Source: Candidatus Bathyarchaeota archaeon
Lineage (GTDB): Archaea > Thermoproteota > Bathyarchaeia > Bathyarchaeales > Bathycorpusculaceae
Direction of reading: 5' to 3'
DNA: 64,000 nt
Assembly: GCA_029881805.1 (NCBI GenBank)
Contig: JAOULW010000002.1
Span: 186,001-250,000, forward strand
Positions 1 to 64,000 of this stretch are shown here, piece by piece. The first letter of the stretch is position 1. The number at the start of each line of letters is the position of its first letter. Under the pieces are notes generated by a model, which saw only the letters and a program-made list of their open reading frames with translations, made no database searches and was not told where the DNA came from. The position numbers and the translations under genes were made by a program.

Positions 1-255
1 CGGGGCATCAAACGCAGACTGAGCGGAGAAAAACCAACCATATTGATTGGCAAAATCGGAGTTTCGCAAGAACTGTTGAAGGAAATTGAGAGACAATTAG
101 AAAAGAAGAAAACGGTCAAAATCAAGATTCTGAAGAGTGCTTTGGAAAGAGACAAAGCCAAAGAGATTGCTTCAAGAATCGCTGAGCAAACAGACGCACT
201 TTTGGTGGAAGTCAGAGGTCACACGTTCATGCTTTATAAGCGTCGCAAAAAGTGA
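1..255 (+). CDS. CRM/YhbY-type RNA-binding protein, 5' truncated
   Basis: The frame is open from base 1, so the N-terminus lies outside the window. The visible part runs from a basic stretch (RGIKRRLSGEKPTILIGK) through the GKIGVSQELLKEIERQL segment, which matches the GxxG-containing CRM (YhbY) RNA-binding fold. This small domain binds ribosomal precursor RNA in bacteria and archaea. The C-terminus is short and basic. It sits just upstream of ribosomal protein S19e, a usual archaeal neighbourhood. An internal TTG at 43 could be mistaken for the start, but homology to the fold continues upstream of it. Confidence 0.75.
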   Translation, partial: RGIKRRLSGEKPTILIGKIGVSQELLKEIERQLEKKKTVKIKILKSALERDKAKEIASRIAEQTDALLVEVRGHTFMLYKRRKK

Positions 256-313
256 AAGCCTTTATATTTGGCTTCATGATTTACTGAAGGAAAAGCTAAG
301 AGGAAAAGAAGTC

Positions 314-781
314 TTGATAACCCCTTATGATGTCTCAGCATCCAGATTCATCGAAAGGTTAGCTAAGTACCTGAAAGAAAATGTGGATGAGGTGACTCCT
401 CCCACATGGGCTAATATCGTAAAAACTGGTGCCCATGTTGAGAAGACGCCGCAAAATCCGGAATGGTGGTATATTCGATGTGCTTCACTGTTGCGGAAGA
501 TCTATGTTCACGGACCAGTTGGAATAGAAAAACTAAGGGCTCAGTACGGAGGGCGGAAAGACTACGGTGTCAAACCTGGGCATGTGGCCAAAGCTGGTGG
601 GGCAATACTACGAAAAGCCTTGCAACAGCTGGAAGCCGCTGGTTTGGTTGAAAAATTTGAAACGCGCGGAAGAAGAGTAACGCGAGAAGGACGGAAGCTT
701 TTGCAGGAGTTGGCAGGAGACCTCCAGAAGGAGTCGGTTAAAGAGGTTCAAGGATTGGAAAAGCGTCAGAAAGGCGGTTGA
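314..781 (+). CDS. rps19e: 30S ribosomal protein S19e
   Basis: Component of the archaeal/eukaryotic small-subunit head. The sequence shows the S19e signatures TPYDVSASRFIERLAKYLK near the start and PPTWANIVKTGAH followed by WWYIRCASLLRKIY in the middle. The winged-helix-like C-terminal half (LRKALQQLEAAGLVEK) follows. The frame is open further upstream, but homology begins at TTG 314 (ITPYDV), preceded by AGAGG about ten bases away. This gives 155 residues, normal for the family. The next gene starts one base after the stop, so the cluster is co-transcribed. Confidence 0.93.
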   Translation: MITPYDVSASRFIERLAKYLKENVDEVTPPTWANIVKTGAHVEKTPQNPEWWYIRCASLLRKIYVHGPVGIEKLRAQYGGRKDYGVKPGHVAKAGGAILRKALQQLEAAGLVEKFETRGRRVTREGRKLLQELAGDLQKESVKEVQGLEKRQKGG

Positions 782-782
782 G

Positions 783-1112
783 TTGTCTGAGAATGACTTA
801 GAAGAACTTCGCAGAAGAAAACTTTCGGCGTTGCAGCGACAGATGGCTGAAGAGCAGAGAAGAGCGCAAAGGGAGCAGCAAGTGGAGTTGCAGAAGCAGG
901 CCTTACTTAGAAATATATTGACCCCTGAAGCCAGACAAAGGTTGGCAAACCTGAAAATGGTTAAACCAGAGTTCACGGATCAGTTAGAGTTGCAACTTAT
1001 TCAATTGGCGCAACAAGGGAAACTGTCGATACCGCTAGCGGATGATCAGCTGAAGCAGATACTTATCCAACTGCAATCACGAAAACGGGAAACAAGGATA
1101 AGAAGGGTATAG
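783..1112 (+). CDS. DNA-binding protein of the PDCD5/TFAR19 family
   Basis: A 109-residue, highly charged, helical protein. The N-terminal Glu/Arg/Gln-rich helix ([20 protein letters not shown]) and the central [20 protein letters not shown] segment are diagnostic of the archaeal PDCD5-related family, which folds as a helical bundle and binds nucleic acid. Its precise role in archaea is unclear. Initiation is at TTG, one base after the S19e stop. Next to S19e and L39e is its standard archaeal position. Confidence 0.9.
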
Positions 1113-1114
1113 AT

Positions 1115-1270
1115 ATGGCTAGAAACAAGCCGGCAGCAAAAAAACGCAGACTAGCAAAGGCAGGGAAGCAGAGACAAGCCGTACCGACTTGGGTTATGGG
1201 AAAAACAGCTGGAAAATTCAGGGCACATCCAAAAAGAAGGCACTGGCGAACTAGAAAAATAAAGGCGTAG
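1115..1270 (+). CDS. rpl39e: 50S ribosomal protein L39e
   Basis: A 51-residue basic protein, exactly the family length. It starts [19 protein letters not shown] and contains [20 protein letters not shown] with the C-terminal HWRTRK. L39e lies along the peptide exit tunnel. The ATG is two bases after the preceding stop, so translation is probably coupled. Confidence 0.95.
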
Positions 1271-1283
1271 GAGGGACCGCTTT

Positions 1284-1829
1284 ATGGGAGAAAAAAGCGA
1301 GAAAGAAGAACAGAAAACTGAGGAAGAGTCGGAAGAGTCAGAGGAGACTGTGGAAGAGGCAGAAATTCAAGAAACAGCTGAGGGAGTTTTGGAGGAGAAA
1401 GAAGAGGAAGAAGAGGAACTAGAGGAAGAGGCAGTTGTAAGTGAAACTGAAGCTGTAGAGGCAGAAGAAGCACCCACTCCCGTTGAAGAAGCGAAACCGC
1501 CATCGCGGGAAGAGAAGACAGAAGAAGAAATAGTTGAAGAAAGAATCTACACGATTCCGCTTGGTAAAGTGTGGATTAGGCCGCCCAACAAAAGGGCGCC
1601 AAGAGCGATGCGGATGATTAAGAGCTTTATAACTAAGCACATGAAGTTAGAAGTGCGGAGGGAGAGAGAAGAGGAAGAGATGGAAGAGCCTAAAAGACTC
1701 ATTATTAGCAACGAAGTGAATATGAGGGTATGGAGCAGAGGCATAGAGAAGCCTCCGCGAAAAATCAGAGTGAGGGCTGCAAAGGATAAAGAGGGCAACG
1801 TCACTGTTTATCTGGCTGAAGGAGACTGA
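1284..1829 (+). CDS. rpl31e: 50S ribosomal protein L31e with long acidic N-terminal extension
   Basis: Residues about 85-181 are a normal L31e: RIYTIPLGKVWIRPPNKRAPRAMRM, then KSFITKHMK and a C-terminal KIRVRAAKDKEGNVTVYL. L31e sits near the exit-tunnel rim where SRP and NAC dock. The first 85 residues are almost entirely Glu/Ser/Ala/Lys, strongly acidic and probably disordered. Typical L31e proteins are about 90 residues, so this one is double length. The ATG at 1284 follows GGAGGG, a good Shine-Dalgarno sequence, and no internal start is obviously better. The extension is therefore probably translated. Confidence 0.92.
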   Translation: MGEKSEKEEQKTEEESEESEETVEEAEIQETAEGVLEEKEEEEEELEEEAVVSETEAVEAEEAPTPVEEAKPPSREEKTEEEIVEERIYTIPLGKVWIRPPNKRAPRAMRMIKSFITKHMKLEVRREREEEEMEEPKRLIISNEVNMRVWSRGIEKPPRKIRVRAAKDKEGNVTVYLAEGD

Positions 1830-1831
1830 TT

Positions 1832-2512
1832 TTGACTATTTACCTGTCCGATCTTTTTGGAAGTGCAAGTCTGGGCGTATATTCGCTGGTTACGGATAGA
1901 ATAGTTGTAGTTCCAAAATTGGTTCCTCGTCAAAAAGCCGAAAGGTTGGCAGAATGGCTGAGAGTCAAGTTAATCCACACGATGATTGGAGGTTCGGTCC
2001 TTGTTGGGACGTTTGCGTGCGCAAATTCTAATGGAATTTTGCTTCCTAATTTAGTTCGCGAAGAAGAACTTGAGACAATGAAATCTGTTCTTGAAGGAAA
2101 CATAGCTGTGGCGGATACCAAGAAAACCGCTTACGGAAACATGGTTCTGGCAAACGATCATGGCGCAGTTTTGGATCCGAGATTAAAATCGGAGGAAGTT
2201 AAGCAGATTTCTGAAACCTTAGGGGTCGAAGCCGTGCAATGCGAAATCGCTGGCTTACCCTATGTTGGGTCGCTGGCAGTCGCGACTAACAAAGGAGTTT
2301 TGGCGCATCCACTGTTGAAGGAATCAGAGCAGAGAATTTTAGAAAATGTGTTGAAGGTTCATGTTGATGTAGGTACTATCAATTGTGGGGTACCCTATGT
2401 TGGCGCCGGTTTGATTTGCAATCGGTACACAGCTGTGGCTGGTTCCTTGACAACGAGACCCGAGATATTTATAATTGGGAATGCCTTGGATGTTGTAAAG
2501 GAAGGAGAATAA
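1832..2512 (+). CDS. Translation initiation factor aIF6
   Basis: Anti-association factor that binds the 50S subunit and prevents premature joining with 30S. The 226 residues show the family's pseudo-fivefold repeat of about 45 residues (GVYSLVTDRIVVVPKLV; VGTFACANSNGILLPNLV; YGNMVLANDHGAVLDPRL; VGSLAVATNKGVLAHPLL; VGAGLICNRYTAVAGSLTT). The start is TTG, two bases after the L31e stop. L31e-aIF6-LX is the usual archaeal order. Confidence 0.96.
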   Translation: MTIYLSDLFGSASLGVYSLVTDRIVVVPKLVPRQKAERLAEWLRVKLIHTMIGGSVLVGTFACANSNGILLPNLVREEELETMKSVLEGNIAVADTKKTAYGNMVLANDHGAVLDPRLKSEEVKQISETLGVEAVQCEIAGLPYVGSLAVATNKGVLAHPLLKESEQRILENVLKVHVDVGTINCGVPYVGAGLICNRYTAVAGSLTTRPEIFIIGNALDVVKEGE

Positions 2513-2513
2513 C

Positions 2514-2756
2514 ATGAAAGTCTTTAAGGTTACAGGTGAGATTCAGAAGCCAAACTTAAAAACGACATTCCAAAAGGAAGTAATAGCCCTCAAACCCGAG
2601 CATGCTGTTGAAAAGGTTTACGCAGAATTAGGTAGCAAACATCGTGTAAAACGCTTTCACATAAAAATAGCCGATGTTAAAGAGGTTCCACTTGAAGAGA
2701 TAGAAAATCCGTTGCTGAGAAAGCTTGTCGTCGGAGAAGAAAAAATTGGCGAGTAA
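2514..2756 (+). CDS. 50S ribosomal protein LX (L18a/L20e family)
   Basis: An 80-residue protein beginning MKVFKVTGEIQKP and continuing with TFQKEVIALKPEHAVEKVYAELG and VKRFHIKI, the archaeal LX/L18Ae signature. It follows aIF6 with one base between them and overlaps the start of the prefoldin gene, which places it in the same operon. Confidence 0.9.
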   Translation: MKVFKVTGEIQKPNLKTTFQKEVIALKPEHAVEKVYAELGSKHRVKRFHIKIADVKEVPLEEIENPLLRKLVVGEEKIGE

Positions 2757-3192
2757 AAGCGAGGAAGAACTCCGCAAACTAAGTGTTGAATTGCGCTTTC
2801 TTGAGCAGACAGCAGAAAACATACAATCCCGCATCAATATGGTAGCCACTGCTATAGCAGATATGACCTATGCCAACATGGCTCTGGAGGGCTTGGAAAA
2901 AGAAAAGGAAGACTCTGAGCTTCTCGTTCCAATAGGCGGCAACACCTACATTAAAGCTAAACTTGGAACTCCAGACAAAATAATCGTCGGAATGGGCGCA
3001 GGAGTTTCAATTGAGAAATCGCTGCAAGAAGCAAAAGAAATTGTCCGAAAGCGATTGGAAAACTTGGAAAAAACAAGAACATCTCTCCAACAGCAATTTG
3101 CTCAAGTCTTAGAGAAAATTAACGAAGACAGGGGAAAATTTGATAATTTAGTGAACGAGCTCAGAGGAGAGAAAACTTCAAGAAATGTTTGA
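2746..3192 (+). CDS. pfdA: Prefoldin subunit alpha
   Basis: Alpha subunit of the hexameric chaperone prefoldin, which hands unfolded proteins to the thermosome. It has two long coiled-coil helices (SEEELRKLSVELRFLEQTAE and EIVRKRLENLEKTRTSLQQQ) around a beta-hairpin core (LLVPIGGNTYIKAKL, KIIVGMGAGVSIEKS). I choose TTG 2746 because GGAG lies nine bases upstream. TTG 2725 is an alternative that adds seven residues. The 5' end overlaps LX and the 3' end overlaps ftsY. Confidence 0.9.
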   Translation: MASKSEEELRKLSVELRFLEQTAENIQSRINMVATAIADMTYANMALEGLEKEKEDSELLVPIGGNTYIKAKLGTPDKIIVGMGAGVSIEKSLQEAKEIVRKRLENLEKTRTSLQQQFAQVLEKINEDRGKFDNLVNELRGEKTSRNV

Positions 3193-4090
3193 AAGATTGA
3201 AATTTGGACTGAAAGGACTTGTAAACAAGGTAACGACCACTGAGTTGAAGGCGGAAAGCCTCCGTTCATTGCTTGGAGAATTTAGAATAAACCTCGTAGA
3301 AAACGATGTTGCCTTTCCGGTGGCTGACCGAATCTGCGACGAAATGGAAAAACGCCTGGACGGTTTTCAAGTTAAGCGACTTGAAGACCGCAAAAAAGTC
3401 ATCGAGAAGAACTTGCAGGAAGTACTTTTAGAGGTCATGCTAACAAATAACAAAGTAGACTTGATGGAGACTGTTAAGAACAAACGCAGCAAAGGCGAAC
3501 CTTTTGTCATAGTCTTTGTCGGAATAAACGGTACCGGAAAAACCACAACAATCGCAAAAGTTGCTCAACTGTTTAATAGCAAAGGCTATTCAGTTGTTCT
3601 TGCGTGCAGCGACACTTACCGGGCAGGTTCCATCGAGCAATTGGAAGAACATGCCAAACGCTTAGGAATACGCATGATAAAGCACAAATACGGCGCAGAT
3701 CCAGCAGCTGTAGCTTATGATGCAATAAGCCACGCAAAAACCCATGGAATAAACGTTGTTCTGATAGACACCGCTGGAAGGATGCAGACAAACCGAAACC
3801 TGATGAATGAACTTGCAAAAATAAAACGCGTCGTTAACCCGGACTTGACTATTTTGACCGTGGATTCGCTTACAGGAAACGACGCAGTCATGCAAGCTGA
3901 AGAGTTTTACAAAAGCGTTGGTATAGATGCGACAATACTGACTAAGGTTGACGCGGATATCAAAGGCGGCTCCGCCCTCAGCGTAACATACGTGACTAAA
4001 AAGCCAATTCTATTCATTGGCACAGGACAAAAATATGAAGACTTGGAAGAGTTTGACCCGGAAAAATTCGTGCAAATGATCCTGAAATAG
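3185..4090 (+). CDS. ftsY: Signal recognition particle receptor FtsY
   Basis: SRP-receptor GTPase that delivers ribosome-nascent chains to the Sec translocon. The N domain (first ~90 residues) is followed by the G domain. G1 is GINGTGKTTT at about residue 113, then CSDTYRAGSIEQL, DTAGRMQTN and TKVDADIKGG, and the C-terminus is FIGTGQKYEDLEEFDPEKFV. The acidic A domain seen in some bacteria is absent, as is usual in archaea. It overlaps the prefoldin gene by eight bases. Confidence 0.96.
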   Translation: MFERLKFGLKGLVNKVTTTELKAESLRSLLGEFRINLVENDVAFPVADRICDEMEKRLDGFQVKRLEDRKKVIEKNLQEVLLEVMLTNNKVDLMETVKNKRSKGEPFVIVFVGINGTGKTTTIAKVAQLFNSKGYSVVLACSDTYRAGSIEQLEEHAKRLGIRMIKHKYGADPAAVAYDAISHAKTHGINVVLIDTAGRMQTNRNLMNELAKIKRVVNPDLTILTVDSLTGNDAVMQAEEFYKSVGIDATILTKVDADIKGGSALSVTYVTKKPILFIGTGQKYEDLEEFDPEKFVQMILK

Positions 4091-4120
4091 ATACTTCTGC
4101 GAATTTTGCGACTTTTATTA

Positions 4121-4284
4121 CTATTCGTATTTTTCCATGAGTTCCTTTAAGCCTTTTAAGTCAGATGGAGAAAGGAGAGGTCTTTACTTGACCCCTCGTT
4201 GGTTCCGAGTCCTCCACATTTCTTCATCAAGACTGCATGTGGTTCATCATAATAAAGTCTGCAAGGAGCAATCTTGTTCCACAT
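4121..4284 (-). CDS. Small hypothetical protein with an apparent frameshift, downstream of the carbamoyltransferase
   Basis: Starts at ATG 4284, 17 bases after the carbamoyltransferase stop, in the same direction. The first frame reads MWNKIAPCRLYYDEPHAVLM, then KKCGGLGTNEGSSKDLSF, and stops at 4156. One base out of register, the sequence continues as SPSDLKGLKELMEKYE and stops at 4121. Reading the T-run near 4173 with one extra T joins them into a single protein of about 54 residues. It contains two cysteines and no domain I recognise. It is either a 42-residue protein or a frameshifted 54-residue one. Confidence 0.45.
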
Positions 4285-4300
4285 GTTCTATTTGGCATCT

Positions 4301-5215
4301 CTAATATTTTTCCAGCAATTTTAGCAGTGTCGCTTTTGCTGAACAGAGTCTATTTTTGCTTTGCTCATATATAACTGACTTTGGGCTTTCGATAGCATCT
4401 GCACTTATCTCGTATCCTCTGTGAATGGGCATATCATGCATTACGTAGGCGTTACTTTCTTTCACTAGCTCGTTGTTTATCTGGTATGGCATCATGAGTT
4501 TGATGCGCTTCTCTTTTTCTGCATCGAATTTTGAGTCTTGGAAGAATTCCATGTCGATCCACGTGTCTGTGTAGACGAAGTCTGCGTATTGCACTGCTTT
4601 TCTAATGTCCAAAGTGGTTTCCCATAGTCCAGTTTTCTTGGCGTTTTCCAGTAATTCGTTGTCTCGGCTTGGCTCATTAAAGATTGGTGTCACAGTTGTT
4701 ATTTTCACACCACTTTTTGTACAGCCTTCAACCAGCGAATTGCAGACATTGTTATGTATACCTATGTAAACTAGCTTCACGCTTTCTAGTGTGCCTTTCT
4801 TCTCCTTCATGGTTATTAGGTCTGCTATTGCTTGGCTTGGATGGTATTTTTCATCGCATCCATTGATTACTGGAACACGGGAAGCCTTAGCCATAGATTG
4901 CAAATCAACATTTTTGATCAATCGCGCCATTATGCAGTCAACATTACGCGACAAATACTGTGTTTCGTCTGATATGTCTGCTAAAGCGAAGTTTGTCGTC
5001 CTCCAGTCTATGTAAAGAGCGTGACCGCCAAGCTGGGTCATTGCTACTTCAAACGCGACTCTTGTTCTCGTAGAGGTTTTCTGAAAAATCATGGCTAAAG
5101 ATTTGCTGTCCAAAATGGTTCGATATTTTTCTGGATTATGCTTAATGTCAATGCCTTTGTCAATTATCTCCATAAGTTGTTGACCGGATAAGTCTTTGAA
5201 ATTAATTAGGTGCAT
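4301..5215 (-). CDS. Ornithine carbamoyltransferase-like protein (divergent substrate motifs)
   Basis: A 304-residue transcarbamylase fold. The carbamoyl-phosphate site is intact: S48-T-R-T-R52 and HPSQ at 125-128. The motifs that fix the amino-acid substrate in ornithine carbamoyltransferase are altered. The usual HCLP is HDMP (260-263), the SMG loop is replaced by DTWIDME (217-223), and HPCQ is HPSQ. The family is certain. Ornithine as acceptor is not, so I give no argF symbol. No other arginine genes are nearby; the only companion is a small downstream ORF. It lies on the minus strand, inserted between the ftsY and secE clusters. Confidence 0.85.
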   Translation of the reverse strand: MHLINFKDLSGQQLMEIIDKGIDIKHNPEKYRTILDSKSLAMIFQKTSTRTRVAFEVAMTQLGGHALYIDWRTTNFALADISDETQYLSRNVDCIMARLIKNVDLQSMAKASRVPVINGCDEKYHPSQAIADLITMKEKKGTLESVKLVYIGIHNNVCNSLVEGCTKSGVKITTVTPIFNEPSRDNELLENAKKTGLWETTLDIRKAVQYADFVYTDTWIDMEFFQDSKFDAEKEKRIKLMMPYQINNELVKESNAYVMHDMPIHRGYEISADAIESPKSVIYEQSKNRLCSAKATLLKLLEKY

Positions 5216-5303
5216 TATTCCGCCTTCTTAAACCAAACCTATAGCTTGAGTTATAAAACTTTTCCGAGAACTTATTTGATTCCAGATCGATGTTCTTATC
5301 ATT

Positions 5304-6068
5304 CTACTTGGCCATTGTTACAAACCACATATTTGCGTGTTCTTCTTCGTTGAATTCCTCTATTGCGTTTCCTGAATACGTTGCTTTGACCTCAAACTTA
5401 CTTTCAATTAACATCCTCCTCAGTATGGAAAAGTTGTGCCATCTCAGTTTGTGTTCTCTTATCTGCAGGTCCACTTTTCCATTTTCTTTCATCAAATAGA
5501 CTGGTCTCCAGATTATCACATTTCGATTTCGCGGGTGACGAGTATTATAGAAAAAAAGAAGGAGCTGAAGTCTTTCTTTCACCAACAAACGCTCCAAAAT
5601 GAGTCTGTTCAACAAATCTTCGTTAATTTTCTTCGCGTTTCTCGTATTAAAAATGAATAATCCATTTTTTCTTAAAATCTGACGGAGTCCACTAAGGAAA
5701 GCTTGCACATGTCTGTACTGCTCCAAATTGGAAAAAACCATTCCCAAACAAATAGCAGCATCAAACTTTTCACCTCTTAAGATGATCCCAAGTCTTCTCA
5801 TATCTCCTTGTATGAACCTGATTTTTCCCTCTTTCTTCTTTTTTCTGGCTATTCCTAGCATAGCCTGACTTATGTCGACTCCCGTTACTTCATATCCCAA
5901 TTTACTCAATCTTATAAAGTGGTTCCCTGTTCCACATCCAATATCAATAATCGTTTTACACCCCTTCTTCTGAAACAGGTCGTTCAGAAACTTCATGTCT
6001 GCGTCATAATCATATTTTCCCCATGTTTCGTCATAAAACCTTGCTTCCAAGCTGAATTCGTCATTCAT
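5304..6068 (-). CDS. Class I SAM-dependent methyltransferase
   Basis: A 254-residue Rossmann-fold methyltransferase. Motif I is IIDIGCGTGNHFIRLSK near residue 40, the acidic ribose-binding residue follows in VTGVDIS, and motif II/III is FDAAICLGMVFSNL. The N-terminal ARFYDETWGKYDYDADM segment is typical of small-molecule methyltransferases of the Methyltransf_25/11 groups. The substrate cannot be told. It lies upstream of the carbamoyltransferase on the same strand, with 88 bases between. Confidence 0.85.
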   Translation of the reverse strand: MNDEFSLEARFYDETWGKYDYDADMKFLNDLFQKKGCKTIIDIGCGTGNHFIRLSKLGYEVTGVDISQAMLGIARKKKKEGKIRFIQGDMRRLGIILRGEKFDAAICLGMVFSNLEQYRHVQAFLSGLRQILRKNGLFIFNTRNAKKINEDLLNRLILERLLVKERLQLLLFFYNTRHPRNRNVIIWRPVYLMKENGKVDLQIREHKLRWHNFSILRRMLIESKFEVKATYSGNAIEEFNEEEHANMWFVTMAK

Positions 6069-6124
6069 CTTGTTTCCTCGGGTTCGTTTAATCTCTTTAG
6101 GCCAATCAGCTTCATTGTAACATG

Positions 6125-6162
6125 ACTATATTTATTACTTGCCAAAGAACCACTACGTGAGG
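6125..6162 (+). promoter_or_regulatory. Putative TATA box and Shine-Dalgarno sequence of dtdA
   Basis: TATATTTA lies at 6127-6134. A transcript would begin about 25-28 bases downstream near 6155. GTGAGG at 6157-6162 is the best ribosome-binding site. It is 7-10 bases from the ATA/ATT codons at 6170/6173 but 46 bases from the TTG at 6209, which favours a non-AUG start for dtdA. Confidence 0.45.
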
Positions 6163-6208
6163 AATAACTATAATTTTACTGGTTGCTTCAAACAAAGACA
6201 TCGCAAGC

Positions 6209-6994
6209 TTGAATATTGCAAAACAAATCCTTGCCAATTATAATCTTAAAAAACTGGATGTCAATTTTCATGAAAATCCTGTTTACGAAGCCAGCGTCAA
6301 CGGCAGAAAAGTCAGACTTGTAACTCTAGACAGCGAGCTTGTCAATGCACAAACTCTCACAGATACATTTAGCGATTTAGAACTTACAATTTTCATTTCG
6401 AGGCACAGCAGCGTAAGCGGGACTCCGACGCTTTCGGTGCATACTTCTGGCAATTTGGGTGAGGCAAAGCTCGGCGGACTTCCAAGAAAGGTTTCTGTTT
6501 CTCCAGCGAATGCCATGAGAGATGCTTTAAAGGCTATGATGAAGCTTAAGGAAGAAATGCAACTTGATTATGAAGTTTCTTACGAATGTACCCATCACGG
6601 TCCTTCATTGAACAGCCCTACTATGTTCGTTGAGCTAGGGAGTTCCATTAGACAATGGAACGATTTAAAGGCGGCAGAAGTGGTTGCCCATGCAGCTATG
6701 GAGGCCATTTCAAAGTTCGGCATCTTCCGAGCTACCGCGGTGCTTGGTATTGGGGGGCCGCATTATAACATGAAGTTCACTCGAATGATGATGGAAGACG
6801 AAATAGCCTTTGGTCACATAATTCCTAAATATGCTGTCCCATCCGTTGACATTGCTGTTCTAAGGCAATGTGTGGAAAAAACATTAGAGAAGATTGAGTA
6901 CACAGTTTTGGACTGGAAAGGAATAAAAGGACAACATAAACCGAAACTTGTTGAGATGCTTGAGGAGATAGCTGTTCCATTTAAGAAGGTTTAG
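6209..6994 (+). CDS. dtdA: D-aminoacyl-tRNA deacylase DtdA (DTD2 type)
   Basis: Archaeal/plant-type enzyme that hydrolyses D-amino acids wrongly attached to tRNA. Diagnostic segments are ELTIFISRHSS, YECTHHGPSL and LGIGGPHYNMKF, all conserved around the metal site, plus FGHIIPKYA. The first standard start is TTG 6209. Homology seems to continue upstream in frame as ILLVASNKDIASL, open back to a stop at 6158-6160 with no ATG, GTG or TTG. The true start is therefore probably ATA 6170 or ATT 6173, behind GTGAGG. I keep the conservative start here. Confidence 0.93.
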   Translation: MNIAKQILANYNLKKLDVNFHENPVYEASVNGRKVRLVTLDSELVNAQTLTDTFSDLELTIFISRHSSVSGTPTLSVHTSGNLGEAKLGGLPRKVSVSPANAMRDALKAMMKLKEEMQLDYEVSYECTHHGPSLNSPTMFVELGSSIRQWNDLKAAEVVAHAAMEAISKFGIFRATAVLGIGGPHYNMKFTRMMMEDEIAFGHIIPKYAVPSVDIAVLRQCVEKTLEKIEYTVLDWKGIKGQHKPKLVEMLEEIAVPFKKV

Positions 6995-7057
6995 AATCCA
7001 AAAAGGTTAATAAAAATGATCATGTCTTATCTATAAGAACTGGCAGCCGTAGTAATG

Positions 7058-7066
7058 TTTATATTA
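7058..7066 (+). promoter_or_regulatory. Putative TATA box of the secE-spt5-L11-L1-L10-L12 operon
   Basis: TTTATATTA lies about 30-38 bases before the SecE ATG. Transcription would start near 7088, leaving a leader of a few bases that holds GGTGA at 7089-7093. Confidence 0.5.
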
Positions 7067-7095
7067 TGATTGACAAGTTGAGTGTGCGGTGAACC

Positions 7096-7266
7096 ATGGG
7101 CTTAAGACAATTTATATCACAATGTGTAAGAACATTAAAGCTGGCAATAAAGCCTGGAAGAAGCGAGCTTTGGTTATCGATAAAAATATGCTTTTTGGGC
7201 ATAGGTGCAGTTGGACTGGTTGGTTTCATCATAAAGGTATTATCTTCTGTTCTGCAACCTTCTTAG
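7096..7266 (+). CDS. secE: Preprotein translocase subunit SecE (Sec61 gamma)
   Basis: A 56-residue protein in the form of archaeal SecE. An amphipathic cytoplasmic helix (LRQFISQCVRTLKLAIKPGR) is followed by one tail-anchoring membrane helix (ICFLGIGAVGLVGFIIKVL). The KPGRSE/W junction is the conserved hinge that clamps SecY. It starts at ATG 7096 behind GGTGA. The next gene, spt5, starts 12 bases after the stop, the classical archaeal secE-spt5 pair. Confidence 0.92.
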   Translation: MGLRQFISQCVRTLKLAIKPGRSELWLSIKICFLGIGAVGLVGFIIKVLSSVLQPS

Positions 7267-7278
7267 AAGGAAGAATCT

Positions 7279-7764
7279 ATGGAGAAGAAAGAGGAGCTTC
7301 CAACAAAATTTTTTGCCGTGAAGACAACGACTGGCCAAGAGAAGAATGTGGCTAGGCTGGTTGCTGCAAAAATCGAAATGAATAATATACCAATAAAGGC
7401 AATTCTTGTACCTGAAAATCTGAGAGGATACGTATTCATTGAGGCTGATGGGCCACATTTTGTGGAGCAAGCCGTTGCGGGCGTCAGGCATGTGCGGTCA
7501 AGAGTTTCAGGCATCATAAGTTTTTCTGAGATTGAAAGATATGTGGTTAGAAAACCTGTGATTGAGGAATTGAGCGAGAATGACATAGTGGAAGTGACAG
7601 GTGGACCCTTTAAAGGCATGCGTGCAAAAATAACACGTATTGATAAAGGTAAGGCGGAAGTCACACTTGAGTTGTTAGAAGCAACTTTTACTCTGCCCAT
7701 AACCGTTCACTCTGATTATGTCAAACTGGTGGAAAAGGCAAAAACTGAAAGCAGTGGAATGTAA
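7279..7764 (+). CDS. spt5: Transcription elongation factor Spt5 (NusG)
   Basis: A 161-residue protein with an NGN domain (FFAVKTTTGQEKNVARLVA; GYVFIEADG; VRHVRSRVSG) and a C-terminal KOW domain (NDIVEVTGGPFKGMRAKITR). It binds the RNA polymerase clamp with Spt4 and couples transcription to ribosomes. The stop codon abuts the ATG of L11. Confidence 0.96.
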   Translation: MEKKEELPTKFFAVKTTTGQEKNVARLVAAKIEMNNIPIKAILVPENLRGYVFIEADGPHFVEQAVAGVRHVRSRVSGIISFSEIERYVVRKPVIEELSENDIVEVTGGPFKGMRAKITRIDKGKAEVTLELLEATFTLPITVHSDYVKLVEKAKTESSGM

Positions 7765-8259
7765 ATGAGTGAAAAAAAAGTTGTAGAACTACTTGTAAGC
7801 GGTGGGCAAGCAACAGCCGGACCGCCATTAGGTCCTGCTCTAGGTCCTTTAGGCGTAAATGTTCTGACTATTGTGAACAAAATAAACGAACTTACGAAAG
7901 ACTACTCTGGAATGAAGGTTCCAGTGAAGGTTTCAGTTGATCCTGAAACCAAAGCGTTTGAAGTGAGTATTGGAACCCCCACGGCATCCGCACTGATTGT
8001 TAGCGAATTGAAAATTGAGAAGGGCTCTGGAACGCCGAGTACGCAAAAAGTTGGAAATCTTACCATGGAACAAGTCATCCGCATAGCAAAGCTTAAGCGT
8101 CCAGAACTACTAGCAAAAAATCTTAAGACAGCCGCTAAGGAAGTCTTGGGAAGCTCTGTCAGTATGGGAGTCACCGTTGAAGGTAAAGACCCTCGCGAAG
8201 TACAGAAAGAAATCGACGATGGCAAGTACAATGAAATATTTAGTAAGAGCGAAGAATAA
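7765..8259 (+). CDS. rpl11: 50S ribosomal protein L11
   Basis: A 164-residue protein with the L11 signature [20 protein letters not shown] near the N-terminus and the RNA-binding C-terminal domain ([39 protein letters not shown]). It forms the GTPase-associated centre with 23S rRNA and the stalk. It starts right after the spt5 stop. Confidence 0.97.
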
Positions 8260-8312
8260 GAGAATATTTTTATAACTGCATTCCATTCCCTCTTTGGCAC
8301 GAGGCCTTCAAA

Positions 8313-8963
8313 ATGCCCTTAGATCAGAAAACATTATTAGCCACGGTTAAAGAAGCAAAGGAAAAATCTGAAAAAAGAAAATTCACCCAATCAATAGAAC
8401 TTATTCTGAACCTAAAAGAGATTGATATGAAATCACCTGAGGGCAGAATTCATGAAGTCATAGAACTACCCTATTCTTTAGAGAAATCCAACAAGATATG
8501 CGTAATTGCCTCTGGAGAATTAGCCCTCAAGGCAAGAAGAGCAAATGCGGATCTTGTCCTTGAAAGGGCTGAGCTTGAAGGATTAGCTGGCAAAAAGCGG
8601 GAGTTTCGGAAAATTGCTAACGATTATGATGTTTTCATAGCTGAGGCTCCATTAATGCCTTTGGTGGGTAGGATCTTAGGGCCTGTCTTGGGTCCGAGAG
8701 GGAAGATGCCTGTTCCTGTTCCGCCAACAGCTGATATAGGGAGTTTAATAGAGAAGAATCGCAAAACAATCGTCTTAAGAATGCGTAATCAGCCGATTCT
8801 ACAATGTCGCGTTGGAACGGAAAGCATGAAAGATGAGGAGGTAGCCGAGAACATTCAGGCAGTCTTAAGAGTTATTGAAGGAAGACTTAAAAAAGGAATG
8901 AAAAACATCAGATGCGCTCACCTGAAAACGTCTATGGGCGCACCTATAAAAATCAAACCATAA
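8313..8963 (+). CDS. rpl1: 50S ribosomal protein L1
   Basis: A 216-residue L1 with the motif GRILGPVLGPRGKMPVPVPP and the C-terminal return to domain I (KNIRCAHLKTSMGAPIKIKP). It forms the mobile L1 stalk at the E site. In archaea it often autoregulates this operon by binding its own mRNA. The 53-base gap upstream has room for such a site, but I did not identify one. Confidence 0.96.
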   Translation: MPLDQKTLLATVKEAKEKSEKRKFTQSIELILNLKEIDMKSPEGRIHEVIELPYSLEKSNKICVIASGELALKARRANADLVLERAELEGLAGKKREFRKIANDYDVFIAEAPLMPLVGRILGPVLGPRGKMPVPVPPTADIGSLIEKNRKTIVLRMRNQPILQCRVGTESMKDEEVAENIQAVLRVIEGRLKKGMKNIRCAHLKTSMGAPIKIKP

Positions 8964-8975
8964 GAGAGGAAGATC

Positions 8976-9881
8976 ATGCCCTCCCAACAGGTTTTGCAAG
9001 AAAAAATAAGTGAAATCGAAGAGATAACACAGCTGTTAAAACAACACAAGGCTATCGGCATTGCTAGTCTACAAAAGGTTAGGGCAGCGCAATTGCAAGA
9101 GTTCAAGAAAAGACTAGCAGAAAAAGTGTATATGAGGGTCATAAAAAACACACTGATGAAAATGGCTATTGAAAACTGCGAAGAAAAGCCGGAAATGAAG
9201 AAACTTCTGGATCATCTAACTGGGTCGAATGTTTACTTGTTTACGGACTTGAATCCATTTAGATTGGCACTGATTCTGGAAAGGGGAAAAATCAAAGCAA
9301 CCGCTAAATCTGGTGACATAGCAGCTTTCGATGTCGTGGTTCCAGCAGGAAACACTGGACAACCTCCAGGTCCAATAATCAGTCAGTTGAATGCTGTGGG
9401 TTTGCCCACGAGAATTGAATCAGGGAGTGTATGGATAAATAAGGATACACTAGTCGTTAGAAAGGGAGAAGCGATTTCTGAAAGACTTGCAAGTGTTTTG
9501 TCAAAGCTTGGGATAAAACCCGTTGAGGCTGGGCTTTCTATGAAGGTTGCGTTTGATGAAGGTTTGATAATAACTCAAGAACTGCTGGGACTAGACCCAA
9601 ACAAAACTAGGCAAAATATTAGAGAAGCTCAGTCATTTGCATTCGCATTGTCCTTGGGCACAGCTTACCCAACGAAAGAAAACGCTCAGATGCTTTTGCA
9701 AGTCGCTCATCGAGAAGCCTACTTGCTTTCAGTGAATGCGGCAGCACCTAACAATGAGACGATTGCAGAATTGATTAGAAAGGCGTATATGGAAATGTTA
9801 AGTTTAAGTAGTAGATTGCCCTCTTTGAAGGAAAAGGGTGGACAAGCCGAGAAATCTGAAAAAACTAAAATAGTTGAATGA
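8976..9881 (+). CDS. rpl10: 50S ribosomal protein L10 (P0)
   Basis: Base of the ribosomal stalk, to which L12 dimers bind. The 301 residues show the N-terminal rRNA-binding part ([29 protein letters not shown]), the archaeal insertion ([31 protein letters not shown]) and C-terminal helices for L12. Its 3' end stops seven bases before GAGGTG and the ATG of L12. Confidence 0.96.
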
Positions 9882-9894
9882 AGAGGTGAAAAGT

Positions 9895-10218
9895 ATGGAA
9901 TACGTCTACGCTGCGATGCTCCTTCACAAGGCAGGAAAAGAGATAAACGAAGAAAATCTGACACATGTTTTGACAGCAGCAGGCATTAATGCTGATGCAG
10001 TACGTGTCAAAGCTTTATTGGCTTCCTTGGCTGAAGTCAATATTGATGAAGCAATAAAGTCTGCACCAACAATGATGGCTGCACCAGTGGCAACGGCGCC
10101 GGCAGCAGATGCACCAGCGGCAGAAGCCAAGCCAAAGGAAGAGAAGAAAAAGAAAGAAGAGGAAGAGAAGGCAAAAGAAGAAGCAGCGCTGGAAGGACTA
10201 GGGGCACTATTCGGTTAG
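9895..10218 (+). CDS. rpl12: 50S ribosomal protein L12 (P1)
   Basis: Acidic stalk protein that recruits translational GTPases. [21 protein letters not shown] is the standard N-terminal dimerisation domain. It is followed by an Ala/Pro hinge, a Lys/Glu-rich run and the GLGALFG tail that contacts factors. I start at ATG 9895, seven bases after GAGGTG, rather than at TTG 9874 inside L10, because archaeal L12 begins at MEY. Length 107 residues. Last gene of the operon. Confidence 0.95.
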
Positions 10219-10237
10219 GTCTATATGCGATATTCCT

Positions 10238-11233
10238 TCAGTGTTTTAATTTTTTCCAGATTGCCAGTGGTAACCATCCGCAGATAATCATCAAGGTGCC
10301 TGGGAAAGCCTTTAGTTCATAGGTTAGTATTAAGGCTTCGAAAACAAAGAATGATGCAGCCATTGCGACGATTGACAAAATTGCGAAACTCTTACTATAT
10401 TTTTTGAAAGTCTGTATGGCGAGCAAGCCTGCAAAAAAGAAGTCGCCTAAACCAAGACCCATGTAAAGTACGCCTCCTGTTTCGCTCACAATCGCTGGGA
10501 CTATCGGTAATGAAACAAGCACTGGAAGCCTGAGACCAGAAACATGGCTTGCCGCGGATACCATGGAGCCGGTAAAAAGAACCAAAATCACGTCCATAAC
10601 TGTGAGTAGTCCGACAAAGATTAGCGAGGTTTTCCATGTGAATAGGCTTCCCAAGTAGAGAATTATCAAGACTGCAAAGACTACTCCGTATAAATCCAAC
10701 AGATATGGAAACCATATGGGGGTTCTGTTAAAAAATAGGTATAAGCATATGAATAAAGCTGGCGGCAAGACCGCTAAATACCACCGCTCTTCCGTGCTAG
10801 TCCTATTCTGTTCGTAAAGCAACGCTAATAATGCGAAGCCAAATAGGCCAAAAAAGGCTAGAGCTCCAAACGCAACAGTCACATTTGCACCAAAAACGAA
10901 TAGACTCGCAGTAGCCACTATGAAAGCAGCCACAAGAAACATGATGCAGAAAAGCCTAGCCGCAGTCTTTTGAAGATCCGAAAAGAGATATGTGAATATG
11001 AAAAGTAGCATTGAATAAGAGAAGAGAAAAAGTATCATGACAGCCATTTGTGGAACAAAAACGATGAGCGAAACCGTTACGCTCATCGCCGCCACAAGCA
11101 CAACGACATCTCTGACGCGAAATTCCTTCTCCTCCAAAACCCCCTTCAATTTTCCCTCAATTTTTTTTTCCAAGAACACAGCCACTGCAGTAACTGCGAA
11201 GAGAGCCAAAGGCATAGCAATGTCGAAATTCAT
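10238..11233 (-). CDS. Presenilin/signal-peptide-peptidase-like aspartyl membrane protease (A22-like)
   Basis: A 331-residue protein with about nine membrane helices. Two aspartates sit where intramembrane aspartyl proteases have them: D214 in TVMDVILV (canonical YD motif) and D264 in GLGLGDFFFAG (canonical GxGD). Near the C-terminus CGWLPLAIW resembles the PAL motif. The spacing and topology match archaeal presenilin homologues, which cut membrane-spanning peptides. An ATG at 11254 would add seven residues, but the TATA box at 11263-11273 places transcription start near 11240. The ATG at 11233 is therefore better. It is convergent with L12. Confidence 0.8.
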   Translation of the reverse strand: MNFDIAMPLALFAVTAVAVFLEKKIEGKLKGVLEEKEFRVRDVVVLVAAMSVTVSLIVFVPQMAVMILFLFSYSMLLFIFTYLFSDLQKTAARLFCIMFLVAAFIVATASLFVFGANVTVAFGALAFFGLFGFALLALLYEQNRTSTEERWYLAVLPPALFICLYLFFNRTPIWFPYLLDLYGVVFAVLIILYLGSLFTWKTSLIFVGLLTVMDVILVLFTGSMVSAASHVSGLRLPVLVSLPIVPAIVSETGGVLYMGLGLGDFFFAGLLAIQTFKKYSKSFAILSIVAMAASFFVFEALILTYELKAFPGTLMIICGWLPLAIWKKLKH

Positions 11234-11262
11234 ACACGCACATAAGCAAAACAAACATTTAT

Positions 11263-11273
11263 CCTTTTATAGG
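11263..11273 (-). promoter_or_regulatory. TATA box of the presenilin-like gene
   Basis: On the minus strand this reads CCTATAAAAGG, a near-consensus archaeal TATA box. Its centre is about 35 bases upstream of ATG 11233, which implies a leader of only about eight bases. Confidence 0.55.
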
Positions 11274-11288
11274 TTTTAGTGTGTTTCT

Positions 11289-11417
11289 TTAGTCTGAAGG
11301 TTGTTGTTTCAAGTTTAAAGTGGGTTTTGGTTGTTTTTGTTTATGGAGTTTGGTTCTATTAACATGAATACCGTTGTTTAGTTTGAAGGTCGCTGTTTTA
11401 AATTTAAAGTTGGCTTT
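11289..11417. repeat. Imperfect 40-bp direct repeat pair
   Basis: Copies at 11289-11328 and 11378-11417, 89 bp apart, both begin TTAG(C/T)TTGAAGGT-like and share a TTTAAAGT core. I count about seven differences, nearly all transitions. They lie between the presenilin-like gene and the broken subtilase. No coding role is apparent. Confidence 0.5.
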
Positions 11418-11680
11418 CTTGGGAACGAGTTAGTCTGTCTCAACAGATTCGCGCGCATTTGTAATTATGATGGAAGAGTCCGTCAAATTGTAAAAAAATT
11501 TGTGAAAATTTGTTGTAAAATCATTTTTTCCTGAAAAACTCAAAAAGACAATATTCAAAAAAGAAGAAAGGATGGAAACTACCAGACGTCTAATCATAAG
11601 GAAGTTGAGTAAGCGCGCGTGGATTAAGGCCAGAGCTGTTTGGCTTTCCGCCAAGCTCCCACCGATGCGAGCAAGACCGT
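11418..11680. other. Non-coding or decayed stretch downstream of the subtilase fragment
   Basis: AT-rich sequence with no convincing gene. A 93-residue minus-strand frame (11430-11711) crosses it but overlaps the subtilase fragment in another register and has no recognisable domain. It may be the remains of the missing subtilase body, though no further catalytic motif (H or S region) is readable. Confidence 0.4.
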
Positions 11681-11899
11681 TTACCATAAATCGCCAGTGT
11701 CGATAACGCATATTTTAACGCCTTCTCTGACGTTTGATCCGCTGTCAACTACCAAGTCCTCATTTTGGTCCCAAACGCATGGTGTACGTATACGCTCAAC
11801 GCCCCACCAAAGGTCTTCTTGGCAAAGAGCAACCTGCACAAGGGCAACCAGAATAACAGTTATCATGCACCCTAATGAGACCTTCAAAATTCGCCTCAT
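11681..11899 (-). pseudogene. Truncated subtilase (S8 peptidase) fragment
   Basis: A signal peptide (MRRILKVSLGCMITVILVALVQ) runs into WWGVERIRTPCVWDQNED and GVKICVIDTGD. This is the start of an S8 subtilisin domain up to the first catalytic Asp (VIDTG), where the frame ends. The His and Ser catalytic regions are not found downstream in any frame. Intact enzymes are several hundred residues, so this is a remnant. It starts 23 bases after the end of a membrane-anchored protein gene on the same strand. Confidence 0.6.
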
Positions 11900-11922
11900 C
11901 TTTCTTCACTCACCCCATCAGG

Positions 11923-12531
11923 CTATCTGATCACAAACGCTATCGCTGGAGTTTCCAGAGTATATAAAGGAGAGTTATTCACTGAATGTCTGAATACTCC
12001 ACGTACCCGGTATGTATCTCGTGGGAGCAGATACGAATTGCCCATACCTGCCCACTCAGTTGAGTAGTAATCATAGGTGATTGTCTGCTCTATCCATCCG
12101 CCTGGAGACATACGGAAATCAAAAGAGTACTGGAGAACTCCTTGGACTTGCTCATAAATTTCTGTTCCGTTGAGGTGAGTTATGCGGAAACCGAAGAAAA
12201 ACTCTTTATTTAGATAGTACGGGTCAGTTTCAACACCGAAATAGGAAGTTCGCATGTACTGAGTCGGCCACCCAGGCGGAGCAGATCTCATTATGGTTAT
12301 CGATTCGTTTCCGATGTTTTCTAGACGGAACTTTATTGTGATGTTTCCGCCGTATTGATAATCTGACTTGTCAAGCTCCATCGAAAACTCTAGCGGGTCT
12401 GACATAATCGACACTTTGGGGCCTGCTGGAGGCTGAGAGAACCAGTAGTACGCGTAGGTTCCGCCTACGACTAGTCCCACTGCTATTACTACGAGGCTGA
12501 TTTTAACCCAAAGCTTAGAATACCAAACCAA
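11923..12531 (-). CDS. Membrane-anchored extracellular protein, possibly BsuPI-like
   Basis: 202 residues: an N-terminal membrane anchor (about 10-31, ISLVVIAVGLVVGGTYAYYW), then an exported beta-rich domain. The pattern YGGNITIKFRLENIGNESITI, then FRITHLNGTEIYE and SPGGWIEQTITYDYY, recalls the Ig-like BsuPI proteinase-inhibitor fold. This is a pattern judgement and not secure. It is followed by the subtilase fragment, consistent with a former protease and partner pair. A minus-strand TATA-like TTTAAATATT lies near 12566-12575. Confidence 0.6.
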   Translation of the reverse strand: MVWYSKLWVKISLVVIAVGLVVGGTYAYYWFSQPPAGPKVSIMSDPLEFSMELDKSDYQYGGNITIKFRLENIGNESITIMRSAPPGWPTQYMRTSYFGVETDPYYLNKEFFFGFRITHLNGTEIYEQVQGVLQYSFDFRMSPGGWIEQTITYDYYSTEWAGMGNSYLLPRDTYRVRGVFRHSVNNSPLYTLETPAIAFVIR

Positions 12532-12702
12532 AACTACATCATCACTACTAATGCCTCTCTCCGATTAATATTTAAAGTTGTCGAAAAAGTTGCACACAAA
12601 AAATTCAGAAGAAACCAAACTGATTATTCCAATCCAAACAAACGCACGGCTTGAAATTCCTAAAGCGTTCAAGTCTGAACTTTCTTGCGTACATTCTTAA
12701 GC

Positions 12703-12909
12703 TTATCCAAGCTTGAAAGCCTCCAGATCAACCAATTTCGCTTCTATTTCCCGATAATTGAAATAATCTGCCAAGAGACCCTGCTAAGTCCTAGCAAGCG
12801 TAGTCACAGTTTGCAACCGTTGAATCTCGACTTTATCGAGCCCCGCCTCACCAGCTTTTTCTAATGCGGCAGCCAAAATCTTCAAAGCTTCCTCAACACT
12901 TGGCAGCTC
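12703..12909 (-). pseudogene. Small protein remnant with in-frame TAG
   Basis: The frame reads ELPSVEEALKILAAALEKAG, then EAGLDKVEIQRLQTVTTLAR T, a TAG stop at 12784-12786, then QGLLADYFNYREIEAKLVDL EAFKLG and a TAA. Both halves look like one continuous helical protein, with the stop probably replacing Tyr (TAC/TAT). There is no start codon in frame upstream. I do not recognise the family. The missing 5' end argues for decay rather than recoding. Confidence 0.45.
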
Positions 12910-12921
12910 TTAGGCAACTCT

Positions 12922-12959
12922 AAAGTAGTAGTCCTATAGCCCTTAGAGACTACTACTTT
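12922..12959. repeat. Perfect 12-bp inverted repeat (operator or hairpin)
   Basis: AAAGTAGTAGTC at 12922-12933 and GACTACTACTTT at 12948-12959 are exact reverse complements, separated by 14 bases. A T-rich tract follows on the plus strand. It lies just beyond the 5' end of the remnant above. It could be a regulator site or a stem-loop transcript end. Confidence 0.5.
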
Positions 12960-13213
12960 TAATCTAAGTCTACGAATTTTCTTAACAATAGTCTGCTTTA
13001 AAAAAATCAATTACCCTTCTAGTGATACACCCCCAACAAAACAATTAACGGGATTATTGAGACTAGCGCGTGTAAGCTTATAATATTCGGCGATAATTAA
13101 TATAACAGATGGTCCAATCTATGTGTGCTTCTACTGTTTTCTCCGCCAAAACACGAAGTGTAAAAGATGAGGCCTTAAGAGCACATGAATAATAGACTAT
13201 TTCGAGAATTATC
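12960..13213. other. Intergenic stretch with no confident gene
   Basis: AT-rich. A TATA-like CTTATAATATT is near 13077-13087, followed by a possible 27-residue plus-strand frame (MVQSMCASTVFSAKTRSVKD...) that ends before the next small membrane protein. Too short to call. Confidence 0.3.
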
Positions 13214-13387
13214 ATGGCACTAATAACTTTCCTTTTCTTTGCCTTCTTAGCACTTGTAACGTATGTCAAAGGAGAACATGGATGGAACATCGTATGTTTC
13301 TTTCTTGCAGCACTAGGTTTGACGGCGCTTATAGTGAACTACCGTAAAGCAATTGAAATCGAGGAATACAGAGAAAGGACGCGTTAA
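13214..13387 (+). CDS. Small two-helix membrane protein
   Basis: A 57-residue frame starting at ATG 13214. It has two hydrophobic helices (MALITFLFFAFLALVTYV and IVCFFLAALGLTALIV) separated by a short KGEHGWN loop and ends in a charged tail (NYRKAIEIEEYRERTR). The clean helix-loop-helix-tail layout supports a real protein. No family is recognised. Confidence 0.5.
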   Translation: MALITFLFFAFLALVTYVKGEHGWNIVCFFLAALGLTALIVNYRKAIEIEEYRERTR

Positions 13388-13526
13388 GAAAAATTGATTT
13401 GTTGTATGCGCATTACCTTCTCAACGCCCAAAGAACAAAGATCCCTTAGCCTTAATCGAAGGGTAGAAAAGAGAACAAGAGGTACGGGAAGATGAAGGAC
13501 TCAAAAAGCTAAAAGATGTGGATTTC

Positions 13527-13860
13527 ATGGATGGTTACACATTATTTTTAGTGGAAACGGCGCTGATGTTTTTATCCATTGCCGCGTATTGGAGGACAAA
13601 GCTCAAGGGATGGCTATTATCAGCCTTAGGTTTCTTTTTTCTTATCCAGCGGCTTCATGGGCACAGTGATCATAGCGATTTTTGAGATTCTGCTTCCCCA
13701 TCCTGTCTATCCTTTTGTAGGCCTGGTGTTTTGGCTGGAGCTGTACACTTCAGCGATCCTTATTGCGATTGGTTGGGGTTTAGCGCTTAAGCAAAGCTGG
13801 AACAAGCATCGAGCGAAGCTTAATTCCAAAACCAACCTTAAAAGCGAAATTGAACGTTGA
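13527..13860 (+). CDS. Small multi-pass membrane protein split by a frameshift
   Basis: The first frame starts at ATG 13527 (MDGYTLFLVETALMFLSIAA YWRTK...) and stops at 13685. A second frame runs to 13860 and carries TVIIAIFEILLPHPVYPFVG and LVFWLELYTSAILIAIGWGL. Before its ATG at 13657 the second frame reads LSSGF, which continues the membrane helix of the first if one T of the T6 run near 13632-13637 is removed. The joined product is about 110 residues with three or four helices. Family unknown. The 3' end overlaps the convergent SPOUT gene by 23 bases. Confidence 0.5.
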
Positions 13861-14716
13861 AAATTGCCAAAGAAGCAGTAATTGCCTCTTCAGTTCGAAC
13901 AGTTTCCGCTCCTTGCTTTGGGATAGTGTTAGTAACAAAATCCGTAACATCACCTAAGTCTAATCCCTCTTGCTTGACTATTTCATACGATCCTCGAGAT
14001 GGCGCTCCGAAGACTATGAGAATAGTTTGTGCCTTCTTCCACTTCTCAGCTATTCCCTCGACAATACTCTCGAATGGAACACCATATTTTGAAGTAGCAA
14101 TAGCTAAATCAAAACTGTGGCTTTTCAAGATTTTTCCTAAAGAGCGCCTTTCGAAACTGACCACATAACCCCAATACTCCGATATTTCATCACGCTCTGC
14201 CATTGCAACCTCGACTTGTTTGTCAACCTTCATGACCTTCACTGTAACTCGCCTTCCTAGCGGCAGCTGCTCACCTAAGAGTAAAACTGGCTGCTCAACT
14301 CCAATGTCCACAAGTGTGCCTTTGTGTATTTTGGATAAGATTATTCCTTCACGGTATTCGCCGACCTTCAGATTTCTTATCTTGCGATCTAACGGATGAT
14401 GTGGCGTCCGCAAAGGTGGAAGTATTCCGGCGTATCGCAATTCTGGCCTGAGCCCAAAAAGTCTCTTTCGCAAATACTGTGGAGTCTCCATATAAGCGAG
14501 CAAAGTGACAATCAAATCACTCTCTGCCGTTTGATTTTCTTTGAGAACATCCCGGTAAACTATGATCTCATCGATCCTGAAGATAGCAGCTGTCCTCCCA
14601 ATCAAACCTATTTTTGAGGTTTTTTCACGCAGATGCGGAGTATCAGAGACGACGGAAGCTGGTATAGCTATGGAGATTTTTTTCTTACGCAAACTGTGTT
14701 TTCCGTCCTTATACAT
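13838..14716 (-). CDS. SPOUT-family RNA methyltransferase (DUF171/COG2106)
   Basis: 292 residues of the archaeal C9orf114-like SPOUT group. The N-terminus is SIAIPASVVSDTPHLREKTS and RTAAIFRIDEIIVYRD. An OB-like insert lies in the middle (EYREGIILSKIHKGTLVDIG). The knotted SAM-binding C-terminus is ILIVFGAPSRGSYEI and FVTNTIPKQGAETVRTEEAI. The family methylates RNA; the target base is not predictable here. It is divergent from the phosphoglucose isomerase gene. Confidence 0.88.
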   Translation of the reverse strand: MYKDGKHSLRKKKISIAIPASVVSDTPHLREKTSKIGLIGRTAAIFRIDEIIVYRDVLKENQTAESDLIVTLLAYMETPQYLRKRLFGLRPELRYAGILPPLRTPHHPLDRKIRNLKVGEYREGIILSKIHKGTLVDIGVEQPVLLLGEQLPLGRRVTVKVMKVDKQVEVAMAERDEISEYWGYVVSFERRSLGKILKSHSFDLAIATSKYGVPFESIVEGIAEKWKKAQTILIVFGAPSRGSYEIVKQEGLDLGDVTDFVTNTIPKQGAETVRTEEAITASLAIFNVQFRF

Positions 14717-14777
14717 TCAAATTACTATAATCGAGTTTCTGCTTAAAAGCTAAAAGTACAATATAGTTTTTTAAAAA

Positions 14778-15908
14778 ATGGTGGAAAGCGTGAGAAAATT
14801 GCCAAAAACAATTCTGGATAATCTAAACGAGATTAAAAGAATTGACCAGAGCAACATGCTTTCGTTTTGTATTGAAGCCCCCAAACACTACTTTGAAGCT
14901 GCAAAGCTAGCGAGAGCAGCCTCAATTCGATATTCTAATCCTCACACAATAATCGTCGCTGGAATGGGTGGCTCTGCCATCGGAGGAGAGCTCCTAAAAG
15001 ACTGGACAAGAGACAAAATATCTGTTCCAGTAGAAGTTTGCAGAGAATATTCATTGCCAGCGTATACAGACAAAGACACTTTGGTGTTTGTTGTAAGCTA
15101 TTCCGGGGAAACTGAAGAATCGCTGAATGTGTTTCTCGATGCCATTAAGCGGAAATGCATGATTGTTAGCATAAGCTCAGGAGGAACGCTGCAAGAATTT
15201 TCTGAAAAACTGAACATTCCCCATTTGCGTGTTCCTTCTGGAATGGCTCCTCGCGCGACTCTTCCATATCTGTTCATCCCCTTACCTATATTGTTAGAGA
15301 AAATCGGTTTAGTCTCTCATATTGCAGTCGAGATTTCTGAAACTGTCAAGGTCTTAAACCATGTTAGTGATGCTAACTCGCCTAGGCGACTGTTTATGGA
15401 CAATTTCTCCAAAAGATTGGCATCAAACATCTGCGGGACAGTTCCGATCGTTTATGGGTTTGGAATTTATCGTGCAGTTGCCCAGCGTCTTAAAACGCAG
15501 TTCAATGAGAATAGTAAGGTTCCTGCGAAATGGGAGTTTTTCCCAGAGCTTAATCACAACGAGATTGTCGGTTGGGAAGCAGCAGAAAAGCTTGCAAATA
15601 ACTTCTCGATTATCCAAATTCGAAGTGATGATGAGACAGGAGCAATGCGACAAAGAATCGAAGCTACGAAAGAGTTGATACGCGAAGCACCAGTGAAAAT
15701 CTTCGAGGTTCGAAGCGTCGGCAAAAGCGCGCTGGCAAAAATGTCATCTGTAATCTGCCTAGGAGACTTCACAAGTGTGTATTTAGCTGTGTTGCGAGGA
15801 ATAGATCCCACACCCGTGAGGACGATAAACTTGTTGAAGGAGAAAATTAGACAAGCCGGTGAAAAAAACAAAATAATACGCGAACTGCAAAGAATTGCAA
15901 GGAACTGA
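14778..15908 (+). CDS. Bifunctional phosphoglucose/phosphomannose isomerase
   Basis: 376 residues with two SIS domains. The N-terminal one shows TIIVAGMGGSAIGGELLKDW and FVVSYSGETEESLN. The C-terminal one shows KWEFFPELNHNEIVGWE, which contains the catalytic residues of the archaeal PGI/PMI family. It interconverts glucose-6-P or mannose-6-P with fructose-6-P and so supplies sugar phosphates for glycans and for the neighbouring inositol-phosphate synthase. Convergent with ino1, with nine bases between. Confidence 0.93.
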   Translation: MVESVRKLPKTILDNLNEIKRIDQSNMLSFCIEAPKHYFEAAKLARAASIRYSNPHTIIVAGMGGSAIGGELLKDWTRDKISVPVEVCREYSLPAYTDKDTLVFVVSYSGETEESLNVFLDAIKRKCMIVSISSGGTLQEFSEKLNIPHLRVPSGMAPRATLPYLFIPLPILLEKIGLVSHIAVEISETVKVLNHVSDANSPRRLFMDNFSKRLASNICGTVPIVYGFGIYRAVAQRLKTQFNENSKVPAKWEFFPELNHNEIVGWEAAEKLANNFSIIQIRSDDETGAMRQRIEATKELIREAPVKIFEVRSVGKSALAKMSSVICLGDFTSVYLAVLRGIDPTPVRTINLLKEKIRQAGEKNKIIRELQRIARN

Positions 15909-15917
15909 TGTCTTCAC

Positions 15918-16979
15918 TTAAACTTCTTTCATGATAAAATCAGCGAACATTTTTTCTGCAGTTTCAAGAGGCATTAGTTGAGGTGGATGTTTAAAGGCGT
16001 AAGCACAAATTGGCATTATTGCTCCTTTTAACTTCCTGTCTAAAGCTGTCCTGACAGCCCTTATTACATCAAACAGGACAGAACCAGCATTGGGTGCGTC
16101 AATCGTTGAAAGTTTCAAGTCTATTTGCATGGGCACCTTGCAGAAATAGATCCCCCTAATCCAAAAGTAGCTGTCACGCTTATTCTCCAAAAAGTCAACA
16201 TAATCCGTTGAGCCAGCAACTACCTCAGCCTTATAGGGTAAAGATGCCTCCACAGACTTCGTTTTAACAGATCTCTTAACATCCCTTGTTCTGTCCAGCG
16301 TATCCAAGGATTCCGTGCCTCCGCCGACATCAAGCTGATACGTCTCTGTAATACGAACACCATTCATTGAGAGTAGTTTCAGTAAAGTCTTATGCAGCGT
16401 GGTCGCGCCCACTTGATCGACTAGGTCGTCACCTGCGAGTGGTAACCCAGCTTCTTCAAAACGTTTAGCCCACGCAACGTCGCTAGCAATGAAAGTAGGC
16501 GTGGCATTCACAAAAGCGCAACCAGCAATTAAAGCCTGCTCAGCATACCACTGAGAGGCTTTTGCGGCTCCGCTTGGAAGCAAATCAAGCACAATTTCTG
16601 CTCCAGTTTCCTTCAAAATTCCCGCAACGTTAGCCTCGGGCAAATCGCTTACCTGCACGACTTTCCGCGTGTATTTACCAACACCGTCCATGACTGGGCC
16701 CTTATGTACAATAAAATTGGCTGCTGGAACATCTGTAATCTTTGAAGTGTTATTTGGTTGTGCAAAAATTGCTTCAGCCAAATCCTTTCCAACTTTTCGA
16801 GCATCGATGTCAAAAGTTGCAACAATCTGAATATCCTTTGGATGAAAACCATCTAAGTAGATGTTGCGTAATCCAATACTTTCTTCTTCTTTCTCGCTGT
16901 CGCGATAATATTGCAAGCCTTGAACGAGAGCTGAGGCGCAATTTCCAACACCTATCAGGGCAACTTTTATTTTTGGCAT
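15918..16979 (-). CDS. ino1: Inositol-3-phosphate synthase
   Basis: Makes 1L-myo-inositol-1-phosphate from glucose-6-P with NAD, the entry to archaeal phosphatidylinositol-type lipids and compatible solutes. Evidence: the NAD-binding VALIGVGNCASALVQGLQY, then AGDDLVDQVGATTLHKTLLK and TYQLDVGGGTESLDTLDRTR, all family signatures. I choose ATG 16979 (MPKIKVALIG), five to six bases after AGGTGC, over GTG 16988. Length 353 residues, the short archaeal/actinobacterial form. Confidence 0.94.
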   Translation of the reverse strand: MPKIKVALIGVGNCASALVQGLQYYRDSEKEEESIGLRNIYLDGFHPKDIQIVATFDIDARKVGKDLAEAIFAQPNNTSKITDVPAANFIVHKGPVMDGVGKYTRKVVQVSDLPEANVAGILKETGAEIVLDLLPSGAAKASQWYAEQALIAGCAFVNATPTFIASDVAWAKRFEEAGLPLAGDDLVDQVGATTLHKTLLKLLSMNGVRITETYQLDVGGGTESLDTLDRTRDVKRSVKTKSVEASLPYKAEVVAGSTDYVDFLENKRDSYFWIRGIYFCKVPMQIDLKLSTIDAPNAGSVLFDVIRAVRTALDRKLKGAIMPICAYAFKHPPQLMPLETAEKMFADFIMKEV

Positions 16980-17079
16980 TTCTAGCACCTTGTTTGGCTT
17001 TCTTTTTCTTCAATTGTCTTATAAAAGGCTACGCTAAACTATGGTCAAATTTGGGTATTTTTCATGAAGGTGTGGTCAG

Positions 17080-17235
17080 ATGCGATTCATATACATTGTC
17101 CATGTAACACTTTTGTGTAGACGCATCACATATGCTACAGAAATGGAGTCAAACATCGAGTGTGGAAATTGCGTAATGCTTGAATTTGAGATAAGCAAAA
17201 ATGGAAAAATGCCAAACGTGAAAATCCTTAGATAA
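17080..17235 (+). CDS. Small hypothetical protein with CxxC
   Basis: A 51-residue frame from ATG 17080, seven bases after GAAGGTG. A hydrophobic N-terminus (MRFIYIVHVTLLCRRITYAT) leads to IECGNCVMLEFEISKNGKMP. The C-G-N-C pair could bind metal or be redox-active. The gene is isolated between two minus-strand genes. No family is recognised, and it may be spurious. Confidence 0.35.
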   Translation: MRFIYIVHVTLLCRRITYATEMESNIECGNCVMLEFEISKNGKMPNVKILR

Positions 17236-17254
17236 TTAAAATTGAAATAATGGA

Positions 17255-18331
17255 TTAAGCTATCAATTTTTCAATCGGCACATATTCCTCGAATATTCCA
17301 GCCCTTCCGAGGGCGCCTTTCCACAGTTCTAATCCCTTCTTTGTTTTCCATTTCTCAGGAGCTGGTAAACCCAAAACTCCGAGCTTGTCGCCTTTCTTGA
17401 TTTTTTCGGCGGTCAAGCACATGCCAGTCTCTGGATTTACTGGGGTTATTATGTCTGGGGCGATTGCTACCAGTTTCCCGTCTTTATAGGCAACGAGAAC
17501 CTCATTTTTGGCTTTAAATTCAAAAACAGCATTCGCATATTCTTGTTTCCCAAGGAGTTTAACTGTAGCAAAAGTAAAGCCGCCTTCCGTTTTTAATTCG
17601 GCATTTTGGACGTCGCCCTCAAAAAGTTTGATTCCACGTACTTCCTTCAAAACTGCTTTCACAGGTTCTGGATTTTCCCTTAGGATTTTCCCGATTCGCA
17701 TGGATTTTGACAAACTAGACTGAATTGGCGAAGTTTTTACTTGAACGCCTGTCAGGATTCTCCTTGCCGTATATGCACTGTGATTCCATTCCGTAGCTAA
17801 GACCCGTGAAATTCGTTCAGCAGCCCTCGAATTCAGTGTTTCCTTTGCAATAACTAAATTTTTCGCATGCAAATCTGCAACCACCATCGGTGCTAAAGGA
17901 ATTCCGTCAATTGTATAAACTTTTAAATGGACTTCGGGAACAGATCTGCCTGCGCCATCAGCATCCACGATTGGAATTCCTTGTCTAACAGCAACATCAA
18001 GCGCAGCCAAAGTGTTGAAGCCGCCTAGTTCTACGGCGATTGTTGCGTAAGCAGAGAAACCCACATATTCCTCTAAATTCCTTAAAGTTTTCACTGCCGC
18101 ATGTGAATCATACTCGATTGACGTTGTAGCGCCAACACATGCAAAATTCACAACCTTTGCTTCATCTGGCACTTCAGAAGAGGGTATAAGCTTAGCAGTA
18201 TATCCTTCTGAAACGAGCCTGTCGACCAATGTATGACCCGCTTCTGGGTCACCGCCACCTCCAGCCGAAAAAATTGCCGCGCCATTCACCAAATCCATTA
18301 GATCTTGGCGACTTAAATCCCTCAACTTCAA
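17255..18331 (-). CDS. DUF917 family protein (hydantoinase/oxoprolinase-related)
   Basis: 358 residues. The N-terminal GAAIFSAGGGGDPEAGHTL glycine-rich motif and later FGFNT-like ELGGFNTLAALDVAVRQGIP and VDADGAGRSVPEVHLKVYTI are hallmarks of DUF917 (COG3535). The C-terminus (APDIITPVNPETGMCLTAEK) fits as well. Members are linked to hydantoin/oxoproline hydrolysis but are mostly uncharacterised. It stands alone, divergent from glyS. Confidence 0.85.
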   Translation of the reverse strand: MKLRDLSRQDLMDLVNGAAIFSAGGGGDPEAGHTLVDRLVSEGYTAKLIPSSEVPDEAKVVNFACVGATTSIEYDSHAAVKTLRNLEEYVGFSAYATIAVELGGFNTLAALDVAVRQGIPIVDADGAGRSVPEVHLKVYTIDGIPLAPMVVADLHAKNLVIAKETLNSRAAERISRVLATEWNHSAYTARRILTGVQVKTSPIQSSLSKSMRIGKILRENPEPVKAVLKEVRGIKLFEGDVQNAELKTEGGFTFATVKLLGKQEYANAVFEFKAKNEVLVAYKDGKLVAIAPDIITPVNPETGMCLTAEKIKKGDKLGVLGLPAPEKWKTKKGLELWKGALGRAGIFEEYVPIEKLIA

Positions 18332-18418
18332 ACCACCAAATTTGTTATTTATGACTACTTATTATTTCTAGTAAGCCATAAAGTCTTTAAAGCATGCACA
18401 CAAGAAAGGCTGAGCAAA

Positions 18419-20181
18419 ATGAATGGCGAAGCTAAATCACCCGATAAGTTCACAATAATTAACGAGCTAGCCCGTAGACGAGGCTTCTTTTGGCAGTCAT
18501 ACGAGATATATGGTGGAGTAAGCGGCTTCGTAACCTACGGTTCTCTAGGTGCTAAGTTAAAGCAGAATATTGAAAGGAAACTCCGAGAGCTTTTCGTGCA
18601 CAAGCTTGGAATTTTAGAAATAGAGTCACCTGTGATCACCCCAGCAAGGTTTTTGAAGCCTCAGGCCACGTTAGCCATTTCAAGGAACCTATGGTTGAAT
18701 GTCTGAAATGTAGGAAAAAATTTCGCGCAGATCATCTACTACAAGAACGTGCAAAGATCAGCGAATCGGAAGCTGAAAAGCTACGCCTAAAAGAACTTAC
18801 AAAGGCAATTGAAAAGTATGATATACACTGTCCAGAATGCGGCGGCACTTTCGGCGAACCAAAACACTTCTTGACTATGTTTAAAACTACAATAGGCCCA
18901 CATTCGGGGGCAATTGGCTACGGAAGACCTGAGGCCGCACAAGGGATATTCGTAGAGTTTAAGCGCCTGTACGAGATGGCTCGGGAAAAACTTCCCTTCG
19001 GTGTTATGCAAGTAGGTCATGCCTTGCGGAATGAGATTTCCCCGAGACAAGGTCTGATAAGACTGAGAGAGTTTACCATAATCGATTTGGAATTCTTCTT
19101 CGACCCTGATGAACCGAACTGTTTTCTCTTGGAAGATCTTGAAAATGAAACCCTGCGACTTCTACTGGCTGAAAACAAGCTAAAAAGTTCAGAGGACATC
19201 ACTGAAGTCCTTGTAAAAGAGGCATTAGAAAACGGCTACATTAAGGCTGAGTGGCAAGCCGTTTTCATGGCTTTAGCTAAGAAATTATTGATCGAGTTGG
19301 GTGTCCCTGCTGAAAGGCAGCGCTTCATAGAGAAACTTCCGTGGGAAAGGGCCCACTATTCACTTCAAAGCTTTGATCAAGAGGTTTATCTTGAGCGCTG
19401 GGGCTGGGTTGAAGTTTCCGGACACGCCTATAGAACAGATTATGATTTAAGAAGTCACATGAAATCCAGTGGCGTGGACATGAGTATTTTCAAGGAATAT
19501 GAAAAGCCAGTCGAGAAAGATCAAGTTTTTATAAAACCTGTTATGGCCAAGCTTGGACCAACATTTAAAGGCGAAGGAACGAAGGTTGCGGAGATGATTT
19601 TGAAGGCTAATCCTGAAGAAGTTGCAGATTCCCTGAAGAAACGAGGGCATTTTGTTATTGGGAAGTACAAGCTTCTACCAGAACACATAACAATAGATCA
19701 TAAGAAGGTTGTTGAACGTGGAAAGCATTTCATTCCTCACGTTATTGAGCCAAGTTTTGGTTCTGATAGGCTTGTTCAAGTGGCTCTTGAATATGCCTAC
19801 CGTACTAAGGGCGAAAGGGCTCTGCTAAGCTTTCCTCAGGATATCGCACCTATTCAGGCGGGCGTTTATCCTCTAGTGAGTAAGGATGGGTTGCCCGAGA
19901 AGGCATCGGAAGTGTATAAGATGATGCTTGATGAGGGTTTTGTCGTTGAGTATGATGAGGCAGGTTCTATTGGCAGGCGATACGCTCGTGCAGACGAGGT
20001 CGGCGTGCCTTTAGGCATAACGGTGGATTATGAGACTCTAAGCGAAAAAACAGTGACTATTCGCGATCGTGACTCATGGAAGCAGGTTAGAACCCGAATT
20101 GGAGATTTACCAGCACTTCTGCGCAACTATTTTAGAGGGAAAACTAGTTTTGAGGATTTGGGCAAGCCATTCGAAAGATGA
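18419..20181 (+). CDS. glyS: Glycyl-tRNA synthetase, interrupted by a frameshift
   Basis: Class II synthetase that charges tRNA-Gly. The first frame (from ATG 18419) carries FFWQSYEIYGGVSGFVTYG and GILEIESPVITPA, then goes out of register at about 18647-18654. One frame over, the sequence continues as VFEASGHVSHFKEPMVECLK, which is exactly what GlyRS should read, and runs to 20181 with motif 2 (VMQVGHALRNEISPRQGLIR) and motif 3 (LSFPQDIAPIQAGVYPL). One base is missing near the GGTTTTTG run. The total is about 587 residues, full length. An ATG at 18691 would give a 496-residue product lacking motif 1. Confidence 0.93.
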
Positions 20182-20258
20182 GTTTTCGCTACCTTTTTTA
20201 ATACTTCAACATATCTACTGCTAGGAGAATCAGCCTTATTCTAAAGGCGGGAAAAAGT

Positions 20259-20918
20259 TTGGTGCTTCCAGCAGAAACTGAAGAACGTGTAAAACGAAGA
20301 GCCTTGAGCATTTGCCAAGATCATCTCAGAAAGGTCGTAGATCTAACAAGAAGGGTTCCCCAGATGATAGATTGCTTCATAAAGGATGACAAAGAAAGAA
20401 CAAGACAGCTTTTTGCCGAAATTAGAAGCTGTGAGGACGAAGTTGACAAAGCTAGGCGGCTAGTTTCGCAGGAGCTTGCCGGAATAGGAGCTATTTTGCT
20501 CAGTAGGGAAGACTTCTTGAGGTTTACAAACTTAACAAGTGAAATTGCAGACTTTTCTGAGGGCATAGCTTTCCGTCTTGTTGAGATCATGGAGCATAGT
20601 TGGACCGTTCCCATGGATATTAAGAAGGATTTGCTGAAGCTTTCTGAAGCTGTTATGGAAAGTGTTCTCAAGCTTAGGGAAACAATGATGGTTCTCAGTT
20701 ATGGCTCAACAAAAACAATGGAGAAGGCTAAAGATGTTGAAATTGCTGAACGAAATGTTGATGAGCTTTACCGCGAGCTCGAAATAAAACTTCTAAGCAG
20801 CAAAATTGACTTTCCAGTTCTGATTCTTCTAAGGGACATTCTGCAACTTCTGGAAGATTCAGCAGATAAAGCTGAAGATGCTGCAGATGCAGCGCGTATA
20901 TTATCTCTCATCATGTGA
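20259..20918 (+). CDS. DUF47 (PhoU-like) family protein
   Basis: 219 residues, all helical, with the PhoU-like pattern of paired acidic helices: DKERTRQLFAEIRSCEDEVD, FLRFTNLTSEIADFSEGIAF and the C-terminal LRDILQLLEDSADKAEDAAD. DUF47 proteins bind metals and usually accompany phosphate transporters as regulators. No Pit transporter lies in this window. It is followed by endA after 14 bases. Confidence 0.85.
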   Translation: MVLPAETEERVKRRALSICQDHLRKVVDLTRRVPQMIDCFIKDDKERTRQLFAEIRSCEDEVDKARRLVSQELAGIGAILLSREDFLRFTNLTSEIADFSEGIAFRLVEIMEHSWTVPMDIKKDLLKLSEAVMESVLKLRETMMVLSYGSTKTMEKAKDVEIAERNVDELYRELEIKLLSSKIDFPVLILLRDILQLLEDSADKAEDAADAARILSLIM

Positions 20919-20932
20919 AGGCGAAAGATTAG

Positions 20933-21490
20933 ATGCCCGGGAAAATTGAAGTAGAATTTATTGAGAACTTCTTGGTTGTATGGAATCCAGCGAACGGCTC
21001 AAAACTCTACAGAACTGGTTTTTACGGGAAACCCCTTGGAATCCCGAAACCCAAAATCCCGGAATTCGATGTTCCTCTAATTTTGGATTTGATGGAAGGT
21101 TTGTATCTCCGTGAAAAAGGAATAATAACCGTCTTTGAAGGTTCTGATAAGAGAAAAGTTAGTCTGAGAAAATTACGTCAAAGAGCTCAGCAATTGTACA
21201 AGGAATTTGACGAAAGATATGTTGTCTATCGTGATTTACGGGATAGTGGCTTAATTGTTACGCCCGGAATAAAGTTTGGATGCGACTTTGCCGTTTACAA
21301 ACATGGACCTGGTATTGAGCATGCGCCATACATGGTTTCCGTCAAGAAAGCCAAATCTGAAATAACAGCCACAGAAATTGTCAAAACCGGAAGACTTGCA
21401 ACAACCGTAAGAAAAAGGTTCATCATTGCCGTGCCAGACTTCGAGAGAGAAACAACAAGATATTTAATATTCAAGTGGTTTAAGGCATAA
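20933..21490 (+). CDS. endA: tRNA-splicing endonuclease EndA
   Basis: 185 residues, the length of the homodimeric/homotetrameric archaeal form. It cuts bulge-helix-bulge motifs in pre-tRNA and pre-rRNA. The nuclease domain contains PGIKFGCDFAVYKHGPGIEH, with the catalytic Tyr and His, and the catalytic Lys follows in ATTVRKRFIIAVP. The N-terminal domain is EGLYLREKGIITVF. Confidence 0.92.
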   Translation: MPGKIEVEFIENFLVVWNPANGSKLYRTGFYGKPLGIPKPKIPEFDVPLILDLMEGLYLREKGIITVFEGSDKRKVSLRKLRQRAQQLYKEFDERYVVYRDLRDSGLIVTPGIKFGCDFAVYKHGPGIEHAPYMVSVKKAKSEITATEIVKTGRLATTVRKRFIIAVPDFERETTRYLIFKWFKA

Positions 21491-21629
21491 AATTCTTTTT
21501 TACAGTGAGAATTTTCTCTAGTGCGTCACCTTCTTTTCATATTTTTTGTGACTTCGTGATAAATTAGATAATGGTATCCAAGTTTTTCATATGTACTCGT
21601 ACATAATACCGCAGGTGCCCAAAGCCAAT

Positions 21630-22103
21630 CTACCGTTGGCTCCTAATAATTTCGTACAATTCCTCCTCTAGAGTGGGTGTATGCGTAGGATTTTCAGTTA
21701 TCCTCCCGATCTCTTTTCCTTCGCTGTTAAAGATTAGGATTAGAGGAATTTTATCAACATTGAATGTTTCCACTTCCGGTGGGGATGGAGGAATTCTCCA
21801 CTTTCTTTTCGGATTCAACGAGTCTTTCTTTAAGCCCGCAAAGATTCTAACCTCAAAACCCGTTGCTTCAGATATCAAAGCCAAGACCGGAATGTTTGCT
21901 GTACAATCCTTACATCATTCTGCTGAAAACGCAACTATTACATATCTGTTAGCGAGCTTTTTGAGTTCACTTATTGTCTCTCGTCTCAGCTGGTATGTTT
22001 GTTTTCTTGTTACGAACTTCTCTCGAAATGGTTCTTTCAAGGCGTTTATGTGTTGAGTTACTGGAGTCGTTTTTCTTATAATTTCTAACAAATTAACGAT
22101 CAT
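21630..22103 (-). pseudogene. Thioredoxin-fold protein interrupted by in-frame TGA
   Basis: One continuous frame of 157 codons, except for TGA at codon 63 (21915-21917). Upstream it ends RYVIVAFSAE. Downstream it starts CKDCTANIPVLALISEATGF and goes on to PLILIFNSEGKEIGRI, the cis-Pro strand of a thioredoxin fold. The TGA falls exactly where thioredoxin-like proteins have Trp before CxxC (AEWCxxC), so TGG-to-TGA is the simplest reading. It may be a nonsense mutation, an assembly error or recoding. The ATG at 22103 lies three bases after the nucleotidyltransferase stop. Confidence 0.7.
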
Positions 22104-22105
22104 TT

Positions 22106-23377
22106 TTACCCTGGCATTAATGTTTGATTTTTGAAGTCTCCTCGCACATATTGATGTGGGTAGATTTTTGTTTCTGCTAGTTTGCAGCCTTCCGCTATTG
22201 TCACGTCGTCTGCGACTACGGAAATTGAATCTATTTTCGTCTGTTTTTTTGGAGTTGAAAGAATTGTCACGTGTCTACCTACTATGCTTTCTTTTATCTC
22301 CGCCTTTTCTCCAATTATAACCCTATCCATGACTGCAGAATTTTCTATCACAACATCCTTGCTAATTGTCGTGTAGTTATCGATGCACGAGTTTACTATT
22401 CTAACACCGTCGCTAATTTTGCAGTGTCTCCCTATAAGAACCGCGCCTTCAATTTCTATTTTTCCTTGTTCTATTTTTCTTACGATTTCTTTCTTTCTCT
22501 TCAGCGATTCGGAACTTTCCCCCTGCACCCATATTCTTGTTTCTTCGTTTATCTTTCCACCAAAATCTGTTAATGAATAGAAGCGACCGTTGAGCATGTC
22601 TTGCATCGCTTCTAGGTAATGTTTTGGACTACCAACATCGTACCAGCTTCCTTTTAGCTTATAACCATATACTGGTCTTCCAGTCTTAATCAAGTAGGGA
22701 ATGAAATCGAAACCAAAATCTAATCGGTGGGTCTCTTTGATCAGCTGTTTAACGCCTTTCTCTCCGAGGGTTTTTCTTATTTCTGGGGAAACCATGTACA
22801 GCCCGGTGTTTGCAAGGTTTGATGGCGCATCTTTTGGAGCTGGTTTTTCAACAAACCTAGCGATTCTCATTTCTTTGTTTATGTCAGCTATTCCGAAACC
22901 CTCAACATTTTCCACTTCTCTGAGGGCTATTGTCATTATGGCTCCCTTCTTTCGATGGAATTCGACGAGTTCCTTCAAGTCTACGTCAAAAATATTGTCA
23001 CCTTGCACCGCAAAAACTGGATCTCTAACATTATAATAATCCATATTTATTCTTGCAGAGTCTGCACTGCCAAGATCATCAACATTTGGTTGGTATTTTA
23101 TGTGGATGCGGGGGCTTATGTTGTATCTTGCGGAAAATCCATAGCCTGATTCAAAATAGTCATGCAAATCTCTATAGTTTGTGTATCCCTTTACTCCGAA
23201 GATGAAGTTCCTAATGCCTTGGCGTGCGAGGGATAGCAACGAAAATTCTATCATTGGCCGGTTTAATAGGCGGATGCAAGCCTTGCTTGTCTCTGCTGTC
23301 AGTGGAAGCAGGCGATTCGCTTTTCCTCCGACTGGAATTATCACTCTTAACCTATCTGGCGAATAGTTGTCGCGCAA
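22106..23377 (-). CDS. Sugar-phosphate nucleotidylyltransferase (GlmU/ManC-like)
   Basis: 423 residues. The N-terminal nucleotidyltransferase domain has VIIPVGGKANRLLPLTAETS, a variant of GGxGTRLxPLT with Ala for Gly and Asn for Thr, plus FAVQGDNIFDVDL and FVEKPAPKD. The C-terminal third is a left-handed beta-helix (IEGAVLIGRHCKISDGVRI, DNYTTISKDVVIENS). It makes an NDP-sugar; the sugar is unknown. The variant loop is worth noting. It is divergent from the UbiA gene. Confidence 0.88.
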   Translation of the reverse strand: MRDNYSPDRLRVIIPVGGKANRLLPLTAETSKACIRLLNRPMIEFSLLSLARQGIRNFIFGVKGYTNYRDLHDYFESGYGFSARYNISPRIHIKYQPNVDDLGSADSARINMDYYNVRDPVFAVQGDNIFDVDLKELVEFHRKKGAIMTIALREVENVEGFGIADINKEMRIARFVEKPAPKDAPSNLANTGLYMVSPEIRKTLGEKGVKQLIKETHRLDFGFDFIPYLIKTGRPVYGYKLKGSWYDVGSPKHYLEAMQDMLNGRFYSLTDFGGKINEETRIWVQGESSESLKRKKEIVRKIEQGKIEIEGAVLIGRHCKISDGVRIVNSCIDNYTTISKDVVIENSAVMDRVIIGEKAEIKESIVGRHVTILSTPKKQTKIDSISVVADDVTIAEGCKLAETKIYPHQYVRGDFKNQTLMPG

Positions 23378-23505
23378 AAGTCATCACCCGACAAACTTGA
23401 ATGAACTGTAGTTCGTATTGACGTATTAAATTTTCTAATCCAATCGTGAATTTTATAACTTACTTCGATGAAAACGTTATGCATTGTCTCAAGGGTTGAA
23501 TAGTC

Positions 23506-24366
23506 ATGAATAAAGTGGGCGGATATTTTCGTTTGATGCGTCCCATAAATTGTTTTATGATGGGTTTAGCTGTAATAGTGGGAGCGGCACTTGTCCGTGC
23601 ACAATTAAGTGCTCTTTGGTTGAATCTTTTTTATGGATTCATTACGGGTTTCATGTTGACCGCAGCATCGATGACCATTAACGACTACTATGACAGAAAA
23701 ATCGACGCCATAAATGAGCCAAACCGTCCTATTCCAAGCGGCCTGATAAAACCAAAGGAAGCATTAGCATTCGCCTTTATCCTCACGGCACTGGGATTCG
23801 CAGCTGCACGTGCAAATGCCTACCTAACGAACATTTTCTGTTTTCTCATAGCCATAATTGCGTGGGCACTCTTCGCGACCTACACTACTGTTGGAAAGCG
23901 CAGTGGGCTACCTGGCAATTTTCTTGTCAGCATCTGTGTTTCATTGCCATTCATATATGGAAGCTATGCGACCGCCGGCACAATTGAGCCAAACGTTTTG
24001 GTTTTTGCTTCTATGGTTTTTCTTTCCAACACTGGTAGGGAAATTACCAAGGGAATCGTGGATGTTAAAGGCGATAAACTGCGTAGTGTGAAGACCTTGG
24101 CTGTACGTTATGGAGAGAAAAACGCCGCTGTCGTGGCTGTGTTCTTCTATCTTTTGGCAGTTTCGCTAAGTCCAATACCATGGCTCCTAAGTATTGTTTC
24201 CATGCGGTTTATTCCTCTGGTCGCTGTAACTGATTTTGGGCTTATTGCCTCTTCCCTTATGCTTCTCATGGATTATTCGCGAGAAAATGCTAAAAAAGTC
24301 AAGAAAATGGTCCTTTTATGGTTCCTCTTTGGATTGTTGGCGTTTGTCGTTGGCGTTTCTGGGTGA
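23506..24366 (+). CDS. UbiA-family prenyltransferase, probable digeranylgeranylglyceryl-phosphate synthase
   Basis: 286 residues with about eight membrane helices. The first Asp-rich motif is NDYYDRKIDAINEPNRPIPS. The second lies in REITKGIVDVKGDKL, where polyprenyl diphosphate and Mg bind. This pattern is that of archaeal DGGGP synthases, which add the second geranylgeranyl chain to the ether lipid. A TATA-like TTTTATAA lies near 23450. The lipid role agrees with the polyprenol-kinase-like gene that follows at once. Confidence 0.87.
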   Translation: MNKVGGYFRLMRPINCFMMGLAVIVGAALVRAQLSALWLNLFYGFITGFMLTAASMTINDYYDRKIDAINEPNRPIPSGLIKPKEALAFAFILTALGFAAARANAYLTNIFCFLIAIIAWALFATYTTVGKRSGLPGNFLVSICVSLPFIYGSYATAGTIEPNVLVFASMVFLSNTGREITKGIVDVKGDKLRSVKTLAVRYGEKNAAVVAVFFYLLAVSLSPIPWLLSIVSMRFIPLVAVTDFGLIASSLMLLMDYSRENAKKVKKMVLLWFLFGLLAFVVGVSG

Positions 24367-24370
24367 ATCC

Positions 24371-25093
24371 ATGTTTAATAATGAAATTTTTCTAAATTTG
24401 TTTCTGATGTTACTGTGCTATGCATACACACTGCTCATAATTTTTGTCTCGAGCAAACTGGATAATTTTTTTAGTGTATCGCGTAAGGTGCCTCGCAAGT
24501 TTTTGCACATAATGATTGGAAACCTTCTTTTTGTTATTCCTTTTTTTACTTACAATTCTTTTCCACTAAACTTCCCTTTTTTCGTTGCCGCACCTTTTAT
24601 ATTGGTAACTTTTCTTGCGTCGCTCCACTATCCGTTTAGAAAATTTGGCAAGAAACTAAAAGGTCTCGCAGACTTAACTGAAGAGGGACATCAGCAAGGA
24701 CTTGTTTTTTACGCTTTTTCTTACACTTTTTTGGCGCTGTTTTTTGCTACTAAACCTCATGTGATTGCGGCCGGAATTTTGCCAATGGCATATGGTGATG
24801 CATTAGCTTCTTTAGGGGGCGAAAAATACGGCAGAAGAAGGTACAAAATTTTTGCAGAAAAGAGCTTAGAGGGGTCAATGGTAATGTTCATCGCAAGCTT
24901 CTCTAGTTTCGCAATTAGCTTAGCGTTCTTTTCAACGCTATACCCTTTTTTATTTTTTGACAAGATTTTCTCATCGCTCGCTGTTGCGTTGGTCGGAACT
25001 CTCACCGAAAGTGTTTCACCCAAGGGATTTGACAATTTGACGGTTCCTGCTCTTTGTACGCTTGTGTTTTTATTGTTAGGTGGAGGCGCGTGA
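24371..25093 (+). CDS. Dolichol/phytol kinase-like membrane protein
   Basis: About 240 residues and seven or more membrane helices. The segments RKVPRKFLHIMIGNLL, PMAYGDALASLGGEKYGRRR, EKSLEGSMVMFI and TESVSPKGFDNLTVPALCTL match the SEC59/VTE5 CTP-dependent polyprenol kinase family. Phosphorylation of geranylgeraniol or a similar alcohol is likely but unproven. I start at ATG 24371, four bases after the UbiA stop. The frame is open further upstream only inside ubiA. Confidence 0.8.
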   Translation: MFNNEIFLNLFLMLLCYAYTLLIIFVSSKLDNFFSVSRKVPRKFLHIMIGNLLFVIPFFTYNSFPLNFPFFVAAPFILVTFLASLHYPFRKFGKKLKGLADLTEEGHQQGLVFYAFSYTFLALFFATKPHVIAAGILPMAYGDALASLGGEKYGRRRYKIFAEKSLEGSMVMFIASFSSFAISLAFFSTLYPFLFFDKIFSSLAVALVGTLTESVSPKGFDNLTVPALCTLVFLLLGGGA

Positions 25094-25685
25094 AAAGTTG
25101 ATTTTCGTCGTCTTAGACGGATTAGATGCCTCAGGGAAAAGCACCCAAGCATTCAATCTTTGCAATTTCCTAACGGGGCAAAGGAAAACTGTTTATTTAC
25201 GGATTCATCCTTCTAACGATAATTTCTTTGGCGTCAAAACAAAACACTTTCTCTATTTGAAGGGTAAAAGCGCCCACTTCGCTTCGGCTTTGTTCTACAT
25301 GCTTGACGTTATTCGTTCAATTTTGCTTTATTCATGGCGAAAATATGATTACGTGATTTTTGTTCGTTATTTAATGGGAACAGCTTATTTGCCACAGCCT
25401 TTGCATAGGATTACCTACCACTTTTTTGCATTTGCCGTGCCAACGTCCAATCTTATGTTTTTTCTCGATGTTAAACCGGAAGAAGCGTATAGAAGAATAC
25501 GACAAGTTCGTGAAAAACATGAAATGTTTGAAAGCCTTGAAGAATTGGAACGGATTAGAGCAAAGGCGCTTTACCTAGCTTTAATAGGTAAGTGGATAGT
25601 CGTAAATGCAAATAGATCTGTAGACGAAATTGAGAGTGAAATTAGAACGTCACTTGTCGAAGAAATATCGCTCTATAATGATTAA
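25080..25685 (+). CDS. Thymidylate-kinase-like P-loop kinase
   Basis: 201 residues. Walker A is VVLDGLDASGKSTQ near the N-terminus, as in dTMP kinases. The DRY/DRF-like motif is degraded to FVRYLMGTAYL, and the LID region is RIRQVREKHEMFES. It may be a true dTMP kinase or a paralogue with another substrate, since it overlaps the polyprenol-kinase-like gene by 14 bases. Start GTG 25080. Confidence 0.75.
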   Translation: MEAREKLIFVVLDGLDASGKSTQAFNLCNFLTGQRKTVYLRIHPSNDNFFGVKTKHFLYLKGKSAHFASALFYMLDVIRSILLYSWRKYDYVIFVRYLMGTAYLPQPLHRITYHFFAFAVPTSNLMFFLDVKPEEAYRRIRQVREKHEMFESLEELERIRAKALYLALIGKWIVVNANRSVDEIESEIRTSLVEEISLYND

Positions 25686-25765
25686 ACTCAGCTTTCAGAT
25701 TTGTTCTAAAAATTGGACTTATAAGTCTCATAACTAAGAACTCTTATGGAGAGGCGAGTTAATCC

Positions 25766-26212
25766 GTGAATATAGATGATGAAACTAGGCTTGAATACGC
25801 ATTGCGCGGAAAAGATTGGAAAGTTTATTGGCTTCTTTTAAAAAGGGGTCAACCAATGAGTGTTCGTGAAGTGCAGAAAGCCTTACGTTTCAGCAGTCCT
25901 AGCGTGGCGCAACATCATCTTGAACAGTTGCGTATCCTTGGCTTGGTGCAAAAGCAGGATATAGGCGGTCACTATTCCTTGACTGGCGAGGTTAAAATTG
26001 GCGTACTTAGACACTTTGTAAAGTTGGGAAAGCTTCTTTTTCCAAGATATTTCTTTTACGCGGTTTTCTGCACAACCTTCTACATCACCTATCTTTTCGT
26101 GTTGATGCAGGGCTTCACACGAGAAAATCTGTTTATTATCCTGTTTGGAGCGATAGTTTCGGCAATATTTTGGTATGAAGCGGTTCGCATATGGTCTTTG
26201 AGACCATTCTAA
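25766..26212 (+). CDS. Winged-helix transcriptional regulator with membrane segments
   Basis: 148 residues. Residues about 20-80 form an ArsR-like winged helix (MSVREVQKALRFSSPSVAQH HLEQLRILGLVQ). The C-terminal part has two membrane helices (YFFYAVFCTTFYITYLFVLM and LFIILFGAIVSAIFWYEAV). Membrane-tethered helix-turn-helix proteins of this layout are common in archaea. Target and signal are unknown. Confidence 0.75.
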   Translation: MNIDDETRLEYALRGKDWKVYWLLLKRGQPMSVREVQKALRFSSPSVAQHHLEQLRILGLVQKQDIGGHYSLTGEVKIGVLRHFVKLGKLLFPRYFFYAVFCTTFYITYLFVLMQGFTRENLFIILFGAIVSAIFWYEAVRIWSLRPF

Positions 26213-26266
26213 CGGAACACAAGGCTTAGGCGTCTAGGTTTTTTAACGCAACACTGGGCAAAGGAA

Positions 26267-26412
26267 ATGTTACTAATCGAAAAAGCACTCATTGCGAAAG
26301 GCGTTATTGGATCGAAAGGGCGGTTAATATTGAAGATGCGCTATATATGATGCCTGAACTTAAAGTGGAACTTGATTGCTTGGGAAATCTAGTTTTTCAT
26401 AAAGAAATTTAA
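26267..26412 (+). pseudogene. Possible frameshifted small gene remnant
   Basis: From ATG 26267 one frame reads MLLIEKALIAKGVIGSK. A second frame continues ERAVNIEDALYMMPELKVEL DCLGNLVFHKEI and stops at 26412. Together they resemble one small protein of about 48 residues with a shift near 26315-26325. No family is recognised, and the upstream part also lacks a clear ribosome-binding site. Confidence 0.3.
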
Positions 26413-26440
26413 GCTCAATTAATGCCCTTTTATGTTTATG

Positions 26441-27820
26441 CTATGCCGAACTTGGCTCTGTGTGAACGGTGACTATCGTTTCTGCAAACTGCTTATTAAT
26501 TTCGTATTCAATTTGTGAAGCTATCTTATGCGCATCTTCTATTGAAATTTGTTTGGTGAAACAGCAATCCATGTTGATGTAGAGCTTTTTGTCGGCAACG
26601 TAAGTCACTACTCTCTTTATTCTAAAATCTGGTGCGAAGCTCTCCGCTATATTGTATATTATTTTCTTTATTGTCTCTTCGTTCACCGCTGAACCTTTCT
26701 CTATTTTGGTTCTGAATGGCTCTATGTGAACTGTCAGGTTTTCGATGTTGCTAATTTTTTCATCTATTTTAGTTTCGATTTCTTCAGCTATTTTATGTGC
26801 CGCTTGAACTGATAGTTTTGGGTCTACACGAGCATGCAACGTGATGTAGAGTCTGTTCTTTGTGTAAATTGCGTTTATTTCGTGGGCTTCCCTTACGCCT
26901 TCTACTTCGGTGGCAAGTTGTTCGATGAGTTTCTTTGTAGGCATCTCTTGAGTTCCGGCTGGTTCAATATGAAATGTCGTTTCAACGTTTCCCAGATTTT
27001 TTTTCATATTTTCCTCTATTCTCACTGTTATTTCGTGGGCCTCTTCCAAGCTGATGTAATCTGGTACTCTAAACGTAGCCTCCACAAAAATTTTTTCGCC
27101 AGACTTCCTAACTTTCAAGTTTTCACACAGACAAGCACTTTTTACGCTTGCTATTTCACTTTGGATCTTTTTCACGATGTCTTTAGATATTGCATCACTT
27201 AGCTCCATTCCGCTACTCCAAATCAGATTAACACTCAAGTAATTCATTATGGCGCTCAAAACCAAGGAAGCTGACGCGTCACCTTGATAAAAACCTAAAG
27301 TTGCCAATCCAAATCCAAAGAATGCGATTAGTGTTGAGCCTAGATCTGCTAAAGCGTGATAAAGACCTGCTTTCATTGTAATACTTTTGCCTTCTGATTT
27401 GTGCAGTATTCTAACCCTCAGAATGTCTATGCAGAAAGTGTAGGCTATGGCGATAAAGCCAGCAAATTCCCATTCTTGAATTAAATAAGGTTCGTTTGCC
27501 ATTAACTTTAAAACAGATTCTGTTGTTAGAAAGATTGCTGTGGCTAGAAGTATTATTCCACCTATCAATCCGCCTATGGATTCAATTTTTTCATGTCCAT
27601 ACATGTGCTCTTCATCTGGCGGCTTGAGAGAAGCGCTAGTTGCAAATAGCAGCACAAACATCGATAAAGTGTCCAGTAATGCGTGGGCACCGTCGCTCAA
27701 AATTGCCAGGCTTCCTGTTACAAACCCAAAGATGACTTCTACAATAACTACGCTAGCTATAGCAAACGCTGAAATTTTTAGAATTCTCAACTTGGAACTG
27801 GCTTTCTGTACATTCTGCAT
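26441..27820 (-). CDS. Cation diffusion facilitator transporter with three tandem cytoplasmic domains
   Basis: 459 residues. Six membrane helices carry the metal site residues in LAILSDGAHALLDTLSMF (helix 2) and LYHALADLGSTLIAFFGF (helix 5), plus YGHEKIESIGGLIGG. The first C-terminal dimerisation domain (about 210-292) is followed by two more copies (about 297-375 and 385-459). Each ends in a TxHxEP strand (TTFHIEP, TVHIEPF, TVHTEPS). Standard CDF proteins have one such domain. It exports divalent metals; the ion is not predictable. Divergent from asnS. Confidence 0.88.
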   Translation of the reverse strand: MQNVQKASSKLRILKISAFAIASVVIVEVIFGFVTGSLAILSDGAHALLDTLSMFVLLFATSASLKPPDEEHMYGHEKIESIGGLIGGIILLATAIFLTTESVLKLMANEPYLIQEWEFAGFIAIAYTFCIDILRVRILHKSEGKSITMKAGLYHALADLGSTLIAFFGFGLATLGFYQGDASASLVLSAIMNYLSVNLIWSSGMELSDAISKDIVKKIQSEIASVKSACLCENLKVRKSGEKIFVEATFRVPDYISLEEAHEITVRIEENMKKNLGNVETTFHIEPAGTQEMPTKKLIEQLATEVEGVREAHEINAIYTKNRLYITLHARVDPKLSVQAAHKIAEEIETKIDEKISNIENLTVHIEPFRTKIEKGSAVNEETIKKIIYNIAESFAPDFRIKRVVTYVADKKLYINMDCCFTKQISIEDAHKIASQIEYEINKQFAETIVTVHTEPSSA

Positions 27821-28035
27821 TATGTCTTCGTATACACTGCTAAAAAATCATGGATTTAAGAATTATGTGACAATTTCTCAATAAAAAACGAAAACATTAA
27901 AAACGGAAGTAGCATATGATATTCGCGGTGCTAAGAGTGCAAGGTGAACGCTTTAACTTTGCTTGAGTCTTCTACGCGTTGTTCCGAGATTATGAGTTCC
28001 TGTCCTATAGAAATTTTGAAGAAGGTGTCTGTTGG

Positions 28036-29328
28036 TTGAGTATTCGTGATGTCCTAGATGGGAAGTTGACTGAAAAAGAAGTTGAAATCAAGGGCTGGTT
28101 AGTCAACAAACGTTCGAGCGGTGGAGTTCAATTCTTGATAATAAGAGATGGAACTGGAACCATACAGGTAACTGTTCACAAAGATGAAGTCGCCCAAAAA
28201 GCGTTTCAAGACACTGATAGGCTAACACAAGAATCATCCATCATAGTCAAAGGTATAGCCAAAGAGGACAAAAGGGCACCAGACGGCTACGAAGTAAGAG
28301 TTAAAGGCCTTCGGCTTGTCCATTTAGCAGAGCAGGAATATCCCATTGGCAAGAAAGAGCATGGCGTTGATTTTCTATTGGGATATAGACAACTGTGGGT
28401 AAGAAGTCCGAGACAAGTTGCGATTCTAAAAGTGAGAGCTGAAGTAATAAAAGCTTGCAGAGATTTCCTCGACGAAAACGGTTTTACCCTGACAGATTCC
28501 CCAATTCTTACTCCAGCTGCTGTTGAAGGAGTTGCCACACTATTCGAGGTTCCGTATTTTGGCGATAAGGCCTTTCTAGCGCAAAGTGGACAGCTTTATG
28601 TTGAAGCTACAATCGCTGCTTTCGGCAAGGTCTACTGCTTTGGCCCTACTTTTCGAGCCGAGAAATCGAAGACTCCGCGTCATTTGACAGAATTCTGGAT
28701 GGTCGAACCTGAAATGGCCTTCTTTACTTTCGAAGATAACTTGAAATTCCAAGAAGACATGGTGACTTATATCGTGAAGAAAACCCTAGAAAAACGAAGC
28801 AAAGAGTTAGCGGTCTTGAAGAGAAACGTAAAACCTTTGAAGAAAGCCGAACCACCATTCGACAGGATAAGCTATACTGAAGCAATACAGATGCTTCAAA
28901 AAGGACGATACAAAATAGAGTGGGGAGAAGACCTAGGAACACCTCACGAAAGGTTTATCTCCCTAAAGTTCGAGAAGCCTGTTTTTGTCCATAGATACCC
29001 AGCCAAAGCCAAGGCTTTCTACATGCAACCAGATCCAGAAAATCCTGAAGTTGCACTTTGTGCTGATTTGATGGCGCCAGAAGGCTACGGCGAAATAATA
29101 GGTGGAAGCGAAAGAATTCACGATTTGAAACTGCTTGAGCAGAGAATCGAGGAGTTTGGCTTACCGAAGAAAGCTTACGAGTGGTATTTGGACTTAAGAC
29201 GGTATGGTTCGGTGCCACATTCAGGATTTGGGTTGGGAATTGAAAGAATTCTGATGTGGATATGTAAACTAAAGCACATACGCGAGACAATTCCATTCTC
29301 GAGAACTATGAAGAGAATCTATCCGTAG
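28036..29328 (+). CDS. asnS: Asparaginyl-tRNA synthetase
   Basis: Class IIb synthetase. An OB-fold anticodon domain ([20 protein letters not shown]) is followed by the catalytic domain. Motif 2 is [20 protein letters not shown] and motif 3 is [15 protein letters not shown]. The loop [22 protein letters not shown] is of asparaginyl rather than aspartyl type. I start at TTG 28036 (LSIRDVLDG), six bases after GGTGTC. TTG 27979 is possible but adds 19 residues with no homology. About 430 residues. Confidence 0.92.
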
Positions 29329-29458
29329 GTTTATGAAAAAATAAACACATGAATTAGTTAAAGCAAGAGAAATAGGTCTAGGAATGTTTTTAAAATATGT
29401 ATCGTATATATCGTATATGAAAAAGTGGCTTCTGTGAAAAGCAAGGGGCTTTCAAGGG

Positions 29459-32122
29459 ATGGGCACCGAAAATCTTGAAAAGATTTTCAATCCTCGGAGA
29501 ATCGCTGTAATTGGAGCCAGCGACAGAGAGGGCTCCGTTGGCGCTAAATTATTCAGAAATCTGATTGGCGTGGGATACAATGGAGCAGTTTATCCTGTCA
29601 ACCCTTTTAGAACCACAATACAAGGCATAACTGCTTATCCAAGCATCCTCAAAATTCCGTGGCGAGTAGACCTTGCAATAATAGCAACCCCGGCCCACAT
29701 TGTCCCGCAAATAATCGAAGAGTGCGGAAAAGCCGGAGTCTCTGGAATAATTATTATATCTGCCGGTTTCAGGGAAGCTGGAAAAGAAGGAGAGGCTCTT
29801 GAGGAACAGATAGTTGAGGCTAAAAACAATTTCAACATGCGCATTATTGGACCAAACTGCTTCGGAGTGATAAGACCCCGCCTAAAACTTAACGCCACTT
29901 TTGCCAACAAATCAGCCATACCTGGAAAAATAGCATTTATTTCACAGAGTGCCGCTCTATGCGCTTCTGTGCTTGATTGGGCTGCAGAAGCTAACATTGG
30001 GTTCAGCGTCGTGGTTTCGACGGGTTCAATGCTTGACGTTGACCTTGGGGATTTGATTGATTACTTTGGAGCAGATGCTCAAACAAGAAGTATCGTTCTT
30101 TATGTAGAGTCTATCAAGAACGCACGGAAATTCATGAGTGCGACAAGGGGATTTGCCAGGGCTAAACCTATAGTCGTAGTAAAAGCAGGGCGGTTTACTG
30201 AGAGTGCAGAGGCAACCATTTCTCATACAGGTGCACTGTGTGGAGAAGACGCTGTTTATGATGCAGCATTTAGACGCGCTGGGGCCATTCGCGTTGAAGC
30301 AATAAATGACCTCTTCAACTGCGCAGAGGCATTAGCCATGCAGCCAAACCCTAAAGGTCCAAATCTCACAATAATCACCAATGCTGGTGGACCTGGCATC
30401 ATGGCTACAGATCTCCTTATTGCTAGAGGCGGGAGGCTTTCCCAGTTAAGTGATGAAACAATTCAAGCCTTGAAGAGTCTTTTGCCTTCATACTGTAGTA
30501 TGATAAATCCCATTGATATTCTGGAGGAAGCCACTCCAGAGCGGTTTAAGAAGGTAATTGAAATCTCCCTCAAGGATTCAAATAGCGACGGCTTTTTGAT
30601 AATATACACACCGCAAGGTGCAGCCGACCCTTTGACAACTGCGGAAATAATCTTGGAGCTCTCCAAGCAAACCACAAAACCCATTCTCACGTCGCTAATG
30701 GGTGAGGATGACTGCCGAAGAGCCAGGCAGATTTTACGAAAAAACAAAATTCCCGCATTCACCACTCCCGAACAAGCCGTTTCCACCTTTATGCACATGT
30801 ACAGCTACACTCAAAACTTGGAGCTTTTATATCAAATTCCTGAAGAGCTTCCTGTAGAATTGTCAATACCAACATTTCTTAAAGAAGTTTTAAGAAGAGC
30901 ATTTAACGAAAAGCGCACAGTACTGAACCAGCTTGAATCGTTGCAATTCCTTGAAGCATACAAAATTCCGACAGTAAGGACCCTACTTGCAAAATCTTCA
31001 GAGGAGGCTGAACTCATAACATCTGAACTGGGCTATCCCATTGTTATGAAAGCACTGTCACCGCAGATAACTCACAAATCAAAAGCTGAAGGAGTCATCC
31101 TAAACGTGTGGTCACAAGAGCAAGTTAAAACATTCTTTGACAAGTTGGCTAAAAGAGTCAAGAATTACAGTCCCGAAGCAGAATTCCAAGGCGTTGTCAT
31201 CCAGCCCATGGTTCAAAAAAGAGGCTACGAGCTATTGATTGGCTTGAAAAAAGACCCTCAATTTGGTCCAGTGATAGTGTTCGGCTTGGGTGGAGTCATC
31301 ACAGAGTTGCTGAAAGATACATATGTAGGTTTTCCGCCATTAAATCAGGTACTTGCGAGACGGCTTGTAGAGAAAGTGGTGCACGAACACTTAGAATCAA
31401 GTGTGTACCCTCCTAACATAAAACTTCTCGAAGAGATTCTGGTAAAGTTCTCGCAGCTTGTCATAGACTTTCCTGAAATAAAGGAAATGGACGTAAATCC
31501 CATAATCGTTGACGAGAAAGATGCTGTAGCCGTCGACGCTCGCATCATTTTGGACACAGAGAAAATTCTACAGAAACATCTGCCACACGAGCATCTTGTA
31601 ATTGCTCCCTACCCTAGAAAATACATCACTCAATGGACATTGAGAGATGGAACTTCCGTTGTCCTTCGTCCAATAAAGCCTGAAGATGAAGCTCTCTTAA
31701 ATGAGCTGTTTAAGTCCCTCTCAGAAGAAACGATGCGATTCAGATTTTTCCAAGTAATAAAAGACATGTCCCACGAGACCTTAACTAGATATTGCAATCT
31801 AGACTATGACCGCGAAGTTGCCATAGTCGCTGAGATACAAAAAGACGAGAGGAAAATTGTCGGAGTGGGGCGACTTATCTTGGAACCAGGTGGAAAGCGA
31901 GGAGAATTTGCTGTGGTTGTAGGAGACCAATGGCAAGGACTTGGGCTTGGTACAAAGCTGATGGATTATATTATCGAGATTAGTAAGGATATGGATCTGA
32001 AAACAATTTATGGATACGTGATTTCTAACAACATTAAGATGGTTAATCTGTGCGCTAAGAAAGGCTTCAAGATGGAACCGACGGATGAAGAACTCTCAAA
32101 AGCAACACTAGACATATCCTAA
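29459..32122 (+). CDS. ADP-forming acyl-CoA synthetase (alpha-beta fusion) with C-terminal GNAT domain
   Basis: 887 residues: CoA-binding Rossmann domain (RRIAVIGASDREGSVGAKLF), succinyl-CoA-ligase-like domains with the phosphohistidine site H256 (ATISHTGALCG), ATP-grasp domain (about 480-700; YPIVMKALSPQITHKSKAEG) and GNAT acetyltransferase (about 720-887; VGDQWQGLGLGTKLMDY). The architecture equals bacterial Pat/PatZ lysine acetyltransferases, but here the catalytic His is present. The synthetase may therefore still make acetyl-CoA or acetate plus ATP. It is convergent with an AMP-forming acetyl-CoA synthetase, the classic Pat substrate. Confidence 0.92.
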   Translation: MGTENLEKIFNPRRIAVIGASDREGSVGAKLFRNLIGVGYNGAVYPVNPFRTTIQGITAYPSILKIPWRVDLAIIATPAHIVPQIIEECGKAGVSGIIIISAGFREAGKEGEALEEQIVEAKNNFNMRIIGPNCFGVIRPRLKLNATFANKSAIPGKIAFISQSAALCASVLDWAAEANIGFSVVVSTGSMLDVDLGDLIDYFGADAQTRSIVLYVESIKNARKFMSATRGFARAKPIVVVKAGRFTESAEATISHTGALCGEDAVYDAAFRRAGAIRVEAINDLFNCAEALAMQPNPKGPNLTIITNAGGPGIMATDLLIARGGRLSQLSDETIQALKSLLPSYCSMINPIDILEEATPERFKKVIEISLKDSNSDGFLIIYTPQGAADPLTTAEIILELSKQTTKPILTSLMGEDDCRRARQILRKNKIPAFTTPEQAVSTFMHMYSYTQNLELLYQIPEELPVELSIPTFLKEVLRRAFNEKRTVLNQLESLQFLEAYKIPTVRTLLAKSSEEAELITSELGYPIVMKALSPQITHKSKAEGVILNVWSQEQVKTFFDKLAKRVKNYSPEAEFQGVVIQPMVQKRGYELLIGLKKDPQFGPVIVFGLGGVITELLKDTYVGFPPLNQVLARRLVEKVVHEHLESSVYPPNIKLLEEILVKFSQLVIDFPEIKEMDVNPIIVDEKDAVAVDARIILDTEKILQKHLPHEHLVIAPYPRKYITQWTLRDGTSVVLRPIKPEDEALLNELFKSLSEETMRFRFFQVIKDMSHETLTRYCNLDYDREVAIVAEIQKDERKIVGVGRLILEPGGKRGEFAVVVGDQWQGLGLGTKLMDYIIEISKDMDLKTIYGYVISNNIKMVNLCAKKGFKMEPTDEELSKATLDIS

Positions 32123-32226
32123 GTTTCACCTGCTTCCCCTTCAAGTCTAATATGTTTCTCTTTTCTGCGCCAAAATGCCCAATTACGTATTTGTCTTGGT
32201 AAACATAAGAAATGGGAAAATTGAAA

Positions 32227-34167
32227 CTACTTTTTCTCTAATTGCCTCTTTAGTTCGTCGTATGTCGCTTTTACTTCTTCGATTGAAGCCTCGTCCTCTA
32301 ATGTTGAAACGTCACCTAAAGCTGCTCCAGATAAAACAGCTTTCAAAAGCCTTCGCATAATTTTTCCACTACGGGTTTTCGGCAATTTATTTACGATCAC
32401 TATTGCCTCTGGCGTGGCTATCGGACCAATAGTATTTCTGATGTGTTTTACAATGTTTGCCCGCAGTTCTTCGGACGGTGAAAATCCGCTTCTAAGCACA
32501 ACGAAGGCTACTGGAACTTCACCTTTTATTGGGTCTTCTTTACCCATGACCGCTGCCTCCGAAATCGCAGGATGCGAAACCAATTCGCTTTCAAGCTCAA
32601 CGGTACCTATCCTGTGTCCAGCCACCTTTAATACTTCATCAGCCCTTCCAAGAAGCCATAAGTACCCGTCCGGATCTTTCACCGCATAGTCGCCTGTGTA
32701 ATAAACGTTTGGAAATCTTCCGAAGTAGGCTTGTTTGTACCTCTCTGGGTCTTTCCACAAAGTTTCAAGCATGCCAGGCCAAGAGGTTTTAATGACTAGG
32801 ACGCCTCTTTTCCCTATTGCTGTCGGTTGTCCTTTTTCATCATAAACTTCTGCGAGTACGCTTGGCAGTGGATATGTTGCTGATCCTGGTTTCAATTGCA
32901 CAAGTTCGAGACCTGCCAGTGGAGCTATCATGAACCCACCTGTTTCGGTTTGCCACCACGTGTCTATAATTGGCAATTTTTCTTTTCCTATTACGCGGTA
33001 GTACCATCTCCATGCTTCAGGGTTTATTGGTTCGCCTACTGATCCTAACAGTCTAAGAGTGCTCAGGTCGTGTTTGTTTACCCAATCTTCTCCGAATTTC
33101 ATAAACATTCTAATGGCTGTTGGTGTTGTGTACAATATTGTTATTCCATGGTGCTCAACGATATCCCACCATCTGTCCTGTGCCGGGTAGTCTGGTGTTC
33201 CTTCGAAAATGAAGGATGTTATCCCTAAAGCTAAGGGGGCATAAACATTGTATGTGTGTCCAGTAATCCAGCCTATGTCCGCGGTGCACCACCAAATATC
33301 CCTTTCATCTGGATCGAAAGCCCATTTGAGCGTCCAGTATGCCCACACTAAGTAGCCGCCCGTGCTGTGTTGGACTCCCTTTGGCTTGCCCGTGGTTCCT
33401 GAAGTGTAAAGTATGAAGAGTGGTTCCGTTGCTTCCATTGGTTCTGGTTGGACATAGACATTTGGCTCGACTTCTGTCATTAAATCATGGTACCAGTAGT
33501 CTCGCCCTCCTTTCATAGAAACGTCTTGTCTGGTTCTTTTTACAACTATTACTTTTTGAATGGTTGGAGTGTTTTCCAATGCGCGGTCTGCTGTTTCCTT
33601 TAATTGAACTGTTTTTCCACGTCTGTAGGCACCATCCGAGGTTACGAGAATTTTCGCCTCGCAATCATTTATTCTGCCTGCAAGTGCGTCGGCACTGAAT
33701 CCAGAGAAGACCACAGTGTGTATTCCACCTATCCGCGCGGTTGCAAGCAGTGTTATTGGCAGTTCAAGAATCATCGGTAGATAGACTGCGACCCTGTCAC
33801 CTTTTTTGAGTCCAAAATTCTTGAAGATTTTCGCAAGTTTGTTGACTTCTCTATAGAGTTGATAGAAAGTGTAGGTTTTGACTTCTCCCGGTTCACCTTC
33901 CCAGATGTAAGCGAGCATGTTCTTTTTTGGAGTTTTCAGATGTCTGTCTAATGCATTATAAGAGATGTTCAAAATGCCTCCTACGAACCATCTGTAAAAT
34001 GGTGAATCTGAGTCATCCAACACTTTGTCCCATGTTTTAACCCAGTCGATTGTTTTCGCCTTTTCAGCCCAAAACTTTTCCGGGTTTTTTATAGACCTTT
34101 CCCATTCTTCTTTTAGGATTTTTATCGGCAATACTTTCTCATTGAATGGCAAACTCTCTTCTGACAT
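32227..34167 (-). CDS. acs: Acetyl-CoA synthetase (AMP-forming)
   Basis: 646 residues, full length for Acs. It activates acetate with ATP and CoA, releasing AMP and PPi. Motifs: LYTSGTTGKPKGVQHSTGGY (P-loop), DTWWQTETGGFM, TGDYAVKDPDGYLWLLGR and the C-terminal NKLPKTRSGKIMRR. K602 in that last motif is the lysine acetylated in bacterial Acs. It is preceded by its own TATA box. The acetate transporter gene lies upstream on the same strand and a GNAT-fused ADP-forming synthetase lies downstream, convergent. Confidence 0.95.
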   Translation of the reverse strand: MSEESLPFNEKVLPIKILKEEWERSIKNPEKFWAEKAKTIDWVKTWDKVLDDSDSPFYRWFVGGILNISYNALDRHLKTPKKNMLAYIWEGEPGEVKTYTFYQLYREVNKLAKIFKNFGLKKGDRVAVYLPMILELPITLLATARIGGIHTVVFSGFSADALAGRINDCEAKILVTSDGAYRRGKTVQLKETADRALENTPTIQKVIVVKRTRQDVSMKGGRDYWYHDLMTEVEPNVYVQPEPMEATEPLFILYTSGTTGKPKGVQHSTGGYLVWAYWTLKWAFDPDERDIWWCTADIGWITGHTYNVYAPLALGITSFIFEGTPDYPAQDRWWDIVEHHGITILYTTPTAIRMFMKFGEDWVNKHDLSTLRLLGSVGEPINPEAWRWYYRVIGKEKLPIIDTWWQTETGGFMIAPLAGLELVQLKPGSATYPLPSVLAEVYDEKGQPTAIGKRGVLVIKTSWPGMLETLWKDPERYKQAYFGRFPNVYYTGDYAVKDPDGYLWLLGRADEVLKVAGHRIGTVELESELVSHPAISEAAVMGKEDPIKGEVPVAFVVLRSGFSPSEELRANIVKHIRNTIGPIATPEAIVIVNKLPKTRSGKIMRRLLKAVLSGAALGDVSTLEDEASIEEVKATYDELKRQLEKK

Positions 34168-34206
34168 TCTTAAACCTTCTAGCGATTTTGTGGAAAAACT
34201 TTTCCG

Positions 34207-34216
34207 AAAATATAAA
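34207..34216 (-). promoter_or_regulatory. TATA box of acs
   Basis: Reads TTTATATTTT on the minus strand, centred about 45 bases before the acs ATG. This predicts a short leader of about 19 bases and transcription separate from the transporter. Confidence 0.45.
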
Positions 34217-34252
34217 TGTTTTTAGTTTAAAATAGAGAAGGTAAAGGAGATT

Positions 34253-34849
34253 CTAGCCTACTGGACATATGGGTAGAACAGTTTTTCCATGAGCTTCATT
34301 TAGCACTTCTGCGAGGGCTAGATAAACTGCACCTAGTCCACAGATGATGCCTTCAATTCCGATTATGCGAGTAAACAATGTCAGGTCCATAGTTGAATTA
34401 TAGGCAAGCAGTGCTGATTTAGCTGCAAGTAAGAAGAAGAGTATTGCAAGGCTCATGAAAACGAATTGTAATGTGCGATTGGTTTTTAAAGTGCCGAAGA
34501 ACATGCCGAAAGTGAAGAATCCCCACATGAAGAAGTAAGCAGCCATAGCTAGGTCTGAAGGTTTCTGAATCCCTATAATGGCATAATATTTTGGCAGCAC
34601 AAGTAGAGTTACAAACGACCAACAGAATAAACCATATGACGTAAAAGCTACAGTGCCGAAGGTGTTGCCTTTCTTGTATTCCATTATGCCTGCTATAACT
34701 TGAGCCAGTCCACCATAAGTTAAGCCCATTGCCAAAATCATCGTGTCGATTGGGCCTAATTGCGCGTTGTGAACAAAGTTTAAGAGAACCGTCGTAATTC
34801 CGAAGCCAAATAACCCAAGCGGTGCCGGATTTGCTGTCCTCTCGCTCAT
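34253..34849 (-). CDS. Acetate uptake transporter of the GPR1/FUN34/YaaH (SatP) family
   Basis: 198 residues with six membrane helices. The N-terminal [18 protein letters not shown] motif is the family signature (NPAPLGL), along with [20 protein letters not shown]. Members move acetate or succinate with protons. It lies 85 bases upstream of acs on the same strand, which makes acetate the natural substrate. TTATAATA at 34877-34884 on the minus strand is a fitting promoter. Confidence 0.92.
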
Positions 34850-34876
34850 ATCTATCTCACACCTTGCTTTTCCATT

Positions 34877-34884
34877 ATTATAAG
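34877..34884 (-). promoter_or_regulatory. TATA-like box of the acetate transporter gene
   Basis: Minus-strand TTATAATA, 28-35 bases upstream of the transporter ATG, implies an almost leaderless message. Confidence 0.4.
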
Positions 34885-34926
34885 AAAGAGGTTTGTTAAC
34901 GGTGTTTTTAACATAAGGTTTTATGA

Positions 34927-37695
34927 CTAGGTTCTTCGCCTTCTGCTTGTGATGTATTTGCTCGCTTCTAGGACCGCAAAAGTTATCAAAGTGAATAGTA
35001 TGGCGATTGCCCAGTCAAAGAGTTCTGGTGCCCTAACATCAAACAGTGTTTGAAGGACTGGTGTATAAAGCACTATTAGTTGTAAGCAAAGCGATGAAAG
35101 TATGGCTAGCCATAGAAACCTGTTTTTAAACACTCCAACTTTGAAAACGGTATATTTTAGCGAACGTGCTGAAATGGCATTGGCTAGCTCCATCAAAACC
35201 ATGGCCGTGAAAAGTTGTGTCCGGGCTTCAATTAGTTGATGTGCACTAAGCCATGGCTGATACATGTAGTACCCAATCAGAAGTAGCGCTGTCATCAATA
35301 TAGGTGTTCCAATCAAGTACGCCTTGACATCGCGGGTAAAGACGCTCTCGTTTGGGTCTCTAGGTTTTCTCTCCATTAAGTCAGGGTCGCCTGGGTCAAC
35401 TCCTAAGGCTATGGCTGGCAGGCCATCTGTAGTTAGGTTCACCCAAAGAATTTGTATAGTTGATAGAGCAACTGCCGGAGGAAGCATTGAGCCTAGACTA
35501 AACTGTGGATCTGGGCACGTAATCATTACTATAAACATCACAAGGATTTCTACTATGTTGCATCTGAGTAGATACGTCAGATATTTTTTGATGTTGTCAT
35601 AAATCTCTCGCCCTTCCTTAACAGCCTTAACTATCGACGCGAAGTTGTCGTCCGCTAAAACCATGTCTGACGCCTCTTTCGTCACCTCTGTGCCTGTAAT
35701 TCCCATAGAAACTCCAATGTCGGACATTTTAAGTGCAGGCGCGTCGTTCACTCCGTCGCCTGTCATTGAGGCCGCGTACCCCTTAGATTTCCAAGCTTTG
35801 ACTATTCTCATTTTGTGTTCAGGAGAGACACGAGCGTAAATTACTATGTTTTCAGCCATTTGATTTAGCTGTTCATCGCTTATTTTGTCCAATTCTGCGC
35901 CTGTGAGCACTTTTTCTTCCCCTTCGTTTTCGCCGATAAGATTTAGTTCCTTTGCCACGGCCAATGCCGTTAACTTGTGGTCGCCTGTTACCATGACAAC
36001 GTGTATTCCGGCTTTTTTGCAAAGGTAGATTGCATCTTTGACTTCTGTGCGCGGAGGATCAATCATTCCCATTATTCCAACAAAAATCAAGTCATTCTCG
36101 ATTTTTTCGTCAAAAGACTTCACAGATTCCGGTAGCTCTTTGAACGCGAAACCCAAGTTTCTCAAAGCTTGAACGGCCATTGCTTCATTTACTTTGAGTA
36201 TTTTTGTTCTGTTGTCTTGGGTTATTTTCCGTACTTTGCCGTTTACAAGGATTTTTGTGCATTTTTCTAGGACTATCTCTGGTGCACCTTTTACCATAGC
36301 TATTTTCTTTTTTCCTGAAATAATATGAATGGTTGACATGCGTTTTCTTTCCGAAGAAAAGGGAATTTCGCCAATACGTGGCGCTTCTTTTTCCAATTCC
36401 TCCTTCCACAATCCGGCTTTAGCTGCTGTGACAACCAGTGCGCCTTCGGTCGGATCACCTTTAACAGTCCATCTTTCGCCTTCCTTCTCTAGCTTAGCAT
36501 CGTTGCACAGTGTTGCAACTTTCAGAAGAGTGACAAGTTCTTCTTCTTCAGTTGTTTTGATTTTTTTGTCTTCGAATAAGAAATCTCCTCTAGGCTCGTA
36601 GCCAACTCCAGAAACCTTAATCGCCTTGTCATTCACATATATTCGTTGTACGGTCATTTCGCCCTTTGTCATTGTTCCAGTTTTGTCTGAGCATATAACG
36701 TTCGTACATCCCAAGGTTTCGACAGCAGGGAGCCTTCTGACTATGGTGTTCACCTTAGCCATCCGGTACATACCGACTGCAAGTGCTCCAGTAACAATCG
36801 CTGGTAAGGCTTCTGGAACTGCCGCGACAGCCAAGCTTACGCCCCACAAAATCATGTGTATGGGCTCTTGTTGCTTTACTACAATACCTACTGTCGCCAC
36901 CAACAGACAGACTGCAACTGAGAAAATTCCAAGCCATTTGCCAACCGACGCCATTCTTTTTTCAAGCGGGGTCTCTTCTTCCTCCGTGATCTGGACCATT
37001 TTAGCTATTTTTCCAAACTCTGTATTCATTCCGGTCGAAGCCACAACGGCTTTTCCTCGCCCATAGACGACAACCGTTCCAGTAAAGACCGTGTTTCGCT
37101 TGTCAGTTATTGGTGTGTCTTCAGGTAATGGGTTAATGTCCTTATTTACTGGTGCGGATTCACCCGTCAATGGTGCTTCATCTATTTTCAAATTAATAGC
37201 TTCGACGAGCCGGGCGTCTGCAGGAATCTTGTCCCCTGTGTATAATAGAACAATGTCGCCAGGAACAATTTCGGTGGCTTGAACCTTAACCTCTTTTCCA
37301 TCACGCAAAACCATAGCTGTAGGCGCAGTCATTTTTCTCAAGGCTTCCACAGCCTTTTCTGACTTGTACTCTTGACTGAATCCTAAGGCTGCGCTTGCAA
37401 TAACTATTGCAAATATGACGAGGGCGTCGTAGAGTTCACTTTGCGAGCCTGTCTGTATTCCTATAGCTATAGAAAGGATCATTGCAATTATCAATATGAT
37501 GATTAATATGTTTGTGAACTGTTCTAGGAAAAGTTTAATCGGAGACTTTCCTTTTTCTTTCTTTAATTCGTTAGGTCCGAACTCTACTAAGCGTTTTTGC
37601 GCTTCCTCTTGACTTAGACCATTTTCTTTTGTGTTTAGAGCTTGCAATGTTTCTTCGATTTCCATTGAGTGCCAAGATTCTGACGTATTCTTCAC
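34927..37695 (-). CDS. Cation-transporting P-type ATPase (P2, Ca2+-ATPase-like)
   Basis: 922 residues, ten membrane helices. The phosphorylation site is [15 protein letters not shown], the actuator loop [11 protein letters not shown] and the hinge [18 protein letters not shown]. Helix 4 reads [12 protein letters not shown], close to the PEGLP of calcium pumps, and helix 6 includes [16 protein letters not shown]. The N-terminal [15 protein letters not shown] also fits P2 pumps and supports the GTG start at 37695. Calcium is likely, but other cations such as Na+ cannot be excluded. Confidence 0.9.
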
Positions 37696-37786
37696 TCCCT
37701 ACGCTAAATGCAATAGACCCTATGTTGTTTAGAAGCATTGGTTATAATCTTTTCTCTTATGAGCGAGAAACAGATGTGGCAAATAA

Positions 37787-37796
37787 GTTTATAAGC
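37787..37796 (+). promoter_or_regulatory. TATA-like box of hppA
   Basis: GTTTATAAGC about 70-77 bases upstream of the TTG start. The predicted transcript would begin near 37817 and contain GGAG at 37846-37849. Confidence 0.4.
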
Positions 37797-37863
37797 ACTT
37801 TTGTAAATCACTCTAAAGGTATCGAAATTCGATGGGAAAATATAAAGGAGAAGTGATTTAGCG

Positions 37864-39960
37864 TTGATTGAAACGTGGTTGATAGCACCGATTTCAGCTG
37901 TAATCTCGATTTTGGTTGGACTTTACTTCTATCGTGACGTGGTCAAAAAAGACAGCGGAACCAAAAGAATGCAGGAAATTGCTGGAGCAATAGAGGAAGG
38001 TGCAAATGCTTTTCTCAAGAGAGAATATATGGCATTAGCGATATTCGTGGCAATTGTAGCTACATTACTGACTATATTTTTGCCAGTTCCCATATGGCTG
38101 ACTGGCACCCCATTCCAGAACTTTCAACTTGCATTAGCGTATTTATTCGGCTCCTTCTGTTCTGGCCTTGCTGGTTATCTGGGTTTAAGCATTGCAACAA
38201 AGGCCAACACTAGAGCCGCGAATGCTGCGAAAGAGGGCTTAAACAAGGCCTTCGCAATAGCCTTTCGCGGCGGAGCGGTTATGGGTTTGGCAGTTGTAGG
38301 TGCAGGACTACTTGGAATCAGCGTCGTCTATGCGATTACTGGTGATCCAGGAATAATATTGGGCTACAGTTTTGGTGCAAGTGCGCTTGCGCTTTTTGCG
38401 AAAGCTGGAGGAGGCATCTATACGAAAACAGCTGACATCAGCGCGGATTTGGTTGGAAAAGTGGAACTTGGAATTCCAGAAGATGATCCAAGAAACCCCG
38501 CGGTTATAGCTGATAATGTGGGTGACAACGTAGGCGATGTTGCTGGTATGGGTGCCGATCTTTTTGACTCGTACGTGGCAAGCATCGTTGCGGTCATGAT
38601 CCTTGGGTCAGCTCTTGATCTGCTCTCGGGCTCTGCAGGATTTTATACGCAAATTCCGCTTACGTTTGCGGGTTTCGGCATAGTGGCTGCTGTTTTAGGA
38701 GCATTGACGGTTAGAGTTGGCAAACATGGCAATCCCGGAAAGGCACTTAACATGGGCACGTACGTTACCTGCATAATCTTTGCTGTCTTAACTCTCATAA
38801 CGTCATACTATCTTCAGTATGACTTGAGAATTTGGGGTGCAACTGTTGTTGGCTTAGCTGCTGGAGTAATAATTGGTATGACTTCTGATTACTTCACTTC
38901 GGATGCTAAATCACCTGTCAAAAAAACTGCCGAAGCATCTCTGACTGGAACAGCAACAAACATAATAACTGGCTTCTCTTATGGCTTGCATAGTGTTTTT
39001 CCTCCGCTTATCGGGATAGGTGTGGCGTCAGCAATAGCGTATATGCTGTGCGGTCCGATAGGTGGCCCAATGGGCAGCGTAGAATACATCAAATGCGCTT
39101 TGTTTGGAATAGGCATGGCCGCTATGGGAATGCTTTCAATAGTTGGTCTCATTGTCTCAAACGACGCTTATGGGCCGATAGTCGACAATTCTCGAGGAAT
39201 AGCTATGCAAGGCGGGCTGAGTGACGAAGTCATTCGTGTAACAGACGAAATGGATTCCGCGGGTAACACGGCCAAAGCAATAACCAAGGGATTTGCCATT
39301 GGTGCAGCAGGCTTGACAGTTATCGCACTTTTAGCTGCTTATCAAGAAAGAGCTGGTGGAACAATTATCACTTTTGATCTTATGAATCCGCTGGTTTTGT
39401 TGGGTGCGCTAATAGGTATTGCTATGCCCGCCGTGTTTTCAGCGATGGTTATGTTGGGCGTCGGCAGAAATGCTTTCCGTATGATTGAAGAGATACGCAG
39501 ACAATTCAGAGAAATTCCAGGATTAAGAGAAGGAAAGGAAGGCGTTAAGGCTGATTATGCAAAATGCGTTGATATTGCGACAAAAGGAGCCTTAAAGGAG
39601 CTTATGCCTGCAAGCGTCGTCTCTATCGGTGTGACCTTGATCGTGGGCTTCGTAGGCGGAATTCAATCATTAGGGGGCTACTTAGCTGGCACCATATTCT
39701 CAGGATTGCTTTTTGCTTTGCTGATGGCCAACGCAGGCGGTTTATGGGACAACGCCAAAAAACTAATAGAATCTGGAGAGTATGGTGGCAAAGGCTCTGA
39801 AGCTCACAAAGCAGCAGTCGTGGGAGACACAGTTGGCGATCCATTCAAAGACACAGCGGGACCTTCACTCAACACTATGATTACGGTGATGTCTCTTGTC
39901 GCTTCATTATTCGCTGCACTAATTGCGCAATACAATCTGCTTCAATTTCTAGGACTGTAG
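37864..39960 (+). CDS. hppA: Membrane-bound proton-translocating pyrophosphatase
   Basis: 698 residues, about sixteen membrane helices. It hydrolyses PPi to pump ions. Substrate-site motifs: DVGADLVGK-like ADISADLVGKVELGIPEDDP, then DNVGDNVGDVAGMGADLFDS and the C-terminal AHKAAVVGDTVGDPFKDTAG. In GNTAKA the residue K471 occupies the position where a lysine replaces the need for potassium, so this is predicted to be a K+-independent H+ pump. It would recover energy from PPi made by Acs and aminoacylation. Start TTG. Confidence 0.95.
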   Translation: MIETWLIAPISAVISILVGLYFYRDVVKKDSGTKRMQEIAGAIEEGANAFLKREYMALAIFVAIVATLLTIFLPVPIWLTGTPFQNFQLALAYLFGSFCSGLAGYLGLSIATKANTRAANAAKEGLNKAFAIAFRGGAVMGLAVVGAGLLGISVVYAITGDPGIILGYSFGASALALFAKAGGGIYTKTADISADLVGKVELGIPEDDPRNPAVIADNVGDNVGDVAGMGADLFDSYVASIVAVMILGSALDLLSGSAGFYTQIPLTFAGFGIVAAVLGALTVRVGKHGNPGKALNMGTYVTCIIFAVLTLITSYYLQYDLRIWGATVVGLAAGVIIGMTSDYFTSDAKSPVKKTAEASLTGTATNIITGFSYGLHSVFPPLIGIGVASAIAYMLCGPIGGPMGSVEYIKCALFGIGMAAMGMLSIVGLIVSNDAYGPIVDNSRGIAMQGGLSDEVIRVTDEMDSAGNTAKAITKGFAIGAAGLTVIALLAAYQERAGGTIITFDLMNPLVLLGALIGIAMPAVFSAMVMLGVGRNAFRMIEEIRRQFREIPGLREGKEGVKADYAKCVDIATKGALKELMPASVVSIGVTLIVGFVGGIQSLGGYLAGTIFSGLLFALLMANAGGLWDNAKKLIESGEYGGKGSEAHKAAVVGDTVGDPFKDTAGPSLNTMITVMSLVASLFAALIAQYNLLQFLGL

Positions 39961-40161
39961 CTCTCCATCTCCCTTTTGTGGTTAAGAATTTTTCCAACAA
40001 CAAGGAGTAAGTTCACTCTTATCAGAATAAAGGAGTGCAAACCTCTTATTTCCGTGTAGTCTTGACGGGCGTAATGCTTTCGGAGTTTTCATTAACCATT
40101 TCCAAACTTTCGTATACAAAACTCTACAGAGGCAACATAAACAAAATTAATTTTCAGCAAT

Positions 40162-40250
40162 TGGCGCCGGGAATGGGATTCGAACCCATGCGGACCATTA
40201 AGGTCCACAGGCTCTCAAGGCCTGCGCATTATCCGCTCTGCCATCCCGGC
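40162..40250 (-). tRNA. tRNA-Ser (anticodon UGA), CCA encoded
   Basis: On the minus strand the acceptor GCCGGGA pairs with TCCCGGC. The anticodon arm CAGGC-CTTGAGA-GCCTG gives UGA. A long variable arm GGACC/GGTCC marks a class II tRNA, and the T arm holds GGTTCGAATCC. Discriminator G, then an encoded CCA. No intron. An A/T-rich box-A-like element lies near 40285-40293. Confidence 0.92.
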
Positions 40251-40395
40251 GGTGATGCGTATGCTCATCTAGTAGGGCTCAGTCTTAAAATGTTTACTTG
40301 TTTGCCAATAATAGATTGAGAATTAACGCCTTTTTTTAGAAGTAGCGAACTAGGATTATTGTGTCCCAAAGAATGTGAATGAAACCTCTCGAGTT

Positions 40396-40902
40396 TCATT
40401 TTGCTTCTGCTAGATATTTGAAATGTAAGGGTTTTACGACCATTTTTTCGGTTATAGTTGCTATGAAGCTGCGGCTCTCAAGTATGATTTCTGAAAGCTC
40501 TTGATCAAGCTTCAGTTTGAAATGTGCGTAATCTGAGTAATTCTTGTGATATGACATAATAAGACCGTCCCATTCAAGTCCTTCTCCTGGTAAAGCAAAG
40601 GCGATGTTTGGTTGTTTCATTATCCACGCTTTTCCTGCGCTTAGAATTGCGTTTCCTTTTCCCTGATTAGAATAGCTTTTATTGGTTTTTACGAACGTGA
40701 ATGCAATCAGTTCGAATCCAATTTTTTCCCATTTTGGGATTGCCGTGTATCCCTCAATCAGTTGTGCTTCAATTCTTGACCTTCTTCTTGTGACAGTGGG
40801 CTGAGAGATTTTTAGGACCTTAGCTAGTTCTCTGTCGCTTCTGCGGCTGTTTTTGATTAACTCCCACAAAATCTTATAGTCTAAGGATTTCAGTTCCTTC
40901 AT
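40396..40902 (-). CDS. Lrp/AsnC-family transcriptional regulator
   Basis: 168 residues. The N-terminal helix-turn-helix is LDYKILWELIKNSRRSDREL, then AKVLKISQPTVTRRRSRIEA. The C-terminal half is a divergent ligand-binding (RAM-like) domain. Lrp proteins bind DNA as octamers and sense amino acids. Target unknown. No neighbouring operon partner. Confidence 0.8.
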   Translation of the reverse strand: MKELKSLDYKILWELIKNSRRSDRELAKVLKISQPTVTRRRSRIEAQLIEGYTAIPKWEKIGFELIAFTFVKTNKSYSNQGKGNAILSAGKAWIMKQPNIAFALPGEGLEWDGLIMSYHKNYSDYAHFKLKLDQELSEIILESRSFIATITEKMVVKPLHFKYLAEAK

Positions 40903-41100
40903 ATTGAATCACCATTACATCTATTAGTGCTGTTTTTATGACTTGCGGAAGAATCTTCAATTACGTTTTTGCACACAGAATAGCGCATCAAGAATGCCGG
41001 AAAACTTCGTACTGAAACAAAAGTGTAGATTTTCTTCCGCAAATTATAAGAACTGATTTTTCATAAAGGTTTGAGTCTGTGCCTTGGGGGTTGGCATGCA

Positions 41101-41559
41101 ATGAGCAAGGTTGAAGTGAGTAAAGACTGTCGCGAAGCGATAAATGGATTACATGAGGAGATGAAGCTATTGGAGTTAGCTCAAATTAACTTGGATCACA
41201 AAGATAAGCGCTACACGATAGCAGTTACGTTTCTTTCGCTATGGGTGGGATTTGCGATTGCAGACTTCGTTGCTGCTGCCACAGTAGTCTATTCGATGGG
41301 TCCTGTTGTTGGAACGGCTGCGGAACATGTATTTCGGAATCCAGAAGGGGGAGTTTTTATGAACTTTACATGGTTTGGCCTCGGACTCGTCATTTGCATT
41401 GCCTTTGCATTACTCTGTCTTTGTTATAGTGTTGTATGTTCTTTGTCTCGCAGAGCGACAAGAAAGGAACTTATAGAGATTAACCAGAAGTTGAAAGACG
41501 CTAAAAGTGCAATAGTCGAATCCTGTCCAATGGAACTTTGGTATAGTGGCGAAGCCTAA
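41101..41559 (+). CDS. Uncharacterised two-helix membrane protein
   Basis: 152 residues from ATG 41101. An N-terminal helical region (REAINGLHEEMKLLELAQIN) leads to a membrane helix (YTIAVTFLSLWVGFAIADFV AAATVVY), an outside loop, a second helix (TWFGLGLVICIAFALLCLCY) and a charged C-terminal coil (RKELIEINQKLKDAKSAIVE). No family is recognised. ATG 41101 is preferred over a TTG at 41071. Confidence 0.6.
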   Translation: MSKVEVSKDCREAINGLHEEMKLLELAQINLDHKDKRYTIAVTFLSLWVGFAIADFVAAATVVYSMGPVVGTAAEHVFRNPEGGVFMNFTWFGLGLVICIAFALLCLCYSVVCSLSRRATRKELIEINQKLKDAKSAIVESCPMELWYSGEA

Positions 41560-41752
41560 AGACACTATAAACTTCTTCGGACAAGAAATGGATAATACAT
41601 CTGTTCGTGACAGGCGTATTGAATCTTTTCCAAGCGATCTGCTTGTTTTTTTGAAGGAAAATAAGCAAAAATAATGTTTTTTGTAAACCGAACTTTCTGT
41701 GATGGAAAGTTTTTTATCTTCATCATATGTTAATGTTTGAAAAGGGAACTTA
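41560..41752. other. Intergenic, possible 28-residue peptide
   Basis: A frame at 41588-41674 reads MDNTSVRDRRIESFPSDLLV FLKENKQK. It has no clear ribosome-binding site. Otherwise AT-rich with nothing recognisable. Confidence 0.25.
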
Positions 41753-41917
41753 ATGGCTAAGTGTCCAAAATGTGGAAAGGAAGTCAGCGCTCCTAAGAAA
41801 TCTTGGAAGATGGCAGGCAGAAAAGACAAGAGTGGCAAGAGATTGGAACTCACAATTGGGCTCTTTGAACATTGTGGGAAGTCTTTCAGGTCCGTACTAA
41901 ACAAGAGAAAAATCTAA
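41753..41917 (+). CDS. Small zinc-ribbon-like protein
   Basis: 54 residues, very basic. It begins MAKCPKCGKEVSAPKKSWKM and ends LTIGLFEHCGKSFRSVLNKR. The first knuckle CPKCG is complete. The second has only HC instead of CxxC, so metal binding may use His or be lost. Similar small basic zinc ribbons in archaea are often nucleic-acid binding. It starts at ATG 41753 with a weak Shine-Dalgarno sequence. Confidence 0.65.
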   Translation: MAKCPKCGKEVSAPKKSWKMAGRKDKSGKRLELTIGLFEHCGKSFRSVLNKRKI

Positions 41918-42019
41918 TTTCAGCAAAAAACACCCTTCTTTTTTTATATTGAATTCAGAAATTCTAAAGACTAAAAGGTAACATCTAGTCGTGAGTAAAT
42001 GGAGTTTAGGGGGCTTTGA

Positions 42020-42871
42020 TTGAAGAGAAATATTGAAGATACTCTAAACGAAATGCAGCCTGAACTGCTGAAAGCTTTGAAAAACATTGGAATCTACCAG
42101 CCTCATCCTAGACTTCCCTCTGATTGGTTTCAATGGCAAATAGCTGAAAGACAAATGATCCTTAATTATGCTGAAATAGCCTCTGGAACAAACATATTAG
42201 AAATCGGCTGTGGAGGACAAGCCATAACTACAATTCCTCTTGCCGCCTCAGTAGGAGAAAAGGGTAGAGTTATTGCAGTAGATAGAGGAAGGTGGCATGA
42301 TTTCTGGAAATTGATAGGAACTAGTGGTCTGAAGAATAGAGTTATACCTCTTCAAGAAGACGCTAGGAAACTTCCCTTTCCTTATTCTTGTTTTGACTTA
42401 GTTGTTTGTGTTCATGGAATAAGGAGCTTTGATAATCATCAAGCAATTGCTGACGCAGTTAAGGAAATGTTAAGAGTGACCAAAGAAAGAATATTTCTAG
42501 CTGAAAGCTCACCTATTGCCAGAAACCTGGCTCAAAAGGCTCACATAACAATGTATAATCTGAGAAGTCCCATGTTTCTTGCCTTAGGTATAGATTATTC
42601 TACTGCAGGAGACATTCCATATCTCTCAAGAAGAGAACTGGTGAAAATTGTCAAGAAAGCTGGTGCAACAAGAGTTGAAACGCGACTGATTGAAGTGAAT
42701 ATGCCTCATCACCTTGCCTGGTTCCCATTAAGTATGATTGAAAAAATCAGAGACAAGAAGACTAGAGGAGACATGAAAGAAAAATGGAAAAAAGCTGTTA
42801 AAATGTTAGACAAATATGGAGAGGAGCACCCCCCAGTTATCGTAGTCAATGCTTGGAAAAAGCAATCATAG
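42020..42871 (+). CDS. Class I SAM-dependent methyltransferase
   Basis: 283 residues. Motif I is NILEIGCGGQAITTIPLA, the acidic motif VIAVDRGRW, and motif II/III DARKLPFPYSCFDLVVCVHG. The C-terminal part (YLSRRELVKIVKKAGATRVE) is typical of Methyltransf_11 small-molecule enzymes. Substrate unknown. Start TTG 42020. No operon partner. Confidence 0.8.
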   Translation: MKRNIEDTLNEMQPELLKALKNIGIYQPHPRLPSDWFQWQIAERQMILNYAEIASGTNILEIGCGGQAITTIPLAASVGEKGRVIAVDRGRWHDFWKLIGTSGLKNRVIPLQEDARKLPFPYSCFDLVVCVHGIRSFDNHQAIADAVKEMLRVTKERIFLAESSPIARNLAQKAHITMYNLRSPMFLALGIDYSTAGDIPYLSRRELVKIVKKAGATRVETRLIEVNMPHHLAWFPLSMIEKIRDKKTRGDMKEKWKKAVKMLDKYGEEHPPVIVVNAWKKQS

Positions 42872-43250
42872 ACGGCATATGTTGTCCTTTCTATTCTTAT
42901 TAAGAAGTCCTATAAGCAAATACAATGTTTCACATGGGAAGTTTTGAAATTATGGACTCTAAATACTAATCATGACTTCTCAAATCAAATATTCAAACAC
43001 TAATAACATATGTGAAGAGGCGTAAAGATTGAAGTCTGAGCACAAACAAACTGTAGAATCCAGCAATCATCAACCGTTAAAAGGCGCTTCCAGAGAAGAA
43101 ATCAAGAGAGAAGCAAGCAAACCATTGTACCTAACTCGATACGAATAAATCAAAAAGAACGGATTTTTAAATCTTCTATTGCTCTGAAACAATATTCCAT
43201 AAAGCTTTTATAACCTAGCTGATACTTCAAAAGAAGGTCCGTAGAAATAA
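42872..43250. other. AT-rich intergenic stretch with a possible 39-residue peptide
   Basis: A TTG-initiated frame at 43029-43148 (LKSEHKQTVESSNHQPLKGA SREEIKREA...) follows GAAGAGGCG but has no homology I know. Two TATA-like sequences (GGATTTTTAAATCT near 43160-43173 and CTTTTATAACC near 43205-43215) precede the next small frame. Nothing else is readable. Confidence 0.3.
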
Positions 43251-43346
43251 TGAGAAGAATTAACAAGTTCCTTAAGTTCATCAGCTTCGTTATCACAATC
43301 TGGGTTTTGAGCATTGCCTATGCAATTACAAGTCTAGGAGATTAAA
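43251..43346 (+). CDS. Putative 31-residue membrane peptide
   Basis: MRRINKFLKFISFVITIWVL SIAYAITSLGD: a basic N-terminus followed by one hydrophobic helix. A TATA-like CTTTTATAACC about 40 bases upstream would give a leader of about 16 bases. Short but well shaped. May also be chance. Confidence 0.3.
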
Positions 43347-43654
43347 CCTACTACTTTTCTATGTGAAAATTCCAGACATTTACAGGAGCAATCAAATCTC
43401 GAATTTTCCAGCTCTAGATGACTAAATCTACTCTTCAGAAGTCTAGAACATTATAATTACTTGCTAATCTTTTAACTAGCTGTAGGAATAGTTTCTTCTG
43501 TTGACTATGACTACTAGTAGTAGTGCTATCATGAGGTATGTTCCACTCACGGATGATGATAAGATATATCGAATCGTGTAATAAATCAAGTTATAGAATA
43601 AATTTCTATAAGTATTTTCCAATTATCTCAGTGTGGGAGACAGAGGTTTTGGAG
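43347..43654. other. Intergenic stretch without a confident gene
   Basis: AT-rich. A 12-bp palindrome ACTACTAGTAGT lies near 43510-43521. A longer frame opening at 43538 runs into the next gene, but its first 39 residues look non-coding. Confidence 0.3.
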
Positions 43655-43816
43655 ATGGAAATGGAAGAAAATAGAATAGGGTCAATAGAAAACCAGATAG
43701 GCTTCTTGAAATCTGAACTCTGCAAAGAAAGCAGAAAAAACACAATGCTTTTTCTTGTAGGTCTAACAGTCGGCTTGTTATCTAACATACTTCTCCAGTT
43801 TCTGTTCTCATATTAG
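43655..43816 (+). CDS. Small tail-anchored protein
   Basis: 53 residues from ATG 43655. A charged N-terminal half (MEMEENRIGSIENQIGFLKS) is followed by one C-terminal membrane helix (NTMLFLVGLTVGLLSNILLQ FLF). The layout is that of a tail-anchored protein. The stop codon overlaps the AGGAGG that serves the next gene, so the two are co-translated. Confidence 0.55.
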   Translation: MEMEENRIGSIENQIGFLKSELCKESRKNTMLFLVGLTVGLLSNILLQFLFSY

Positions 43817-43827
43817 GAGGATTACAT

Positions 43828-44001
43828 ATGGGGAAAAAGTTTTCCAAGGAGCAGTTTCTCAAACTTGCAGAAGAACTATTACAAGGTGGACCAAAAGTAA
43901 AATATCAGAACCCAGATGCTTGGACAAACTACAAACAAAAGGAGATGCTAGAGGAAGAAACTAAGAAGAAACAATTTGGACATACAGAAGACTTGCCTTA
44001 A
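43828..44001 (+). CDS. Small hydrophilic protein
   Basis: 57 residues (MGKKFSKEQFLKLAEELLQG ... EDLP) with a perfect AGGAGG six to seven bases upstream of the ATG. Charged and probably helical, with no known domain. Its pairing with the tail-anchored protein suggests a cytoplasmic partner. Confidence 0.6.
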   Translation: MGKKFSKEQFLKLAEELLQGGPKVKYQNPDAWTNYKQKEMLEEETKKKQFGHTEDLP

Positions 44002-44086
44002 TAACTTATAATCGCAAAGATAATTTACAATAGTGAAACCTAATAGAAACTCCCTTTTCGAAGAAATCGAAAATCGACCCAAAAAA

Positions 44087-44096
44087 TCTTAAATCC
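44087..44096 (+). promoter_or_regulatory. Box A of tRNA-Val
   Basis: TCTTAAATCC, centred about 27 bases before the mature tRNA 5' end, the expected archaeal distance. Confidence 0.45.
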
Positions 44097-44118
44097 GTCT
44101 TTATCAACCAAAATATGA

Positions 44119-44196
44119 GGGCCGGTAGTCTAGCTCGGTTAGGACATCTGCTTGACGTGCAGAAGATCGTCGGTTCAAATCCGGCCCGGCCCACCA
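44119..44196 (+). tRNA. tRNA-Val (anticodon GAC), CCA encoded
   Basis: Acceptor GGGCCGG pairs with CCGGCCC. Anticodon arm TCTGC-TTGACGT-GCAGA gives GAC. T arm GTCGG-TTCAAAT-CCGGC. Discriminator A followed by an encoded CCA. No intron. Confidence 0.94.
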
Positions 44197-44222
44197 AAAA
44201 AGAGATGTACCTGTTCCGAGTT

Positions 44223-44501
44223 TTATCTAACCATTCTTTTGTTTTCCTCTGAACTCACAGCCCGTTTGAATGCTCTTTGCATCTGCAGTTTTTTGTATTC
44301 TTGATACGTTATCCGAGAATATGGATAGAGTTCCTTGAATCTCTTATACGTGACTCTCAAATCAATATCAGAGGGTTCTGCGTTAAGCACTCTACCGTAG
44401 CTCTTTGCCTTGGGTTTAACGTACTTTATTCCCCACAAGATCGCTAGTACTAATGCTATGATGAAGAGAGCCCAGAATATTTGGAGAGCTAGAAAATCCA
44501 A
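44223..44501 (-). CDS. Small single-helix membrane protein of the stomatin operon
   Basis: 92 residues. An N-terminal membrane helix (FLALQIFWALFIIALVLAIL WGI) is followed by a basic cytoplasmic part (VTYKRFKELYPYSRITYQEY KKLQ). It starts 16 bases after the stomatin gene on the same strand, so it is probably co-transcribed and may associate with the SPFH complex. No family is recognised. Confidence 0.6.
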   Translation of the reverse strand: MDFLALQIFWALFIIALVLAILWGIKYVKPKAKSYGRVLNAEPSDIDLRVTYKRFKELYPYSRITYQEYKKLQMQRAFKRAVSSEENKRMVR

Positions 44502-44517
44502 ATTTTTGCCTCCCTTA

Positions 44518-45447
44518 TTATTCGCTTCGTTCAGCTTCGGTTTTCTTTTCAGACCTTATCGGAAGCACAGGGGTCCCTTCTAATCCGAGGACGTTAAGGA
44601 TTTCTGCGGATGATGGAACAACAATCTTTGTCTGCTGCGAAAATGTGTCTCTTACTACATCTAGCTTCTTGTTTAGTTGGGCGTTCTCCTTGAAGTACTG
44701 GTTTGCGGATTCAGAGACCATTTTTATTGCTTGAGCTTGCGCTTCAGCCACAATTTGGATAGATTTGCTTTCTCCTTCTGCTTTTAGTATAGCTGCGGCT
44801 TTGTCTCCTTGGGCTTTAAGAACGGTGCCTTCTTTGTCTTGCGCCGCTGCCTCTTTTCTTCCAGTCGCCAATAGCCGTATCTGCCTTCTCTCCTGTTCGG
44901 CTGTTTTCTGTTTGTGCATAGCTGTTTGAATGTCACTCGGTGGATCTATTCGTTGAAGCTCTATTCTGTTTACCTTGACTCCCCACTTGTCTGTCGCCTC
45001 ATCAAGCACACTTCTGAGCTCCACATTTATCTTTTCTCTAGATGTTAAGCACACATCCAGCGACATTTCACCTACAATATTTCTCAGCGTGGTTTGAGCC
45101 AACTTTACTATTGCCAATTCAAAATCTTCAACTTCGTAGAGCGCCCTTTTCGGATCGATTACTTGGTAATATATTACGGCATCAATTGTTACTACTACGT
45201 TGTCTTCAGTAATTATTTCCTGCGGCGGCACATCTATGACTTGCTCTCGCATGTTTACGCGAAATACCCTTTGGGCAAATGGGATAATGAATCTTAGCCC
45301 TGGTTCAACTGTCTTCTCGTAAGCATTCCATCTCTCAACTAATCCTTTTTCGTATTGGTTGACCTTCCTTATTCCGGAAACCAGAATTAGTACAACCAGA
45401 ACCGTAATGAGAGCTAATACAGCGCCTAGTATTTCTAGTTCAAACAT
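44518..45447 (-). CDS. SPFH/Band 7 (stomatin-like) membrane protein
   Basis: 309 residues. An N-terminal membrane helix (ILGAVLALITVLVVLILVSG) is followed by the SPFH domain (VERWNAYEKTVEPGLRFIIP, VDVPPQ-like VIDVPPQEIITEDNVVVTID) and a long coiled coil rich in Ala/Glu (KAAAILKAEGESKSIQIVAE). Stomatins assemble into ring or cage oligomers that organise membranes and often work with NfeD proteins. An NfeD-like gene lies immediately upstream. Confidence 0.93.
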   Translation of the reverse strand: MFELEILGAVLALITVLVVLILVSGIRKVNQYEKGLVERWNAYEKTVEPGLRFIIPFAQRVFRVNMREQVIDVPPQEIITEDNVVVTIDAVIYYQVIDPKRALYEVEDFELAIVKLAQTTLRNIVGEMSLDVCLTSREKINVELRSVLDEATDKWGVKVNRIELQRIDPPSDIQTAMHKQKTAEQERRQIRLLATGRKEAAAQDKEGTVLKAQGDKAAAILKAEGESKSIQIVAEAQAQAIKMVSESANQYFKENAQLNKKLDVVRDTFSQQTKIVVPSSAEILNVLGLEGTPVLPIRSEKKTEAERSE

Positions 45448-45453
45448 CCATCA

Positions 45454-45891
45454 CTACACCTCCTCTACTATGAGGCTAACTCCTTCCACCCTCACTACTC
45501 TTACGTTTGTTCCTTCTTTTATAACTTTGTCATGGTCTGGCCGGCAAAACCACAGTTCACCCATAAGCTTGACAACACCCCCATTAACCGGATCTACATC
45601 AGTCTTAGTCACCGTTTTCTTGTCCAGCAAGGCATCAATATTGGTCTTGGTTCGTCTAACATTCAATTTTTCCAGTAAGCCCCCGCCACGAATTTCTTCA
45701 ACTTGAAATGCGCAATCTTTTAAGTGATTCAACCGTCTCACCAATTCGCCAAAGTCATCTGTATTAACTTGCAGAATGAATTCGCCATTTTTGCGTCTGA
45801 GCATGTAAACTATTCTGTATTGTTCTGAAAATTTCTCTAACAGCTGAGCAAGTTTCAATTCATCTGCTTTGACTGTGAGGGTGATTCTCAT
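45454..45891 (-). CDS. NfeD-like OB-fold protein with novel N-terminal domain
   Basis: 145 residues. The C-terminal half (LLDKKTVTKTDVDPVNGGVV KL, then VIKEGTNVRVVRVEGVSLIV EE) is the NfeD OB fold. The N-terminal 60 residues (MRITLTVKADELKLAQLLEK) form a charged alpha-beta region instead of the usual membrane helices or ClpP-like protease. It therefore looks soluble. Six bases separate it from the stomatin gene. TATA-like CTATATATAC near 45921-45930 on the minus strand. Confidence 0.78.
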   Translation of the reverse strand: MRITLTVKADELKLAQLLEKFSEQYRIVYMLRRKNGEFILQVNTDDFGELVRRLNHLKDCAFQVEEIRGGGLLEKLNVRRTKTNIDALLDKKTVTKTDVDPVNGGVVKLMGELWFCRPDHDKVIKEGTNVRVVRVEGVSLIVEEV

Positions 45892-45920
45892 TATTATCCA
45901 ATATAAACAGGCATAAGCCA

Positions 45921-45930
45921 GTATATATAG
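45921..45930 (-). promoter_or_regulatory. TATA box of the NfeD-stomatin operon
   Basis: Minus strand CTATATATAC, about 30-39 bases upstream of the ATG at 45891. Predicts a short or absent leader. Confidence 0.45.
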
Positions 45931-46103
45931 TTATCGAGCGTCATTGAGTCTTATTGATGCCCCTAGTTAGACGAAAACACCAGAGACAGCTACAACCTTA
46001 TGCACTTCCTAGACAGCCTCAATCTTGTTAAATTAAACCACGAAAAGGATTATATGCGGCGCAAGTGTAAGCAAAAGCAAATAATCACAAATTGGTGCAG
46101 ACT

Positions 46104-46298
46104 ATGCCATCTGAAATTTTGGATACAGAACAGTTCGTTGAAATAAGCGAACGCGCCGAGTATTGCCTCGTGAAAAGATTGAAGGAGATCGTGAAGTTGA
46201 AACTTCGCACGCCAAGAACGCTTTACACTTTAAAAATTGAACCAGTAGAAGCTGAAGAGGTCATAAAAAAACTTCGATGCGAAATCCGCGAAATATGA
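46104..46298 (+). CDS. rpl38e: Ribosomal protein L38e
   Basis: 64 residues. EIVKLKLRTPRTLYTLKIEP matches the eukaryotic/TACK L38e core (KFKVRCSRYLYTL). The N-terminus MPSEILDTEQFVEISERAEY fits as well. I start at ATG 46104, six bases after GGTG, not at TTG 46092. L38e is found in only some archaeal lineages, which supports the TACK assignment. It stands alone, away from other ribosomal genes. Confidence 0.75.
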   Translation: MPSEILDTEQFVEISERAEYCLVKRLKEIVKLKLRTPRTLYTLKIEPVEAEEVIKKLRCEIREI

Positions 46299-46333
46299 CA
46301 CTCGTTATAATGAACAAGAACTAGCCAGACAGC

Positions 46334-46846
46334 CTACTTTTCAATCTTCCCAATTCTCAAATAGATTAGATACGATGGAACTATATTAACTAAGGCTTGC
46401 GTTATGTTGAACAAAGCTATCGGAGCAAGCAAACCCACAACAACAGGCTGTGGCATTTTATAAAACAGTTGAAGCAAGTAGTAGTTTGCTATTGTCATTA
46501 CCCCTGCTCGTGACATAATCGCGACGGTCGAGTTCAAAACAACGCCTTTTCTCAACAACGCAAAACCCAACAAAGTCGCCAACTCGGCAATCAACTTAAG
46601 AGTTCCTCCGGGAAGGTTTCCTCTAAGAAAAATGATTGAGCATCCAATTAGACAAGTGTATACAGAACATAAAGGTCCATAAGAGAATAAACTAATCATG
46701 ATAGGTATTCCAGTAAGGTCCCAAGAGATCTTGGGGTAAATCGGAAATGGAATGTCAAACGGTGGCCCAGGTATTATTTCCCACAGCGCCGAAAGAGCTC
46801 CCAACATGCTAGCCGCCGCAATTTCTAGAGTCCCTATCTTTTGCAA
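46334..46846 (-). CDS. ECF transporter S component, RibU-like
   Basis: 170 residues, about six membrane helices. DIPFPIYPKISWDLTGIPIM, followed by SYGPLCSVYTCLIGCS and LPGGTLKLIAELATLLGFAL, has the shape of substrate-binding S components of energy-coupling-factor transporters. Riboflavin or a related vitamin is possible. No ATPase or T component lies beside it, so it would use a shared module. Confidence 0.72.
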   Translation of the reverse strand: MQKIGTLEIAAASMLGALSALWEIIPGPPFDIPFPIYPKISWDLTGIPIMISLFSYGPLCSVYTCLIGCSIIFLRGNLPGGTLKLIAELATLLGFALLRKGVVLNSTVAIMSRAGVMTIANYYLLQLFYKMPQPVVVGLLAPIALFNITQALVNIVPSYLIYLRIGKIEK

Positions 46847-46949
46847 AGGTATACCACACTTTGAGAGAGAATGAGTTGCGACTAAGGATATATAACGCTT
46901 ATTTTTAATGTGTCTTTTTACAGTCTTGAACTGCTTTTAGTTATTACTT

Positions 46950-47990
46950 CTAGCAAACCTTACTTGCTTTTTTCTTTTTTGAAAGTTTCATCAATAGATT
47001 TAAGGCGACTGTCTCTTCATTCGCGTTTCTGGTTTTTATTGCTCCTGCTTTTTCAGCTTTTGAGAATAGTTCTTCGCCCTTTTCTGTGCGGATAATTATG
47101 AATGTCCATCCATCTAATCCTAAACCACCAGTGGAAATGTCTGCCAATTCGGAGCTGAAGTCATTGCAAAATCCGCAGCTTTTTCGAGCGTACTGTTTTA
47201 TGTCAGCAAGAGGTATGGCTTGAACCCCAGAACTTGTGGTTACAAGCATTTTTCCCTTGATATTCACTTTCCTTATACCCATTAAGTCGATCCCCAATTT
47301 TTCATGGATATGTCTTTCCATAAGCCCTTCGTAATTGAAGCATTCTGAACACATGAGACCGATCAGGAATTTTGAAGGGGCCGCATATCGCTTCAAATTA
47401 GCCATCTGCATTTTTCTCACTGCGTGAATTTGACAAGGAGTTCCAACAAACGCCATGGCAGTCTTTTTCTGTTTGCTGACTTCTGCCAAGGCAAGGATGC
47501 TAGGCGAATAAGAATACCTTGTTCCAGTGCATTTTAGAATTTCTTGTGGACTTGTGGCCAGTATTGGTGTCGGATAGAACGGTCTCTCTTGGCTTATTTC
47601 AGAAACAATCGCGCCGTCAATGAGCCCATTTTCTAAAGCGAACACCAATAGTGCGGTTACAGCGCCTCCATCCTGACAGGCCTTCAATATTCTTTCATCT
47701 TTAGCTTGAGCCACAGCAAGCCTGCAGTGGATTCCAAACTCTTCTTCTATTCTTCTCTCTCTACCAAACACAAAATTCTCCGCTTTAGACCAAGACCACT
47801 CATATTGAGGACAGACTTGCGGGCAAATTCCGCAGATTTTGCATTCCTTTATCAAGTTCGGCTTTTCTTCTTTATACTCTAGGCAGGTGAAGGGGCAAAC
47901 AAGTACACATGTGCCACAGCCGACACATTTTCCAGTTTCGACAACATTTCTTTCCAAAGATTCTTCAAAACTTACTTTAGCAAAACTCAT
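46950..47990 (-). CDS. F420-dependent hydrogenase/dehydrogenase beta-subunit-like protein (FrhB family)
   Basis: 346 residues. Two N-terminal 4Fe-4S motifs (CVGCGTCVLVCP and CKICGICPQVCP) precede the FrhB N- and C-domains (KACQDGGAVTALLVFALENG; AFVGTPCQIHAVRKMQ; YARKSCGFCNDFSSELADIS). FrhB proteins bind FAD and hand electrons between F420 and iron-sulfur partners. No catalytic partner subunit lies beside it, so it may serve as an F420-ferredoxin oxidoreductase module. ATG behind GAGGA. Confidence 0.88.
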   Translation of the reverse strand: MSFAKVSFEESLERNVVETGKCVGCGTCVLVCPFTCLEYKEEKPNLIKECKICGICPQVCPQYEWSWSKAENFVFGRERRIEEEFGIHCRLAVAQAKDERILKACQDGGAVTALLVFALENGLIDGAIVSEISQERPFYPTPILATSPQEILKCTGTRYSYSPSILALAEVSKQKKTAMAFVGTPCQIHAVRKMQMANLKRYAAPSKFLIGLMCSECFNYEGLMERHIHEKLGIDLMGIRKVNIKGKMLVTTSSGVQAIPLADIKQYARKSCGFCNDFSSELADISTGGLGLDGWTFIIIRTEKGEELFSKAEKAGAIKTRNANEETVALNLLMKLSKKKKASKVC

Positions 47991-48075
47991 GGATTAATCC
48001 TCATAGAAAACAATAACCTTTACATTTAAGTTTAAATCTTTTGGAATGATTCAGAACACATGAGGGAAAATATAC

Positions 48076-48594
48076 TTGAAGGAAATAATCCTAACAATTC
48101 CTGATAGCCTTTACAAGTATTTGACCTTTCTCGAAAGATCACGTTTCATAACAAGCAAAAAAGAAGCTTTGAATACCGCTTTGGAATTCTACAAGAAACT
48201 TGCCATGCATGATTGGCTTCCTTATGCGTATCGAATGGGTGGCGGAAGAGTTCTCCTAATGGATACCGGTATGCTTTCTGACCTATTTCATGGACTCTCG
48301 AACATTGAAATTTTCAATGCTGGAAAAGCAAGTGCATTTAAAAGAAAACTTACGAATCCTTTTTTTCAAGACGTAGATTTTTCAAATCCGGAGAGCTGGC
48401 CAATTGTGCTAACCGAACTTGAGGTTATGGGGTGGGGAAAGTTTTCGAAGTTCAGGAACGAGATAAAGGTAGAGTCATGCCCACTTCCAGTGCCATACTT
48501 ACAAGGCTATTTCGAAGGACTGTTCGGATTTCCATTTGAAAGGCACCCGTCAAGGGTTCCGAACATCAACATATTTGTAGCTAAGAAAAAGTAA
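48076..48594 (+). CDS. Uncharacterised protein, possible ribbon-helix-helix N-terminus
   Basis: 172 residues. The first 45 (KEIILTIPDSLYKYLTFLER, TSKKEALNTALEFYKKLA) look like a ribbon-helix-helix or related basic fold. The C-terminal part (LEVMGWGKFSKFRNEIKVES CPLPVPYLQGYFEGLFGF) resembles the end of a V4R-type sensor domain, but this is only a pattern impression. Divergent from the FrhB gene with 85 bases shared, so possibly its regulator. Start TTG. Confidence 0.55.
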   Translation: MKEIILTIPDSLYKYLTFLERSRFITSKKEALNTALEFYKKLAMHDWLPYAYRMGGGRVLLMDTGMLSDLFHGLSNIEIFNAGKASAFKRKLTNPFFQDVDFSNPESWPIVLTELEVMGWGKFSKFRNEIKVESCPLPVPYLQGYFEGLFGFPFERHPSRVPNINIFVAKKK

Positions 48595-48607
48595 AGGAAA
48601 AAACTTC

Positions 48608-49078
48608 CTATAATCCCGTCCAAGGACACCTTTTATACGGTCCAATTACAATTGTAACAATTGTTCCCAGAATCCCGTCAAGATTCAGCTCCTCTTCGAG
48701 GAATGCGCTTAGGTCTTCCATTTTTTCGAAGATCACTTCTGCAAAAATGTCCGTGTCTCCGCTTGTTCTATACAATACTTGAATGTCAGGATGCTTTGAA
48801 AGATGATCAACAATCTCTTTAAGCTTGGCTGGCTGCACTCGAAGTCCGATGAATGCTTTTATGACGCGCCCTAATTTGTGGTAATCCAAGACGACTGTAA
48901 ACCTTTCAATGATTCCCTCTTTTAGGAGCTTATCTATTCGTCTTCTGACTGTGGCTTCATTCGCACCCACTTCTCTAGCCAATTTAATTATAGGCTTTCT
49001 GGCATCCACTTGAAGAGCCTTAATTATTCTCATATCAAGTATGTCAATAAACATCAATTCTTCATCACCGTTCTGCAA
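48608..49078 (-). CDS. Lrp/AsnC-family transcriptional regulator
   Basis: 156 residues. Helix-turn-helix: LDMRIIKALQVDARKPIIKL AREVGANEATVRRRIDKLL. RAM ligand-binding domain: FIGLRVQPAKLKEIVDHLSK, VLYRTSGDTDIFAEVIFEKM. Full-length canonical Lrp. It is divergent from the C1-metabolism genes, and a palindrome in the shared region could be its operator. Confidence 0.88.
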   Translation of the reverse strand: MQNGDEELMFIDILDMRIIKALQVDARKPIIKLAREVGANEATVRRRIDKLLKEGIIERFTVVLDYHKLGRVIKAFIGLRVQPAKLKEIVDHLSKHPDIQVLYRTSGDTDIFAEVIFEKMEDLSAFLEEELNLDGILGTIVTIVIGPYKRCPWTGL

Positions 49079-49197
49079 GAAAACAGTAGACTACTCATCT
49101 TATACGTTTTTCGCATTTCCAGTAACCAAAATGAGCAAATACATGTGGCAAAACCGTCAAAATCAACATACATACTTCACTATTTTCGTAAAATCCC

Positions 49198-49229
49198 GTA
49201 CAATATTGTACATCTATCTGGTATAAATA
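49198..49229. promoter_or_regulatory. Palindromic operator and TATA box upstream of the C1 locus
   Basis: GTACAATATTGTAC at 49198-49211 is a perfect 14-bp palindrome. GTATAAATA at 49221-49229 is a near-ideal TATA box ten bases further on, reading toward the gene at 49320. A palindrome just upstream of TATA is where archaeal Lrp-type activators bind. The divergent lrp gene is 120 bases away. Confidence 0.5.
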
Positions 49230-49319
49230 CGACGTTAGTGTGACGTTTTTCGTTATAGCAAGCTTTATTTTTCGACAAACAATATACTGAAATAGGCACA
49301 TCTGGGAGGTGTTTAGAAT

Positions 49320-49607
49320 ATGGCTTTGGAAAAAATCGCACGAAATATCCCCGCATCACTGTGGAGCGAAGCATCCGAGAAATTAGTTGAGGTTATTCTG
49401 AATTCGCCGAACGCTAGTAGAATGCCAAGTGACCTAGCAAAAACAATACTTTACTATTGGCAGAGAGATCAACTCGCTACTGAAGTTGGCTTACATCGTC
49501 TCCTCGAAGCCTCCATGATCTTGGAACCTGAAAAAACTGTTAGTCTGATGGAAGAGCTAGGATTAACCGAAATTGTAACTATGCTAAAGGAAACGTCAAG
49601 GCAGTAG
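49320..49607 (+). CDS. Conserved-looking small protein of unknown function
   Basis: 95 residues, all helical (ASLWSEASEKLVEVILNSPN, DLAKTILYYWQRDQLATEVG LHRLLEA). GGGAGGTG lies ahead of the ATG. No family is recognised. It is the first gene behind the palindrome/TATA promoter and lies just upstream of mer. Confidence 0.6.
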   Translation: MALEKIARNIPASLWSEASEKLVEVILNSPNASRMPSDLAKTILYYWQRDQLATEVGLHRLLEASMILEPEKTVSLMEELGLTEIVTMLKETSRQ

Positions 49608-49695
49608 AAGTAAAACTACTATCTCCCATTTTCTTTATGTAAAGATTTTAAGGTAAATATGACTATTACATCATTTCATGAAGGATGTTTCTAAT

Positions 49696-50691
49696 ATGAT
49701 CGAGTTTGGCATAGAGTTTGTTCCAAGAGACCTTTATTGGAAAACAACCTTTTATGCAATCCAAGCGGAAAAAATCGGATTCGATTACCTGTGGATTACT
49801 GATCACTTCAATAACAGAAATGTGTATGTCTCCTTGGCAATAATATCCGCGTATACTGAGCGAATAAAAATCGGCCTTGGGGTCACAAATCCATATCTAG
49901 TTCATCCTGTAGTTACGGCACAAGTTGTGGCAACACTTAATGAGATAGCTCCTGATAGGATGGTGTGCGGACTTGGAGTGGGAGATCGGACTACTTTGCA
50001 GATGGTGAATGTGAAACAGACAAAACCCCTGGCTACAATACGCGAGTCTGTTCGCATCATCCGCGATATCAGTTCAGGTAAATCTTTAGAAATGAATGGC
50101 GAGATCTTTACGCTTTTAGGAGCGAGGCTGAACTTTAAGATAGTTAATCCTGTTCCTGTTTTCGTAGGGGCCCAAGGTCCTAAAATGTTAGCGTTGGCAG
50201 CAGAAATAGGCGACGGGGTCCTGATTAACGCTTCGCATTCGAAAGATGTTGAGAATGCAATGAAATTTGTTTATGAAGGTATGGAACGTTCTGGTAAGAA
50301 ACCTGATGACTTGAACATTAGCGTTTATACTTCATTCTCCATAGCATCCGATTACGACAAGGCATTCAAAGCCGTGGTTCCGGTTGTAGCATACATCGTG
50401 GCAGGTTCCCCTGAAATGATATTGGAACGGCATGGAATTTCTTGTGAGATTGCGGATAAGATCAGAGATGCTATTGTACATGGTCAGTGGAAAGAAGCTT
50501 TCTCTTGCGTGGATAATGCTATGGCGGAAGCCTTCTCAATTTGTGGGACACCCGAAACGTGTGTGGAAAAAATTGACAGACTCGTGAAAGCTGGAGTTAA
50601 TCAGATAGTTGCAGGTTCGCCAATAGGTCCAAATATGCGAGAATCAATTAACATGATAGCCACACAAGTATTTCCGCAGTTCAAAAAGTGA
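49696..50691 (+). CDS. mer: 5,10-methylenetetrahydromethanopterin reductase (Mer)
   Basis: F420-dependent, luciferase-like flavin-free reductase that converts methylene-H4MPT to methyl-H4MPT. MIEFGIEFVPRDLYWKTTFY, YLWITDHFNNRNVYVSLAII, IKIGLGVTNPYLVHPVVTAQ and VGAQGPKMLALAAEIGDGVL are the family's F420-binding regions. ATG 49696 is preferred to 49678 because Mer proteins begin at xxFGIEF and GAAGGA precedes it. It supplies the methyl group for the CODH/ACS complex encoded 5 kb downstream. Confidence 0.9.
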   Translation: MIEFGIEFVPRDLYWKTTFYAIQAEKIGFDYLWITDHFNNRNVYVSLAIISAYTERIKIGLGVTNPYLVHPVVTAQVVATLNEIAPDRMVCGLGVGDRTTLQMVNVKQTKPLATIRESVRIIRDISSGKSLEMNGEIFTLLGARLNFKIVNPVPVFVGAQGPKMLALAAEIGDGVLINASHSKDVENAMKFVYEGMERSGKKPDDLNISVYTSFSIASDYDKAFKAVVPVVAYIVAGSPEMILERHGISCEIADKIRDAIVHGQWKEAFSCVDNAMAEAFSICGTPETCVEKIDRLVKAGVNQIVAGSPIGPNMRESINMIATQVFPQFKK

Positions 50692-50710
50692 AAAATGGAG
50701 AGAAAAGAAG

Positions 50711-50953
50711 ATGATTACTGCCTACGTTCTAATGAGGATTAAGCCCGGAATGGATAGAAATGTGTTGCATGATGTCCAGAAACTTGCCCAAGTGAAGATC
50801 GTTGAGACTCTGTATGGCGAATATGACATGCTTCTCAAGATTGAAGTAAAAGCACTAGACGAACTAGATACGTTCATTTTTGATACGGTAAGAACAATAA
50901 CAGGAGTAGAAGGCTCCACCACACTTATCGCTATAAAAGTTCCGGGTGAATGA
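50711..50953 (+). CDS. Stand-alone RAM (Lrp effector) domain protein
   Basis: 80 residues forming only the Lrp/AsnC ligand-binding domain (AYVLMRIKPGMDRNVLHDVQ, TLYGEYDMLLKIEVKALDEL), with no DNA-binding part. Such proteins dimerise and bind amino acids or modulate full-length Lrp proteins. It overlaps the next gene by eight bases and lies 19 bases after mer. Confidence 0.82.
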   Translation: MITAYVLMRIKPGMDRNVLHDVQKLAQVKIVETLYGEYDMLLKIEVKALDELDTFIFDTVRTITGVEGSTTLIAIKVPGE

Positions 50954-51380
50954 GGTGTTAAGAGAAAAAGAGCCGCCTTCTATTGTGAAGGGTGTTATGA
51001 CAAAACCAGTAATAACTATTGACAAAGATAGCTCTGTTTTCCAGGCAGCTAAAGTGATGAGTGAAAAAGCCATAGGTTCTATTGTTGTTACAGACAAAGG
51101 AGAACCCGTAGGCATAACGACCGAGAGAGACATACTTCAAAGGGTTGTGGCAAAGGGCTTAGACGCATCAAACGTGCAGATGAATGATGTCATGAGCCAA
51201 CCCTTAATAACAGTCAACGAGAGCGTGCCAATAATCAATGCCATCAGAATCATGGAAAGAAACAGGGTAAGACATTTGCTCATAATTGAGAAAGATGAAC
51301 TTGCTGGAATAGTCACCCAGCGGGATTTGTTAAGGGTTTTGGTTTTTCATGTGTTGATTTCTTTTAGACCGTTGCTTTGA
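50946..51380 (+). CDS. Tandem CBS-domain protein
   Basis: 144 residues with two CBS repeats: VMTKPVITIDKDSSVFQAAK ... ITTERDILQRVV, and VMSQPLITVNESVPIINAIR ... IVTQRDLLRVL. CBS pairs bind adenine nucleotides or SAM and sense energy state. It lies between two RAM-domain genes in the same transcription unit. Start GTG 50946, overlapping the first RAM gene. Confidence 0.88.
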   Translation: MNEVLREKEPPSIVKGVMTKPVITIDKDSSVFQAAKVMSEKAIGSIVVTDKGEPVGITTERDILQRVVAKGLDASNVQMNDVMSQPLITVNESVPIINAIRIMERNRVRHLLIIEKDELAGIVTQRDLLRVLVFHVLISFRPLL

Positions 51381-51400
51381 GGTAAAGGAGAGAAGCTAAT

Positions 51401-51640
51401 ATGGTGGTTTTTGCATACACGCTTATCCGTGCTGAGCACTCAGATTCTGAAAAGCTGGTGGCTAAATTGAAAAAACTGCGTTTTGTGAAGGAAGTTACGT
51501 CTGTGTATGGAGAATATGACATGGTAGTGAAGACGGAAACCAACTCGATCGAAGAGCTGAACGTTCTCATATATAATGAGTTACGGAAGATACCCAGTCT
51601 TGGGGCGACAACAACAATGATCACGTTGCAGCAAAAGTGA
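51401..51640 (+). CDS. Second stand-alone RAM domain protein
   Basis: 79 residues, paralogous to the protein at 50711: both contain VYGEYDM/LYGEYDM after the second helix. RAEHSDSEKLVAKLKKLRFV, then ATTTMITLQQK at the end. No DNA-binding domain. Possibly a heteromeric partner of the first RAM protein or of the divergent Lrp. Confidence 0.82.
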   Translation: MVVFAYTLIRAEHSDSEKLVAKLKKLRFVKEVTSVYGEYDMVVKTETNSIEELNVLIYNELRKIPSLGATTTMITLQQK

Positions 51641-51712
51641 TTCTGTGCCATCAAAGTTCGCTGAAACTTAAATAGTTACATCTCCTCAATTGGGAGGAGG
51701 AAAGGGCTTTCT

Positions 51713-52471
51713 ATGAATATTGTTCAAGTAATCGGAATTGAAGAGTTCCCAATTGTAAAGAAAGGAGATAGCTTGGCTGAGCTTATATGCAACATGGCTA
51801 AAAAGCAAGGGACTAGCGTCCAAGATGGAGATGTAATAGTGGTCACGCATGTTGTTGTTTCGCGTGTTGAGGGTAAAATTGTGAATCTTGACGAAGTTGT
51901 GCCTTCCGAATTTGCGAAAAACATAGCTGCGCAATATGAAAAAGACCCGGCTCTTGTTGAAGTAGTCCTTCAAGAGGCAAAAAGAATAGTGCGCATGGAC
52001 GAGGGAAAAATAATAACAGAAACCAAACATGGATTTGTCTGCGCAAACTCTGGAGTGGATAAATCCAACGTTCCTGGAGAAAGAGTAGTCGCCTTGCTGC
52101 CAGATGACCCGGATGGTTCTGCAGAAAAAATTAGACGAGAAATCAAGAGGCTTACAGGTTACGATGTGGCAGTCATTGTTTCTGACACACATGGTCGTCC
52201 CTTGAGAGAAGGCGAAATAAACGTGGCTGTCGGGGTTGCCGGCATAAAACCGATTAGAGATAGAAGAGGTGAGAAGGACTTCTTTGGGTACGTTCTGAGA
52301 GTGAAACAAACAGCAGTTGCCGATGAACTATCTTCTTCTGCTGAACTGGTGATAGGACAAGCAGACGAGGGGATTCCAGTAGCCATAATCCGCGGATACA
52401 ACTATCCAAAGTCAGAAAACGCAAAGGCGACGGAACTGATAAGACCGAAAGAAAAGGATTTATTTTTGTGA
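51713..52471 (+). CDS. cofE: Coenzyme F420-0:L-glutamate ligase
   Basis: Adds gamma-glutamate residues to F420-0 with GTP. 252 residues, the archaeal single-domain length. Motifs: DGDVIVVTHVVVSRVEGKIV, TKHGFVCANSGVDKSN, LPDDPDGSAEKIR and VSDTHGRPLREGEINVAVGV AG. It matches the need for F420 by Mer nearby and by the FrhB-like protein. Good GGAGGA-type sequence upstream. Confidence 0.95.
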   Translation: MNIVQVIGIEEFPIVKKGDSLAELICNMAKKQGTSVQDGDVIVVTHVVVSRVEGKIVNLDEVVPSEFAKNIAAQYEKDPALVEVVLQEAKRIVRMDEGKIITETKHGFVCANSGVDKSNVPGERVVALLPDDPDGSAEKIRREIKRLTGYDVAVIVSDTHGRPLREGEINVAVGVAGIKPIRDRRGEKDFFGYVLRVKQTAVADELSSSAELVIGQADEGIPVAIIRGYNYPKSENAKATELIRPKEKDLFL

Positions 52472-52508
52472 GACTCGGCTAATATTTGGTTTGCTAGGAC
52501 ATGTAGCA

Positions 52509-53495
52509 ATGACAAACCATTTAGTGCCGCTTGAAGAGGTCGATCGTGTAGAAATACTGAGCCTAATGGACAACTCGCTGGAGTTTCTTTCCTCAAACAA
52601 AAGAAAAGAAGTGCAGCAGGTTCGTCAGTGGATAAGGAAACGCATGGGCGAAGAATGGGTCAAAGAGCATTTTCACTTACCAATAGCTGAACATGGGTTT
52701 TCGATGTTAATACGAGGCTTTCACGAAGGCGATTCTCACACAGTTTTGTTTGACACAGGCATCAGCTTAGAAGGAGTTGTTACAAACGCTAAAGGAATGG
52801 GAGTAGACTTAACCGAAGTTGAAGCTGTCGCATTATCGCATGGTCACTACGACCATTTCGGCGGATTATTAGAAGTTCTCAAGTTTATCGGTAAGAAAGA
52901 TTTACCCATTATAGTACATGAGGACATGTTCAAAACTCGAGGCGTAGCGGATTCAAATGGAACCGTTAGGAAATTTCCAGATTTCCCCTCTGAAGACCAA
53001 GTAAAACCGGCTAGATTTGTTAGGACGAAAGAGCCTTTGCTTTTTGCAGATAATACAATACTTGTCACTGGCGAGATTCCCCGCGGTACCGACTTTGAGA
53101 AAGGTTTTGCTCAACAACGTGTTTTGGCCAATGGCGCATGGCAGCCTGACCCATGGGTTTGGGATGACAGAGCACTCGTTGTCAATGTCAAAGAGAAAGG
53201 GTTGGTGATAATATCTGGATGCGCACACGCTGGTATCATCAATGCGGTGCGCTATGCACAGCGAATCACCGGGACCACAGCTGTACATGCCATAGTTGGA
53301 GGTTTTCACTTGGCTGGAAAAGAATATGAGTCCAGAATAAACGAAACAGTAGATAAACTAAAACAGATAAATCCAGCTTTGGTGGCGCCATCTCATTGTA
53401 CGGGCTGGAGAGGCATTTTTGCAATTGCTAGCGCTATGCCTCAGAATTTTGTGTGGAACAGCGTTGGGAGCCTCTATGAATTTTCGGTTGAGTGA
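52509..53495 (+). CDS. MBL-fold metallohydrolase (COG1237), possible pterin-pathway enzyme
   Basis: About 328 residues. The metal-binding motif is ALSHGHYDHFGGLLE. Further ligands lie in VISGCAHAGIINAVRYAQRI and HAIVGGFHLAGKEYESRI. This is the group annotated as 7,8-dihydropterin-6-methyl-4-(beta-ribofuranosyl)-aminobenzene-5'-phosphate synthase in methanogens, a methanopterin step. The context of Mer, CofE and Cdh fits that role, but activity within the group is broad. ATG 52509 is chosen over TTG 52491. Confidence 0.8.
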   Translation: MTNHLVPLEEVDRVEILSLMDNSLEFLSSNKRKEVQQVRQWIRKRMGEEWVKEHFHLPIAEHGFSMLIRGFHEGDSHTVLFDTGISLEGVVTNAKGMGVDLTEVEAVALSHGHYDHFGGLLEVLKFIGKKDLPIIVHEDMFKTRGVADSNGTVRKFPDFPSEDQVKPARFVRTKEPLLFADNTILVTGEIPRGTDFEKGFAQQRVLANGAWQPDPWVWDDRALVVNVKEKGLVIISGCAHAGIINAVRYAQRITGTTAVHAIVGGFHLAGKEYESRINETVDKLKQINPALVAPSHCTGWRGIFAIASAMPQNFVWNSVGSLYEFSVE

Positions 53496-53511
53496 AAATG
53501 GAGAGACTGAA

Positions 53512-54303
53512 GTGAAAATCGCCGTTTCAGGCAAAGGCGGCGTGGGCAAAACCCTAATCGCTGGAGTCATCGCATGCTCCCTCGCTAAAGCAGGGTTGAA
53601 GACGATAGCCATCGATGCTGACCCTTCACCAAATCTTGCCTTAACTTTGGGATTATCGCAAGAAGAGGCACACAAAATAGTGCCCATATCAGAGAACAAA
53701 GAGTTGATCAGGTTAAAAACAGGTACAGGGTATTCAGGCGTCTTTCGTTTATCTTTTACGGTTGATGATATTGTCCGCGATTATTCTGTCGAGACCCCGT
53801 TTAATGTGAATCTAATCGTTATGGGAACCGTGCGGTCAATGGGTTCCGGATGCGCTTGCCCAGAAAATGCTGTCATTCGTGCTCTTCTACGGCACTTGGT
53901 GGTAGAGCGTAATGAGGGAGTGGTTCTTGACATGGAGGCAGGCATTGAACACATTGGAAGAGGAACGGCGCGGCATGTCAATACCATGCTTATTGTCGCA
54001 GACGCGAACATGAAGGCCCTCGAAATCGCGAGAAATATACATGAGCTAAGCAGCAAGGCGGGCATGAAGCAAATTTTTCTGGTTGGAAACAAAATCGCTA
54101 ATGCTATTCAGAAGGAGACTATAGAAAATTTCGCTGGAAAGTACGGTTTAAATATTCTGGGCTTCGTGCCCTTCGACAAAAAAGTCCTAGAGATGGAAAT
54201 GCTTGGGGAAACACCACTCAAGAGTAAGGAATCTGAAGCAGTACATGCCGTAGAAGAGTTATGTGAGAGACTCGACGAAAAACACCTAATAAGTTGGAAG
54301 TGA
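53512..54303 (+). CDS. CooC-type nickel-insertion ATPase (first copy)
   Basis: 263 residues from GTG 53512, eight bases after GGAGA. Deviant Walker A IAVSGKGGVGKT, Walker B-like DADPSPNLALTLG, and the CxC motif GSGCACPENA with C114 and C116, the nickel site that CooC dimers share. It is a MinD-family ATPase for maturing the Ni-Fe-S C- or A-cluster of CODH/ACS. An upstream ATG at 53476 lies inside the MBL gene and is less likely. Confidence 0.88.
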   Translation: MKIAVSGKGGVGKTLIAGVIACSLAKAGLKTIAIDADPSPNLALTLGLSQEEAHKIVPISENKELIRLKTGTGYSGVFRLSFTVDDIVRDYSVETPFNVNLIVMGTVRSMGSGCACPENAVIRALLRHLVVERNEGVVLDMEAGIEHIGRGTARHVNTMLIVADANMKALEIARNIHELSSKAGMKQIFLVGNKIANAIQKETIENFAGKYGLNILGFVPFDKKVLEMEMLGETPLKSKESEAVHAVEELCERLDEKHLISWK

Positions 54304-54331
54304 AACCTATAGACAAAGGAGCAAAAAATGA

Positions 54332-55102
54332 ATGAAAACGCTTGTTACAATCGGTCGTGGGGGAACGGGAAAAACAAGTTTTGTGGCTTTGATGGCCAAA
54401 TGCTTCATTGAGATTGGAGACACGCCGCTCTTATTGGTTGACGCTGATCCAGACCAGAATCTTGGCGAGATGGTCGGAGTAGACTTGAAAGAGAAAGGGA
54501 AAAAAACCGTTTCGGAATTACTTGTGGAGACTTTTCTGGAGGAAGGGGGGACAACTGTCGGCGTTGCACCAACTGAGCGAATTGAAAACAAAATCTGGAC
54601 GCATGGCGTGTATGAAGGTGATTATTTCGATTTCATTGCCCTAGGAACAAAGTGGGTTGAAGGATGCTATTGCCTACCGAATGCAGCTCTGAAAGGCGCC
54701 TTGGAATCACTGACTAAGAATTACAGATATGTTTTGATAGATTCCCCAGCAGGCTTGGAGCATCTAAACCGAAGAATCACGTCAAAGGTCGATGACATAT
54801 TTGATGTGCTTGACCCTTCCAAAAAGTCCTTCGCCCATGTTGAGCGTGCACATCGCATAGCTAAAGAGGTTAAAACAGACTTCAAAAATTTCTACGTTGT
54901 TGGCGGTTTTAGGTTTCCTGAAAGTCTAGAAGGCAAAGCAGAAAAATCATCAAAGCATGAATTCTTGGGCAAAATAGCATACGATGAAGCGGTTGAGGAA
55001 TACGTTCTTGCTGGAAAATCTCTGCTGGAATTGCCGCGTGATTCTTTGGCTTATGTTTCTGCAAAGAAAATAATGGAGAAAGCAGGCTACATCAAACGAT
55101 AA
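54332..55102 (+). CDS. CooC-type nickel-insertion ATPase (second copy, variant Walker A)
   Basis: 256 residues, paralogous to the preceding gene. The Walker A is TIGRGGTGKTS: the signature lysine of the deviant motif (KGGxGKT) is Arg. DADPDQNLGEMVGVD follows. The CxC nickel site is VEGCYCLPNA with C112 and C114. It may serve a different metallocluster than the first copy. It lies 110 bases upstream of cdhA on the same strand. Confidence 0.86.
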   Translation: MKTLVTIGRGGTGKTSFVALMAKCFIEIGDTPLLLVDADPDQNLGEMVGVDLKEKGKKTVSELLVETFLEEGGTTVGVAPTERIENKIWTHGVYEGDYFDFIALGTKWVEGCYCLPNAALKGALESLTKNYRYVLIDSPAGLEHLNRRITSKVDDIFDVLDPSKKSFAHVERAHRIAKEVKTDFKNFYVVGGFRFPESLEGKAEKSSKHEFLGKIAYDEAVEEYVLAGKSLLELPRDSLAYVSAKKIMEKAGYIKR

Positions 55103-55153
55103 GAAAGTTAGGTCACATTTGAGGTATGCCTGATAGAAGAGACTTCTAGAAAA

Positions 55154-55165
55154 GCTTAAAATAAC
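55154..55165 (+). promoter_or_regulatory. Putative TATA box of the cdh operon
   Basis: GCTTAAAATAAC, centred about 53 bases before the cdhA GTG. The 110-base gap between the second cooC and cdhA is the only sizeable gap in the cluster, so a separate promoter here is reasonable. Confidence 0.4.
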
Positions 55166-55212
55166 TCCGTAATAAGCATTTACTTTCTAAACCTCTGGGG
55201 TTGTGTTAGCAA

Positions 55213-57561
55213 GTGAGTAGAAAAGGTGTTAACGTAAAGATTGATGAATTGAAAACTGATGTTGGACTTATTAAGAATCTTGAACTTTCATTCGGCAAAC
55301 TTGTAGAAGACAAATGGGCCGAGCCAATGGGACCGACCCCTTTTCCGTCACTAACGACATTGAGAGAGTGGGACATGAAACTTCTTCAACGCTATAAGCC
55401 ATTCTACATGCCTTACTGCGACGTATGTTGCCTTTGCACTTTTGGAAAATGCGACTTGACGGGGAATAAGCGCGGAGCATGCGGAATAAACATGGCGGCG
55501 CAACAATCAAGGATAGTGCTTTTAGCTTGTTGCATCGGTACGGCAACCCACATAGGACATGCCCGTCACATGACTGAACACTTAATCGAAAAATTCGGCC
55601 GTAGAACTCCACTCGACGTAGGTGGACTAAACATCAAAGCTGAAGCCCCCGTCACACGCCTCGTTTGCGGGGTAAAGCCAGAAACACTGGGCGATTTGGA
55701 AGAAGTCTTGGATTATGCAGAAACCCAACTTACTCATTTATTATCTGTCGTACATACTGGACAGGAAGGAAGCAACATCGACTTTGAGTCAAAGGTTTTC
55801 CATGCTGGCATGATAGACCACATTGGATTAGAAGTCGCGGACATCGCTCAGATAGCCTCTTATGGCTTTCCAAAGGCAGATCCTGAAGCGCCGCTTGTGG
55901 ATTTAGGATATGGAACCGTGAACATTGAAAAACCTGTAATTCTCTGTATCGGCCACAATGTCGTTCCATCTGTAGGAATAATAGATTACATGAAAGATAA
56001 TGGATTTGACGGTGACATCGAGGTTTGCGGATTGTGCTGCACTGCTCATGACATAACACGATATTATAAGCGTGGCAAAATCATAGGTCCCATTTCATGG
56101 CAACTGCGCTTTATAAGAAGTGGGGTTCCGGATGTAGTGATCTTGGATGAGCAATGCGTCAGGGCTGATTCCCTCTATGAGGCTCAAAAGATTAAAGCGC
56201 CGGTGATCGTGGCTTCCGAGAAGAATTGTATGGGACTGCCAAACCGCACCAACGATCCGGCAGACTTGATAGTTGAAGACTTGGTTAACGGGAAAGCACC
56301 AGGAGCATTAATTCTCGACTCTGAAAAAGTTGGGGAGGTTGCTGTAAAAGTGGCGTTAAAGGTTACGCCCTTGCGGAAGAAGTTTAAAACAATCCCAGAA
56401 GTTGACGAAATTCTCCGCATGGCAAAAGAATGCAGACAATGTAGCGACTGTCGAAGGGCATGCCCTCAAGATCTGCACATTCCAGAGGCGATGAAAGCTG
56501 CAGCTCATGGAACATTGACTACACTTGCAGAATTATATGAGTCATGCGTTGGCTGTGGACGATGCGAGCAAGCATGCCCTGTTGGCGTGCCAATCCACAG
56601 TTATATCGTGAAGGCTGGAGAGAAGAAGCTGAAAGAGGAAACTTACAAGGTGAGAGCTGGAAGAGGAGCTATACAAGATGTGGAAATACGAAATGTTGGA
56701 AGCCCAATTGTGCTCGGTGAAATTCCAGGTGTTGTCGCTGTTGTTGGATGCTCTAATTATCCAAGAGGCGGTGCGGAAGTTGCTGAAATATGCACTGAAT
56801 TCGCTAATAGGCGTTTCATAGTTGTAACATCAGGCTGTTCGGCTATGTCTGCCGCAATGTATAAGAACGAAGAGGGAAAAACTCCTTATGAGTATTTTAC
56901 GGGTGAATTCACTTCTGGCTGTATGGTCAACGTCGGCTCTTGTGTTGCAAACTCGCACATTGCTGGCGCTGCAATAAAAATCGCGAACATTTTCGCGAAG
57001 CGGAATTTGAGGGCTAATTATGAGGAAATAGCCGATTACATATTCAACCGCGTTGGCGCAGTTGGCCTTGCATGGGGCGCCTATTCGCAGAAGGCAGCCG
57101 CCATTGCAAGTGGTTTCTGGCGGTTAGGAGTGCCCGTCATAGTAGGACCGCATGGAATAAAGTACAGGCGTATGCTTCTTGGAAGGGCTGATCGCAAAGA
57201 AGATTGGTATGTTTATGACGCACGAACTGGCGAAAAAGTCTACGTTGGACCAGCGCCTGAGCATCTTTTCTATACCGCTGAGACGAAGGAGGAAGCCATG
57301 GTTATGATAGCTAAGCTTTGCATGCGACCGAATGACACTTTTAGAGGGAGGTCAATTAAGCTCACACACTACATTGACCTACACAAGCGCTTGTATGGAA
57401 TCATGCCCGAAGATATTCCTCTATTCGTGCGCACACTTGCAGACATTCCAGTGACAATGAAGGATGAAATAGTCAAGATTATTGAGGAGAAAGGTTGGAA
57501 GGAAACAGTGATCCCTGACCCGACGCTTCTTCCAAGAATGATTAGGAAGCGTAAGGAGTGA
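55213..57561 (+). CDS. cdhA: CO dehydrogenase/acetyl-CoA synthase, alpha subunit
   Basis: 782 residues. Ni-Fe-S CO dehydrogenase component. The N-terminal cysteines are in YCDVCCLCTFGKCDLTG (C69, C72, C73, C75, C80) and RGACG (C90), which hold the B/D clusters. Two ferredoxin-type 4Fe-4S motifs, characteristic of archaeal CdhA, are at C407/410/413/417 and C445/448/451/455. C-cluster region: VCGLCCTAHDITRYY, DEQCVRAD and GCSNYPRGGAE. It reversibly oxidises CO and feeds CO to CdhC. Confidence 0.97.
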   Translation: MSRKGVNVKIDELKTDVGLIKNLELSFGKLVEDKWAEPMGPTPFPSLTTLREWDMKLLQRYKPFYMPYCDVCCLCTFGKCDLTGNKRGACGINMAAQQSRIVLLACCIGTATHIGHARHMTEHLIEKFGRRTPLDVGGLNIKAEAPVTRLVCGVKPETLGDLEEVLDYAETQLTHLLSVVHTGQEGSNIDFESKVFHAGMIDHIGLEVADIAQIASYGFPKADPEAPLVDLGYGTVNIEKPVILCIGHNVVPSVGIIDYMKDNGFDGDIEVCGLCCTAHDITRYYKRGKIIGPISWQLRFIRSGVPDVVILDEQCVRADSLYEAQKIKAPVIVASEKNCMGLPNRTNDPADLIVEDLVNGKAPGALILDSEKVGEVAVKVALKVTPLRKKFKTIPEVDEILRMAKECRQCSDCRRACPQDLHIPEAMKAAAHGTLTTLAELYESCVGCGRCEQACPVGVPIHSYIVKAGEKKLKEETYKVRAGRGAIQDVEIRNVGSPIVLGEIPGVVAVVGCSNYPRGGAEVAEICTEFANRRFIVVTSGCSAMSAAMYKNEEGKTPYEYFTGEFTSGCMVNVGSCVANSHIAGAAIKIANIFAKRNLRANYEEIADYIFNRVGAVGLAWGAYSQKAAAIASGFWRLGVPVIVGPHGIKYRRMLLGRADRKEDWYVYDARTGEKVYVGPAPEHLFYTAETKEEAMVMIAKLCMRPNDTFRGRSIKLTHYIDLHKRLYGIMPEDIPLFVRTLADIPVTMKDEIVKIIEEKGWKETVIPDPTLLPRMIRKRKE

Positions 57562-57568
57562 AAGACGT

Positions 57569-58117
57569 ATGACAGCAGCTGAACCTTGGCAAATTGCAGA
57601 AATTCCCGGACCAAAAAAGGCTCTAGTCGTAACAAAGCCTGGAGTCGTTGCCGCGATGATTAAAAGGGCTAAACACCCAATACTCATAGTTGGTCACGTT
57701 GCTGTTGAGACCGACTTAGGGGACAAAAAGCTAGTAGATTACATTATAGAATTCGCAAAGAAAGCCAACGTTCCTGTTGTGGCCACAGCTCACATAATTG
57801 GTGAGTTCTTGAAGAGAGGTTATGAACCAGCAGGATTTATGCCTGCAGTTGACATTGGAAATCGGCTTGTGGACTCTGACTGGATGGGCATTGACAGTAA
57901 GGGACCACATGATTTGGCGTTGTTCATCGGTCTTCCTTACTACATGGAGTGGACTATTCTTTCTGGGCTGAAGCATTTCGCCCCAAATCTTAAAACCATA
58001 ACTTTAGATAACGTCTATCATCCGCATGCAAGTTGGTCTTTCGCGAATATTTCCATGGAAGATTGGATGGAAAATCTTAAAGTCATGATGGAGAAGTTTG
58101 AAGAAGGAGGCACATGA
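57569..58117 (+). CDS. cdhB: CO dehydrogenase/acetyl-CoA synthase, epsilon subunit
   Basis: 182 residues, the normal length. KHPILIVGHVAVETDLGDKK, PVVATAHIIGEFLKRGYEPA, then the Rossmann-like LALFIGLPYYMEWTILSGLK. It binds CdhA in the alpha2-epsilon2 CODH module and may bind FAD. Seven bases after cdhA. Confidence 0.94.
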   Translation: MTAAEPWQIAEIPGPKKALVVTKPGVVAAMIKRAKHPILIVGHVAVETDLGDKKLVDYIIEFAKKANVPVVATAHIIGEFLKRGYEPAGFMPAVDIGNRLVDSDWMGIDSKGPHDLALFIGLPYYMEWTILSGLKHFAPNLKTITLDNVYHPHASWSFANISMEDWMENLKVMMEKFEEGGT

Positions 58118-58120
58118 AAA

Positions 58121-59530
58121 ATGTCAATGTTTAAGGACATACCAGTCGACGTAGGCGTAATCTACGAAGGCGAAAGAATCCGCAGAAAGGACATGTACGT
58201 GGAACTCGGCGGACCAGACATCAAAGAGAAATTTGAACTGACAAAAGTGAAAAAATCAGAAGAGGTCGAAGATGGAAAAGTGACCATAATAGGATCAGAC
58301 ATAAAAGACATTGAAGAAGGAAAAGCCTATCCCTTCGGCATACTAGTCGAGGTTGCCGGCGCCAAACTTGAGCCGGAACTTGAAGGAGTCGTTGAAAGAC
58401 GAATACATGCCTATTGTAACTTCATTGAAGGCTTCATGCACCTCAACCAACGCTATGATATTTGGCTTAGACTGAGCAAGAAATCTTTCCAGAAAGGCTT
58501 GAATTCCTTTGACTACATTGGAAAGGTTTTGCATAGACTCTTCAAGAGCGAATTGCCAATAATCGAGAAGATGCAGGTGACGTTCATCACAGATGTCGAG
58601 AAAGTTAGAGGAATCTACGATGAGGCCTTGCAAATTTACGAGGCAAGAGACGCTAGAGCTAGAGGGCTGAAGGATGAGGAAGTTGACAAATTTTACGGCT
58701 GCGTCTTATGCCAGTCTTTCGCTCCAACCCACTGCTGTGTAATTACGCCACAGCGATATTCAAACTGCGGAGCCATAAGCTGGTTTGATGGAAGGGCTGC
58801 AGCAGGTATAGATCCAAAAGGGCCAGTTTTCACCATTGAAAAAGGAGAATTGCTTGACTCAGTTAAGGGAGAATATTCAGGTGTGAACGAAGTTGTCAAA
58901 AAGAGAACATTAGGGGAAATCACACAAGTATGCCTCTACACGGCCTTTGGCTATCCACACACTTCATGCGGCTGTTTCGAAGGCGTAGCCTTTTACATTC
59001 CTGAGGTAGACGGCTTCGGTATTGTTCACAGAGGTTACAAAGATGTGACTGTGAATGGATTGCCTTTCTCGACACTCGCTGATTCTACAGCTGGAGGAAG
59101 GCAAGTAGACGGTTTCCATGGAATATCCATCGAGTACATGCGTTCTCCAAAGTTCTTGCAGACCGACGGTGGATGGGACCGCGTGGTTTGGATGCCTAAG
59201 GAAGTGAAGGAGCGGGTCAAGGATTTCATTCCTGCAGAGCTTGCCGACAAGGTTGCCACTGAAGAAGAAGCCAAAACAATTGACGAACTGAAGGCTTTTC
59301 TCAAAGAGCATAACCACCCGATTATGGAACGCTGGAAAGAAGAAGTGATCGCTGTTGAAGAGGCTGTAACTGCTGAAGCAAGAGAAGAGGCGCCGTTAAT
59401 GCCTGTTGCAACGGCAGGAACCTTGCCGATAACTGCCGGCGGCTTTAAAATAATCCTTAAAGATGCGAAAATCTACGCTAAAAAGGTTATAATTCGCTCG
59501 ATGAAAGGCGAAAAATCTGAGAAAAGGTGA
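58121..59530 (+). CDS. cdhC: CO dehydrogenase/acetyl-CoA synthase, beta subunit (acetyl-CoA synthase)
   Basis: 469 residues. It joins CO, the methyl group from the corrinoid protein and CoA to acetyl-CoA on the A-cluster. Cluster ligands: C194 and C197 in FYGCVLCQSFAP, the following THCCVITPQRYSNCG (C205, C206, C216), and HTSCGCFEGV. It lacks the N-terminal CODH-binding domain of bacterial AcsB, as is normal in archaea. The C-terminus ends in a basic tail. Confidence 0.96.
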   Translation: MSMFKDIPVDVGVIYEGERIRRKDMYVELGGPDIKEKFELTKVKKSEEVEDGKVTIIGSDIKDIEEGKAYPFGILVEVAGAKLEPELEGVVERRIHAYCNFIEGFMHLNQRYDIWLRLSKKSFQKGLNSFDYIGKVLHRLFKSELPIIEKMQVTFITDVEKVRGIYDEALQIYEARDARARGLKDEEVDKFYGCVLCQSFAPTHCCVITPQRYSNCGAISWFDGRAAAGIDPKGPVFTIEKGELLDSVKGEYSGVNEVVKKRTLGEITQVCLYTAFGYPHTSCGCFEGVAFYIPEVDGFGIVHRGYKDVTVNGLPFSTLADSTAGGRQVDGFHGISIEYMRSPKFLQTDGGWDRVVWMPKEVKERVKDFIPAELADKVATEEEAKTIDELKAFLKEHNHPIMERWKEEVIAVEEAVTAEAREEAPLMPVATAGTLPITAGGFKIILKDAKIYAKKVIIRSMKGEKSEKR

Positions 59531-59536
59531 AAATGC

Positions 59537-60757
59537 ATGGCAGAGAAGGAGAAAGGAGAGAAGGCTTTAGGGCTTAAGCTTAGTGCGGACTTAGTGGAGC
59601 TTCTTGCGAAACTTCAGGAAATAGAGCTTGAAGATTTCGAGATGAATGTTGGCGATTTGGAGATATGGTTTCAGCCAGGTGCAATAGCAGCCCCAAAAAT
59701 TGCGTCGCCGAAAATCGTGTCACCAGTAACGGTCAAGCCCACATCAATCATCGCAGCGGAATTTGTTCCACCAATTGAAACGTACCCTGGCAAAGTCGTT
59801 GAAGTAAAACTTGGAGCCACGAAAAGCGGGGGCGGAACCAGAGGGAAATCCGTAATCATCGGAGGCGAAACGACTCCAGCCTTCTACACGTTTGAATCGC
59901 CTGCGTTGCATCCTCCTGTGGTAACGTTAGACGTTTTTGACATGGAAGTCCCTCTTGCGAAAGCTGTGAAGATGCACGTGAAGGAGGTTTTAGGTGATCC
60001 AGCAGCGTGGGCAAAGCTTGCCGTTGAAAAGTTCGGCGCTGACCTTGTGACTATTCACCTGATAAGTATTGACCCGCTTGTTAAGGACGCTTCTCCGAAA
60101 GAGGCTGTTAAGACAGTCGAGGAGGTTGCCCAGGCTGTGGATGTGCCCCTAGTGATTGGGGGATGCGGAGACCCGGTGAAGGATGCGAACATGTTCGCAG
60201 AGGTTGCAAAGACCTTTGCTGGCGAAAGATTTCTGATTAGCTCGATAACGCGAGACATGGATGTTGAACGTTGCGCGAAGTTTATTAAGAAAAATGGGCA
60301 TGTTGCCTTGTCTTTTACGCCGATGGATTTAAATTTAGCTAGGGAACTTAACAGAAGGCTTTATGATTTTCTGCCGAAGGAAGACATTGTTATGGATTTG
60401 ACGACCGCTGCACTCGGTTACGGTCTCGACTACGCCTTTACCAACATGGAGAGAGCTAGGCTTGCAGGTTTGATGGGCGACCCTGAACTGGCACATCCAA
60501 TGTCTTCTGGAACAACAAACGCTTGGGCAGCGCGGGAAGCGTGGTTGAAGATGGCTCCTGAGTGGGAACCTCGCGAGTTGAGAGGACCCTTGTGGGAAGT
60601 TGTTACTGCCTTGACGCTGTTGCTTGCTGGTGTGGACCTGTTTATGATGATGCATCCGGCTGCCGTGAAGACGCTGAAAGACATAACTAGACAGTTGACG
60701 GCTGGCGGTTCCGGCGATGCGGACAAGCTTGTTGAATGGGTTTCTATGAAGATTTAA
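59537..60757 (+). CDS. cdhD: CO dehydrogenase/acetyl-CoA synthase, delta subunit (corrinoid protein small subunit)
   Basis: 406 residues. TIM-barrel partner of CdhE in the corrinoid/iron-sulfur protein that receives methyl from methyl-H4MPT. Signature segments: FYTFESPALHPPVVTLDVFD, DLVTIHLISIDPLVKDASPK, VPLVIGGCGDPVKDANMFAE and HPMSSGTTNAWAAREAW. The N-terminal 90 residues are the archaeal-type extension. Confidence 0.95.
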   Translation: MAEKEKGEKALGLKLSADLVELLAKLQEIELEDFEMNVGDLEIWFQPGAIAAPKIASPKIVSPVTVKPTSIIAAEFVPPIETYPGKVVEVKLGATKSGGGTRGKSVIIGGETTPAFYTFESPALHPPVVTLDVFDMEVPLAKAVKMHVKEVLGDPAAWAKLAVEKFGADLVTIHLISIDPLVKDASPKEAVKTVEEVAQAVDVPLVIGGCGDPVKDANMFAEVAKTFAGERFLISSITRDMDVERCAKFIKKNGHVALSFTPMDLNLARELNRRLYDFLPKEDIVMDLTTAALGYGLDYAFTNMERARLAGLMGDPELAHPMSSGTTNAWAAREAWLKMAPEWEPRELRGPLWEVVTALTLLLAGVDLFMMMHPAAVKTLKDITRQLTAGGSGDADKLVEWVSMKI

Positions 60758-60775
60758 ACTTGGAGCGTTTTAGAT

Positions 60776-62215
60776 ATGAGTGAGAGAGAAGGTAAAGGAA
60801 AAGTTGGCATTAAAGAGCTAAGCCCTATAGACGTGTACAAGCTTCTTCCGAGAACAAACTGCAAAGAATGCGGCGAAGAAAACTGCATGGCCTTCGCAAC
60901 GAAGGTTGTGAACCGTGAGGTCCCAGTCGACAAGTGTCCGCCGCTCCTAATCAAAGGGCATGAGAAAGCCTACAAGCAGCTGAAGGAAATGCTGAAACCC
61001 CCCATAAAAGAGGTTGTTGTAGGCGTCGGCGATAGAGCCGTGAAGATTGGCGGAAAACTGGTAATGTATCGCCACGAGTTCACATATTTCAATCCGACCG
61101 CTGTTGCGATTGATGTTACCGACGAAATGTCTGACGAAGAGATTTTGGACAGGATAAAACGAACTGAAAAGTTCAGCTTCGAATATATTGGACAAACGCT
61201 GAAACTTGACATGATTGCCGTTCGCTCCACGTCAAATGACCCAGAAAAGTTTAGAGCCACAGTCAAGAAAGTGACTGAAAACACCAATCTGCCACTAATT
61301 TTATGCTCATTGAATCCAAGCATGCTCGAAGCTGGACTAATGGCGGCACCGAAATCGAGACCACTTCTGTACGCGGCCACACAAGACAATTGGAATGACA
61401 TGGCTGAGCTTGCCTTAATGTATAACTGTCCACTGGCGATTTTTGCTCCTAACAATCTAAAACTACTTAAGTCTTTAGCGAAGACGCTAGTAGCGTATGG
61501 TGTTGAAGACCTTGTACTGGACCCGGGTACTTTCACGAGTGAAGGTTTGGCTGATGTGCTTAACAACTTCACGATGATTCGAAGAGCGGCTTGTAAAAGC
61601 GGGGACGAGTTTCTGGGTTTTCCGTTGATAGGTGTGCCTATGACGGTTTGGATGGAACGCGGCGAAGCGCCTGAGGAGGTTGCGAAGTGGAAGGAAGCTT
61701 ATGTAGCATCTCTGCTCATCGTTCGTTTCGCAGACGTAATAATAGTGCACAGTGCTGATGGCTGGTCGCTTCTGCCGCCTGTTGTATTGCGACAGAACAT
61801 TTATACAGACCCAAGGAAGCCGGTCGCTGTTGAACCCGGTTTGAAGGTATTTGGGAATCCTGATGAGAAATCGCCGGTGATGTTTACGACAAACTTCGCC
61901 TTAACCTATTTTACTGTAGCTTCCGACATCGAATCCGCGAAGGTGAACGCCTATTTAATGGTTGTTGACACGGAAGGCATAGCAGTGGACAGCGCTGTTG
62001 CCGGAAGGAAACTGACAGCGGAGAAAGTTGCCGATGCAATTAAGGCGTCTAAAGTAGAAGACAAGGTTAAGCACAGAAGACTGATAATTCCAGGTAAGGC
62101 AGCACGCTTAAGCGGTGAGATTGAGGAACAAAGCGGTTGGGAAGTGCTTGTTGGACCCAGAGATTCGTCTGACATTCCCAAATTCTTGCAGGAGAAATGG
62201 CAAACCCCCGAATGA
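60776..62215 (+). CDS. cdhE: CO dehydrogenase/acetyl-CoA synthase, gamma subunit (corrinoid protein large subunit)
   Basis: 479 residues. N-terminal 4Fe-4S domain LPRTNCKECGEENCMAF ... DKCPPL (C29, C32, C37, C54), then a TIM barrel with the conserved DPEKFRATVKKVTENTNLPL and LDPGTFTSEGLADVLNNF, and a C-terminal B12-binding domain. It carries the methyl-corrinoid. Last gene of cdhA-B-C-D-E, the spacings in the operon being 3-18 bases. Confidence 0.95.
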   Translation: MSEREGKGKVGIKELSPIDVYKLLPRTNCKECGEENCMAFATKVVNREVPVDKCPPLLIKGHEKAYKQLKEMLKPPIKEVVVGVGDRAVKIGGKLVMYRHEFTYFNPTAVAIDVTDEMSDEEILDRIKRTEKFSFEYIGQTLKLDMIAVRSTSNDPEKFRATVKKVTENTNLPLILCSLNPSMLEAGLMAAPKSRPLLYAATQDNWNDMAELALMYNCPLAIFAPNNLKLLKSLAKTLVAYGVEDLVLDPGTFTSEGLADVLNNFTMIRRAACKSGDEFLGFPLIGVPMTVWMERGEAPEEVAKWKEAYVASLLIVRFADVIIVHSADGWSLLPPVVLRQNIYTDPRKPVAVEPGLKVFGNPDEKSPVMFTTNFALTYFTVASDIESAKVNAYLMVVDTEGIAVDSAVAGRKLTAEKVADAIKASKVEDKVKHRRLIIPGKAARLSGEIEEQSGWEVLVGPRDSSDIPKFLQEKWQTPE

Positions 62216-62322
62216 TTTCTTGTTCATATTTTTATGCAATAGAAAAATGTTGAGAATTTGGTTTGAGGGCTCTTACTTTTCCACCATGGGTCTTGAAGCC
62301 TACCACCGAGTCTCAGTGACTA

Positions 62323-62811
62323 TTACTCCCTTGATTCTTCCCATTTCTTATATCTTCTAAGATAATCTTCCGGTTTTGGAAAAACGTCTTTAATTCTTTG
62401 AAACCGCTTTCTGACGTTTATCCAATGCTGAAGTACCATAAAATCTTTCGGCTTGCCGAAACTTTCAATCTCGCCATTAGACCGTTTCCTTTCAATCCTT
62501 ATGCAGTCATCTACAATGCAGCTCAACACGCATGCGCCGCAGTATATGCAAAGTTCTTCGGTTAATCCAACCTCTCCAGTCTTCCAAAATAAGGCGCTTG
62601 TTGGACATGCCTTTATGCAGAGTTTGCACTCAATGCCTTTGCATGTTCTTTTATTGATGGTTATTTTTCCCTCGACAAAGAACTCCTTTACGTCTAAAGG
62701 CGCAAGAAGCTCTTCTCTCCGTTTTTGTTTTTCTTTCTTAGTGGTCTCTGTTAAAAGCTGGAATATATCTTTGTGCGCGATTTTCCCTTTAAGCTTGCTT
62801 TTCTTTGGCAT
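62323..62811 (-). CDS. Dicluster ferredoxin-like protein
   Basis: 162 residues. Central 4Fe-4S motifs RTCKGIECKLCIKACPTSAL and LCIYCGACVLSCIVDDCI; the first has an extra spacing residue (CxxxxCxxC). Long charged N- and C-terminal extensions (LTETTKKEKQKRREELLAPL; RYKKWEESRE) are unlike simple ferredoxins and may be docking parts. It lies downstream of the MetF-like gene on the same strand and could pass electrons to it or to Cdh. Confidence 0.8.
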   Translation of the reverse strand: MPKKSKLKGKIAHKDIFQLLTETTKKEKQKRREELLAPLDVKEFFVEGKITINKRTCKGIECKLCIKACPTSALFWKTGEVGLTEELCIYCGACVLSCIVDDCIRIERKRSNGEIESFGKPKDFMVLQHWINVRKRFQRIKDVFPKPEDYLRRYKKWEESRE

Positions 62812-62925
62812 TCACTTCATCTTTTAATCAAACATCCGTTCTTGAAACGTATAATGTGTATGAATTATAACTTTTTATCCAAAATCCAGAGTGAAATGTG
62901 GAAATGTTTGGAAACACCAAGTATC

Positions 62926-64000
62926 CTAGTTTATTCCGCTCCTTTCAATTATCTTTGGCACAATCCACTCGAAACCCACAGCCATCATGTGTATTCCTGC
63001 AGCGCTAGTTGTCTTGCGGATTTCGCCGATGAGCTCGCTAAAGATTTCAACGTTTTCCTCCAAAAAGGCTTCTTTGCTTTTCTGCTTCGCCCTCCGCAAA
63101 CGTTGCTCCACATCGCCCGGAACTTTGATGCCTGGGACAAATTTAATCATCCAATCCATCATTGCCTGTGACTTGAAAGGGGCAACACCAATCAGAACTG
63201 GTGTTTTCAGGTAGCCTATAGCGTCCAAAAAGCGTTTAGCTTGTTCAACAGTATAGATGCATTGAGTTTGTATGAAATCAACACCAAGTTTAACTTTCCT
63301 CTCAATCTTCAGAATCTCAGGTTCCAAAGGGTCGGCGTTCGGTGCAGCGGCGATACCAATATTGAATCTCGGCGGATTTTCAATTTTGTTACCGTTTAGG
63401 TCCACGCCTTCGTCTATAACTTTTCTCATCATGTACGTGAAAGTCGCAGAATCTAAGTCAAAAACGGGTTTAGACTGAGGTGTATCACCCACCACGGTGT
63501 GGTCCCCAGTTAAAACCAGAATGTTCTTTATTCCCAATGCGCCTGCAGCCAAAACATCAGAAAGTAACGCCAAACGGTTTCTGTCACGCGTTGTCATCTG
63601 GTAAACTGCCTCTAAGTCTCCCTTCTCCTGAATCAAATAAGATGGCACAAGCGCATTCATATAACCAAAAGCCGTAGGGTTATCGGTTACATTAACAGCC
63701 ACAACATGTCCCTTCAAAATTTTTGCGCCCTCAATAACCTCATGAAGATTCGTCGTCTTGACAGGTTCCAATTCACCAGTAAAAACAAATTTGCCATCCA
63801 TTATCTGTTTCATCAACTCACTATAAGCTTCAGGCTTTCTACGTATACTGATTTCGTCAACATTCACAGTCTCAATTTTCTTTTCAACAACTGTTTCGCC
63901 ACCTATTTCTCGCGGATGCTCCGAAATCCTGAAATCCAGAGGAGCCCTAAACTTGGCAAAAGAGTCAAGTCTATTTCTATCTTTCAATCGATTGTAAATG
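62926..64000 (-). CDS. MetF-like methylenetetrahydrofolate reductase, N-terminally incomplete in the window
   Basis: The frame is open to the window edge. The TTG at 63987 gives 353 residues, but the frame continues upstream as IYNR. The reductase barrel begins near FVFTGELEPVKTTNLHEVIE and includes VVAVNVTDNPTAFGYMN, LGIKNILVLTGDHTVVGDTP, FNIGIAAAPNADPLEPEI and GVDFIQTQCIYTVEQAKRFL. The preceding 60 residues are not MetF-like and suggest a fusion or extension. It would reduce methylene-tetrahydropterin in a route parallel to Mer. With the ferredoxin it resembles acetogen MetF/MetV modules. Confidence 0.85.
   Translation of the reverse strand, partial: IYNRLKDRNRLDSFAKFRAPLDFRISEHPREIGGETVVEKKIETVNVDEISIRRKPEAYSELMKQIMDGKFVFTGELEPVKTTNLHEVIEGAKILKGHVVAVNVTDNPTAFGYMNALVPSYLIQEKGDLEAVYQMTTRDRNRLALLSDVLAAGALGIKNILVLTGDHTVVGDTPQSKPVFDLDSATFTYMMRKVIDEGVDLNGNKIENPPRFNIGIAAAPNADPLEPEILKIERKVKLGVDFIQTQCIYTVEQAKRFLDAIGYLKTPVLIGVAPFKSQAMMDWMIKFVPGIKVPGDVEQRLRRAKQKSKEAFLEENVEIFSELIGEIRKTTSAAGIHMMAVGFEWIVPKIIERSGIN

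Follow-up and report, generated by a model that had tools for sequence, protein, structure and literature searches.

How should an in-frame TGA lying directly before the redox centre of a thioredoxin-fold gene be read in an archaeal genome? The gene in question is found in a window of 64,000 nucleotides, the whole stretch of DNA analyzed (contig C24:186001-250000), from a Bathyarchaeial genome (G000; 2.2 Mb in 39 contigs, completeness 100, contamination 2.63). An initial annotation of the window had listed nonsense mutation, sequencing error, read-through by tRNA-Trp and selenocysteine (Sec) as possible readings of this codon. Here each is weighed against the homologues, the translation machinery and the state of other genes in the genomes concerned.

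A TGA codon beside the redox motif

The features of the locus, in window coordinates, are:

21630..22103, minus strand: Thioredoxin_9 (PF14595) gene, 157 codons followed by TAG, with an internal TGA at codon 63
21915..21917, minus strand: the in-frame TGA, codon 63, at the site of the otherwise invariant Trp63
21903..21914, minus strand: CKDC redox motif (TGT AAG GAT TGT), codons 64-67, directly 3' of the TGA
21915..22103, minus strand: 62-residue product without CxxC, expected on UGA termination
21630..21884, minus strand: open frame after the TGA from the first start codon, a TTG 10 codons downstream; CxxC not included

Translation of the minus strand across 21630-22103 gives a single internal stop (...VIVAFSAE*CKDCTANIPVLA..., the asterisk marking the stop) and ends in TAG, bearing out the initial description of a frame intact over 157 codons apart from a TGA immediately 5' of CKDC. 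Read through the TGA, the product matches PF14595 over residues 22-143 (46.7 bits against a cut-off of 25 in the profile search), and the match extends to both sides of the codon 63 stop. The residues C64, K65, D66 and C67 are invariant across homologues (alignment A1). Re-initiation past the TGA would not rescue the redox centre, as the first downstream start codon lies beyond CxxC. The upstream neighbor on the same strand is a nucleotidyl transferase, while the other flank holds a gene read as a tRNA-splicing endonuclease, a PhoU-like gene and glyS; this gene neighborhood is conserved among relatives.

Homologues were sought in 151 relatives, 163 genomes of the order, 257 of the class and the genome contig collection. 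The gene was detected in 59 of the 257 class genomes at E<=1e-10. Codon 63 is TGG (AEWCKDC) in every homologue read, about 20 genomes, with the sole exception of G025 (isolate Yes71-20, JASEJA010000002.1), which has TGA at exactly codon 63. The comparison with relatives thus confirmed that TGA (21917-21915) replaces the Trp before CxxC and at the same time showed that the stop is present in more than one species. A second conserved Trp, at codon 102, is encoded by TGG in both G000 and G025. For more distant homologues the output of the class search (257 genomes) lists no internal stop. G025 belongs to a different genus from G000, the two proteins are 64% identical, and synonymous divergence has reached or nearly reached saturation. 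In the public record, a masked run of N (L029, about 4830-4940) lies a short way 5' of the G025 gene.

The G025 assembly is independent of that of G000, and its contig name gives a coverage of 38. The same TGA in this second assembly makes a plain sequencing error less likely, and as the sole cause such an error, one of the readings first proposed, is unlikely. Even so, the contig is not flawless. About 3 kb from the thioredoxin gene, glyS (glycyl-tRNA synthetase; window 18407-20181, plus strand) lacks 1 nt near 18640-18650 when compared with G034, which splits a gene that is otherwise intact. The gene is normally essential, and the ~817 kb of G000 sampled showed no further copy; the deletion is probably an assembly error or a strain variant. 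However, glyS has suffered an indel, whereas codon 63 differs from TGG by a substitution. Taken together, a sequencing or assembly error or a minority strain in the window, with TGG as the true codon, appears improbable.

Decoding of UGA in the carrier genomes

Insertion of Sec at the UGA would create a Sec-Cys-x-x-Cys centre, an idea that draws on the TGA adjoining a redox-active CxxC in two genomes. Neither G000 nor G025 was found by profile search to encode SepSecS (best score 16.5 bits against a cut-off of 224.85, from a decarboxylase-like protein) or SelA (best 25.8 against 267.9). No locus in either genome scored above the cut-off for tRNA-Sec (RF01852), the best being ordinary tRNAs (Cys, Ser, Arg, Leu and others). 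For SelD the best score was 82.7 bits against 125, and the three top-matching proteins are better matched by HypE or ThiL. A search with Rfam gave no SECIS hit close to either copy of the gene, although archaeal SECIS elements are perhaps not covered by an Rfam model. In addition, the residue replaced is Trp, not Cys. Given that SepSecS, SelA and tRNA-Sec were not found and that the SelD-like proteins resemble HypE or ThiL, a selenoprotein is very unlikely here; the searches for SelA and tRNA-Sec, which the initial annotation had suggested, spoke against the Sec-Cys pair it had considered. A Cys-to-TGA change in an acetyltransferase of G025 (L212:7250-7600; Cys in the G000 copy) resembles a Sec site at first glance but was rejected as a second selenoprotein, for the frame decays soon after the TGA.

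In G000, UGA terminates 80 of 276 sampled long ORFs (~29%), and it is therefore an ordinary stop codon; in G025 it ends 19 of 68. Known reassignments of UGA to Trp use either a suppressor tRNA(UCA) or a tRNA-Trp(CCA) with a 4-bp anticodon stem (PMC13092985). No UCA anticodon was present among the G000 tRNAs read, some of which were assigned by eye as introns defeat ARAGORN. The tRNA-Trp genes bear introns and have the anticodon CCA, with an anticodon stem of 5 bp (ACGGG/CCCGT). The stem has 5 bp in both genomes, which sets aside a short-stemmed tRNA-Trp, and with UGA an ordinary stop, a UCA tRNA not found and a normal tRNA-Trp stem, a genome-wide reading of UGA as Trp was likewise rejected.

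The G000 genome encodes two tRNA-Trp(CCA) genes (L150:1494-1665 and L152:359-530), while other matching genomes have one clear copy. Both apparently contain two introns, one in the anticodon loop and one in the variable region. The second gene (L152) is at a contig end and has a GC content of 0.477 compared to ~0.42-0.45, so it could be foreign.

Read-through by tRNA-Trp survives as a local reading and is the main rival to nonsense mutation. Under this scenario, tRNA-Trp(CCA) would read the UGA as a near-cognate codon often enough to supply sufficient full-length WCKDC protein, and the change from TGG to TGA would be tolerated or would tune expression. The residue lost, Trp, is the one that leaky reading of UGA would put back, and the two tRNA-Trp(CCA) genes of G000 fit with this. 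In the clear tRNA-Trp genes of 33 family and order genomes, position 11 is T and position 24 is A (our own numbering); A24 is the base of the UGA-reading E. coli Hirsh mutant (G24A) (PMC13092985) and may also favor read-through here. The T11-A24 pair would permit UGA reading, but it leaves the case unexplained because the TGG-carrying relatives read share it; as the specific cause it is weakened, being unable to explain why two genomes differ. The 5-bp anticodon stem is unlike that of the 4-bp UGA readers (PMC13092985), and a stimulatory stem-loop 3' of the UGA can be dismissed, since the folds there are unexceptional (z -1.2 and -0.8). In our view local read-through is a possible but doubtful account, one that also has to contend with the absence of other Trp-to-TGA changes in the sampled parts of these genomes, described below.

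Age, origin and genomic context of the stop

Constraint after the stop was assessed on the 28 residues 3' of it at which the 16 TGG homologues compared all agree. G000 retains all 28 and G025 alters two, both conservatively, so the observation that the frame shows no decay holds 3' of the stop. In simulations of neutral decay, the absence of change in G000 becomes improbable by ~0.05 substitutions per site (P = 0.039), and two changes or fewer in G025 at ~0.1 substitutions per site (P = 0.067). Since constraint was kept 3' of the TGA in both carriers, each stop is either recent or tolerated, and the present data are compatible with both. The constraint in both carriers counts for read-through. 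The hallmarks of a pseudogene are absent, with one lesion per carrier and no excess change at conserved sites, a state that a very young pseudogene would match.

Whether the two stops share an origin bears on the same choice. In the gene tree, one clade holds both G000 and G025, yet they do not pair as sisters there (bootstrap 0%; 0-2% across all tree runs). Forcing them together gave an AU p of 0.038 for the thioredoxin gene, 0.082 for three neighboring genes alone and 0.217 for the concatenated alignment of all four genes. Based on these values and on the carriers not being sisters, two origins of the TGA are preferred over one origin with reversions, and the identical codon in G025 is most likely, we infer, an independent hit. 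Depending on a transition bias of 1-8, the chance that a second independent stop would strike the same codon by the same change is 1.2-5.8%. This low figure, like the recurrence in two genera that would suit read-through, is suggestive rather than conclusive, particularly as G025 came from searching many relatives. An ancestral, site-specific UGA in one Bathyarchaeia clade, decoded as Trp with no suppressor tRNA involved and either retained or acquired anew in two genera, seems unlikely. Were a single older origin true, the gene would have been kept functional with a UGA codon across near-saturated synonymous divergence.

To place the stop in context, stretches of the two genomes (~817 kb in G000, ~440 kb in G025) were set against each other and against loci of relatives. 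Best-frame homologous alignment covered ~177 kb of each genome and 548 (G000) and 558 (G025) conserved Trp codons; beyond codon 63, no Trp-to-TGA change inside a real gene was seen among them. The lack of a further case in ~1100 aligned Trp codons counts against read-through. Apart from the broken genes named here, the remaining stops lie, by our reading, at gene edges, in RNA genes or in antisense frames.

Several genes are nonetheless broken. Besides the decayed acetyltransferase, G025 has an MFS transporter (L117:6482-7600) with in-frame TGA and TAG opposite Ser/Ala and Lys; apart from these stops it shares ~60% identity with a G100 homologue whose frame is intact, and the copy in G052 is broken as well. 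In G000, an in-frame TAA precedes the region of strongest domain match in a GNAT acetyltransferase (L105:4860-5354), and no start codon lies close by on its 3' side. The thioredoxin gene itself is damaged in other relatives. The copy in G023 (L021:1480-1980) is a pseudogene in which ATG has become ATA, a TAG interrupts the frame and 2 nt are missing just 5' of the TGG of WCxxC. The G100 copy has a frameshift, and the G245 copy matches as two separate pieces, which we take for a frameshift. A codon-usage scan of moderate sensitivity over ~643 kb of G000 was used to look for further read-through genes; the candidates tested against Pfam were adjacent genes, genes with downstream starts or broken genes, and several others were judged by eye to be antisense or low-complexity frames. 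Nonsense mutation is accordingly frequent enough in G000 and G025 to be the default reading, and no general tolerance of Trp-to-TGA change is visible.

Given the above, the TGA is probably a recent TGG-to-TGA nonsense mutation in a dispensable thioredoxin-fold gene. The gene is taken as dispensable because it was detected in so few of the class genomes, and many Bathyarchaeia lack it or have it broken. Under this scenario, codon 63 would have changed only recently and UGA termination would yield the 62-residue fragment without CxxC, so that we are probably dealing with a pseudogene of recent date or a polymorphism among strains; the remainder of the frame would still be intact because little time has elapsed. 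We infer both termination at this UGA and the recency of the stop, rather than observing them directly, and the weights given to the competing readings are a matter of judgement, not computation.

Of the readings first proposed, nonsense mutation is favored by the other broken genes and copies, the absence of further Trp-to-TGA changes, the lack of dedicated machinery and the dispensability of the gene, and the carriers not being recovered as sisters also counts for it. Weighing against it are the same codon and the same base in two genera, with the low chance of such a repeat; the 28 residues kept in G000, which limit neutral divergence since the stop to ~0.05 substitutions per site; and the single older origin that the concatenated alignment does not reject. 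If the TGA is a nonsense mutation, as is likelier, it cautions that a TGA beside CxxC is no evidence of a selenoprotein and that one matching sister genome is no proof of function, because stops can recur by chance.

Comparison with known families and recoding systems

The protein resembles the PF14595 Thioredoxin_9 family in its domain match over most of its length, its CKDC motif and its conserved gene neighborhood. It differs in that the codon before CxxC, which encodes Trp in other Bathyarchaeial members, is UGA in G000 and G025. With archaeal selenoproteins, known from methanogens and Asgard archaea (PMC9723677, PMC8211752), the locus shares an in-frame UGA beside a redox motif in an archaeal gene; in contrast to them, no Sec machinery was found in either genome and it is Trp that is replaced. 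The systems in which UGA is reassigned to Trp (PMC13092985) are similar in the change of a Trp codon from TGG to TGA, but here UGA is a normal stop, no tRNA(UCA) was found and the tRNA-Trp stem has 5 bp instead of 4.

A parallel in form is offered by the orthologous in-frame stops reported in bacterial genes whose frames are under purifying selection (Belinky et al. 2021, PMC7918605), a class already known in bacteria and one that lends some support to read-through. As in those cases, a single internal stop occupies the same codon in related species, within a frame that shows constraint. The bacterial cases are mostly between very close sequences, however, whereas here protein identity between the carriers is 64% and synonymous sites are nearly saturated, and the organism is an archaeon. 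If the UGA were read as Trp in these Bathyarchaeia, it would represent natural archaeal read-through outside selenocysteine and pyrrolysine. Going by a review of archaeal recoding that names only those two amino acids for stop-codon read-through (PMC8211752), a demonstrated case would be new for archaea.
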